NCBI GenBank assembly: GCA_020720815.1
Contig: DYNY01000001.1
Location: forward strand, 29,304 to 74,533
Direction: 5' to 3'
Length of the DNA: 45,230 nt
Source of the DNA: Candidatus Elulimicrobium sp.
GTDB lineage: Bacteria > Patescibacteriota > Minisyncoccia > Phycocordibacterales > UBA918
The position numbers and the translations under genes are program-made. Numbering within the stretch: position 1 is the first letter of the stretch; every line of letters starts with the position of its first letter. The notes beneath the pieces were generated by a model, which worked only from the letters and a program-made list of their open reading frames with translations, was not told where the DNA came from and did not search any database. This document shows positions 1 to 45,230 of this stretch, one piece after another.

Positions 1-1605
1 GGGATTGTCACCTATGACAATATTACAATCGGTCACACCAGGCTTGCGATTGTTGACGTAACCCATAACGCCGATCAGCCTTATGAAAGTGACGATTACA
101 TTCTTTCTTACAATGGTGAAATCTATAATCATGACGTACTCCGAAATCAGTATTGCGTGGACAGAAAGATTCAATCACCATCCGACACGGCGACTCTTTT
201 TGCATTACTACACACTCTTCCAATTGAGGATATTATGAGAATGATTGACGGCATGTATGCATTCAGTGTTCTAGATGTGAAAAATCGAACAGTATTTCTT
301 GCATTGGATAAAATGGCCATAAAACCTCTTTACTATGTAGATACATCAGAGTATTTTGCTTGGGCTTCTGAGATTAAAGCATTTAAGGCCCTCCCAGGTT
401 TTGTTTTTAGGATGAATCGTGGGGTTTTGTTTGAACACTTGGTATTCAGATATATTTTCGGTAGGTCAACATTGTTGGAAAATGTATTTAAAATACAATC
501 AGGTACATATCTGAATTATTCTTTAGATTCGGGTACTTTTTATGCGAAAAAATATTTTGAACTAACAAAAGGTGATTCGTCTAACGAAAACACTGAAGAA
601 GTATTACGTGAGAGTGTAAAAGGAAATCTCATGAGTGATGAGCCTGTTGGCGTCCAATTAAGTGGAGGGATAGATTCTAGCTTGGTAAGCTACTTCGCTC
701 AAAAAAACTCTTCTAATCCGATACATTCATTTTCTATTGGATTAAAGAATGATGAGTGGAACGAATTTGAATATTCAGATGCGATATCTAAAGAACTTGG
801 AACAATTCATCATAAGATACTTTTTACAAAGGAAGAATTTGTAAATTTTTTCGAAAAAATCACCTATCATCTTGATGAGCCTATGGTTCATTCTAATACA
901 GTACCAATGTATCTACTGGCAAAGCATGCGAGACAGTACACAAAAGTGCTGATTACAGGAGAAGGTGCTGATGAGGTTTTTCTTGGTTATCGAAGATATC
1001 TTAAAAATGATATTATCTGCGATGAGGAACTCCTTTACTCTAACGCTTTTTCGTCTCCAGACACAGTATTGAGTGTCCTAAAAAACAAAACACAGTCGCT
1101 ATCTGAAAGAAAACTGCTTGTTCAAAAAGTGAGTGACTTAGATTGGCAAGATAAGTTAAGTCATTACGACATTCTTACATATTTACCACATGTGCTACTT
1201 CGTCAGGATAAAGCAGGAATGGCCGCTAATGTTGAAAATCGAGTACCTTTTTTAGTTAATTCAATGGTGCTGGCAGGTTACAACTCAAGCATGAAGATAG
1301 GGGAGTTTGGAGGGAAGACCCACTTGAAGCGCGTGGCATTAAAGTATTTTCCACGGGATTTCGTGTTACGGAAAAAATGCGGATTTGGATTGCCAATTTC
1401 TGATTGGCTTAAAGATGAGAATTGTTTACTTCCGCATCTCAATGCACTGAAGAGAAGTCAGTTAATTTCAGAGCACTTTAATGAGGAAAAAATCAATAAG
1501 ATGATTAGTGAACACCTTGATGGTGTAAATGATCATTCTATTATGCTATTTAGTCTCGTAGGACTTGATACATGGCATAAAATTTTTTGCAGTACCAATG
1601 AGTAG
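1..1605 (+). CDS. asnB: Asparagine synthase (glutamine-hydrolysing), 5' end outside the window
   Basis: The frame stays open from base 1 (GIVTYDNITIGHTRLAIVDVTHNADQPYESDDYILSYNGEIYNH...), in phase with ORF 157..1605. Class II glutaminase motifs (GHTRLAI, SYNGEIYN) and the synthetase PP-loop (VQLSGGIDSSLV) are visible. Confidence 0.92.
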   Translation, partial: GIVTYDNITIGHTRLAIVDVTHNADQPYESDDYILSYNGEIYNHDVLRNQYCVDRKIQSPSDTATLFALLHTLPIEDIMRMIDGMYAFSVLDVKNRTVFLALDKMAIKPLYYVDTSEYFAWASEIKAFKALPGFVFRMNRGVLFEHLVFRYIFGRSTLLENVFKIQSGTYLNYSLDSGTFYAKKYFELTKGDSSNENTEEVLRESVKGNLMSDEPVGVQLSGGIDSSLVSYFAQKNSSNPIHSFSIGLKNDEWNEFEYSDAISKELGTIHHKILFTKEEFVNFFEKITYHLDEPMVHSNTVPMYLLAKHARQYTKVLITGEGADEVFLGYRRYLKNDIICDEELLYSNAFSSPDTVLSVLKNKTQSLSERKLLVQKVSDLDWQDKLSHYDILTYLPHVLLRQDKAGMAANVENRVPFLVNSMVLAGYNSSMKIGEFGGKTHLKRVALKYFPRDFVLRKKCGFGLPISDWLKDENCLLPHLNALKRSQLISEHFNEEKINKMISEHLDGVNDHSIMLFSLVGLDTWHKIFCSTNE

Positions 1606-1904
1606 TTTTGCATTTTTTTATTGGGTAGTAGTACGTTTTACTAAAGAGATGTGTTTAGTCTGTTTTGTATGTTTTCACCTTAATAAATTCGAAAGTAAAC
1701 ACAAAAATACCTTGAAAAGAGCATTTATCAGATATGGAGAGTGGGGAGCCCGCGAGGTGCTTAAATGTCTCATTTAAATTAGTGAGTAAATTCAATGATA
1801 TTTTGCAGCGTCAGACCCGGATATTCTACCAATTCCACCCATGCCGGCGTTCGTAAATCGTCCAGAGCTGCCAGCTAAAGTGTCGAACTCCATTCCGGCC
1901 TATG

Positions 1905-1934
1905 AAAAAATCCCTATATAAATAGGGATTTTTT
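1905..1934. terminator. Intrinsic terminator-like hairpin
   Basis: aaaaaatccct / agggatttttt, 11-bp perfect stem with 8-nt loop and A/T tracts on both sides. Confidence 0.6.
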
Positions 1935-1974
1935 CGAGGGTGTCCTTATTCAACCAAGCTCGAACCTATTTCCA

Positions 1975-2197
1975 GTCGCGAAGCGAGTGAACGCGTGCTT
2001 CGCACGCGCCGAGCGCGTGGTGGCTTTGTACCACTCCGTACGCTCCGCTCTCATGGTGATGCGGACAAACTAGCGCACCTCCCTCCGCCTCGCATGCTCG
2101 GCGGTACGTCCTCCAGTACCCCTCCTTTACAGTATTCCTTTTCTTTTCGCCCCTCAATTATTTTTTTGAATATGGAAAAGGAGGGGTACTGGAGGAC
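1975..2197. repeat. GC-rich intergenic island ending in a 21-bp perfect inverted repeat
   Basis: gtcctccagtacccctccttt (2108-2128) and aaaggaggggtactggaggac (2177-2197). A further hairpin cgcgtgc-ttc-gcacgcg lies near 1992-2008. Composition contrasts sharply with the AT-rich surroundings. Confidence 0.6.
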
Positions 2198-2329
2198 TAC
2201 AAAATTAATTATTACTAATTATATGGCTTTAATTGGCCCGAACTATAAAACTTAATGCACTCTCAAAAATATGAAACCTCCCACCAATCTGCATTGGATT
2301 TATATGCTATGCAATACGATAATGAGCAC

Positions 2330-3295
2330 CTATTCGCAACTCAGACTTTTGATTTTTGCTCTCGTAAGTGGTCCAACGAAGCCAGAATTATAACCAAGAC
2401 CTAAAACAGTGAGTTGGAAGTTTTTGACAGCAGCCATAGTCAGAAGTCCAAAAAAACCAGTAGGTTCGGAGTTTAGATAACCATTAGTCTGCAGGAAGTC
2501 TTGTAGGGTAGACACTTCACCATTTGTTTGATCATCGCGTGATCGATATCGTAAATTGTTCATTAGCGACGAGCAAGCGTTATTCGGGAGCATATCAATA
2601 TCAGCATCACTCGCACCTTCTGTAAAATTTATTTTTTTACCTACGGTCTGTGTATTAGTAACTACTACAGATGTCGTCTTCTCTGCTGATGGGCCATCTT
2701 TACCGCCTCCAGTGTCATTAGCACACCAAATTTTATAATTAGTGGTCTTTGTAGGTACAATCACTTTAGATCCAGTGAGAGAAATAATTTCTTCGGTAGA
2801 ATCATATTGCAAAATACAACGTCTCGCATTTAGCGTGTTCCAATAGAGTGTGGAAGTTTGGCCCGCCTTAATCGCAGACGGATACGAACTGAAGACAATC
2901 ACTGGCATTTCTTTAGGAGCAACCGGTGTTACTGACACAAATACTGTCTTTTGAGTTGATTGGGCATCTTTACCACTTCCGTCGTCCATGCCGACACAAG
3001 AGAGCGTAAAAGCTCCTGATTCTGACAAGTTCTTAAGTGTGTACGTGCCATTAACAGGGACATCAGACAATAGAAAAAGTCCGCTATTTGTCTCATTTCG
3101 TAAAATACTGCAACTTTCTGCCTGAGATGAGTTCCATGAAAAAGTAACACTTTTACCTGCAGATATCGAACCAGGACTAACCGTAAAAGTATTAATAGCG
3201 GGACTCAGTGTACTTTGGGCAGAAACAAGATTTATATTTGAAACTATTATTAAAAACATGGCAAACAGCACCAACAAGTAATATTTATTTTTCAT
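2330..3295 (-). CDS. Secreted protein with two Ig-like repeats and a C-terminal peptidoglycan-binding (PG_binding_1-like) domain
   Basis: N-terminal signal peptide (MKNKYYLLVLFAMFLIIVSNINLVSA). Two repeats of the form 'FTVSPGSISAGKSVTFSWN' / 'FSSYPSAIKAGQTSTLYWN'. C-term LQDFLQTNGYLNSEPTGFFGLLTMAAVKNFQ...FVGPLTRAKI. Confidence 0.75.
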   Translation of the reverse strand: MKNKYYLLVLFAMFLIIVSNINLVSAQSTLSPAINTFTVSPGSISAGKSVTFSWNSSQAESCSILRNETNSGLFLLSDVPVNGTYTLKNLSESGAFTLSCVGMDDGSGKDAQSTQKTVFVSVTPVAPKEMPVIVFSSYPSAIKAGQTSTLYWNTLNARRCILQYDSTEEIISLTGSKVIVPTKTTNYKIWCANDTGGGKDGPSAEKTTSVVVTNTQTVGKKINFTEGASDADIDMLPNNACSSLMNNLRYRSRDDQTNGEVSTLQDFLQTNGYLNSEPTGFFGLLTMAAVKNFQLTVLGLGYNSGFVGPLTRAKIKSLSCE

Positions 3296-3367
3296 AAAAT
3301 AACATTACTATACGAAACGGTTTTAATTAAATTGTTTACGAACCCGTTGAGATGTGATTAGAACTTT

Positions 3368-3925
3368 TTAACTTAGCCAATGACTAAAAATTACGTCGTA
3401 ATTCAAGAAAACAAATGCAAATGCAATCACCAACGTGATGATCGATAATGTTTTAATCACTTGATTTTGACTGACTGAATCTTTATTTGTTAAACTTAGC
3501 AGTACAATAACAGAGATCAAATACCAGATTAAAACCTGATACAAATAATACCCTGGTCCTATTTCAGTAATTTTTTGACACTGACAATCAACATCACCTG
3601 GGGTAATTTTTCCTACTTGGACTATCGCTAATACAGTGACTGAGCAGGCAACAAAGAAAAAAGTGAGTAGCGATTTCTTTAGCTTAGTCCAGACAAAAAA
3701 TGAACCTGATTTTAGTGAACTAATGAGAATAAAAAATCCAAGAAACCAATACCATGACGGTATCCCAATCATTATTCCAAGCCAACCAAGGAAAAGTATA
3801 CCGTCACTTGTTCCAAAGTCTCCACCATCAAACCAGGCTGGACTAAGAACTAGCAGTAGAAATAAAACACCGACCGTAATTGAAATTATTTTCGTGCTAA
3901 TTTTATTAGAAATTGTACCATCCAT
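3368..3925 (-). CDS. Hypothetical multi-pass membrane protein
   Basis: Open 185-aa ORF with several hydrophobic segments; no family recognised. Confidence 0.6.
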   Translation of the reverse strand: MDGTISNKISTKIISITVGVLFLLLVLSPAWFDGGDFGTSDGILFLGWLGIMIGIPSWYWFLGFFILISSLKSGSFFVWTKLKKSLLTFFFVACSVTVLAIVQVGKITPGDVDCQCQKITEIGPGYYLYQVLIWYLISVIVLLSLTNKDSVSQNQVIKTLSIITLVIAFAFVFLNYDVIFSHWLS

Positions 3926-4060
3926 ACATGTATATTACTCATTTACTCTAGTATACTTGAGATGTCTTTATAAAAAGCACAGAATCAGTACTATATTATT
4001 TTGCGGGCTATATGGGAGGAAGTTAGAACTTTTATTATAAATACCTTGCAACAAAAGGTA

Positions 4061-4588
4061 TTACCCCTCACTGGCTTTTTTTATTTGTCGCTCAGCTTCC
4101 TCGCCTGCTCTAATTCTTGCCATAAGATTATCAAACTGAGGGTCGATATCTTCGTCAGTACGCCCCACAGCACGCATAGCTGATTCGTAAGCCAGGCGCC
4201 TATCTTCAACATTTTGAAAGTGTTCTGTATCAGTAAGGGGTTTTATTCCCCTATCTGCAACAAAAGCATCAATAATATCTGGGTCTTTTGCTAGAGCCTT
4301 AATATGTGCGGCGCTGATATTTTTTCTATCAAAGTCTGGATCGAGAAGTTCTGCAATCAGAGCCATTTCGCTTGGAGATAGTTCCTCATTTTCGAGTCCA
4401 AAGTCAATATTGTCGGCATTACTTATAACCTTATCGACATCAGTTACAGCTTTCTCGCCTACTTCATCCAGACTGTCTACTTGGTAAAGACTTTTTAAGT
4501 ACGCTAATTCCTCGGGAGTCGGAGAACTCTCATTTGGATTAGTTGCTTTTTTACTTTCATCTGAATTGCCCTCACTTTCTATTCCCAT
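4061..4588 (-). CDS. Hypothetical acidic protein
   Basis: 175-aa ORF with no recognised domain; co-oriented with neighbours. Confidence 0.55.
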   Translation of the reverse strand: MGIESEGNSDESKKATNPNESSPTPEELAYLKSLYQVDSLDEVGEKAVTDVDKVISNADNIDFGLENEELSPSEMALIAELLDPDFDRKNISAAHIKALAKDPDIIDAFVADRGIKPLTDTEHFQNVEDRRLAYESAMRAVGRTDEDIDPQFDNLMARIRAGEEAERQIKKASEG

Positions 4589-4887
4589 ACAAATTGACTA
4601 AATTTTGATAAAAAATGAAATATTATTAGATCGTTAAAAGATTATAACAAAAGCGGGTAAGTTAGTTAATACTTTGTCAGTTTCTGTTTCGTTATCGCGA
4701 TATTTATTTGTCTTGGCAGGGGATGTGATTCGGTCACGAATTACATAGTATATTTGTTCGTCTTCGATTCCAAATTTATTAAGTGTTTTCTTCCCCGTCT
4801 CGTTCGCATACGACAACGCTCCGACTTCCAAATCTCAACAGAAAGCAAAACTATTTGCTTTCTTCATCCTCCGCCCAATAAAAGTAA

Positions 4888-6123
4888 TCAGCCATTGTAT
4901 ATATCTTCCGCTGATACTGGCTGTCCATTCATATCGTAAACCCCATCTGCTCGTCTGATATAAATCGGTAAATCCGAGTAATTACTCTGAGCAAATTCAA
5001 TTGCTTTTTGTTCGCCTGAACGTTTCCTGGTAATCCTAACAGTAGGTTGCCCAGCCCGAATACCTGTCTTAGGTACGAAACGACTTATTGCCTCAATTGA
5101 TCCTCCGTCAAAAATATCGCCGTATTTTTTTAGTTTTTCTGCCTCCTCGTCCTCATTAAATATTTCTGTTACGTTATCACCGAAATAATCATGTGGTTCT
5201 CCAGTTTCAGTACTTATTACTGGCTTCAAACGTTCACCATCTATAAAAATTCCTTTGATATTTGGCTTATGTATGATGGCTTCGTTATATCTACCATGAC
5301 CAGATAACTCCTGAGTATTTTTCGCAAAAGCTGTCGCTGGGTCGACCTGTAGCGTACCTCCTTCAGATCCTCCTACATATTTACGATAACGCTTATCTCC
5401 TTCAGTTATAGTAGATGAGTCTCCACCATAAGAACCTATCATTGAGCCATCAACAATAAGACCAAATGGGTACATCGTTCCGTGTTTAACATCTGGGTTA
5501 TCTATTGCCACAATCGAAACAGAAAGATCAGGCTGTTTTTCTGTTACTATATTTATTTTTTCTTCGGTTGTAACTTCGTCAGCTTTAATCTCGGTATTAT
5601 TTATTGAGGTATTATTCATATTCCAACCCTCAAGTGGTAAGGTATGAACCACTATACTGTTGGTCTCTTTAGTTAATTCCGAAACACTTAACTTACCTTC
5701 GGCCAATAATTCAGCCGTTTTTTCTGAAGCTAACCTAGAACCTTGATTTTGTTCACGAACACGTTCAAAAAGTTTTTTTCGATCCGAAACAAAGGTTGAT
5801 TCATTTTTTGCTCTGCCGTCAGAATACCTAGCCTGAATACGTCTAGCCTCAATTTCTTGCTGGCCTTGTATTTCAAGTTTTAACTGCTCGATGTGTGATT
5901 GTATGTCAGCATTTTTCTGTGCTTCTTCTGCTAACAGTTCTTGTTTTTTAGTTTCAAATTCATCAATCTTTGATCTTGCCTCATCAGAACCTAAAAAGGA
6001 AACCTGTCTTTGACCGAATGCGATTATTTTTTGAAGTGGATTACGTCTAGCTATTTCTCCCTGTTTGTATCCAATCATAGTATTGAAGTAATCGAGTGAT
6101 CCTTCTGTCTCTCTCCATGTCAA
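4888..6123 (-). CDS. Hypothetical protein with predicted coiled-coil N-terminal half
   Basis: 411-aa ORF; Glu/Lys/Gln-rich heptad-like stretch (DEFETKKQELLAEEAQKNADIQSHIEQLKLEIQGQQEIEARR). Confidence 0.65.
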   Translation of the reverse strand: MTWRETEGSLDYFNTMIGYKQGEIARRNPLQKIIAFGQRQVSFLGSDEARSKIDEFETKKQELLAEEAQKNADIQSHIEQLKLEIQGQQEIEARRIQARYSDGRAKNESTFVSDRKKLFERVREQNQGSRLASEKTAELLAEGKLSVSELTKETNSIVVHTLPLEGWNMNNTSINNTEIKADEVTTEEKINIVTEKQPDLSVSIVAIDNPDVKHGTMYPFGLIVDGSMIGSYGGDSSTITEGDKRYRKYVGGSEGGTLQVDPATAFAKNTQELSGHGRYNEAIIHKPNIKGIFIDGERLKPVISTETGEPHDYFGDNVTEIFNEDEEAEKLKKYGDIFDGGSIEAISRFVPKTGIRAGQPTVRITRKRSGEQKAIEFAQSNYSDLPIYIRRADGVYDMNGQPVSAEDIYNG

Positions 6124-6197
6124 CTAATTGCTGATATATATCAGAGTATATAGATAAACTTCAAGGTGTTTGTGGGATACTTGAACTTAACCTTAAC

Positions 6198-6440
6198 ATG
6201 CGCGAAGTACGAGAAATGGTATGGGCAGATTATGTGTACCATAAAACCGAAGAATTTCTTCTCAAGAACGATGCAGACGCCCTCGTTTCTTTTTTGCACC
6301 TCATTGGTGTAAGTGAGCGACCATATTTATCACAAGCCCTCCTTGGAGTTAAAGATATTCTTCAGGAACGCTCGCAATACAATGGAAGTTGGGAAGCAGT
6401 CTTAGAAGAGATTAGATTATTCTATAAAGTCAGTATATAA
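6198..6440 (+). CDS. Hypothetical small protein
   Basis: 80-aa ORF with ordinary amino-acid composition; no family recognised. Confidence 0.4.
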   Translation: MREVREMVWADYVYHKTEEFLLKNDADALVSFLHLIGVSERPYLSQALLGVKDILQERSQYNGSWEAVLEEIRLFYKVSI

Positions 6441-6670
6441 CCATGCCCTTCTGGGGCAGGTTTGATGTTGGGTGAATGCCTAATAAATAGTTCCAACCTA
6501 GCTCTACTTCTCCTTTCTGTATTACTTGAAGGGCTATCGTCGCCGTAAGGATAAAACCAGAATTCACGTATTCCAGTTGCTTGGGCAACGCTCTGTATGC
6601 AGCGGGACACGTACTCGATATTAACTCCTTCTTTTGCCGAATCAGGCTCCAGTACCAGTAAGGTTGTCAT
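6422..6670 (-). CDS. Hypothetical protein, possibly the 3' part of a frameshifted gene
   Basis: ATG at 6670 in ORF 6422..6724; protein-like C-terminus (FWFYPYGDDSPSSNTERRSRARLELFIRHSPNIKPAPEGHGYILTL). Confidence 0.35.
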   Translation of the reverse strand: MTTLLVLEPDSAKEGVNIEYVSRCIQSVAQATGIREFWFYPYGDDSPSSNTERRSRARLELFIRHSPNIKPAPEGHGYILTL

Positions 6671-6814
6671 AGGGTCCAAAAAATAATTCTGGGAGCGGTT
6701 TATAATTTTTGCCTGAAGTATCAATAACTACTCCTATATTTTTAAAAATATACAGTGTTGCATCTTCTCGGTACTGTCTAGTACTGAGAATTTCAGGTCG
6801 TACTATATCTATTT

Positions 6815-6900
6815 TGGTGCGCCGGGAGGGATTCGAACCTTCGTAGGCTAATGCCAGCAGATTTACAGTCTGCCCTCGTTGACCGCTTGAGTACCGACGC
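6815..6900 (-). tRNA. tRNA-Tyr (anticodon GTA), 3' CCA encoded
   Basis: Minus strand GCGTCGG...CTGTAAA loop...GGTTCGAATCC...CCGGCGC-A-CCA; acceptor arms pair with one G-T, and there is a long variable arm. Confidence 0.93.
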
Positions 6901-7008
6901 AATTGTTTGATTCTTACCAAGTTTAGCCTTGAGCTACTTGGTAGGGTATAAATTACCATACTCTGCGTTCTTTTCAAATCTTCCTTGTGCTAGTATTGGT
7001 TTATATTT

Positions 7009-7398
7009 ATGAAACAATCTTATTTCTCATTAGTATTATTTCTTTTTCCACTTTTAACTAAAGCTGCTGGTCTAGTACCTTGTGAGCCAAGTGTATTGAA
7101 TGGAAAGATTGTGAATGAGTGTGGTTTTTGCCAGGTTGGAAGTTTGATAAAGAACGTGGCCGATTGGATTGGTGTGGTATCGGGATTTATTGTTGTATTG
7201 GTTATTATTTATGCTGGTCTGCGTATGGTTTATTCTATTGGTAATGTTTCGGCCAAGACTGACGCCAGAAGATTGATTAGTACAGCGGTTATTGGTTATG
7301 TCATTATTTTAGGATCATGGATGCTAGTTGATACTTTTGTAAAGTTTTTAATCCCCGGTTCCTCTTATGGTATCAATAATCCACTTATTTGTCCTTAA
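7009..7398 (+). CDS. VirB2/TrbC-like type IV secretion pilin-family membrane protein
   Basis: Signal peptide, short Cys-containing N-region, then two TM helices (IGVVSGFIVVLVIIYAGLRMVYSIGN ... AVIGYVIILGSWMLVDTFVKFL), the usual architecture of the family. Confidence 0.65.
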   Translation: MKQSYFSLVLFLFPLLTKAAGLVPCEPSVLNGKIVNECGFCQVGSLIKNVADWIGVVSGFIVVLVIIYAGLRMVYSIGNVSAKTDARRLISTAVIGYVIILGSWMLVDTFVKFLIPGSSYGINNPLICP

Positions 7399-7466
7399 AT
7401 ATACGCAGTCAGACCACTGTCTTTGCGAATTTATCCATGTTTTAATGTTAGTAGTAATTAAATTTT

Positions 7467-8318
7467 ATGTATCGCTATCTACCATTAATTTTACTTTTGG
7501 CTATATTTATTATTCCTGATTTAGTCTCGGCGGCACCGGGTGGTTTTGTAAATTGCGAAGGTGCTAGTTGTAGTGCTTGTGATTTAGTCGACATGACTAA
7601 CGAAATTATTAGGTGGCTACTAGGCATAATCTTCCTTATTTTTGCTGCTTTGATGACAGTGGCGGGTTTTGGGCTAGTAACTTCTGGTGGTAATCCATCT
7701 GCTTTAAATGCTGCCAAAGCAAAATTTACTAATGCTATCATTGGGATAATTATTGTTTTTTCTGCTTGGCTTATAGTTAATACTGTAATGGTTGAGTTGG
7801 TTTCAGATGGCAATACGGCTGGAAATATCACCGGTTGGGGTCCTTGGTCTGAAATAAAGTGCCAGGTACAAACCGTTACTGTCGAGATGGGTGAAATACC
7901 GCAAGCGGCTGGAAATCCTCCTGACCCGGCAGTTGTCGCTCAATGCAATGATGATGCGGCCTTAATGACGAAATATCATGGTTCACCAATAGGTCTTGAA
8001 GCACCAGGCTTAAGAGTAATGATAAATTGCTATTTAGCCGATCCGGCAGTTAGTGCCCTTACTGATGTTCCGCAACTTTATACAGTCGACAGAGAGCATC
8101 CCCGTTGCAGTCTTACAAACGGGCATGTGGCGTGTGGTCCGTGTAGTCATAGTGCAAACTCAAATCACTATGGTAGAGGTAGTGGAGCGGGGGCTAAGGC
8201 AGTTGATTTTAATTCAAAGGGTTCTGAACAAGCATTATATGATGCTTTGCGTGCAAGAAAAGCAGTTTGTGGAGGGACATTATTGTTTGAGACTCACCAC
8301 ACTCATATAAGTTTGTAG
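7467..8318 (+). CDS. VirB2-like pilin domain followed by an M15-peptidase-like C-terminal domain
   Basis: N-term: signal peptide plus two TM helices (WLLGIIFLIFAALMTVAGFGLVTSGGNPSALNAAKAKFTNAIIGIIIVFSAWLIVNTVM). C-term: SNHYGRGSGAGAKAVDFN ... LLFETHHTHISL, resembling the His/Asp and terminal His zinc-ligand motifs of M15 peptidases. Confidence 0.6.
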   Translation: MYRYLPLILLLAIFIIPDLVSAAPGGFVNCEGASCSACDLVDMTNEIIRWLLGIIFLIFAALMTVAGFGLVTSGGNPSALNAAKAKFTNAIIGIIIVFSAWLIVNTVMVELVSDGNTAGNITGWGPWSEIKCQVQTVTVEMGEIPQAAGNPPDPAVVAQCNDDAALMTKYHGSPIGLEAPGLRVMINCYLADPAVSALTDVPQLYTVDREHPRCSLTNGHVACGPCSHSANSNHYGRGSGAGAKAVDFNSKGSEQALYDALRARKAVCGGTLLFETHHTHISL

Positions 8319-8439
8319 CGACTCTTAATATTTTTTCGGGTCTACAAGGAGTTTCTTTCGCTATGCGAACGGTACACTTTTCGTATCGTACGAGCTCACG
8401 CTCATACGATATACTCCAAGTCTTCGAATCCTCGGGCAG

Positions 8440-8486
8440 TCATAAGTAAAACACCAATCTAAAAAAGATTGGTGTTTTACTTATGA
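8440..8486. terminator. 21-bp perfect hairpin downstream of tRNA-Trp
   Basis: tcataagtaaaacaccaatct - aaaaa - agattggtgttttacttatga. Confidence 0.7.
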
Positions 8487-8488
8487 TG

Positions 8489-8559
8489 CGGGTCCACGAG
8501 GATTCGAACCTCGGTCAACGGTTTTGGAGACCGGCATTCTACCACTGAACTATGGACCC
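8489..8559 (-). tRNA. tRNA-Trp (anticodon CCA)
   Basis: Minus strand GGGTCCATAGTTCAGTGGTAGAATGCCGGTCTCCAAAACCGTTGACCGAGGTTCGAATCCTCGTGGACCCG; 7-bp acceptor, loop CTCCAAA, T-arm CGAGG-TTCGAAT-CCTCG. CCA does not appear to be encoded. Confidence 0.92.
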
Positions 8560-8630
8560 ATTCGCATTATTGTAACTCAGGCGTGAATTCCACTTGAGTC
8601 GCTACATAGTAGGTGAAAAGGATAATAAAA

Positions 8631-9533
8631 TCAATCTCGCAAAAACTTAGTGACCACTCTTAATACATCGCTTTCTTGTCCGCTAGTAAACCAGACAATT
8701 GTTTGATCGCGCTTTAACCAGGTCAATTGTCGCTTGGCGTACTGCCAGTTTTTTTGTTCAAAGCGGTCGATGAATTCGACCTCGGTAATTTCTTTGTTTA
8801 GCAGTGCTAAACCAAGGGTATATTCAAAACCAATTTCGTCTAGGCGATTCTCTGTGACACCCTTAGACAGAAGACTTTTAATTTCATTTAAAAAGCCAAC
8901 CTTAAGCCACTGTCGGGCTCTTTGTCGGTAACGCTCACGCAAAGTCTCTTTATTCGCCTGTAAGCCAATTATGAGCCAATCGTAAGGACTATTTATGGTT
9001 TCTACCTTAGGGATATGCCCAAGTGTTTCCAGTATCTCTAACGCACGTACTATTCGTCGAGGGTTCTGAGTATCAATCTTAGAAAGGAGAGTAGGGTCGA
9101 ATGCTTTTAGACGAATTTTCAATTCTGGAAGAGGCAGTGCTTCTAATTCAGCTCGGAGTTTTTGGTTTGGTGGTACAGGAGCTTTGCCACTATTGCCACG
9201 CAGTTGGTCAAGGTAGAAGAAAGTACCACCAACGACGATAGGAAGTTTTTCTCGCTTAGTAATATGGCTGATGGCCGACGTAGCGAGAGTAGAGAAGTCG
9301 TGTGCAGAAAAAGTCTCATCTACATCAACAATATCGATGAGGTGATGTGTAACTTCACCCATTTCTTCGGGTGTGATTTTAGCTGTACCAATATCAAGAC
9401 CACGATAAATCTGACGGGAATCAGCAGAGATAATTTCCCCTGAAAATCGCTTGGCCAAAGCCAACGAAAGAGCTGTTTTACCAGATGCAGTTGCGCCCAC
9501 AACAGCAATGGCCTTAAGCTTTTTTTTAGTCAT
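8631..9533 (-). CDS. miaA: tRNA dimethylallyltransferase
   Basis: VVGATASGKTALSLALAKRFSGEIISADSRQIYRGLDIGTAKIT; IVVGGTFFYLDQL; QNPRRIVRALEI; YAKRQLTWLKRD. Confidence 0.95.
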   Translation of the reverse strand: MTKKKLKAIAVVGATASGKTALSLALAKRFSGEIISADSRQIYRGLDIGTAKITPEEMGEVTHHLIDIVDVDETFSAHDFSTLATSAISHITKREKLPIVVGGTFFYLDQLRGNSGKAPVPPNQKLRAELEALPLPELKIRLKAFDPTLLSKIDTQNPRRIVRALEILETLGHIPKVETINSPYDWLIIGLQANKETLRERYRQRARQWLKVGFLNEIKSLLSKGVTENRLDEIGFEYTLGLALLNKEITEVEFIDRFEQKNWQYAKRQLTWLKRDQTIVWFTSGQESDVLRVVTKFLRD

Positions 9534-9566
9534 GTTACGACTATGGAATAGTTTAATTCTTAAGAT

Positions 9567-11066
9567 TTAAAATTCGTCCAGATAAGAAACTTTTGCCCCT
9601 AAAGAAGTTAAGCGTTCGATGAGTTTCTCATAGCCTCGGTTAATACTGTAGATATTGCGTAGGATAGAGTGGCCTTTGGCTCCCAACATGGCAATGAGAA
9701 GTATAGTGGCAGGGCGTAGAGCTGGTGGACAGATGAGCTCAGCTGGTTTGAGTGGGGTTGGGCCGGTGATGTAAATACGGTGTGGGTCTGCTAGGACTGT
9801 TTCGGCACCAAGCTTATCAAGTTCAGTAAAATAGATGGCACGTTTCTCGTAAACCCAATCATGAATAAGAGTTTGACCTTCGGCCTGAGTGGCAATGACC
9901 GCAAAAAAAGGAAGGTTGTCAATATTTAATCCCGGATAAACAGCTGGGTGAATTTTTTCATGCAAAGCTTTAAGCTGTGAAGGTTTGGTTATTAAATCAA
10001 CTAACTTGGTTACACCATTATGACTGAGATAAGGCTTTGATTTTTTGTATTCAAAGCCCATCTTTTCTAGTTTTAGGAGTTCTAGTTCCAAAAAATCAAT
10101 TGGACAACGAGTGATGGTAATAGCAGAATTTGTAACGATAGCAGCTGCAATAAAAAACATCGAATCCGTTGGGTCTTCACTTAGGGTATATTCAACATTA
10201 GTGTTGATATCGGCTACGCCAGTTATAGTTAGAGTAGTTGTACCAATACCTTCGATAACCACCCCTAATTCTTTAAGGAAAAAGCAAACTTCTTGCACCA
10301 TGTAGTTGGCTGAGGCGTATTTAATGATAGTAGTATCGGCCATACCAGCAGCGGCAAAAAGTGTGTTTTCGGTTACTGTATCACCGGATTCGTAGAGTAC
10401 AATTTCGTTTGATTTAGCTGGTGTGCGAGAAATTTCGTAAGTTTCCGATGTGGTTTCAATATTTATACCAAAATTTTCCAAAGCATAGAAATGTGGTCGG
10501 ACAGTGCGACTACCAAGTTTGCAACCACCTGACTGCGGTAGACTGAATTTTTCTAGACTGTGAATTAGTGGGCCGATAAACATTACAATACTACGAGTTC
10601 TTCTAGCCGCTTCGACATTAATTTTTTTTAAATTGAAACGTTTCGGCGGAGTGATTTTGATAGTCGTGTCTTGCCATTCGACGCGCACGCCAATACTCTC
10701 AAGCACTTCAATAATACGGTGCACTTCTTCGATGCGAGGCATGCGGTGCAGGGTAGTGGTACCTCGATTTAAAAGACTGGCACAGAGTAATCCGACCGCT
10801 CCATTTTTTGAGGTGTTGGTTTCAATTACACCCGATAATTTTTTACCGCCTTCGATTTCAATATTTACGGTACCTGGGGAAAGGGTAATAAGATTTTTAC
10901 CAAGGGCCTTACTAATACGCCTAAGCATGTCCGCGCTAACGTTTTGGTTACCACTTTCGATGCGTGCAATAGCGCTCTGAGTAGTTTTAAGAGCTTTGGC
11001 TAAGACAGCCTGGGTCATACCTTTGGTTTCACGAAGATCCGCGATTGATTGTCCAATATTTTTCAT
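9567..11066 (-). CDS. murA: XRE-type HTH domain fused to UDP-N-acetylglucosamine 1-carboxyvinyltransferase (MurA)
   Basis: N-term HTH: IADLRETKGMTQAVLAKALKTTQSAIARIESGNQNVSADMLRRISKALGKNL. MurA body: TSKNGAVGLLCASLL (K/N pair), LPQSGGCKLGSRTVRPH (catalytic Cys loop), EDPTDSMFF, NIYSINRGYEKLIERLTSLGA. Confidence 0.9.
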   Translation of the reverse strand: MKNIGQSIADLRETKGMTQAVLAKALKTTQSAIARIESGNQNVSADMLRRISKALGKNLITLSPGTVNIEIEGGKKLSGVIETNTSKNGAVGLLCASLLNRGTTTLHRMPRIEEVHRIIEVLESIGVRVEWQDTTIKITPPKRFNLKKINVEAARRTRSIVMFIGPLIHSLEKFSLPQSGGCKLGSRTVRPHFYALENFGINIETTSETYEISRTPAKSNEIVLYESGDTVTENTLFAAAGMADTTIIKYASANYMVQEVCFFLKELGVVIEGIGTTTLTITGVADINTNVEYTLSEDPTDSMFFIAAAIVTNSAITITRCPIDFLELELLKLEKMGFEYKKSKPYLSHNGVTKLVDLITKPSQLKALHEKIHPAVYPGLNIDNLPFFAVIATQAEGQTLIHDWVYEKRAIYFTELDKLGAETVLADPHRIYITGPTPLKPAELICPPALRPATILLIAMLGAKGHSILRNIYSINRGYEKLIERLTSLGAKVSYLDEF

Positions 11067-11072
11067 ACGAAA

Positions 11073-11100
11073 TTAATAATAGCATATATGCTATTATTAA
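11073..11100. promoter_or_regulatory. Perfect 28-bp palindrome, candidate operator in the murA/mreB divergent region
   Basis: ttaataatagcata|tatgctattattaa; 6 bp upstream of the HTH-murA ATG, and its outer edge is a -10-like TATTAA on the minus strand. Confidence 0.6.
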
Positions 11101-11140
11101 CCACTTGGTACATTGGTGGAAAAGCGTTACTATATAACAA

Positions 11141-12154
11141 ATGTGGAATAAATTAACTCCTAAAATCGGTATCGACCTTGGTACCACTAGCATTCTTGTT
11201 TTTGTTCCTGGGCAAGGGATTGTGCTTAATGAACCATCTGTTGTCGCTGTTTCCGATGATAACCGGGTTTTGTCGGTAGGGGCTGAGGCTAAGCGTATGA
11301 TTGGCCGCACGCCTGATAGTATAAGAGCGTATCGACCAATGAAGGATGGGGTAATAGCCGACTATCGAGTGACTGAGACAATGCTACGTTATTTTCTTCG
11401 TAAAGCGTTACCACGGTTTAATATTTTTAAACCGGACGTCATGGTCTCTGTTCCGGCTGGCGTAACTTCGACCGAAAGACGAGCGGTGGTGGAGGCGACC
11501 ATTAAGGCTGGCGCACGTAATGCTTACGTTGTAAAAGAGCCAATTTTAGCAGCAATTGGGGCCGGTATTCCTATTTATGAGCCACAGGGTCATATGATTG
11601 TTGATATTGGTGGTGGAACCATAGACGTGGCGGTTATTTCTCTTGGTGGTATCGTGGCGGCTAATTCAGTGAAGTGTGCTGGCAATCGTATCGATACAGC
11701 CATTATTGATTATGTAAAAAAGACTCGTAATCTTTCTATCGGTGAAAAAACGGCTGAAGATATTAAAATCACGGTTGGCTCGGCTTTGCCTTTGGAAGAA
11801 GAGTTGATGATGGAAATTAAGGGTCGCGATGTTCTGTCTGGATTACCGCGCACGACTGAAATCAGGACTAATGAAGTAGTAAGAGCTATTAGTAAAGAAT
11901 TGCGAGAAATGATTAAAGCGATTAAGGATGTTTTTCAGAACACTCCACCCGAATTGGCAGCCGATATTATCGACGGTGGAATAATAATGACCGGTGGAAC
12001 TTCACAATTGAGAAACTTTCCTGAATTAGTGAAAAGACGTACTGGAGTAAAAGCTGAGCTGGCTAATGAAGCATTATTTTGTGTGGTAGCTGGTACCGGT
12101 ATTGCCCTAGAACATCTTGATGCTTACAAGCAAGCAGTTTTGGCTAAGCGGTAG
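11141..12154 (+). CDS. mreB: MreB/Mbl actin-like rod-shape protein (paralogue 1)
   Basis: KIGIDLGTTSILVFVPGQGIVLNEPSVVA; MIVDIGGGTIDVAVISLGG; IIMTGGTSQLRNF. Confidence 0.93.
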   Translation: MWNKLTPKIGIDLGTTSILVFVPGQGIVLNEPSVVAVSDDNRVLSVGAEAKRMIGRTPDSIRAYRPMKDGVIADYRVTETMLRYFLRKALPRFNIFKPDVMVSVPAGVTSTERRAVVEATIKAGARNAYVVKEPILAAIGAGIPIYEPQGHMIVDIGGGTIDVAVISLGGIVAANSVKCAGNRIDTAIIDYVKKTRNLSIGEKTAEDIKITVGSALPLEEELMMEIKGRDVLSGLPRTTEIRTNEVVRAISKELREMIKAIKDVFQNTPPELAADIIDGGIIMTGGTSQLRNFPELVKRRTGVKAELANEALFCVVAGTGIALEHLDAYKQAVLAKR

Positions 12155-12219
12155 GGCCTATTATATTTTTGGTGGATAGAGAGGTCAATAAAGTTGTACC
12201 CTAAGGTACAATACATATT

Positions 12220-14985
12220 ATGTCTGAACGTATTCTGGTACAGTTTTCTTCGCCTGAAGAGGAGATTCGCTATTTGCGCGAGCAGATGGCTGTTAAGGAG
12301 CGAGAGCTTATGTCCCGTAGTGCGGAAGTTGATGCCAGTGATATAGAGACAATTGGCAGGCAAGAGCTTAAGGAATATTCACAATTTACACCCAAGGTGA
12401 TACTTTCTAGAGAGCATGGTATGCCTGATTTAGCTATTGCTACTTCGGTGGAGCAGGCTAGTTATTCACCTGATCCAGTCGGAGAGGTAATGAACATTGC
12501 GATTGAGAAAGGCATTCGAAATGCCTTGTCTGTCTTAGAGAAGATGAGTAACGCCTATGTTGTTGATGAAGTACATAGAAAATTGATCGAACACATTCGC
12601 TCTGGAGCCACGATCCAAGATTTACGTGAAGATGTACCACCTTGGCACATGCTTAATATGACTCTTTACGAAGTAACTTTACCGGAGGTTAAGGGAACTG
12701 ATGGAAAAGAGTACCAACTAGCGGAGTTGGTGGGTATGATGGAGCAACTCTTTGCTGGTTTGAGGACCATTGGCTCACAGGAAGCTGAGAATCACTTTGT
12801 GATTGAGATAGCAGTAGCAGACAAGAGTGACGATATTGTTTTTTATGTCGCTGTACCGAGTAAGTTTCAATCTTTGTTTGAAAAGCAGACACTATCACTT
12901 TTTCCCCACGCTGAACTTATTATCCAAAAGCATGATTATAATATTTTCGTTGATAATGGTACATCTATCGTCTCGGAGGCCCAACTTAAAAAGCATCCTA
13001 TTTATCCGCTACGTACGGCTGACGGTTTTTCATCCGATCCATTAGCAGTTATCTTAAATGCTTTTTCAAAAATAGAGAAAGAAGGAGGAGGAGCGGCGGT
13101 GCAGTTTGTGATGCGTCACCCACAAAAGAAGTATCGTAAATCTTATGAAGAAATAATCAAAAATATCGGTAAAGGAATGAAGGCAGGAGAAGCGATTTCA
13201 CGTAGTACTATTGGTGGAGAGCTAATGGGTTCGGTTAGTGACTTCCTTTTTAGTGGTAAAAAGGATAAAGAGGCTGAAATTAAAACATCACCAGACGCTG
13301 ACAAGGTAGAGATTTTTGCAAGAAAAATCAAAGCCGATATAATCGAGACAAATATCAGAATTGCTGTTTCAGCTTTGCAAGAGAGTCGAGCCGAACAAAT
13401 TTTGACTGAAATAGAATCCACCTTTAACCAGTTTGATTTGGTGGAAGGGAATGACATTGGCTTTAAGCGGGCCAGGGGTGGTTCGCTTCTACGTTTACAA
13501 AGAGCCTTTTCGTTTCGTGAGTTCATTAATGACGCTACTTTACCTATATCATTAAACGAACTTTCTACCCTTATTCATTTTCCTGGAAACGGTATTCTTA
13601 GTTCACCGCAATTTAAACAATCCCAGTCAGTCACTGCACCAGCTCCGCTTGATATGCCAACATCCGGGACCCTCTTGGGAGTAAACAAGCATCGTAATGT
13701 GGAGACTCCGATCTATATGACTGAGATGGACCGCATGCGACACCTCTATATTATTGGTCAGACTGGCGTAGGTAAGTCAAAGTTAATGACCAACATTATT
13801 ATTCAGGATATTCAACAGGGTAATGGTGTCTGTATGATTGACCCGCATGGTACTGATATTGAAGAGGTACTGGGAGCCATACCACCGGAGCGAGCTAAAG
13901 ACGTGATTTACTTCGACCCATCGCGCATGGATAACGTGGTTGGGCTTAATATGCTCGAGTACGATATCAATAAGCCTGAGCAAAAAACCTTTGTGGTCAA
14001 TGAGCTCTTTTCGATTTTTCAAAAGCTGTATGGAGCCAATCCGGAGAGTATGGGGCCGATGTTTGAACAGTACTTTCGTAACGCCACAATGTTGGTGATG
14101 GAAGACCCTGAGAGTGGTAATACCCTCATGGATATTTCTCGTGTCATGGTTGATGCTCAGTACCGTCGATACAAATTGTCTAAAGCTAAGAACCCAGTCG
14201 TGGTCCAGTTTTGGACCGAGATTGCAACGAAGGCTGGTGGGGAAGCGTCACTCGAAAATATTGTGCCATATATTGTATCTAAGTTTGACGTGTTTACCGC
14301 TAACGATTACATGCGTCCGATTATTGGTCAACAAAAATCTTCTTTCAATTTCCGTCAATTAATGGATGAGAAAAAGATTCTTTTGGTTAATCTGTCTAAA
14401 GGTCGGCTGGGTGAAATCAACGCCAACCTTATCGGCATGATTGTTGTTGGTAAAATTTTAATGGCGGCGCTTTCGCGTGTAGATGACGTAACTAAAAGCT
14501 TTCCATCGTTTTATCTTCACATTGATGAGTTCCATTTTATTTCTACACCAGCCATTGCTTCGATTTTGTCTGAAGCCAGAAAATATAAACTCAGTCTTAC
14601 TGTAGTGCATCAGTATATTGCACAGCTAGATCAAAATATTAAGGATGCAATTTTTGGTAACGTCGGCTCGATAATTGCTCTACGTGTCGGTACTGAAGAT
14701 GCCCAATTCCTAGAACAACAATTCGCCCCAGTCTTTAATGCTAAAGACATTATGAATATTCCAAACTACAACGCAATCTTACGTATTTTGGCCAACGGCA
14801 TCCCTACTAAACCTTTCAGTATGGCAACTTCGACGCCGATTAAATCAGACCCAGCGCGCGTTCAGGCGATGATAAATGAAAGCGCGGCGCGCAATGGCCG
14901 ACCACGAGCCGAAGTAGAGGCGGAGATATCGGCTAGATACGCCAAGAAGCCAGCCCCTGCGCAGTCTTTGGGTGGTATAGTGTAG
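12220..14985 (+). CDS. VirD4/TraG-like type IV secretion / HerA-superfamily ATPase
   Basis: Walker A HLYIIGQTGVGKSKLM; VCMIDPHGTDIEEVL; Walker B FPSFYLHIDEFHFIST; SLTVVHQYIAQLD. Confidence 0.8.
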   Translation: MSERILVQFSSPEEEIRYLREQMAVKERELMSRSAEVDASDIETIGRQELKEYSQFTPKVILSREHGMPDLAIATSVEQASYSPDPVGEVMNIAIEKGIRNALSVLEKMSNAYVVDEVHRKLIEHIRSGATIQDLREDVPPWHMLNMTLYEVTLPEVKGTDGKEYQLAELVGMMEQLFAGLRTIGSQEAENHFVIEIAVADKSDDIVFYVAVPSKFQSLFEKQTLSLFPHAELIIQKHDYNIFVDNGTSIVSEAQLKKHPIYPLRTADGFSSDPLAVILNAFSKIEKEGGGAAVQFVMRHPQKKYRKSYEEIIKNIGKGMKAGEAISRSTIGGELMGSVSDFLFSGKKDKEAEIKTSPDADKVEIFARKIKADIIETNIRIAVSALQESRAEQILTEIESTFNQFDLVEGNDIGFKRARGGSLLRLQRAFSFREFINDATLPISLNELSTLIHFPGNGILSSPQFKQSQSVTAPAPLDMPTSGTLLGVNKHRNVETPIYMTEMDRMRHLYIIGQTGVGKSKLMTNIIIQDIQQGNGVCMIDPHGTDIEEVLGAIPPERAKDVIYFDPSRMDNVVGLNMLEYDINKPEQKTFVVNELFSIFQKLYGANPESMGPMFEQYFRNATMLVMEDPESGNTLMDISRVMVDAQYRRYKLSKAKNPVVVQFWTEIATKAGGEASLENIVPYIVSKFDVFTANDYMRPIIGQQKSSFNFRQLMDEKKILLVNLSKGRLGEINANLIGMIVVGKILMAALSRVDDVTKSFPSFYLHIDEFHFISTPAIASILSEARKYKLSLTVVHQYIAQLDQNIKDAIFGNVGSIIALRVGTEDAQFLEQQFAPVFNAKDIMNIPNYNAILRILANGIPTKPFSMATSTPIKSDPARVQAMINESAARNGRPRAEVEAEISARYAKKPAPAQSLGGIV

Positions 14986-14994
14986 GAATATAAT

Positions 14995-17900
14995 ATGTAC
15001 GATGAAGAAAAATTTAAACCCATAAGAAGACATGCTAGGGAGACTGGTATTGAAGATCCATTTGTGGATATTATTGATGGAGCAAGACAGATTGAAAATT
15101 CAAGTAATGAGATTTTGCGGTCATTACAAGCTATTCCGTCGGACTACTTAGATTCTGTAGAAGATCTGGTTACAAGATTCAATGTGGCTTTTTTTGCTAT
15201 TAAAATAACCTTGGTAAAATTACTCGAGAAAAATGAAGTGAATGAAAAAAATCTTGACAAAGCGAATGATTTATTAGAAGAGCTTAAAGAACTAAAAAAC
15301 CAAATAGATACCAAACTTATAGAAAGTGTTGAAACAAATCCGGCTACCGGTTTAGGAGACGAATTGGCTGTTTTACCGACTGGTGAAGTTATAAAGTCAG
15401 AAGAAATTAGTAAAAAATTTACGACTGAAAAAGTTGAATACTGGCACGAAATAGCTAAAGAATATAAGTTTGGAAGGTCTTTTATTGATGATGATGGTTC
15501 ATTACTGCCATTAGTTGATAATTTAAAGGAAGCCAGATCAGTATTGATTGATGTAGGTTATGGGGAAGGTAAGAGTATTTTACCTTCTCACCAAAGGCGA
15601 CTCGATGGATTTAGACTTAGAATTGAGCATTTATATAATGATTTGAGGAGATTAGATTCAAAATCGTCACTGACTCGGGAGTCAAGAGAGCGTGAACGCA
15701 TTAAATTATATAGTTTTATTGAAGAAGAGTATGAACATTTAGGGGAATACATTGCTTATCAAATTGAACACTCACCTATATTTCCAGTGTCGCAAGATAC
15801 TATCGATTTAGCTACGTCACCACAATCGATCGAAGATGAACCAGTATTGGTTACTTTTACACAGCACATAGATAATGTTGTTGCCGGGGATGGGCTAAAG
15901 GACGTTGTGGATACAGTAGTGGACCCAGTAATAAAACCTGATTTAAGTAATGTGCCCACACTGGATGTTAATGACATAGTGCATGATCCATTAATTACCC
16001 CTGGGCCCTTTAAAGGAATTGGAAACAGTGATGCATTACGAAACACACCAAACTTAACTGGTGTAGTTGATAATTTACTTGACTCTAAAAAAGACATAGA
16101 AGAAATTGATTATCAGTTTGTGTTTTTCCAAGCTAATTTGATGCGTGTCGTTTCTGTTTTGTCGGGAATTGGTCTAAGTAGTAATCCAGATTTAGAAATG
16201 GCTGAAAAATTAATTTCAGACTACAAGAATTTTGATACTGATACTTTACAAACATTGGTTAATAAATCTGAATATTTATTAAAATTTAAAGATTTATTGG
16301 AAAAAATAAGGTTAGTAAAAATTAAAGGAGATAATGATGGTGAAATTCATTTCGCTCGTATTATAGAGTTAGATGACGATCAGGTATTGGTAGAGAGAAT
16401 AAGTAGTCCTGGATCAAAAATAACTGCACAGTGGGTTACTTTGGCTGAGCTCAAAGAATTAAACTCATCAGATATTTCAGTAGTTGATGCAGTGAATGAT
16501 TTACCGGTTACGGCTAGTGATGCTACTATAGCTGACAACATTCCAATCACTACAGATACTGGTTTGGATAACATGCCCGTTGATGATAATGACCCAGTTA
16601 CTGCTGATGTTCTATCATCTATAGATGACGTTACGGCCACATCCGAAGCGTCTGTTGTTGAGGTTGAATTAACAACAGACGAAGCTTTGGTCAAAGAAAA
16701 AGAAAGTTACTACAGTTTAAGAGATTCAATCTACAAAAAACACCTAGGATTAAAATACTACTATGAACTAGATAGAGCAGAGATACATATTCAAATGATT
16801 GATTATGTAATTTTGAAGTATAAGGACAATGACTCAATTAGAGAGCAAAAAATTAAAGCTAATGTCGAAGCCTTAGCTAAAATAAACGCACGCTTGGCTC
16901 TGGGATTGCAGGAAATAACACTTGAACCAGATGTTACTCAACTTGAAATGACGAGCTCTGATATTTTAGATTCTGAAATATTGCGCGGGGCTACCGTTAA
17001 TTTTGCTGATTTAGAAAATTCTGATGAAGAATTAGAAATTGCAACTCCACAAGCAACCAAAACGCCGGTTGTTTCTGAGAAGGTAGAACCCTCATATCTT
17101 GACTTGGTGGCGGATGACCCGTTAATGAAAGCGACTTTGCTAGAGGAGCAGAAAGCAAAATGGCGTGAGGGAGTAGGATTGTCGCCAGAGCGCCAGATGG
17201 ATACTGTACTTTTTAGTGAAAGAGAGAAAATGCGTGGTGAGTATGCTAAGGAAAGAACTTTGGCTATAGAGTTACGTAGCAAATTTAAAGAAGCAGAGAC
17301 AAATTATCAGACTAGACTTAAGGAATTTTATGAAAATCGCTCGATCTTTAATAGAGCAAGTGGAGCCATCCGCACTTTGTTTGGGAGTAAGCCCAAGTTA
17401 CCACTGGAATTAGTAAAATTACAGACTATACAAAAATACATCAAAGAGCAGTACGCCCTACAACTAAGAGATGCTTGGGTTAAACGAGCCGGAGCATTTG
17501 TTGGTAACAAAGTTCTGGATGAGGCAAAACCAAGTATTAAAAAGGCTTTTGCTGAAAAATTTGTTCTAGAGCCACGCTCTAAACTACTAGAAGTTCAAGC
17601 CGAAGCCTACGAAAAAGTCGCCCAAAATTCAAAATTTAAGCCAATCATGAGTTTTGTGAGGAAACACAGGACAGCTCTACGTTGGCTGGGTTTTGGTATA
17701 GCTTCTGGTACTGGGGCAGTAGCTGGTGGGGCTTTGCTGGCTGGGTTTAATATGGCTCGGGGGGGGATTTCTACTTTTGGTGGCGCAGCCGCAGCCGCTG
17801 GTATTTATAAACTAAAACAGAAGGGGGTTAATGAAGCTATTTCAAATATAAACTTAGAAAAAGAAAAAGTTGAAAATGAATTTACCTTAGCCAAACTTAA

Positions 17901-19464
17901 TGAGTTAGACGAGTCTTTAGCCTTTACTGATTTAGAAGTTGAGAGAACGAAATTAAGACAAAAAGTATACGCTGTTGGGGCGGCCGTAGCATTCGGTGGG
18001 GCAACTAATGTAGGAGCCTCATTAGTTGATACTATTTCTTTGAACGAGGTGACACCAGGTTCTTCTGGTGAGACAAGCACTATAACTGGGGATATATCAG
18101 CGGAGGAGGCACCTATTTTAGTTGATGAGAAACGGGTATCAGAAATACAGGAAAGTGTGAGAAAGATTAATGAAGCGGTAGCCAAAGATAATGCTAGATT
18201 AGCAATTGAAAGGATGGGTGTTAGTTATAAACCTACCGGTCCGCTTAATAATGAAGTCCCGTTAAATTTGGAAGTCACACCGCAGACACTTTTGCAGATG
18301 AGTGGTGTCAAAGTACCCCATTATTCTCTAAATGGTGAGTTACTTTCTCAAACGACAGTTTCAAATATAAGATTGCAAGGAGCTAATACCGAGGCTTTAT
18401 TAGAGACTACTTTACCTCAAGCAAAAGTCATAGAAATCTATTCACATTTAAATTATAAGATCAATGACTTACTCTCAGCCCGACCAAATTTTTCTCAAGT
18501 TGAATTAGAGAAGGAGTTATTTAATGAACTGCAAAATATTTATGGTGGTGAAGAATGGTGGAGATCTGCCAAAATAAATGAAGTCAAGATTGGTTTGATA
18601 GAAGTTGTAAGACCCAATGTTGCTATACCAACTTCTGAGTCTGGAAACTTAACCGCTGATGTTGGTCCAGAAGACTCAATCCCTCCAGGTGAGGCAGTTA
18701 CTGCGGGTCGTACCCTGGTGGGAGATAACCCACAAGGTAAAAGTAATACACCATTGATTGACCAACCAGATTCATTCTTAGGAAAGGAACCAATCATCTA
18801 TACTCGCTCGGGTGGTTTGTCTATAGATGCTGACAATGAAGTTCGCTCAGTACCAATTTTAAAAAATACTTTTGTTGAATACAATCCGACCGAGTCTATT
18901 AATGCAGAAGCGATGTCGACTAAAGAAATCAATCACTGGCCATTAGAACGAACAGAGTCTAGGTTAGTACCACCAGATCCTGATCTTTATACTAATAATG
19001 GTAATTATACCGAATCACGAGAATTTAAAACTTATTTAAATTCAGAATACGGTAGTGTTGAAAGATTTAATAAAATTCTACTAAATCAGGCTTTGGCAGT
19101 AGAAGATGATACTTATGATATGTTTAATAAGTGGCTAAATGAATATCAAAGTCCATATAAGATGAGTTTGGCGAAGATGACTATTGGGGATCTTAAAGAG
19201 GCTTTTGGTGGGCCAGAGCTTGGAAGTAGAGTGGTAGAGGTGGACTCTACAGGTTTACCAAAGCAATACAATACTGAAGCTATCAGACAGTATGCTTCAA
19301 CTAATAATTTTAATTATGAGACAGTACGTAAATGGCTAGTTACTCTGGAAGACTTAAAGCACGAATTCCCGCATCAGAATGGAACCACACTAGAAGATTT
19401 ATTTGCCCGATCGCTTATTAAAGCCGATTTATTAGCCCTCAAGATGGAAGGGATAAGTGTTTAG
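14995..19464 (+). CDS. Giant orphan protein (1489 aa) with an internal Gly/Ala-rich membrane segment
   Basis: Single uninterrupted ORF; charged, partly coiled-coil-like N-terminal two thirds; membrane-like WLGFGIASGTGAVAGGALLAGFNMARGGISTFGGAAAAAGIY; 9 bp gap from the upstream ATPase. Confidence 0.8.
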   Translation: MYDEEKFKPIRRHARETGIEDPFVDIIDGARQIENSSNEILRSLQAIPSDYLDSVEDLVTRFNVAFFAIKITLVKLLEKNEVNEKNLDKANDLLEELKELKNQIDTKLIESVETNPATGLGDELAVLPTGEVIKSEEISKKFTTEKVEYWHEIAKEYKFGRSFIDDDGSLLPLVDNLKEARSVLIDVGYGEGKSILPSHQRRLDGFRLRIEHLYNDLRRLDSKSSLTRESRERERIKLYSFIEEEYEHLGEYIAYQIEHSPIFPVSQDTIDLATSPQSIEDEPVLVTFTQHIDNVVAGDGLKDVVDTVVDPVIKPDLSNVPTLDVNDIVHDPLITPGPFKGIGNSDALRNTPNLTGVVDNLLDSKKDIEEIDYQFVFFQANLMRVVSVLSGIGLSSNPDLEMAEKLISDYKNFDTDTLQTLVNKSEYLLKFKDLLEKIRLVKIKGDNDGEIHFARIIELDDDQVLVERISSPGSKITAQWVTLAELKELNSSDISVVDAVNDLPVTASDATIADNIPITTDTGLDNMPVDDNDPVTADVLSSIDDVTATSEASVVEVELTTDEALVKEKESYYSLRDSIYKKHLGLKYYYELDRAEIHIQMIDYVILKYKDNDSIREQKIKANVEALAKINARLALGLQEITLEPDVTQLEMTSSDILDSEILRGATVNFADLENSDEELEIATPQATKTPVVSEKVEPSYLDLVADDPLMKATLLEEQKAKWREGVGLSPERQMDTVLFSEREKMRGEYAKERTLAIELRSKFKEAETNYQTRLKEFYENRSIFNRASGAIRTLFGSKPKLPLELVKLQTIQKYIKEQYALQLRDAWVKRAGAFVGNKVLDEAKPSIKKAFAEKFVLEPRSKLLEVQAEAYEKVAQNSKFKPIMSFVRKHRTALRWLGFGIASGTGAVAGGALLAGFNMARGGISTFGGAAAAAGIYKLKQKGVNEAISNINLEKEKVENEFTLAKLNELDESLAFTDLEVERTKLRQKVYAVGAAVAFGGATNVGASLVDTISLNEVTPGSSGETSTITGDISAEEAPILVDEKRVSEIQESVRKINEAVAKDNARLAIERMGVSYKPTGPLNNEVPLNLEVTPQTLLQMSGVKVPHYSLNGELLSQTTVSNIRLQGANTEALLETTLPQAKVIEIYSHLNYKINDLLSARPNFSQVELEKELFNELQNIYGGEEWWRSAKINEVKIGLIEVVRPNVAIPTSESGNLTADVGPEDSIPPGEAVTAGRTLVGDNPQGKSNTPLIDQPDSFLGKEPIIYTRSGGLSIDADNEVRSVPILKNTFVEYNPTESINAEAMSTKEINHWPLERTESRLVPPDPDLYTNNGNYTESREFKTYLNSEYGSVERFNKILLNQALAVEDDTYDMFNKWLNEYQSPYKMSLAKMTIGDLKEAFGGPELGSRVVEVDSTGLPKQYNTEAIRQYASTNNFNYETVRKWLVTLEDLKHEFPHQNGTTLEDLFARSLIKADLLALKMEGISV

Positions 19465-19475
19465 TTTTAATTAAA

Positions 19476-19754
19476 ATGATAAATATTAATCAGACAACTG
19501 ACGATTCGGCCACAGCAGAGGAAGAGACGTATGCTGAGGAATTAGGCACGATAGTCTTTCAAAGTGCTCTAATGCAATATTTGGTTTCTGAAGATGAGTC
19601 ACAGGCCGCAGCCTTTAATGCCTTTATTGAATCTCACGTTGAAACGGATTCTTTTCTTGAAGATTTATGCAATGAATATCCTGAATTTGAAAAACTGTTA
19701 CGTGAGGAAATGCTATTACTGCAAAAAGAATTAGCAGAGATTGTTCCAGATTAA
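19476..19754 (+). CDS. Hypothetical small acidic protein
   Basis: 92-aa ORF tightly downstream of the giant ORF; strongly acidic. Confidence 0.6.
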   Translation: MININQTTDDSATAEEETYAEELGTIVFQSALMQYLVSEDESQAAAFNAFIESHVETDSFLEDLCNEYPEFEKLLREEMLLLQKELAEIVPD

Positions 19755-19825
19755 TTTAGTTAATACACAGCTACAAGATGCTTACTACTTCTTTAGTTTC
19801 CGGTAGATGTTATTATGAGTAAGTT

Positions 19826-21232
19826 ATGTCTCAAGATAGTTCTTTAGTCGGTGCCTTTGATTTAAACTCTCAGACTGGAGTGATGTCTATTTTGGCTTCG
19901 ATTCGTGGTAGTAAACTTTTAGCTCCGGAAAAAAATGAGCTTCGAGATTTAGTATTTCTTTATACTAATGGTGGTGGTGATGCATCGGTGCGGATTGCTT
20001 TGGAACAAAAATTAGCTACTTATCAAATTGTTCCGATACAAGTAATGCCATCTATTCAGACCGGCCCAGTTTTACCGTTTGGTAGTTATCGACCAACGCC
20101 GACTTTTAGAAAGACGCCTCAAGTTGCGACTACACCTACACCAGTAGTTGCTCCGGCTATACCAGTTGTAAATGTCCCACCAGTAGCATCAGTTATTGCA
20201 ACACCGGTGGCTTCACAACCTCAGCCAGCACCAGTAACTCCTTTGCCTGGAGCAGGTCAAGCACCAGTACCAGTGAATGGAGAAATAAACTACATTGAGC
20301 GAATCCGACAGATTAAGACAGCGGTAAATAGTAAAGTTGGTAATCCGGTTAATTTAGTTGATATCAACAATGAAGTCGGGCGTGAGTACATGAATGCGTT
20401 ATTGGAAGCCATGAAAAAGCTTAGTAGTGGGGCAGTTAGTGAAATGGAACCAGCGATGAAACGTCTTGAGACGGCCTATATAGCGGTCGAAGTAGCTATT
20501 GCTGGACACAACAAGACAGAATCAACCAATCCTGCAATTGTTGCACCAGTTATTGCTACGATGGAGCCAATAATAATACCAACTCCGGTCAGGCAAATGC
20601 CTGTGTCTGCGCCAATAATAGAAAAAGAAATACCACCACCAACTACAGTTACAATGCAAGATTTGCCAGCAAGACCACTACCGCCTGTACCAGAGGTAGT
20701 GACGTCTGTACCGACACCGCAATCAGTTGAAGAAATATCTGTGCCCGAAACCCTAGTACCTGACGATGTACCTTTGCCGCCAGTAGCAGAACCGTCTGAG
20801 CCAGTATTAGAACCAATGTCGTTTGCTTTAGTTGACCGACAAAAAATTCTCACTCCACATGATTTACCGGAGGTTTTCGGGGTCCCTATTGGCGAAAATG
20901 TAGATCCGTTATCCACTAAGGATGTTGATGATGGGCTTAACCAGTTGCTTGGAGATTGGGCACTATTTAAGAAGAGTGGTTTGTTTGGTACGGGTCCTAA
21001 AGGTCGTGAACACCCACTCTTTAAAAAGATTGCTGGTTTGCAAGTACCACTACTACTAGCTGGACGGTTTGATGGTGCAACACAAGAAATAAGACAAAGT
21101 ATTACTGATTATATGAATGGTTGGCGTTATGAGCAGGGAATCATCTATCAACCAGGCGAGACATTTGAGAAATATCTAAGAAGAGTAATAAAACATATAA
21201 TTGATTTGCAAAAAAAGCACAAACAGCCATAA
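19826..21232 (+). CDS. Hypothetical protein with Pro/Val/Thr-rich linkers and a conserved-looking C-terminal domain
   Basis: 468-aa ORF; linkers such as PTPVVAPAIPVVNVPPVASVIATPVASQPQPAPVTPLPG; globular C-term (DLPEVFGVPIGENVDPLSTKDVDDGLNQLLGDWALFKKSGLFGTGPKG). Confidence 0.7.
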   Translation: MSQDSSLVGAFDLNSQTGVMSILASIRGSKLLAPEKNELRDLVFLYTNGGGDASVRIALEQKLATYQIVPIQVMPSIQTGPVLPFGSYRPTPTFRKTPQVATTPTPVVAPAIPVVNVPPVASVIATPVASQPQPAPVTPLPGAGQAPVPVNGEINYIERIRQIKTAVNSKVGNPVNLVDINNEVGREYMNALLEAMKKLSSGAVSEMEPAMKRLETAYIAVEVAIAGHNKTESTNPAIVAPVIATMEPIIIPTPVRQMPVSAPIIEKEIPPPTTVTMQDLPARPLPPVPEVVTSVPTPQSVEEISVPETLVPDDVPLPPVAEPSEPVLEPMSFALVDRQKILTPHDLPEVFGVPIGENVDPLSTKDVDDGLNQLLGDWALFKKSGLFGTGPKGREHPLFKKIAGLQVPLLLAGRFDGATQEIRQSITDYMNGWRYEQGIIYQPGETFEKYLRRVIKHIIDLQKKHKQP

Positions 21233-21239
21233 TGAGCCA

Positions 21240-21869
21240 ATGCTAAGTGAGCATCATGCACAGCTCTTGCGAGTTTTAAATATAGCCATTGTAAAACCGC
21301 TTGAATATTATGGTGATGTATCTGATGTTGAAGTTGAGGAATTACAGTTTTCTAGTATTGGTATAGATGAAGTAAGAAGGATTACTTTGATGGCAAGTTC
21401 ACGTCCTTTGGTAGCGAATTTTAGACTACTGGTAGTGGTAACTCCAACAATAACTTTTGAAGCCCAACAGGCCTTATTAAAAATTCTTGAAGAGCCACCG
21501 CAAACAACCAGGTTTTTATTTGTAGTACCTTGGGACTTTGTAATGTTGCCCACCTTAACCTCGCGGTTTCAGGTTATTAACAATTTCACGATCGAAATAG
21601 AAAATCAGTCTTTTATTGCCTTTTGGCAATTATCTTACAGTGATAGGTTGGCCGAAATTACTAAGAGGATAAACAAAAAAGATTCAATTTGGATAATGGA
21701 AGTTCGTCATGGTTTGGTAGTCTACTTAAAGAATGAAGTAGGCCTTTTACCAATAATTAAACTTCGTACTCTTAATATGATTATGGAGAAGTTAGGTGCT
21801 CGTGGATCTTCCAACAAAATGCTATTAGAAGAGTTGGCCCTTACATTGCCAACAATACCTAGTGCATAA
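21240..21869 (+). CDS. DNA polymerase III delta'-like (HolB-like) protein, shortened
   Basis: LLVVVTPTITFEAQQALLKILEEPPQTTRFLFVVPWDFVMLPTLTSRFQVI matches the clamp-loader core; internal ATG at 21240 preferred over the 21201 start, which overlaps the upstream gene. Confidence 0.75.
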   Translation: MLSEHHAQLLRVLNIAIVKPLEYYGDVSDVEVEELQFSSIGIDEVRRITLMASSRPLVANFRLLVVVTPTITFEAQQALLKILEEPPQTTRFLFVVPWDFVMLPTLTSRFQVINNFTIEIENQSFIAFWQLSYSDRLAEITKRINKKDSIWIMEVRHGLVVYLKNEVGLLPIIKLRTLNMIMEKLGARGSSNKMLLEELALTLPTIPSA

Positions 21870-21915
21870 AAGTTAAGAGATGATACACTTACAACATATA
21901 TATAATGATAGAAAC

Positions 21916-22458
21916 ATGAGTCTTGATATTTCAAAACGGTTGCAGGATATAAATGAATGGCTACAAAAAGAGTACGCTGGGATAAGAACCGGACAAGCTA
22001 ATCCAGGTTTGTTAGATGGTGTAAAAATTGAGTCTTATGGAGCAAGAGTTTCGCTTCAGCAAGTTGGCTCGGTCGGGATTGAAGATGCTAGAACCCTCCG
22101 GGTATCTCTTTGGGATAGTAGTCAGGTGGCTTCGGTAGAAAAAGCAGTCAGAGAAGCTGATTTAGGAGTGTCGGTCGTGAGTGACTCGTCAGGTTTACGT
22201 ATAATTTTTCCAGAACTTACAAGTGAACGTCGAGCTCAGTTGCTAAAGCTGGCTAAGACTAAACTTGAAGAGTCCCGAGTGTCAGTACGCTCAGTGCGGG
22301 ATGATTCCATGAAGGAATTAGAGAGACAGTTTAAAGCTAGTGAAATTGGTGAAGACGAAAAATTCGCCCAAAAAGATAAGATTCAAAAATTAGTTGAAGA
22401 TACAAACACTAAATTAGAAAGTTTATTTAATAAAAAAGAGAGAGAACTACAACAATAA
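21916..22458 (+). CDS. frr: Ribosome recycling factor
   Basis: LQKEYAGIRTGQANPGLLDGVKIESYG; LTSERRAQLLKLAKTKLEESRVSVRSVRDDSMKEL; KLVEDTNTKLESLFNKKEREL. Confidence 0.95.
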   Translation: MSLDISKRLQDINEWLQKEYAGIRTGQANPGLLDGVKIESYGARVSLQQVGSVGIEDARTLRVSLWDSSQVASVEKAVREADLGVSVVSDSSGLRIIFPELTSERRAQLLKLAKTKLEESRVSVRSVRDDSMKELERQFKASEIGEDEKFAQKDKIQKLVEDTNTKLESLFNKKERELQQ

Positions 22459-22464
22459 TTATTT

Positions 22465-23553
22465 ATGTCTATAATCCTTTTCTTTCTCGTTCTGTTTGTA
22501 TTGATTTTGGTTCATGAGTGGGGACATTTTATTGTTGCCAAGAAAACTGGGATGCGGGTGGATGAATTTGCAATTGGCTTCCCCCCAAAGCTTTTTAGTG
22601 TTAAGAAAGGTGAGACTGAATATAGCTTCAACGCCTTGCCAATTGGTGGTTTTGTGCGAATTTTTGGTGAAAATTTGGATACTGCCAAAGATACGCTCGA
22701 TCAACCGCGTTCCTTTGCCGCTAGACCTAAGTGGGCTCAGGCCTTGGTCTTGGTGGCAGGAGTGACAATGAACGTTATTTTTGCTTGGTTTTTGTTTGCA
22801 ACAACGTTCATGCTAGGAGTACCGACTGCTATCGATGAGGCAATTGCTACGCCAGCCTCGGTTTTATATGTAAATAGTATTCTTCCCACTAGTCCACTTT
22901 ATGGTGTGGTACCAGCTGGAGCGAAGGTGCTTAGTCTGGCTAGTGCTGAAGAGACATTAGATAAACCGGTTCCATCCACTTTTACTGCTTTTGTGCAGAA
23001 ATATTCAACCGAAGAATTAACTTTGACTTATTTATTTTCAGGGGAAGAAAATACTATAGCTGTAAAACCAGTGACCGGTTTGTTTGTTGGTGAACCAGAG
23101 AAAGTGGCGATAGGGGTATCTTTGGCATTAGTGGAAGATGTGAAACAGTCGTTTGGAGACGCTTTAATTTCCGCTAGCGTGGCTACTTTTACAGGGCTTC
23201 GAGATATTACTGTTGGGCTATTTAATTTAATCGTTGACTCAATCAAGGGAGTAGCTGACTTTACTAAGGTGGCTGGTCCGGTTGGGATTGTGGGAATGGT
23301 GGGAGACGCCGCTAGTTTTGGACTCACTTCGCTTTTGACTTTTACCGCTTTGATATCATTAAACTTGGCTGTAATTAATTTACTCCCGATTCCGGCTCTT
23401 GATGGCGGACGTCTAGTTTTTGTGGCTATTGAAGCTATTACTCGAAAACCAATTAATCCTATCTGGGCTGGTCGGGTAAATTTAGTTGGTTTTGCTCTCT
23501 TGATGGTCTTGATGGTGGTAGTCACCTGGAACGATATTGCGCGACTATTCTAA
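22465..23553 (+). CDS. rseP: RIP zinc metalloprotease (RseP/site-2 protease, M50)
   Basis: VHEWGHFIVAKKTGMRVDEFAIGFPP; NLAVINLLPIPALDGGRLVF. Confidence 0.93.
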   Translation: MSIILFFLVLFVLILVHEWGHFIVAKKTGMRVDEFAIGFPPKLFSVKKGETEYSFNALPIGGFVRIFGENLDTAKDTLDQPRSFAARPKWAQALVLVAGVTMNVIFAWFLFATTFMLGVPTAIDEAIATPASVLYVNSILPTSPLYGVVPAGAKVLSLASAEETLDKPVPSTFTAFVQKYSTEELTLTYLFSGEENTIAVKPVTGLFVGEPEKVAIGVSLALVEDVKQSFGDALISASVATFTGLRDITVGLFNLIVDSIKGVADFTKVAGPVGIVGMVGDAASFGLTSLLTFTALISLNLAVINLLPIPALDGGRLVFVAIEAITRKPINPIWAGRVNLVGFALLMVLMVVVTWNDIARLF

Positions 23554-23589
23554 TTTTAAATTAGAATAATAATTTGTCTTCACTAAAAA

Positions 23590-23724
23590 TTAGCTATTCT
23601 TGTTCATTACAATAGCTAACCCTATTTGTTTTTTGACCCAAACCCGGTTTACCGCTAGAATGGGTTATTATTTAGGTAATACAAAGCTTCATAGGTCCAA
23701 AGCCTAGTGTAAGTCTTAGGCTTT
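23590..23724 (+). promoter_or_regulatory. Hairpin-rich leader of proS
   Basis: ttagctatt/aatagctaa (23590-23619) and aaagccta/taggcttt followed by a T-rich run (23699-23724) just before ATG 23730. Confidence 0.4.
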
Positions 23725-23729
23725 TGTTT

Positions 23730-24995
23730 ATGCGTCAATCACAACTTTTCACCAAAACTCGTCGCGAGGCTCCGGCTGATGAGCCATCAAAGAATGCTCA
23801 ACTTTTAATTCGGGCTGGTTTTGTTTATAAAGAAATGGCTGGTGTCTATGCCTACTTGCCACTTGGCCTTGCTGTAGTAGAGAAGATTAAGGCGATTGTT
23901 AGAGAAGAAATGAACGCGATTGGTGGTCAAGAGCTCATTATGACCGCCCTACAAAAAAAAGAGCTATGGGAAAAAACTGATCGTTGGGATGATGAAAAAG
24001 TTGATGTTTGGTTTAAGTCTGAACTCAAAGCTGGTGGTGAAGTTGGCTTTGGTTGGAGTCACGAAGAGCCGATTGGTGAGATGATGAAAAATTACATTAC
24101 TAGTTACAAAGACTTGCCTATCTATGTTTATCAATTTCAAACTAAACTAAGAAACGAGTTGCGGGCTAAGAGTGGGGTGATGCGTGGACGTGAGTTTGTG
24201 ATGAAGGATATGTATTCTTTTTGTTTAGGCCAAAAGGATCATGACGCCTTCTATAATGCCACTATTGAGGCCTATAAGCGTGTTTATGCTAGATTGGGGT
24301 TAGGGGAGGATACGTTTATCACCTTTGCCTCAGGCGGGGCCTTTACTCAGTTTAGTCACGAATTTCAAACTATTTGCGAGGCGGGTGAGGACGCTATTTA
24401 CATCAATCGGGAAAAGGGAATTGCGATTAATGAAGAAGTTTTAAATGACGAAACATTAGCCAGTCTTAAAGTAACAAAAGAGGAATTGACGCTAGTCAAG
24501 ACGGCGGAAGTGGGGAATATTTTTAACTTCGGTCGCCAAAAAGCTACCGACCTTGAGCTAACCTACAAAGCGGAAACGGGTGAAGATGTTGCTGTTTGGA
24601 TGGGTTCTTATGGTATCGGTGTAACTAGATTGGTCGGCGTAATAGTGGAAAAATTCTCAGACGAAAAAGGTATGGTCTGGCCCGTTTCAGTAGCCCCCTT
24701 TTACGTTCATTTAATCGGGCTTAATAATGAGGATAATGCAGTTAAAGACTGGGCGGATGGGTTATATGCTTCACTAAAAGAGCGCGGTATCTCCGTACTT
24801 TATGATGATCGTAACCTAAGAGCCGGCGAGAAGTTTGCGGATAGTGACCTGATTGGTATTCCTTATCGAATTGTTGCTAGTAAACGCGGCCAAGCGGAGG
24901 GTACTTTTGAGGTGGTGACAAGGGCAACTGGAGAAGTTAGACAACTAACAGAGGAAGAACTCTATGCTGATTTTGATGCTAGCTTAGATACGTAG
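23730..24995 (+). CDS. proS: Prolyl-tRNA synthetase, compact form apparently without the INS editing domain
   Basis: REAPADEPSKNAQLLIRAGFVYKEMAGVYAYLPLG; MRGREFVMKDMYSF; GSYGIGVTRLVGV; about 421 aa. Confidence 0.93.
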   Translation: MRQSQLFTKTRREAPADEPSKNAQLLIRAGFVYKEMAGVYAYLPLGLAVVEKIKAIVREEMNAIGGQELIMTALQKKELWEKTDRWDDEKVDVWFKSELKAGGEVGFGWSHEEPIGEMMKNYITSYKDLPIYVYQFQTKLRNELRAKSGVMRGREFVMKDMYSFCLGQKDHDAFYNATIEAYKRVYARLGLGEDTFITFASGGAFTQFSHEFQTICEAGEDAIYINREKGIAINEEVLNDETLASLKVTKEELTLVKTAEVGNIFNFGRQKATDLELTYKAETGEDVAVWMGSYGIGVTRLVGVIVEKFSDEKGMVWPVSVAPFYVHLIGLNNEDNAVKDWADGLYASLKERGISVLYDDRNLRAGEKFADSDLIGIPYRIVASKRGQAEGTFEVVTRATGEVRQLTEEELYADFDASLDT

Positions 24996-25010
24996 TACAA
25001 TGCGCTGTCA

Positions 25011-26084
25011 ATGAGCTTTTTTTCCCAACAACTAAATAAATTTGTCTCAGCTATTTCCACTGATATGGCTATTGACCTGGGAACAGCTAATACTTTGGTT
25101 TATGTAAGAGGCAAAGGGATTGTGCTGAATGAACCGACTATTGTGGCGATAAACAAAAAGACCGGGCAGTTGGTAGCTGTCGGTAATGAAGCAAAAGCTA
25201 TGCAAGGTCGAACACCGCAACATATAGAGGTAGTTAGGCCATTAGTGGATGGAGTGATTTCTGATTTTGAAGTTACGGAAGAAATGTTGGGTTATCTGAT
25301 AAATAAGGTGCATGGTGAAATGCGGTCTTTGATTGCGCCTAGGATGTTAATCGGGGTGCCATCAGGTATAACAAACGTCGAGATGCGTGCAGCGCGAGAT
25401 GCAGCTAAGAATGCCGGAGCACGCGATGTCTTTCTTATCGAAGAACCAATGGCGGCCGCGATTGGTTCTAAGCTACCAATCAGTAAGGCAATTGGAAGTA
25501 TGATTATTGATATTGGTGGTGGTACAACTGACATTGCTGTCATATCACTGAATGGTTTGGTAGTAGCCAAGAATCTACGAGTAGCTGGTGACCATCTAAA
25601 TGTTGCTATTGCTTCCTATGTGCGAGACCAGTTTAAGATTTATGTGGGTGAAAAGACAGCTGAGGATGCCAAGATTGCGCTAGCAGCTGTTCGGACTGAT
25701 GGTACTAGTAATGAAATGGTGGTTCGAGGACGTGATGTAATGACTGGTTTGCCACGGGAAGTAATTATTACAGCTGGTGATGTTCGTGACGCTGTCTCAA
25801 GTCAAGTAGAGACAATTGTTGAGGCGACCAGAGGAGTACTGGAAAAAACCCCACCGGAAGTTATGTCTGACATAATGCAACGAGGAATTAATCTTTGTGG
25901 TGGTGGTGCTCTTATACCAGGTCTATCTTCATTTTTAGAAGAAACATTACAGGTTCCAGTTATAGTCGTACCAGATCCTCTACGTGCAGTCGTACGTGGA
26001 GCTGGTATAGTTATAGAGAATCTTGAACAATATGAAGAAGTACTCATCGATAATGAGGAGGAACTATCGCCGTACCTCAACTAA
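25011..26084 (+). CDS. mreB: MreB rod-shape protein (paralogue 2)
   Basis: MAIDLGTANTLVYVRGKGIVLNEPTIVAI; IEEPMAAAIGS; MIIDIGGGTTDIAVISL; directly followed by mreC. Confidence 0.96.
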   Translation: MSFFSQQLNKFVSAISTDMAIDLGTANTLVYVRGKGIVLNEPTIVAINKKTGQLVAVGNEAKAMQGRTPQHIEVVRPLVDGVISDFEVTEEMLGYLINKVHGEMRSLIAPRMLIGVPSGITNVEMRAARDAAKNAGARDVFLIEEPMAAAIGSKLPISKAIGSMIIDIGGGTTDIAVISLNGLVVAKNLRVAGDHLNVAIASYVRDQFKIYVGEKTAEDAKIALAAVRTDGTSNEMVVRGRDVMTGLPREVIITAGDVRDAVSSQVETIVEATRGVLEKTPPEVMSDIMQRGINLCGGGALIPGLSSFLEETLQVPVIVVPDPLRAVVRGAGIVIENLEQYEEVLIDNEEELSPYLN

Positions 26085-26979
26085 ACCTTGGCGGGTTGGT
26101 TTTTTGGTGACGCTGGTGGTTTTGTTTATTGGTTTAATATTTCCGCAACTCATAGCCGGGTTATCATTCATTGCCCTTTACCCATTTCACACAATTTCTG
26201 TTTGGTATAAAAACAGTGAAGATGTATTCCCAAAATATTTGCGCAGCCGCTCAGAGTTGGCTGGTGAAATTGATGCACTGCAAGCAAAGATTGCTAATCA
26301 AACAGGAACACAGCTTTCAGTAAGGAGATTATTGGAAGAAAATATGCAACTTAGGGCCTTAGCTGAACTTGGTACGGTGGATGATCGACTGTTGGCTAAA
26401 GTAATTGTTCAGCCTAATCGCTTAAGTTATGACTTACTACAAATAGACAAGGGTAGTAATGACGGGGTCCAGGTTGGAGCGCCAGTTTATATTGGAATTG
26501 ACACTGCAATTGGTGTTGTCGTCCATACTTCACCTACTTATGCTTTTGTTGAATTAGTTACAACTCCGGGCTTTCTTTCAACAGCATATATTGTCGGTCC
26601 TAATATTTTCGCCCCCCTTGAAGGAGTGGGTGGTGGTGTAGCTAGAGTGAGTGTACCACAAGGAATAACTTTAACGGAAGGCAACTTGGTCTTGTTACCT
26701 AGTGTAACTAATGGCGTTTACGGAGAAATTGTTTCAATTGAAAACTTACCGACTCAACCGCAACAGTTTGGTTACGTGACACCACCATTGCCACTACAGG
26801 GTATACTTTATGTATCAGTTGATCGTTATATTCCGAGTGAGCGCAATGAAGCCGAAATTGATTTAGCGATAAAAGAGTCAGTGCAAAGTTATTTTCGTTT
26901 AAATAAGGTTGATTTATTTGCTACCACCACTAACTTAGGTACTACTACAGCGACAGATACAGGAGACATCATTGAATAA
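26053..26979 (+). CDS. mreC: Rod-shape protein MreC
   Basis: One N-terminal TM, coiled coil, LLAKVIVQPNRLSYDLLQIDKGSNDGVQVGAPVYIG; position after mreB. ATG at 26053 is a plausible start. Confidence 0.88.
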   Translation: MRRNYRRTSTKPWRVGFLVTLVVLFIGLIFPQLIAGLSFIALYPFHTISVWYKNSEDVFPKYLRSRSELAGEIDALQAKIANQTGTQLSVRRLLEENMQLRALAELGTVDDRLLAKVIVQPNRLSYDLLQIDKGSNDGVQVGAPVYIGIDTAIGVVVHTSPTYAFVELVTTPGFLSTAYIVGPNIFAPLEGVGGGVARVSVPQGITLTEGNLVLLPSVTNGVYGEIVSIENLPTQPQQFGYVTPPLPLQGILYVSVDRYIPSERNEAEIDLAIKESVQSYFRLNKVDLFATTTNLGTTTATDTGDIIE

Positions 26980-26982
26980 AAT

Positions 26983-27243
26983 ATGTTAAGGGTAATAATT
27001 CTTTTCCTTTTGTTAATATCGATTTTGACTCAGTCATATTACTTGGCTGGGGCTTTATATATTGGTTATTTATTTTGGTATACTGGTTATGAAATTGTCG
27101 CTCTTGCTATTTTAATTGATGGCTATTATGGGGTTTTTTCTAGCTTTCCTGCCTTTACGGTAATTACTTTTTTCCTTTGGACTCTACTTACATACCTGAA
27201 GAAACTTTTATTGTATACTGGGGGGAATGAGGTTATTTCGTAA
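26983..27243 (+). CDS. Small membrane protein in the MreD position
   Basis: 86 aa, several TM segments, between mreC and the PBP2 gene; short for MreD. Confidence 0.55.
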   Translation: MLRVIILFLLLISILTQSYYLAGALYIGYLFWYTGYEIVALAILIDGYYGVFSSFPAFTVITFFLWTLLTYLKKLLLYTGGNEVIS

Positions 27244-28927
27244 AAAACGGCGGCCGCTTGTTGAACTAGATGAAGTATTGCTTGATGCTACAAATATTCC
27301 GTCTTTTAACCAGGCCCGTATGGAAGGAAAGAGAGAGTTGCCCATTTCAATTCGTAGTATCTACGGAGTCGGGGTAGTTTTTTTAGTTATCATTTTACTT
27401 TTTGGGACAAAAATTTCTAACCTCCAAGTAATAGAAGGAGCAGAATTTAAGTCAATTGCTGAAAATAATTCAGTCAATCAGGCGGTTATTATTGCTGAAA
27501 GGGGTGTTGTCTATGATAGAAGAGGGGAACTGGTGGCTTGGAATGAGTTTGATGATCGGAGTGTTTATGATTTTCCGATTCGCGCTTATACCGATCGGCT
27601 TGGTCTAGGGCAGGTTTTGGGTTATGTTAGCTATCCACGTAAAGATAGTCGTGGTTTTTATTACCGAACTGAATACATTGGTCGCAGTGGTATTGAATCG
27701 GCTTATGATAGTATTTTGCGTGGATCTAATGGCACTAAAATTGTAGTGGCGGATGCTTTGGGTGGAATTGTTGGAGAGCATACAATTAGTTTAAGTAAAT
27801 CTGGCGAAGCATTACATTTGTCACTTGATGTTGAACTGTCTGAGGCTATGTATCAAATCATCTCTACATCGAGTGCTCGGGCTGGTTTTAGAAGTGGAGC
27901 GGGGGCTATTATGGACGTTCATACTGGTGAGATTATTGCTTTAACTAGTTTTCCAACTTATGACCCAGAAGTAATGGCCGATGGATACGATACTGAAACT
28001 ATAGAATTATATAATAGTGATGATAGGCTACCTTTTTTAAATAAAGTAATTAGTGGAGCATATACGCCTGGCTCAATTGTAAAACCTTTTCTAGCGTACG
28101 GCGCCTTGGCGGAGAAGATTATTGACCCAATGAAACAAATCACTAGTACTGGTGAGATAATAATTCCTAATCCATATAACCCTAGTAACCCATCTCGGTT
28201 TACTGACTGGCGGGCCCATGGAGTAATGACCATGCGAGAGGCTATTGCTTTTTCTTCTAATGTCTATTTCTATACTATCGGTGGTGGTTTTGGAGATCAG
28301 AAAGGTTTAGGAATCACTAAGATGGCTGAGTATTATCGTCTCTTCGGTTTAGGTAGTAGTACTGGTATTACGATTGCTCAAGAACAGTTTGGGGTGGTGC
28401 CTGATCCGGCCTGGAAGGCGGAGGTATTTAATGATGATTGGCGACTAGGTGATACGTACTTTACTGCTATTGGACAATTTGGTTTTTTGACCACACCTAT
28501 TCAGATGTTACGTGCTTATTCTGCTATTGCTAATGGTGGTATTTTACTTAAACCGCATGTACTTTTAGGTAAACAGGGTGAAAGTTTAGATTTAAATTTA
28601 AATCAGGATTATTTAAAAATAATTCATGAAGGTATGCGTATGACCGTTATAAAAGACGGTGGCACAGCTAGGGCTCTAGAAAGAAAAGATGTGGCAGTTG
28701 TAGCTAAATCAGGTACAGCTGAAGTAGGGGTAGGTAATGCTTATGTGAACTCCTGGGCGGCTGGATTTTTCCCTTACGAAGACCCAAAATACGCATTTAT
28801 TTTGATGATGGATAAAGCGCCTCGAAGTAATGCTCTGGGTGCTACGAGGATTATGGGTGATGTTATTGAGTGGATGTCGATTAATCGTCCTGAGTATTTG
28901 GGGATTGATATTAACCAAATAAATTGA
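27227..28927 (+). CDS. mrdA: Penicillin-binding protein 2 (elongasome transpeptidase)
   Basis: IAERGVVYDRRGELVAWN; SxxK in PGSIVKPFLA; SxN in SSNVYF; KSGTAE. Confidence 0.93.
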   Translation: MRLFRKKRRPLVELDEVLLDATNIPSFNQARMEGKRELPISIRSIYGVGVVFLVIILLFGTKISNLQVIEGAEFKSIAENNSVNQAVIIAERGVVYDRRGELVAWNEFDDRSVYDFPIRAYTDRLGLGQVLGYVSYPRKDSRGFYYRTEYIGRSGIESAYDSILRGSNGTKIVVADALGGIVGEHTISLSKSGEALHLSLDVELSEAMYQIISTSSARAGFRSGAGAIMDVHTGEIIALTSFPTYDPEVMADGYDTETIELYNSDDRLPFLNKVISGAYTPGSIVKPFLAYGALAEKIIDPMKQITSTGEIIIPNPYNPSNPSRFTDWRAHGVMTMREAIAFSSNVYFYTIGGGFGDQKGLGITKMAEYYRLFGLGSSTGITIAQEQFGVVPDPAWKAEVFNDDWRLGDTYFTAIGQFGFLTTPIQMLRAYSAIANGGILLKPHVLLGKQGESLDLNLNQDYLKIIHEGMRMTVIKDGGTARALERKDVAVVAKSGTAEVGVGNAYVNSWAAGFFPYEDPKYAFILMMDKAPRSNALGATRIMGDVIEWMSINRPEYLGIDINQIN

Positions 28928-28980
28928 AAAATTTGACCAAGAGGGTTAAGTGGGTATAATTGGGTAAATCTTATTTTCGT

Positions 28981-29451
28981 ATGAATGACACACAAGCATT
29001 TTTGACCGCTGAAAAGTTTGATGAGCTTAAGAGAGAATTAGATCACTTAAAGACCGTGCGACGCAAAGAGGTGGCTGAATCACTTGAATATGCTCGTAGT
29101 CTAGGAGATCTCTCGGAAAATGCCGAATACCAGGAAGCACGTGATATGCAATCCGCAATTGAAGAAAGAATCGGTTATTTAGAGAAAATTATCAAAGAAG
29201 CAAAGATAGTCGCACATGAGAAGAAGGGAGGTGTCATAAGTTTGGGTTCTGTGGTTACTATCCAAAAAGAAAAGGAGAAAGATAGTCGCACCTACACTAT
29301 TGTTGGTTCAGATGAAGCTAATATCCACGAGAAAAAATTATCATACCTCTCACCACTAGGTGAGGCCTTGATTGGAAAAACTAAAGGTGACGAATTCGTT
29401 TTTGAAACACCGACTGGAAAACAGAAGTATAAAGTGTTGAAAGTTGAATAG
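28981..29451 (+). CDS. greA: Transcription elongation factor GreA
   Basis: FDELKRELDHLKTVRRKEVAESLEYARSLGDLSENAEYQEARDMQ; GEALIGKTKGDEFVFETPTG. Confidence 0.95.
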   Translation: MNDTQAFLTAEKFDELKRELDHLKTVRRKEVAESLEYARSLGDLSENAEYQEARDMQSAIEERIGYLEKIIKEAKIVAHEKKGGVISLGSVVTIQKEKEKDSRTYTIVGSDEANIHEKKLSYLSPLGEALIGKTKGDEFVFETPTGKQKYKVLKVE

Positions 29452-29460
29452 ACATGATTA

Positions 29461-29498
29461 ATAGAAAAAACGATGCTTAACGCGTCGGTTTTTTCTAT
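29461..29498 (+). terminator. Intrinsic terminator after greA
   Basis: atagaaaaaacgatgc-ttaac-gcgtcggttttttctat, stem with one G-T pair and a bulge, ending in a T run. Confidence 0.75.
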
Positions 29499-29580
29499 TT
29501 ATTTAAATTCAAAGTTAGAAAGCAGTTGTTTAAGTTGTAATTTTGCGTAATTAGCAATAAAACGCTACTATAATCTCATT

Positions 29581-31038
29581 ATGTCAGGACTTGATGAAGT
29601 ACGTGCAGAAAGACTTAAAAAATTAAACACGCTCAAAGAGCATGGGATGGATCCTTACCCGGCTAAAGTGTCTCGTACCCATGAAATAGCTAAAGTGATA
29701 GAAAACTTTGACGACCTTGAACAAGTTGGAGAAGAATTAGTTCTGGTTGGTAGGGTGATGGTGGTGCGTGGGCAGGGGGCGATTATGTTTGTTGAGGTAC
29801 AAGATGCCACTGGTAAGCTCCAGGCAGTCTTTAAGGGCGACGATATCGATCCTGACACGTTTGCACTATTTAAGGCCGTAGTGGATGCTGGAGACCATAT
29901 ACAAGTGATTGGTACACTATTTATTACACAGCGCGGTGAGAAGTCACTCCTTGTGAAGCAGTGGTCAATGGTATCTAAGAGCCTACTACCTCTGCCAGAT
30001 AAATATCATGGTCTACAAAATGAAGAAGAGCGTTTTCGTAAGCGTTATTTAGATTTACTTGGTCGCGATGATTTGCGGGCGATGTTTAAGCGTAAAGAAA
30101 AATTTTGGGATGTTACTCGTACTTTTCTAAAAAATGAAGGCTTTACTGAGGTAGAGACACCGACCTTGGAAGTAACTACTGGTGGAGCGGAAGCCCGACC
30201 ATTTGCGACTCATCACAATGATTTCGATATTGATGTATTTTTGCGTATCTCTATCGGTGAATTATGGCAGAAGCGTCTCTTGGCAGCTGGTTTTGAAAAG
30301 ACCTTTGAAATCGGAAGAGCCTATCGCAATGAAGGCAGTAGCCCAAACCACCTCCAAGAATTTACTAACCTTGAGTTCTATCAAGCGTACGCCACTTACG
30401 AAGATGGGATGAAACTAGTAGAAAATCTTTACCGCCGGATTGCAGAAGAAGTGTATGGTACTACGACTTTCACACGCGGTGAGTATACTTTTAATTTAGC
30501 TGATGAATGGACAAGGATTGACTATGCCGAAGAGATATTAAAACAAACCGGTGTAAATCTAGCAACGACGACCGAAGAGGAAATAAAAGCCAAGCTTAGA
30601 GAACTCGAAGTGAAATACGAAGGCGAGAACCTGGAGCGTCTAACTGACACACTCTGGAAGTATTGTAGAAAGAATATCGCTGGTCCGGCTTTTTTAATTA
30701 ACCATCCAAAGCTTGTCTCGCCACTGGCAAAATCCGTCGAAGGAAGACCGGAGGCAGCGCAACGTTTCCAACCCCTCATTGCTGGTACCGAAGTGGGGAA
30801 TGGTTACTCCGAGTTGAACGACCCACTCGAACAGAAAGCTCGCTTTGATCTACAGCAAGTTATGATTGATAGAGGTGATGAAGAGGCCATGATGCCAGAC
30901 TTTGAATTCGTCGAAATGCTCGAGCATGGCATGCCTCCAGCTTGTGGCTTTGGTTTTGGCGAACGTCTCTTTGCAATTCTTGAAGATAAGACTATCCGCG
31001 AAACGCAATTATTTCCACTGATGAAACCGAGGGAATAG
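29581..31038 (+). CDS. lysS: Lysyl-tRNA synthetase class II
   Basis: FEIGRAYRNEGSSPNHLQEFTNLEFYQAY; GNGYSELNDPLEQ; GMPPACGFGFGERL. Confidence 0.96.
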   Translation: MSGLDEVRAERLKKLNTLKEHGMDPYPAKVSRTHEIAKVIENFDDLEQVGEELVLVGRVMVVRGQGAIMFVEVQDATGKLQAVFKGDDIDPDTFALFKAVVDAGDHIQVIGTLFITQRGEKSLLVKQWSMVSKSLLPLPDKYHGLQNEEERFRKRYLDLLGRDDLRAMFKRKEKFWDVTRTFLKNEGFTEVETPTLEVTTGGAEARPFATHHNDFDIDVFLRISIGELWQKRLLAAGFEKTFEIGRAYRNEGSSPNHLQEFTNLEFYQAYATYEDGMKLVENLYRRIAEEVYGTTTFTRGEYTFNLADEWTRIDYAEEILKQTGVNLATTTEEEIKAKLRELEVKYEGENLERLTDTLWKYCRKNIAGPAFLINHPKLVSPLAKSVEGRPEAAQRFQPLIAGTEVGNGYSELNDPLEQKARFDLQQVMIDRGDEEAMMPDFEFVEMLEHGMPPACGFGFGERLFAILEDKTIRETQLFPLMKPRE

Positions 31039-31043
31039 TCGCT

Positions 31044-31559
31044 ATGTCTTCACTAGGTTTAGGATACGATGAAGTGAAGTTGTAGGAGTTTGATTTTTCT
31101 TGGCACAAAGAATTTGCTTGTGAAGAGCAAAAAATTAAAGGACTGAACCATAAGGATATTAAAGGGATAGAGCACGTTGGCAGCACCGCGGTGCCGGGAA
31201 TGCCAGCTAAACCAATAATCGATATATTAGTTGGTGAAAACAGATATAAAGATTTTAAAAAATTAATTAAACCACTCAAATCTGTAGGTTATTATTTTCA
31301 TCGTGAGCCACGCAGATATCAGGTTTTATTTCTTAAGAAAATAAACGGAGAAGCAACATCTCATCATTTAAAGATTGTAAAATTTAATGGTAAATCTTGG
31401 AGGGACTATTTAAAATTTAGAGACACCTTAAATTCTGATAGAAAGTTATTTAATAATTATAAAAAACTAAAAATTTCTTTGAGTAATCATTATCCAAATG
31501 ATAGAAAGAAGTATACAACTGGTAAGCAAGAATTAATTAAAAACACTTTGCGGAAATAA
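31044..31559 (+). pseudogene. GrpB-family (UPF0157) nucleotidyltransferase-like gene with an in-frame TAG
   Basis: ATG 31044: MSSLGLGYDEVKL, TAG at 31083-31085, then EFDFSWHKEFACEEQKIKGLNHKDIKGIEHVGSTAVPGMPAKPIIDILVG... open to 31559 in the same frame. Confidence 0.75.
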
Positions 31560-31579
31560 AGAGACTGAATATTAATTTA

Positions 31580-31615
31580 CAAAAACTTAGTGACCTTTAG
31601 GTCACTAAGTTTTTG
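31580..31615 (+). terminator. Intrinsic terminator
   Basis: caaaaacttagtgacct-tt-aggtcactaagtttttg, 17-bp perfect stem followed by a T-rich tail. Confidence 0.85.
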
Positions 31616-31636
31616 TTTTGCACATCACAATGATAA

Positions 31637-31723
31637 GTCTCCGTTTAATCATGATTTGAAAGCCCCTGCAGTGCAGATGTCATAAACGAGAACCGGGCTG
31701 GAAAATTATGATTAAACGGAGAC
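31637..31723. repeat. 16-bp perfect inverted repeat enclosing a 55-nt structured insert
   Basis: gtctccgtttaatcat (31637-31652) / atgattaaacggagac (31708-31723); inner agccc/gggct and ctgc/gcag arms. Confidence 0.7.
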
Positions 31724-31767
31724 GCTTCTCCTCGTTGCGCGCTACTTCCTATCGAATGTGTGCATAA

Positions 31768-31823
31768 GTGGTTAGACAGTGGGGTGAAGTGGTATATGAT
31801 GTAGGAGTGGTGGGAGATAGTGG
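31768..31823 (+). promoter_or_regulatory. Phased GTGG repeats upstream of mraZ, candidate MraZ operator
   Basis: GTGG at 31768, 31779, 31789, 31810 (and 31807), 31820; about 10-11 bp apart with one double gap. Confidence 0.55.
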
Positions 31824-31858
31824 AATGTATGACGAAAGTCGTATAGACTAGTCAAGAC

Positions 31859-32293
31859 ATGTTAATCGGCGAATACAAACATACGTTGGACCCCAAGAAA
31901 CGGCTGTCCTTGCCGTCTAAATGGCGCAAGGAACTTGGGAGAGAACTTGTAATAACCCGAGGTCTTGATAACTGTCTCTTTGTATATCCGCTCCCGGAGT
32001 GGCAAAAGATCACTGAAAAAATTGGTCAATTGCCACTGGGTCAGGCGGATACAAGAAGTTTCAATCGATTCTTCTTATCAGGAGCAGTGGAAGTGGAGGT
32101 AGATTCAGTTGGACGTATTCTCGTGCCAGACTTTTTGAAAGATTTCGCCACGCTTACGACAAATGTTGTAATCGCAGGTATCTATAATCGTATCGAAATT
32201 TGGGATGAGGAGAAATGGACAGAGTATAAACGTAAGATTGAAACCCAAGCAGATTCCTTAGCTGAAAAATTGGGTGAGATCGGCGTCCTATAA
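31859..32293 (+). CDS. mraZ: MraZ transcriptional regulator
   Basis: MLIGEYKHTLDPKKRLSLPSKWRKELG...LVITRGLDNCLFVYPLPEW; DSVGRILVPDFLKDFA. Confidence 0.95.
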   Translation: MLIGEYKHTLDPKKRLSLPSKWRKELGRELVITRGLDNCLFVYPLPEWQKITEKIGQLPLGQADTRSFNRFFLSGAVEVEVDSVGRILVPDFLKDFATLTTNVVIAGIYNRIEIWDEEKWTEYKRKIETQADSLAEKLGEIGVL

Positions 32294-32305
32294 CTTTGAT
32301 CTACC

Positions 32306-33199
32306 ATGAACCACATTACTGTTTTACGAGACGAAGCAGTGCAACTATTAGCACTGCAACCACAAAGTGTAGTAATTGATGCAACCTACGGAGCCGGAGG
32401 CCACGCAGAAGTGATTTGCTCAAAGTTAGGTAAAGATGGCGTATATGTGGGAATCGATGCAGACAAAACTGCCTTCGAGAATTCTTTTCTACACAAAATG
32501 AAATCAGGACCAAAATTCCATTTGGTCAATGATAACTTTGCCAACCTAAAATCAATTTTAAGTTCTTTACATATAAGCAAGGTGGACGCGATCTTAGCTG
32601 ACTTAGGTTGGCGAACAGATCAATTCCAAACTGGTGGAAAGGGTTTTTCTTTTTCTAGTGATGAACCACTTTATATGACCTATGGCGACAATGAGTCTTA
32701 TTTATTTAATGCTCATGACATCATAAATTCCTGGGCTGAGGAAGATATTGCAAATGTCATCTATGGTTATGGTGAAGAGCGTTACTCACGCCGCATTGCC
32801 AAAGCGATTGTTCTCACCCGAAAGAAAAATAAAATTCTCACCGCTAAGGCTTTAGCAGATGTAGTGAAGGCAGCGGTGCCAGCTTCTTATGCTAAAGGTA
32901 AGACTAATCCAGCGACCAAGACCTTCCAAGCCTTAAGGATAGCAGTTAATGATGAACTTAAGGTTCTTGAGACCTTTCTCAGTGATGCTCCCGGTCTACT
33001 AAATGAAAATGGCACTCTAGCAATCATTACCTTCCATAGCTTAGAGGACCGACAAGTTAAGTTGGCTTTTAGAGAGCTAGTAAAAACTGGGAATTACACT
33101 CTAGTTAACAAAAAACCCATTATTGCATCGAGGGAGGAAATTAAAGAAAATCCAAGATCACGGAGCGCTAAAATCCGATTAATTCAACGGATAAATTAA
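32306..33199 (+). CDS. rsmH: 16S rRNA m4C1402 methyltransferase
   Basis: VIDATYGAGGHAEVI; ADLGWRTDQFQTGGKGFSF; NPATKTFQALRIAVNDEL; FHSLEDRQVK. Confidence 0.95.
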   Translation: MNHITVLRDEAVQLLALQPQSVVIDATYGAGGHAEVICSKLGKDGVYVGIDADKTAFENSFLHKMKSGPKFHLVNDNFANLKSILSSLHISKVDAILADLGWRTDQFQTGGKGFSFSSDEPLYMTYGDNESYLFNAHDIINSWAEEDIANVIYGYGEERYSRRIAKAIVLTRKKNKILTAKALADVVKAAVPASYAKGKTNPATKTFQALRIAVNDELKVLETFLSDAPGLLNENGTLAIITFHSLEDRQVKLAFRELVKTGNYTLVNKKPIIASREEIKENPRSRSAKIRLIQRIN

Positions 33200-33212
33200 C
33201 TTTAAATTAATT

Positions 33213-33527
33213 ATGAACCTAATGAAAGTACGAATTAAACACCATTTCATAACAGCTTGTTGTGCAACCTTGCTCTTATCTGGTGTTGTCGCGTATATGT
33301 ATTTTCTTAGCATTTCAGTTGTACATATCGTGATGCGAAAAGAAGTTTTACAAGAAACAAATCGTCTTCGCTCAGAAATTGCCTTTTTAGAAACTTCATA
33401 CATTGAAGCTCACCATACAATTAGTAATCGAGTAGCCACAGCGGATGGTTTTACTGAAATTAGAGATAAGATTTTTATTAGTGCAACGCCAGGAGCTAGT
33501 CTTGTGTTGCGTACAACAGGAGAATAA
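33213..33527 (+). CDS. FtsL-like small bitopic membrane protein
   Basis: 104 aa, one TM then a short coiled coil, between rsmH and ftsI. Confidence 0.6.
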   Translation: MNLMKVRIKHHFITACCATLLLSGVVAYMYFLSISVVHIVMRKEVLQETNRLRSEIAFLETSYIEAHHTISNRVATADGFTEIRDKIFISATPGASLVLRTTGE

Positions 33528-33537
33528 AGCCTAGTAT

Positions 33538-35256
33538 ATGCGACGCAACGTGATACTTAGAATCCGTATCATTACAGGATTTATTTTGTGCATAGCACTA
33601 TTTTTAGTTGCTCGTTTATATTACGTGCAAATAGCTGAAGGAGCAGTTTATAGTGAGAAAGCTGAAGATCAATATATAAAAACCAAACAAGATTTATACT
33701 CTAGAGGATCAATCTACTTTACTGCCAGAGATGGAAAGAGTGTAGCGGCTGCGTCTATAAAATCGGGCTACTTACTTTCATTTAATCCGTCATTAATACT
33801 TGATCCAGTAACTACTTGTGACGCGCTCAAGTCTTATTTGATACAGACGGCAGAAAAATGTCAGGAACAAGCTGGTTTAACAGCTCGAAAATATGTTGAA
33901 GTAGAAAAAACCATCACTAAGGAAATGGCTGATGAAATAAAATTACTAAAACTACCCGGAGTGCAGTTGTATCGCAATCAGTGGCGTTTTTATCCCGGGG
34001 GAATACTAGCCGCTAGAAGTGTTGGCTTTGTTGGTTTTACCGAAAAATCTGATATCGAACTTCATGGTAAATATGGGCTAGAAAGACAATATGATCACGT
34101 TTTGGTACGAGAACTAGAAGTACGTTCGGTGAATATTTTTGCCGAAATTTTTAGTAATTTAGGAGAGATGATCTATCGTAAAGATGAGACAAATCAAGGC
34201 GATATAATAACGACAATAGAACCAACCGTAGCTCGAATGTTGGATACTATTTTGGACGAAACAAATAAAACCTATAGCAGTGAGCTTACGGGTGCAATAA
34301 TTATGAATCCTAAAACGGGAGAAATTTACGCCATGAGCGCTGTACCAAGCTTTGATTTAAATGACAGAAGTAATGCTTCAATTGAATTCTTCCAAAACCC
34401 GCTAGTAGAAAACGTTTATGAATTTGGCTCCACTATTAAGGCCCTTACCATGGCGGCTGGGATAGATAGTGGTGTTATTACAGCAGACACAACGTATTAT
34501 GATGAAGGTTCTATTACTTTAGATGGGTACACTATTAAAAACTTTGATGGAAAGGGTAGAGGAACAGTACCAATGCAAGAAATATTGAATCAGTCACTAA
34601 ACACGGGCGTGTCGTTTGTTGCTCAAAAAATGGGTAAAGATAAATTTAGGGATTATTTTTTAAATTTTAAACTAGGAAGTGAAACAGGGATTGATTTGCC
34701 TAATGAAGCGTTTGGTCTTGTTGATAATCTTCGTTCACCGCGAAGTGTTGAGTACGCTACGGCCTCTTTTGGCCAAGGTATCGCTATGACTCCGATTGCT
34801 ACCGCCCGTGCGCTGGCTGTCTTGGGTAATGGTGGACATTTAGTAACTCCGCACTTAGTTAAACAAATTAAATATGAAGATGGCACAGTTCGCGATATAA
34901 ACTATCCCGTCGGATCACAAGTTATCTCTAAAGAGACCAGTGAGGAGATTTCGAGAATGTTGATAACGGTGGTAGACGAGGCTTTGGCACATGGTAAATA
35001 TTCGATGTTGCACCATACAATTGGCGCCAAGACTGGTACTGCTCAGATAGCTGATCCAACAAACGGAGGTTATTACGAAGACAAGTTCCTCCATTCATTT
35101 TTTGGTTATTTTCCGGCCTACGACCCACAATTTCTTGTCTTCATGTATACTGTAGAGCCAAAGGGGGTACGTTATGCTTCAGAGACACTGACCGAACCCT
35201 TTATGGATATTGCAAACTTTCTCATCAATTACTACGACGTACCACCTGATAGATAA
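33538..35256 (+). CDS. ftsI: Division transpeptidase FtsI / PBP3
   Basis: SxxK in FGSTIKALTMAAG; SxN in SLNTGVSF; KTGTAQIAD; dcw-cluster position. Confidence 0.92.
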   Translation: MRRNVILRIRIITGFILCIALFLVARLYYVQIAEGAVYSEKAEDQYIKTKQDLYSRGSIYFTARDGKSVAAASIKSGYLLSFNPSLILDPVTTCDALKSYLIQTAEKCQEQAGLTARKYVEVEKTITKEMADEIKLLKLPGVQLYRNQWRFYPGGILAARSVGFVGFTEKSDIELHGKYGLERQYDHVLVRELEVRSVNIFAEIFSNLGEMIYRKDETNQGDIITTIEPTVARMLDTILDETNKTYSSELTGAIIMNPKTGEIYAMSAVPSFDLNDRSNASIEFFQNPLVENVYEFGSTIKALTMAAGIDSGVITADTTYYDEGSITLDGYTIKNFDGKGRGTVPMQEILNQSLNTGVSFVAQKMGKDKFRDYFLNFKLGSETGIDLPNEAFGLVDNLRSPRSVEYATASFGQGIAMTPIATARALAVLGNGGHLVTPHLVKQIKYEDGTVRDINYPVGSQVISKETSEEISRMLITVVDEALAHGKYSMLHHTIGAKTGTAQIADPTNGGYYEDKFLHSFFGYFPAYDPQFLVFMYTVEPKGVRYASETLTEPFMDIANFLINYYDVPPDR

Positions 35257-35261
35257 AAAAC

Positions 35262-36566
35262 ATGAAAGATACTTTTAAAAAAATTGTTGTTTTTATTTTA
35301 ACGATAGAAGCTAAATTTTTACTAAAGAGACACAAACCAATAATTATTGCAATTACCGGTAGTGTAGGAAAGACTTCTATGAAGGATGCAATTTATAGTG
35401 TGCTTAAGCGACACGTATCAGCACGCAAGAGCGAAAAAAGTTTTAACTCTGATATTGGTGTTCCGCTTACTATACTTGGCTTACCAAATGGTTGGAACAG
35501 TACCTTGCTATGGTTTAAAAACATCATTGATGGTTTTATGATTGCCTTTTTTACAAAAGACTACCCAGCCTATTTAATACTTGAGACAGGGGTAGACAGA
35601 CCAGGGGATATGAAAAAGTTAGCGTCTTGGATAAAGCCAGATATTATCGTATTGACGCGCTTTCCTGATGTGCCAGTGCATGTAGAATTTTTTCCTGATC
35701 CAGAGGCGATAGCAGTAGAGAAAATGCGCTTAGTAGAAGCACTTAAGCCAGAAGGGGTAGTTATTTATAATCATGATGATGAGCTGATCAAAGCCCAGTT
35801 AGATTCGATAAGACAACAAACGATTGGTTTTAGTAGAAATCTACCCGCACATTTTACTGCTAGTGCTGATCAGGTCTTTTATAATGATGATCGACCATCA
35901 GGTATAATGTTTACGGTATCCCACTTAGGGGAAATCCAAGACGTAAAAGTCGAAGGAGCAGTTGGTATTCAGTTAATCTATACTTATGTAGGAGCCATTG
36001 CTGTTGGTATGCAATGTGGTATCTCGATGGCTGATGCAGCAACTGCTCTATTAGAGCACGTTCCACCACCAGGTAGGATGCGAATTTTGCCAGGAATAAA
36101 AGGTACAACAATAATTGATGACACATACAATTCCTCACCGATTGCAGCTGAGCAAGCCTTGTCTACCCTAAAAGAATTAAAGCACGGAAAGAGAAAAATT
36201 GCAGTTTTGGGTGATATGCTTGAACTAGGTCGTTTTTCTGCTAGAGAACATGAAAGACTTGGAGAGTTAGTACCGCAGTGTGCTGACGCCCTATTTACCT
36301 TGGGGATCCGTGCACAAAAAATAGCTGAAGGAGCTTTGGAACACGGTTTATCCGAAAGATTTATTTTTCAGTATGACGATATTGATAGGACGGGTAGGGA
36401 GCTACAGAACTTTATTAAACCGGGTGATATTATTTTAATTAAAGCTTCACAGGGCATTAGAGCTGAACGAGTGGTGGAGGAAGTGATGCAGGATGTTGAA
36501 ATGGCCTCTAGTTTATTAGTTAGACAAGACAATGCCTGGCAAGAACGTAAAAGTATTGCTTTTTAA
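35262..36566 (+). CDS. murF: UDP-N-acetylmuramoyl-tripeptide-D-Ala-D-Ala ligase (MurF-like)
   Basis: IIAITGSVGKTSMKDAIYSVL; FNSDIGVPLTILGL; IIDDTYNSSPIAAEQAL; KIAVLGDMLELG. Confidence 0.9.
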   Translation: MKDTFKKIVVFILTIEAKFLLKRHKPIIIAITGSVGKTSMKDAIYSVLKRHVSARKSEKSFNSDIGVPLTILGLPNGWNSTLLWFKNIIDGFMIAFFTKDYPAYLILETGVDRPGDMKKLASWIKPDIIVLTRFPDVPVHVEFFPDPEAIAVEKMRLVEALKPEGVVIYNHDDELIKAQLDSIRQQTIGFSRNLPAHFTASADQVFYNDDRPSGIMFTVSHLGEIQDVKVEGAVGIQLIYTYVGAIAVGMQCGISMADAATALLEHVPPPGRMRILPGIKGTTIIDDTYNSSPIAAEQALSTLKELKHGKRKIAVLGDMLELGRFSAREHERLGELVPQCADALFTLGIRAQKIAEGALEHGLSERFIFQYDDIDRTGRELQNFIKPGDIILIKASQGIRAERVVEEVMQDVEMASSLLVRQDNAWQERKSIAF

Positions 36567-36613
36567 TAAAAACTATGGCATAATAATTATACTTAACAAA
36601 TAAGTACTATTTT

Positions 36614-37441
36614 ATGCATTTATTTAAAATCAAGCGTTTATTGACAGTTTTTGCACTTAGTGTTTTTGTTGTATCTTCAGCTTTTAATCCTCAAATAGCT
36701 AGCGCACAAACTACTGTTTCGCAATATAAACCAGTTTCTGTGAATGAGCTAATTGCTTATTTATATGGAATCATTGCTTCGTTAGAAGCACAAAAAACGA
36801 CCAGAATTATTAATTCGTATAGTTCGTTAAACACGGACGTTAATGGGGCTGATGTGGAAACTCTTTCCGCAATTAGTATCAAAAGGAATTCAGCTACGGT
36901 ACGAAGTAATATTGACTTTGGAAGTGCTTCCTACGCCTATGCCTATTTTGAGTATGGAACACGTAACTCAGTAGATGAAACAACTGATGAAGAAAAAGTT
37001 AATAAGACATCACGTGATACTTATTCTGAGTTGCTTGATGGCTTGAGAACTAACACAACGTATTATTATCGAGCAGTTATTGAGTTACCAAGCGGCGTCA
37101 AAATTTACGGGTCACTACGAAATTTTACAACCGGAAGGACTACCAGTTCAAGCAATAATTATGGTGATGCTGATATCTCGACTGATGATTCAGAATATAA
37201 TACAGGAGACAAAATAACTGTTTCTTATGAATTTTCTGACGATCGAGAAAGTGGAAGTTGGATTGGCTTATATGAAGATGGGTCAAGTGATAATGAGTAT
37301 CTTTCTTGGAAGTATCTGTCTGATGATGAGGGAGAAGTTTCCTTTAGTGCACCTCGTAATGCTGGAGATTTTGAGTTTAGATTATTTAAAGATAGTGGCT
37401 ATAAAGAGGTGGCAACAACTGATGTCTTTGAAGTAAATTAA
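36614..37441 (+). CDS. Secreted protein with FN3-like and SKICH-like domains
   Basis: Signal peptide; FN3-like ...YSELLDGLRTNTTYYYRAVIELPSG...GSLRNFTTG; C-term YNTGDKITVSYEFSDDRESGSWIGLYEDG...FEFRLFKDSGYKEVATTDVFEV. Confidence 0.6.
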   Translation: MHLFKIKRLLTVFALSVFVVSSAFNPQIASAQTTVSQYKPVSVNELIAYLYGIIASLEAQKTTRIINSYSSLNTDVNGADVETLSAISIKRNSATVRSNIDFGSASYAYAYFEYGTRNSVDETTDEEKVNKTSRDTYSELLDGLRTNTTYYYRAVIELPSGVKIYGSLRNFTTGRTTSSSNNYGDADISTDDSEYNTGDKITVSYEFSDDRESGSWIGLYEDGSSDNEYLSWKYLSDDEGEVSFSAPRNAGDFEFRLFKDSGYKEVATTDVFEVN

Positions 37442-37535
37442 AATACTTTTAAAATAGTAGAACTATATCAACGATATATTGTAGGTCTAGTTGAGAAGTA
37501 GCAAAACTAGAAATGAAACGATGTATACTTTTATT

Positions 37536-39941
37536 ATGTATACTGGCTTAACTGAAGTCGAAGTCGAAAAATTACAAAAAGAATACGGTTTAAATCAACT
37601 ACCTACTCCTTCATACCGTTTTCTAAAACTACTAGCTAGACAGTTTAGTGGGATATTTAACATATTACTTTTAATAGCAGCAAGTGTCACTCTTTATTTA
37701 GGTGAGCCGATTGATGCTGGGTTAATGTCACTTTTTGTATTTTTGAGTGTATCTCTTAGTCTCTATCAAGAGTACAAATCAAATGCTGCCGCTAGTACAC
37801 TGCAGTCATATTTAAAAAAAACTATATCAGTTAGACGTGCTAATGAAGATAGAGAAATATCAATTACTGAATTAGTGCCAGGAGATATCTTGAAACTTGA
37901 ATCAGGCGATATTGTACCTGCAGATGCATATATTTTGCATGCGGTAGGAGCAAGGGTGGATGAGACAACCTTTACTGGAGAAAGTATTCCGGTGATTAAA
38001 GTAGCTAGAAATCTGTCTGACAAAAATCAGGCGACTAATGAATATGAATTATTACAAGGGGTGGTTATATTGGCTGGAACCATTTATGCCGAGGTTACAA
38101 AAACTTCTGGTAATACTCGTCTGGCTAGTATAGCCCTTAGTACCTCTACCATTCAAAGTTATAGTGAACTAACCAAAGGAGTAGATAGAATTAGTACTTT
38201 TATACTAAGAGCCACCATCATTACATTGTTGTTTGTGGTGATAGCCAACGTAATGATTGAAGGTGTTGAGGCCGATATTCCTCACTTACTCATTTTTTCT
38301 ATTGCACTAGCGGTGTCAGTGATTCCTGAGGCACTACCACTTGTGATTACATTCTCTCTTTCGCGCGGAGCTCTTCGTTTAGCAAAAAGAAACGTTATTG
38401 TGAAAAGGCTGTCTTCGGTGCAAGACTTGGGTTCAGTTGAATTACTTTGTACTGACAAGACTGGTACGATTACGGAGAATCATTTAATATATAAAAATGA
38501 CTATCTTGTACCAGGCTTTCCATACCATCCCCTAATTCTTTCTTGGCTAGCTGCTCATGATCTGCATGAACGGATGCCGGAGCCATTTGACCATGCGATA
38601 GATGAGGCTCTTAGTGAAGAACAACGAAAGCAAATAAAAGATTTTGAGTTGCTGGAAGAAGAAGCGTTTGATCCGATGCTACGAAGTAATGGCTCAATAG
38701 TTAAGCGAGTAGACGGTCAGCAGTTTCATATCAGACGAGGTAGCCCAGAATATTTTTTTAGCCAAGGTCTTGTAGATAAAGAACTAGTCAGACAGTGGCT
38801 AGAAGATGAAGAAGAACAAGGGAGACGAATCTTGGGTGTCAGTTATGATGATGGGAGTGGACCCCGTTTTGGTGGTTTTGTTTCATTTGCGGATACGCTT
38901 AAGGCTTCTACTGCTCGCACAATTTTGGAGGCTCGTCAATTGAACGTAGCTATTACAATTATTACTGGTGACGCTACTAGAGTAGCTGAAGCGATTGGAC
39001 GTGAGACCGGTTTAGTTACTAAAAATGACGAAGTGATTGAAGCTGGTGATTTTTTTGCCTTAGATGCTTTAAGACAACGTGATCTAGTTGGAGAAATTAG
39101 AGTTTTTGCTCGTACTACTCCAGAACAAAAATTAAAATTACTAGAGTTATTAAAAGAAAAGTTTACAGTTGGTTTCTTAGGAGAGGGAATTAATGATGCT
39201 CCGGCGCTGAAGTCGGCACATGTTTCTATGGTGGTTGAATCAGCTTCTGACGTAGCTCGTGAGACAGCAGATATTATATTAACTAAGCAAAATCTAGGAG
39301 TAATTATTGAGGGTATTCGTTTAGGTCGTGAGACACACGCCAACACTTTGAAATATATTAGGGCAACCCTAGTTTCAAATTTTGGAAATTTTTACGCTGT
39401 CGCTATTGGTTCATTATTTATTAGTTTTTTACCAATGTTACCAAAACAACTTCTACTCCTAAATCTTTTGTCTGATTTTCCTATGATGGCCATTGCCTTT
39501 GACCGGGTAAATAAAGCTGAAATAAAAAAGCCTCAGCGTTATGAATTTAGATCACTTTATATTATTTTCATAACCCTTGGATTAGTTAGTACGGTGTTTG
39601 ATTTTATGTGGTTTGCTTTATTCTACAAAATATCCCCAGAGGTACTACAGACCAATTGGTTTATCGCTAGTGTAATAACCGAAGTAGCACTGCTGTTTTC
39701 TATTCGTAGTATGCTTCCAATTGAAAAGGCTGGCTGGCCAGCGTCGATAATTATTTGGCTTTCTGGCTTCGCAATTTTGTTTGCCGTTATATTGCCGTCT
39801 ATACCGGTGACGGCTACTTTCTTTAGTTTTGCACCACCATTACCTAGTCATTTGGCGCTAATTATGGGTCTAGCCACTGTTTATTTTATTGTTTCGGAAT
39901 TAGTAAAGCGTCCACTGTCTCGATTTCTTAAGCTCTCGTAA
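37536..39941 (+). CDS. Cation-transporting P-type ATPase, MgtA-like
   Basis: TFTGESIPV; LLCTDKTGTITEN; GEGINDAPALKSA; SNFGNFYAVAIGSLFISFLPMLPKQLLLLNLLSDFPMMAIAFDRV resembles Mg2+-type P-ATPases. Third in-frame Met preferred as start. Confidence 0.85.
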   Translation: MYTGLTEVEVEKLQKEYGLNQLPTPSYRFLKLLARQFSGIFNILLLIAASVTLYLGEPIDAGLMSLFVFLSVSLSLYQEYKSNAAASTLQSYLKKTISVRRANEDREISITELVPGDILKLESGDIVPADAYILHAVGARVDETTFTGESIPVIKVARNLSDKNQATNEYELLQGVVILAGTIYAEVTKTSGNTRLASIALSTSTIQSYSELTKGVDRISTFILRATIITLLFVVIANVMIEGVEADIPHLLIFSIALAVSVIPEALPLVITFSLSRGALRLAKRNVIVKRLSSVQDLGSVELLCTDKTGTITENHLIYKNDYLVPGFPYHPLILSWLAAHDLHERMPEPFDHAIDEALSEEQRKQIKDFELLEEEAFDPMLRSNGSIVKRVDGQQFHIRRGSPEYFFSQGLVDKELVRQWLEDEEEQGRRILGVSYDDGSGPRFGGFVSFADTLKASTARTILEARQLNVAITIITGDATRVAEAIGRETGLVTKNDEVIEAGDFFALDALRQRDLVGEIRVFARTTPEQKLKLLELLKEKFTVGFLGEGINDAPALKSAHVSMVVESASDVARETADIILTKQNLGVIIEGIRLGRETHANTLKYIRATLVSNFGNFYAVAIGSLFISFLPMLPKQLLLLNLLSDFPMMAIAFDRVNKAEIKKPQRYEFRSLYIIFITLGLVSTVFDFMWFALFYKISPEVLQTNWFIASVITEVALLFSIRSMLPIEKAGWPASIIIWLSGFAILFAVILPSIPVTATFFSFAPPLPSHLALIMGLATVYFIVSELVKRPLSRFLKLS

Positions 39942-40085
39942 TTTATTATCGGTTGTTAATTTTACGACTGGCTCTAATTATAATAATATTAAGAGTGAAG
40001 TTAGTTTCTTAGTGATGGTTTTCTGAGAAGTAATAAGTATACTGAAACTGCCTCAAAAAATGGATGTTTTTTGTTTGTGTGTTAT

Positions 40086-41447
40086 TTAACCCAAAAATAT
40101 GCCTTTTAGTAACCACAAATTCAACGAGGCAATAATTATACCAATAATCCAAGTCACAATATTAAGTGGAATTGAGTTGGCAAATTCACCCATAATTTTC
40201 TTATTCCCCGTGAACATTAGTAAAGGAAAAACAGCGAAGGATAGTTGAAGGCTGAGAATTACCTGACTAAATATTAAAAGTTCAGTAGCAGCATTTGATC
40301 CATATAAGCCAATAAAAATTACAGCTGGAATAATTGCTAAAAGTCTAGTAATAATTCTACGTAGCCAAGGTTTAATTCGTAAATTAATAAATCCTTCCAT
40401 AATAATCTGTCCGGCAAGTGTTCCGGTAATCGTCGCATTTTGTCCAGCAGCTAGAAGAGCGATAGCGAAGAGTGTGCTGGCAATACCGACACCTAGAACT
40501 GGTGAAAGTAGTTTGTAAGCATCTTCAATAGCGGTTATTTCATTAAAACCATTTACGAAGAATACTGCAGCAGCCAGGATAAGAATTGAAGCGTTGACAA
40601 AAAGAGCAATAGAGAGGGCGGTGGTTGAGTCAATCGTAGCAAATTTAATTGCTTCCTTTTTGCCTTTAATGGTTTCAACATATCTTCTGGTCTGTACGAT
40701 TGCTGAGTGTAAGTATAAGTTGTGAGGCATTACTGTAGCACCAATGATACCAATTGCTAAATAAAGCATGTCCGGATTAAAGATCAATTGTGTCGTCGGA
40801 AGAAACCCAGCTAATAGTGGAGCTAAGGCCGGGGCAGAAACGGTCAGTTGAAAAGCAAAAATAGCAGCTATAGTTGCTATTAAAGTTACAATAAGTGCTT
40901 CTAGATAACGGAAACCTTTGTTTTGAAGTAAAAGGATAATTAGTACATCCAACGCTGTAATAATTACACCAACTAGAATAGGGATATTAAACAATAAATA
41001 TAAAGCAATTGCTGATCCTATTACTTCGGCTAAATCGGTGGCTATGATCATTACCTCTGCCATTAACCAAAGTAAAACAGCGACTGGTTTTGGGAATCTA
41101 TCTTTACACATTTGTGCGAGGTCTCTTCCGGTTACAATACCAAGCTTAAGAGCAAGGTGTTGGAGAATCATAGCGAATAGACTCGACATTAAGATTACAG
41201 AAAGGAGCGTGTAACCAAATTTAGAACCGCCAGCCAAGCTAGTAGCCCAATTTCCTGGGTCCATATATCCGACAGCCACTAAAAAACCAGGACCAGCAAA
41301 CAGCATTAATTTTTTAAAAAATGAAAGATCCGAAGGTATGGCCACAGATCTATGAACCTCGGGTAGGCTGGGAGTCAATCCATCTTCGCCAGCTTCTTTG
41401 CTTGCACCTTTCCAACCTAAAGCTTTAAACAAGTTAGTGTGCGTCAT
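40086..41447 (-). CDS. mntH: NRAMP-family divalent metal transporter
   Basis: FAGPGFLVAVGYMDPGNWATSLAGGSKFGY; GATVMPHNLYLHSAIVQTR; LLAAGQNATITGTLAGQIIMEGF. Confidence 0.95.
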   Translation of the reverse strand: MTHTNLFKALGWKGASKEAGEDGLTPSLPEVHRSVAIPSDLSFFKKLMLFAGPGFLVAVGYMDPGNWATSLAGGSKFGYTLLSVILMSSLFAMILQHLALKLGIVTGRDLAQMCKDRFPKPVAVLLWLMAEVMIIATDLAEVIGSAIALYLLFNIPILVGVIITALDVLIILLLQNKGFRYLEALIVTLIATIAAIFAFQLTVSAPALAPLLAGFLPTTQLIFNPDMLYLAIGIIGATVMPHNLYLHSAIVQTRRYVETIKGKKEAIKFATIDSTTALSIALFVNASILILAAAVFFVNGFNEITAIEDAYKLLSPVLGVGIASTLFAIALLAAGQNATITGTLAGQIIMEGFINLRIKPWLRRIITRLLAIIPAVIFIGLYGSNAATELLIFSQVILSLQLSFAVFPLLMFTGNKKIMGEFANSIPLNIVTWIIGIIIASLNLWLLKGIFLG

Positions 41448-41500
41448 ATATTATGATAAGTTTTAATGGACAATATGCCCTTATTTATTAATTGGTTAAT

Positions 41501-41932
41501 TTAATTCCAGCCTTTAATCTTAGGAATAGTAGATCCGTGAGGATCATTTTTTGGGTAATTAAGAAACTTGGCTAAACGCTTTATTGCACCATCACTAAAA
41601 GCATGTTCTAATTTTTCTGCTTCTTCATGAACCTTATTTTTACTTATCTTGAGTGTTTCATACAGAAAGACTTCAATAATTCGGTGTTTATAGGTTAATT
41701 TCAGGGCAACGTTCATACCTTTGGTGGTTAATCTGATTTGACCATAAGGCTCGGCAGTTACTAAGCCATCTCGTACTAGCTCTTTAACTCTCTCTGAGAC
41801 AGTAGATTTACCTAGACCAAGACGCTTAGAAATATGGGTCACCCCTTCCCCTCGGTCAGTTTTATGTAATATATATATTGCGCGAATATAATCTTCTTTG
41901 GTTGAAGTAATAGCATTCGTAGATGTTCGCAT
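41501..41932 (-). CDS. mntR: DtxR/MntR-family metalloregulator
   Basis: KEDYIRAIYILHKTDRGEGVTHISKRLGLGKSTVSERVKELVRDGLV; VHEEAEKLEHAFSD; upstream of mntH. Start at the second Met (41932) supported by a -10-like TATAGT 6 nt upstream. Confidence 0.88.
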   Translation of the reverse strand: MRTSTNAITSTKEDYIRAIYILHKTDRGEGVTHISKRLGLGKSTVSERVKELVRDGLVTAEPYGQIRLTTKGMNVALKLTYKHRIIEVFLYETLKISKNKVHEEAEKLEHAFSDGAIKRLAKFLNYPKNDPHGSTIPKIKGWN

Positions 41933-42080
41933 ATACGAACTATACATAATTTAAAAATAAATTACAAGTGGGGAGGTAGATAGCTAAATATTCTATGCCT
42001 ACTCACACTTTTAGTTGTGTTATGTTGATACGATAGTGGATAAGCAAAGCTAAAAATTAGTTTAATTTTATTAAGTTATC

Positions 42081-42614
42081 TTAATAAGAGGGTGACATTT
42101 CATTTATACCCTCAACCTGGCTATAGTATCTAGCTAGGGCATACAGAAAACTTGAAAGACGATTCAGGTAAGCAAGGGTTGTTAGGGAAACTGTTTGGAG
42201 GTTTTTGGCACTAATTATTCTTCGTTCCACTCTACGGGCTATGGTTCTGGCAAAGTCACAGCTTGCCGAGAGTTCGGTGGCGCCAGGAATAACAAAAGAC
42301 AAAGGGGATTTTAATTGTTTCTCCAGCTCAGCTGTTATTTTTTCAAGCTTACTAATGTGAGATGTCGTGATAAACTTATTGGCCCCCGCTAATTCGGCTT
42401 GAACAATAAACAGACATTCTTGAACATAAAGAAGATTGTTAGCAATATTGATTTTAGTTTTAACTCCACCTGCTTGGCTTCGGCAAACACCAAGCCAGGA
42501 GTTAAGTTCGTCAATTGAACCTAGTGCTTCAAAGATGAGATTATCCTTCGGTAGCTTTTTTTTATTTGCAAAGAGCCTTGACGTACCATCATCCCCGGTA
42601 CGAGTATATAACAT
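42081..42614 (-). CDS. Cob(I)alamin adenosyltransferase, PduO type
   Basis: LYTRTGDDGTSRLF; ALGSIDELNSWLGVCRS; SFVIPGATELSASCDFARTIARRVER; YLNRLSSFLYALARY. Confidence 0.93.
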   Translation of the reverse strand: MLYTRTGDDGTSRLFANKKKLPKDNLIFEALGSIDELNSWLGVCRSQAGGVKTKINIANNLLYVQECLFIVQAELAGANKFITTSHISKLEKITAELEKQLKSPLSFVIPGATELSASCDFARTIARRVERRIISAKNLQTVSLTTLAYLNRLSSFLYALARYYSQVEGINEMSPSY

Positions 42615-42618
42615 AAAC

Positions 42619-44946
42619 TTATTTTGCCTTTACTTCTTCTGTTGGTACTGTCATGTCGATTTCGCACATATTGCCCGCACAAGCTAATTCTTTTTTTTGT
42701 TCAGTTTCATCAGTATGTTCATAAGTAATTAGTTTTGAATAATCAATGACGGGGAATTTTTTAACTAGTTCCAGATAACGTTTTTTGTCAATGGTTTCAT
42801 AAGGAGCTAGACGATAGACGTAATCAAAACGTGGTAAAAATGAAAGTCCGCCAATGATGTCCCAATTTTTTTGTACCCAGTTAACAGTTTCTATCCACTC
42901 ATTTTCACCAATTGAAATTGTGGCTGAAGGATTATGTTCAGTAAAATTAAGTTTTATTTTTTTCCAATACTCAAGTTGCTCAAGTGCAGAAAGGTCATCT
43001 TTAAAGACGGAGCCCTGAGGTGACTCAATCGGGAATTCAAGTACGTAAGTGGTGGCACTCTCTAATGATTGGCCGACTTCTGGATAATAAGGCACACCTT
43101 GGTCTTTCAGCATTTGGAAAAGAGAGTCAGTGGCCGAAATTCTGACTCGTCTAATATAGTATTTAGCATGTCGTGGATGTATACCTGATGAACAGTTAAA
43201 AGTCTGAGAAACAGTACCAGATGGCTTCACAGCAGTGACTGACATGGAGGGTTCAATGCCGAAGCGTTTAGCATATAACTTATTGGTGTTGATGGCTGTA
43301 TCACGCATGGCTTGTAAAGATTTAACTTCGCGAGCCACCGTACAATCCCATTGGCCAGTTACGGAGACACCCAATAAACGTTCCTCACGGCAATGTTTTT
43401 GCCAGTCTTTTGAAATGTAATTAAATTTTGTTAAAGATGACTGGTATGTTCCAATAATAGTAGCGATTCTTGTTTTATAGATTAGTTTTTCATAAGTATC
43501 ATCTGCTCTGGCTATTACTTCAGATAAATTACAAAATTGTTTTGACTGTAAAATTATTTCACCACATGGATTTGTACCAAGCGATCCTTGCACCGTCCCA
43601 TCTTCATTTAAGAAGCCATGCTTTTTGAAGTAAGAAAGTCGGCGTTTAGGTAGGGTATTACCTAATGATCCTCGATTGAAGATACCTCTTTCACCAGAGC
43701 CACTTTTCATGAGTGCTACCCATTCATCCATAAGCTCGTGACTTGAAGGTTGTGTCTCGTAGACAGCAGAATTGTTTGCGATTGAACGAAATGGTTCAGT
43801 GAGATAAAATTGGCCTTTCTTGGCATCACGTAAATCACTATCATCAAGATCTGAAAGGCTAATCATGGCAGTGCGACGAACGCCACCGGAAACAACACAT
43901 TCTCCGATTTTGCAGATGATGTCATGGACATCAATTGATCTTAGACGTCGTCCTTGGCGATAGATAATTTTATCACGCGCAAAATCTAATAGGGAATTGA
44001 GAGGTTCTGGCCCGGAAGCTTTCCCTCCCATTGTTTTTAAACGTGACCCAGCTGGTCTGATTTGTGAGTAATTAAATTCAATATCATAACCTGAAAACCA
44101 AGCTTTTAAACCAGCTGTCAGAGCGTCACACCAACCCTCTTTTGAGTCAACTACGGTATACAAAGGCAATTTCTTTTTCTTTTGTTTTTGGATTTGTGGT
44201 AGTTGCTCCACGTTTTGACTTTCGACTGAAAAACCAACTCCGCAACCTTGCATTGATAAATACATTATTTCAGATAAATCAGTCAATGAAGTAGGGGCAA
44301 TATAAGTACAGTTATAAGCACACGTATTACAGCGTCTAGCCGGTTCGCCCGCAAACTGCATCAGTCGCATAGAAGGCATTACATCTTGTTTAAGGATAGC
44401 CTCTTGAATTTCAATGTATTCTTCCTCGGTGAGTTTATCCCCAAGATTCTCTTTCATGAATGATATATAGCGATAGACTGTTTCCACCCAAGTCTCGCGT
44501 CTTTTTTCAGTCTCTATCCATCTGGCATAGGTCCGCAAATAAACAAACTCGCCTAGGGAATTATTTGCAAAATATTTTTTACTTTTATTAGCGAGGAGAC
44601 GTACATGTTCAGGTACTTCACCACGTTCCAATCTAGTCTCTGTGTGCTTTGCTCGATACAAAATATAAGCTTTTGCGGCTTTGGAAAATTCTTGCAGAAT
44701 AAGTTGAGTCTCCACTACATCTTGCACCTCTTCTACGCTAGGTACATAGTTTTTATCAATTATTTTCTTCGCCACTAAGTTTTTTTCTACTGCCAAAGCC
44801 ACTGTCTTGACAGCATCTGGGTTAAATTCGTTGGCCACTTTCATTGCTTTTTCTACAGCATTGGAAATTTTATTTAAATCAAACTTGGCGGGTAGCCCAT
44901 TTCGCTTAATGATTGTAGAAATGATTGGGGTTTTTAATCGTGCCAT
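42619..44946 (-). CDS. nrdJ: Adenosylcobalamin-dependent ribonucleoside-triphosphate reductase (class II, monomeric type)
   Basis: RRCNTCAYNCTYIAP; GCGVGFSVESQNVEQLP; GSLGTNPCGEIILQSKQFCNLSEVI; KPSGTVSQTFNCSSGIHPRH; C-terminal redox pair CAGNMC. Confidence 0.95.
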   Translation of the reverse strand: MARLKTPIISTIIKRNGLPAKFDLNKISNAVEKAMKVANEFNPDAVKTVALAVEKNLVAKKIIDKNYVPSVEEVQDVVETQLILQEFSKAAKAYILYRAKHTETRLERGEVPEHVRLLANKSKKYFANNSLGEFVYLRTYARWIETEKRRETWVETVYRYISFMKENLGDKLTEEEYIEIQEAILKQDVMPSMRLMQFAGEPARRCNTCAYNCTYIAPTSLTDLSEIMYLSMQGCGVGFSVESQNVEQLPQIQKQKKKKLPLYTVVDSKEGWCDALTAGLKAWFSGYDIEFNYSQIRPAGSRLKTMGGKASGPEPLNSLLDFARDKIIYRQGRRLRSIDVHDIICKIGECVVSGGVRRTAMISLSDLDDSDLRDAKKGQFYLTEPFRSIANNSAVYETQPSSHELMDEWVALMKSGSGERGIFNRGSLGNTLPKRRLSYFKKHGFLNEDGTVQGSLGTNPCGEIILQSKQFCNLSEVIARADDTYEKLIYKTRIATIIGTYQSSLTKFNYISKDWQKHCREERLLGVSVTGQWDCTVAREVKSLQAMRDTAINTNKLYAKRFGIEPSMSVTAVKPSGTVSQTFNCSSGIHPRHAKYYIRRVRISATDSLFQMLKDQGVPYYPEVGQSLESATTYVLEFPIESPQGSVFKDDLSALEQLEYWKKIKLNFTEHNPSATISIGENEWIETVNWVQKNWDIIGGLSFLPRFDYVYRLAPYETIDKKRYLELVKKFPVIDYSKLITYEHTDETEQKKELACAGNMCEIDMTVPTEEVKAK

Positions 44947-45005
44947 AACCTGGTTTAGGTAAATATTAATAAAGTATCTATATGTTATAGTATAGATATC
45001 GATCT

Positions 45006-45212
45006 ATGAATAAAAAAACCCTGGGGAAAAGCGATACCGACACAAAAAAGTCAGAAGTTCAAGCCAGAACATATCCGCGGCCAGACTGGGTACCAACCTC
45101 AGTTTCTGCAGAAAAGGAGCTTTGCCCAGACTGTTTTAAGGTAGTTGGTGAAAGAAGTCGTTACAACATTGTATGCATGGAAGGTACCCCAAAAATGGCA
45201 CACCCTTTCTAA
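45006..45212 (+). CDS. Hypothetical small protein with a CPDC motif
   Basis: 68-aa ORF divergent from nrdJ; ends RYNIVCMEGTPKMAHPF. Confidence 0.45.
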   Translation: MNKKTLGKSDTDTKKSEVQARTYPRPDWVPTSVSAEKELCPDCFKVVGERSRYNIVCMEGTPKMAHPF

Positions 45213-45230
45213 AGTCAATTAATAATACTA

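Follow-up and report, generated by a model that had tools for sequence, protein, structure and literature searches.

The stretch of DNA analysed here (the window, 45,230 nt) belongs to a Candidatus Elulimicrobium genome of 856 kb, estimated to be 98% complete and distributed over 49 contigs, the closest relatives of which in the named collection are, as recorded, Candidatus Kaiserbacteria, Nomurabacteria and Paceibacterota. A single uninterrupted frame on the reverse strand encodes a helix-turn-helix (HTH) domain fused to MurA, with mreB divergently transcribed on its 5' side and a long palindrome between the two genes. Further along the window, a gene for a VirD4/HerA-like ATPase (12220-14985) is followed by one encoding a 1489-residue protein without a Pfam match (14995-19464). 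The features at the locus are as follows.

9567-11066, reverse strand: HTH-murA, an XRE HTH joined to a UDP-GlcNAc enolpyruvyl transferase, 499 aa (open reading frame, Pfam and subfamily profiles, AlphaFold2)
9579-10865, reverse strand: MurA catalytic body, residues 68-496 (alignment to solved MurA and orthologue alignment)
10890-11057, reverse strand: HTH DNA-binding domain, residues 4-59 (Pfam HTH_3, HTH_31 and HTH_19; AlphaFold2 helices)
11073-11100, no strand: full 28 bp perfect palindrome (exact match), its outer arms unconserved in relatives
11076-11084, reverse strand: predicted extended -10 of murA, TGC-TATTAT (conserved as TGCTATAYT on the murA side at 39 loci; also L268)
11078-11095, no strand: conserved 18 bp operator core, window version AATAGCATATATGCTATT (upstream comparison)
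11141-12154, forward strand: mreB, divergent from murA (open reading frame and profile matches); co-control possible

The preliminary description of this DNA had recognised an XRE-type HTH continuous with a full MurA, and profile searches bear this out: the one frame matches HTH_3 (PF01381) at residues 8-59 (E 4e-13; 49.5 bits against a gathering score of 23) and PF00275 at residues 72-486 (E 3e-45, spanning positions 2-417 of the 417 in the profile), with no spacer domain between the HTH and the enolpyruvyl transferase body. The score against the MurA subfamily profile NF006873, 309 bits, exceeds the cut-off of 297; that against the TIGR01072 equivalog, 301.6, falls under its cut-off of 392.7. 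An AlphaFold2 model of the protein, with a mean pLDDT of 88.8, has MurA crystal structures as its best fold matches. It contains a four-helix HTH (residues 4-14, 19-26, 30-38 and 45-55), the recognition helix of which is T28-T29-Q30-S31-A-I-A-R-I-E37, and a very short, low-confidence linker, at about residues 60-67, between the HTH and the body.

MurA is the first committed enzyme of cell wall synthesis. The K/N pair and catalytic cysteine that had been reported as kept are K87, N88 and C182, and these, along with R158, R187, D383, R409, R451 and R477, do not vary among 46 orthologues; in order along the chain, the nine correspond to E. coli K22, N23, R91, C115, R120, D305, R331, R371 and R397. 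The 'PTD' motif listed with them (residues 299-301) turns out to align with a non-catalytic IPDRIEAG segment, the catalytic aspartate being D383, within NIDN, the counterpart of the catalytic D305 of E. coli MurA. At the position of E. coli D369, which precedes R371, the protein has Ala449, a residue invariant across the clade in HTH-bearing and HTH-less members alike (46 orthologues). This casts some doubt on catalysis, although a departure at a single residue is not enough to exclude the protein from the MurA family. The enzyme is nevertheless probably active, as it is the sole PF00275 protein found in this 98% complete genome, the window of which encodes two penicillin-binding transpeptidases. 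Overall, it resembles known MurA proteins (TIGR01072/NF006873; E. coli, E. cloacae and C. jejuni 5ujs) in its fold, catalytic Cys loop and substrate-binding residues, but differs in having an HTH that none of the solved MurA structures matched aligns with, and in the alanine at the D369 position.

The palindrome upstream of murA is exact, as originally reported, and 6 bp separate its end from the murA ATG. With an arm of 14 nt it exceeds every other spacerless palindrome of the window, the runner-up having an arm of 9 nt, and the arm did not exceed 10 nt in 40 dinucleotide shuffles of the window; about 3e-4 such 28 bp palindromes would be expected from base composition, and this one occurs once in the genome. 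As a binding site, only part of it stands up to comparison, because the conserved operator is limited to 18 bp, with the consensus TATAGCnnnnATGCTATA across the window's genus, and conservation does not reach the outermost 5 bp at either end. At three other loci (L005, L013 and L081) the palindrome has likewise grown around the 18 bp core, to arms of 12-20 bp that are perfect or nearly so but of unconserved sequence, a pattern of growth that is possibly the product of template-switch correction at palindromes.

Orthologues from several classes of Patescibacteria were collected solely on the basis of protein similarity, and the 220 bp upstream of each was scanned for the dyads TATAGC-n6-GCTATA, TATCTC-n6-GAGATA and TATATC-n6-GATATA, allowing at most two mismatches in 12, for which dinucleotide shuffles give a background of 4.3%. 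Absence of a dyad upstream of orthologous HTH-MurA genes had been named as a refutation of the original proposal, which survived this check: in the de-duplicated, protein-ascertained set, the dyad was present at 74 of 76 loci with the HTH and at none of the 13 without (Fisher p 6e-14, calculated on a nearly identical set before final de-duplication). A tree built from the MurA body alone shows at least 11 changes of HTH state, and the dyad changed with it in all eight phylogenetically independent supported pairs (p 0.008). In an even sampling of the phylum (287 genomes), HTH-bearing MurA was found in 35, from several classes, and the same clade of MurA without the HTH in about 17 more; the remaining matches were to ordinary MurA, with at most 38% identity. 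Within the genus, the AGC-type dyad is absent from the whole of genomes G022 and G027, which have no MurA, and of G016, the MurA of which is HTH-less.

The exceptions are few. An HTH-less MurA in genome G236 (L187/L270) has a perfect dyad, with no other match to the HTH of HTH-MurA in that genome; a recent loss of the HTH is likely in this case, because the sister genes L271 and L272 have neither HTH nor dyad. Two HTH-bearing genes, L253 and L256, are without a clear dyad, the HTH of the latter being degenerate. Most HTH-less MurA genes of the clade have a tRNA-like sequence just upstream (L040, L042-L046, L049, L053 and L258), as if they had lost their own regulated promoter by relocating behind a tRNA. 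In Rfam searches of those loci where a long leader follows the dyad, only tRNAs were found. Three genomes of the window's genus that are 90-99% complete (G022, G027 and G031) have no MurA match, although their siblings have one, representing an apparent loss of the MurA step of peptidoglycan synthesis.

The sequence of the dyad also varies with that of the recognition helix. Residue 29 is tracked by half-site positions four to six: of 70 half-sites paired with Thr29, 69 read AGC, whereas most of the 132 paired with Ser29 read ATC, CTC or ACC and only four read AGC. Both half-sites usually change jointly. In another family, L237 has Thr29 and an AGC dyad, whereas several close relatives have Ser29 and an ATC dyad; L052, with Ser29 and an AGC dyad, goes against the rule. 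As there are only four Thr/Ser switches on the tree, with agreement in two of the three supported independent pairs (not significant), this covariation is by itself only suggestive, but it appears persuasive when combined with the changes that follow HTH loss. From these comparisons we strongly infer that HTH-MurA binds the dyad.

Promoter geometry indicates what such binding might do. The bases conserved among 39 AGC-type loci are precisely the 18 bp and one T, 2 bp further out and on the murA side only, which together with the right half-site forms TGnTATAYT, an extended -10. As the murA-facing half contains this element in the window's genus, binding should block murA transcription, and the natural interpretation is repression through steric hindrance. 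At most loci of the genus about 10 bp separate the 18-mer from the murA start codon, hence the transcript is predicted to be leaderless or nearly so. In three relatives (L062, L070 and L080) the dyad is 110-131 bp from murA, which counts against this interpretation. In L268, the HTH-less gene of G016, TATGCTATACT is kept and the opposite half has gone, a pattern that fits retention of the half serving also as promoter and decay of the one required for symmetry alone.

The dyad could be read as a mere promoter feature (a pair of divergent -10 boxes or a single extended -10) or as an mRNA hairpin, with the HTH being decorative or acting elsewhere: the half facing murA makes a good extended -10, symmetric A+T-rich elements can be promoters, and the dyad at L187 persists beside an HTH-less MurA. 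However, the left half is as strongly conserved as the right only in the presence of the HTH, decaying once this is lost, and both halves change together with the recognition helix. At L133 and L139, upstream of a small membrane protein gene, the dyad instead occupies the spacer between TTGACA/TTGACT and TATAGT/TATACT, and the leaderless start predicted in the genus would leave the dyad outside the mRNA. Hence we regard this explanation as very improbable. Self-regulation of murA through the dyad, the first half of the original proposal, appears strongly supported by the joint gain and loss of HTH and dyad, the covariation of helix and half-site, and the overlap of the dyad with the murA -10.

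The second half of that proposal, coupling to mreB, does not hold in general: the divergent neighbour at 103 loci with both HTH and dyad is mreB in 39, murB in 11 and another gene in 50, with too little sequence in the other three. As the dyad persists without a divergent mreB, the latter is not what keeps it, and coupling of MreB to MurA was rejected as a core function; it is best interpreted as a neighbour effect specific to certain lineages, with joint control of murA and mreB being possible in the window's genus. Where mreB is the neighbour, 40-100 bp usually separate its start from the dyad, which flanks the mreB promoter region on the upstream side; in the window, 45 bp separate the operator core from mreB. 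This common arrangement in the genus, outside the likely mreB -10, would suit an activator, or a dual regulator repressing murA and activating the divergent mreB or murB, and XRE proteins can activate from upstream positions. Yet in most lineages without mreB no gene has the dyad in an activator position, and the dyad found 8-11 bp from the start of murB overlaps the promoter of that gene too, making activation unlikely.

The dyad pattern far outnumbers its reversed control in the 38 genomes of the genus, and the extra sites lie upstream of glmS, pta (PF01515) and a gene for a small protein with one transmembrane segment. A dyad is found within 300 bp upstream of 10 of 18 glmS genes, against a shuffle expectation of 1.4% (p 1.6e-14); G031, a genome with no MurA match, has a glmS that is not preceded by one. 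Outside the genus, ATC-type dyads are found between divergent murB and murA genes, mostly at the distance from murB given above, before homologues of the small protein gene that sit beside tgt, and near a PF00144 hydrolase gene; these second sites were found through a search for the dyad itself, and so their neighbours are leads and not counts. Dyads wholly inside genes (e.g. L118, L119, L124, L142, L145, L150 and L153) were treated as chance occurrences. GlmS opens the route to UDP-GlcNAc, which MurA consumes, and MurB catalyses the next step; hence the regulon follows the pathway. In the window's own genome, no glmS was found and dyads at one mismatch are not in excess (25, against 29 for the reversed-pattern control, per strand), so no regulon beyond murA is claimed there, and murA appears to be the only clear target.

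We propose that HTH-MurA is a bifunctional 'trigger enzyme'. The MurA body would make UDP-GlcNAc-enolpyruvate, whilst the N-terminal HTH would bind the 18 bp dyad, presumably as a dimer, covering the extended -10, excluding RNA polymerase and thus repressing murA. In relatives it would also occupy the dyads at murB, glmS, pta and the small membrane protein gene, and may thereby set the level of the UDP-GlcNAc-to-UDP-MurNAc pathway. UDP-GlcNAc, or the feedback inhibitor UDP-MurNAc, held in the MurA body might alter the geometry of the HTH dimer and so the degree of repression, a link to ligand that the identity of the targets suggests. The sensing of UDP-GlcNAc or PEP put forward in the preliminary description would likewise be conjectural, with indirect support from the glmS and murB sites, which lay beyond the sequence available to it. 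Judged on sequence comparisons, it is highly probable that the protein is both enzyme and autorepressor in the manner of BirA, and that it tunes MurA and, in relatives, often the supply of UDP-GlcNAc. We place at about even chances the fuller proposal that, across much of Patescibacteria, MurA is a transcriptional sensor of peptidoglycan precursor status, reporting occupancy of its active site by UDP-GlcNAc or UDP-MurNAc and repressing murA, murB, glmS, pta and a new family of small membrane proteins via one dyad, perhaps with some adjustment of mreB in the genus. An HTH and a dyad would suffice for constitutive autorepression, in which the amount of MurA is fixed by feedback on itself and no ligand is sensed, and there is one target in the window's genome; however, the very short linker joins the HTH to a substrate-binding body, and targets such as glmS and murB suggest control by the state of the pathway, as in BirA. 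Such ligand-independent control is consequently a credible but somewhat doubtful account.

The principle of an enzyme acting as a repressor is already known from BirA, which senses biotinyl-AMP, and from PutA, which is catabolic, has a different DNA-binding fold and is switched by redox state and the membrane. BirA, the group II biotin protein ligase of E. coli, B. subtilis and S. aureus, is an enzyme with an N-terminal HTH that represses the supply genes of its own substrate (PMC4016012, PMC6391492, PMC6978683). HTH-MurA would likewise combine enzyme and HTH in one polypeptide with an operator in promoters of its own pathway, although the enzyme fold and HTH class differ and its universal target is its own gene. 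PutA is a trigger enzyme in which a proline dehydrogenase carries a DNA-binding domain and directly represses transcription (PMC6978683), a doubling of roles that HTH-MurA may share. The passages of a 2026 review of peptidoglycan regulation retrieved by keyword (PMC13204101) describe control of precursor synthesis by CodY on murA, murC and murD, by DdlR on ddl and by GlmZ on glmS, in which the regulators are separate factors or RNAs, in contrast to a DNA-binding domain on the enzyme itself; those passages mention no DNA-binding MurA. None of the papers listed by searches of a library that covers a minority of subscription papers and no bioRxiv preprints describes a MurA fused to an HTH, a MurA acting as a trigger enzyme, or regulons for wall synthesis in Patescibacteria.

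If the proposal is true, a widespread antibiotic target would also be its own transcription factor. MurA is inhibited by fosfomycin. The system bears on how organisms with genomes of about 0.8 Mb, and few regulators, adjust wall synthesis, and it offers a testable set of an 18 bp operator, a Thr/Ser29 recognition code and a regulon predicted to include the supply of substrate through glmS. The protein and its operator could be tested in E. coli, without culture of the host.

Two families of single-transmembrane proteins are found downstream of dyads. In L116, L120 and L128, a dyad lies 80-350 bp upstream of a gene for a protein with an N-terminal motif like those that bind DNA (..KATEVARHLGYTSDYVGQLCRAGKVEA..), the one member tested having no Pfam match. 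The other family, of 50-75 residues, in which neither of the two members tested matched Pfam, begins M[FR][KR][AS][IL]G... (MFKAIG... in the genus) and is encoded beside an AI-2E transporter gene (PF01594) or tgt, at L117, L123, L130, L133, L138 and L139 (near position 2500), and at L210, L212, L213 and L215. L210 carries two copies of this small protein gene, each with a dyad of its own.
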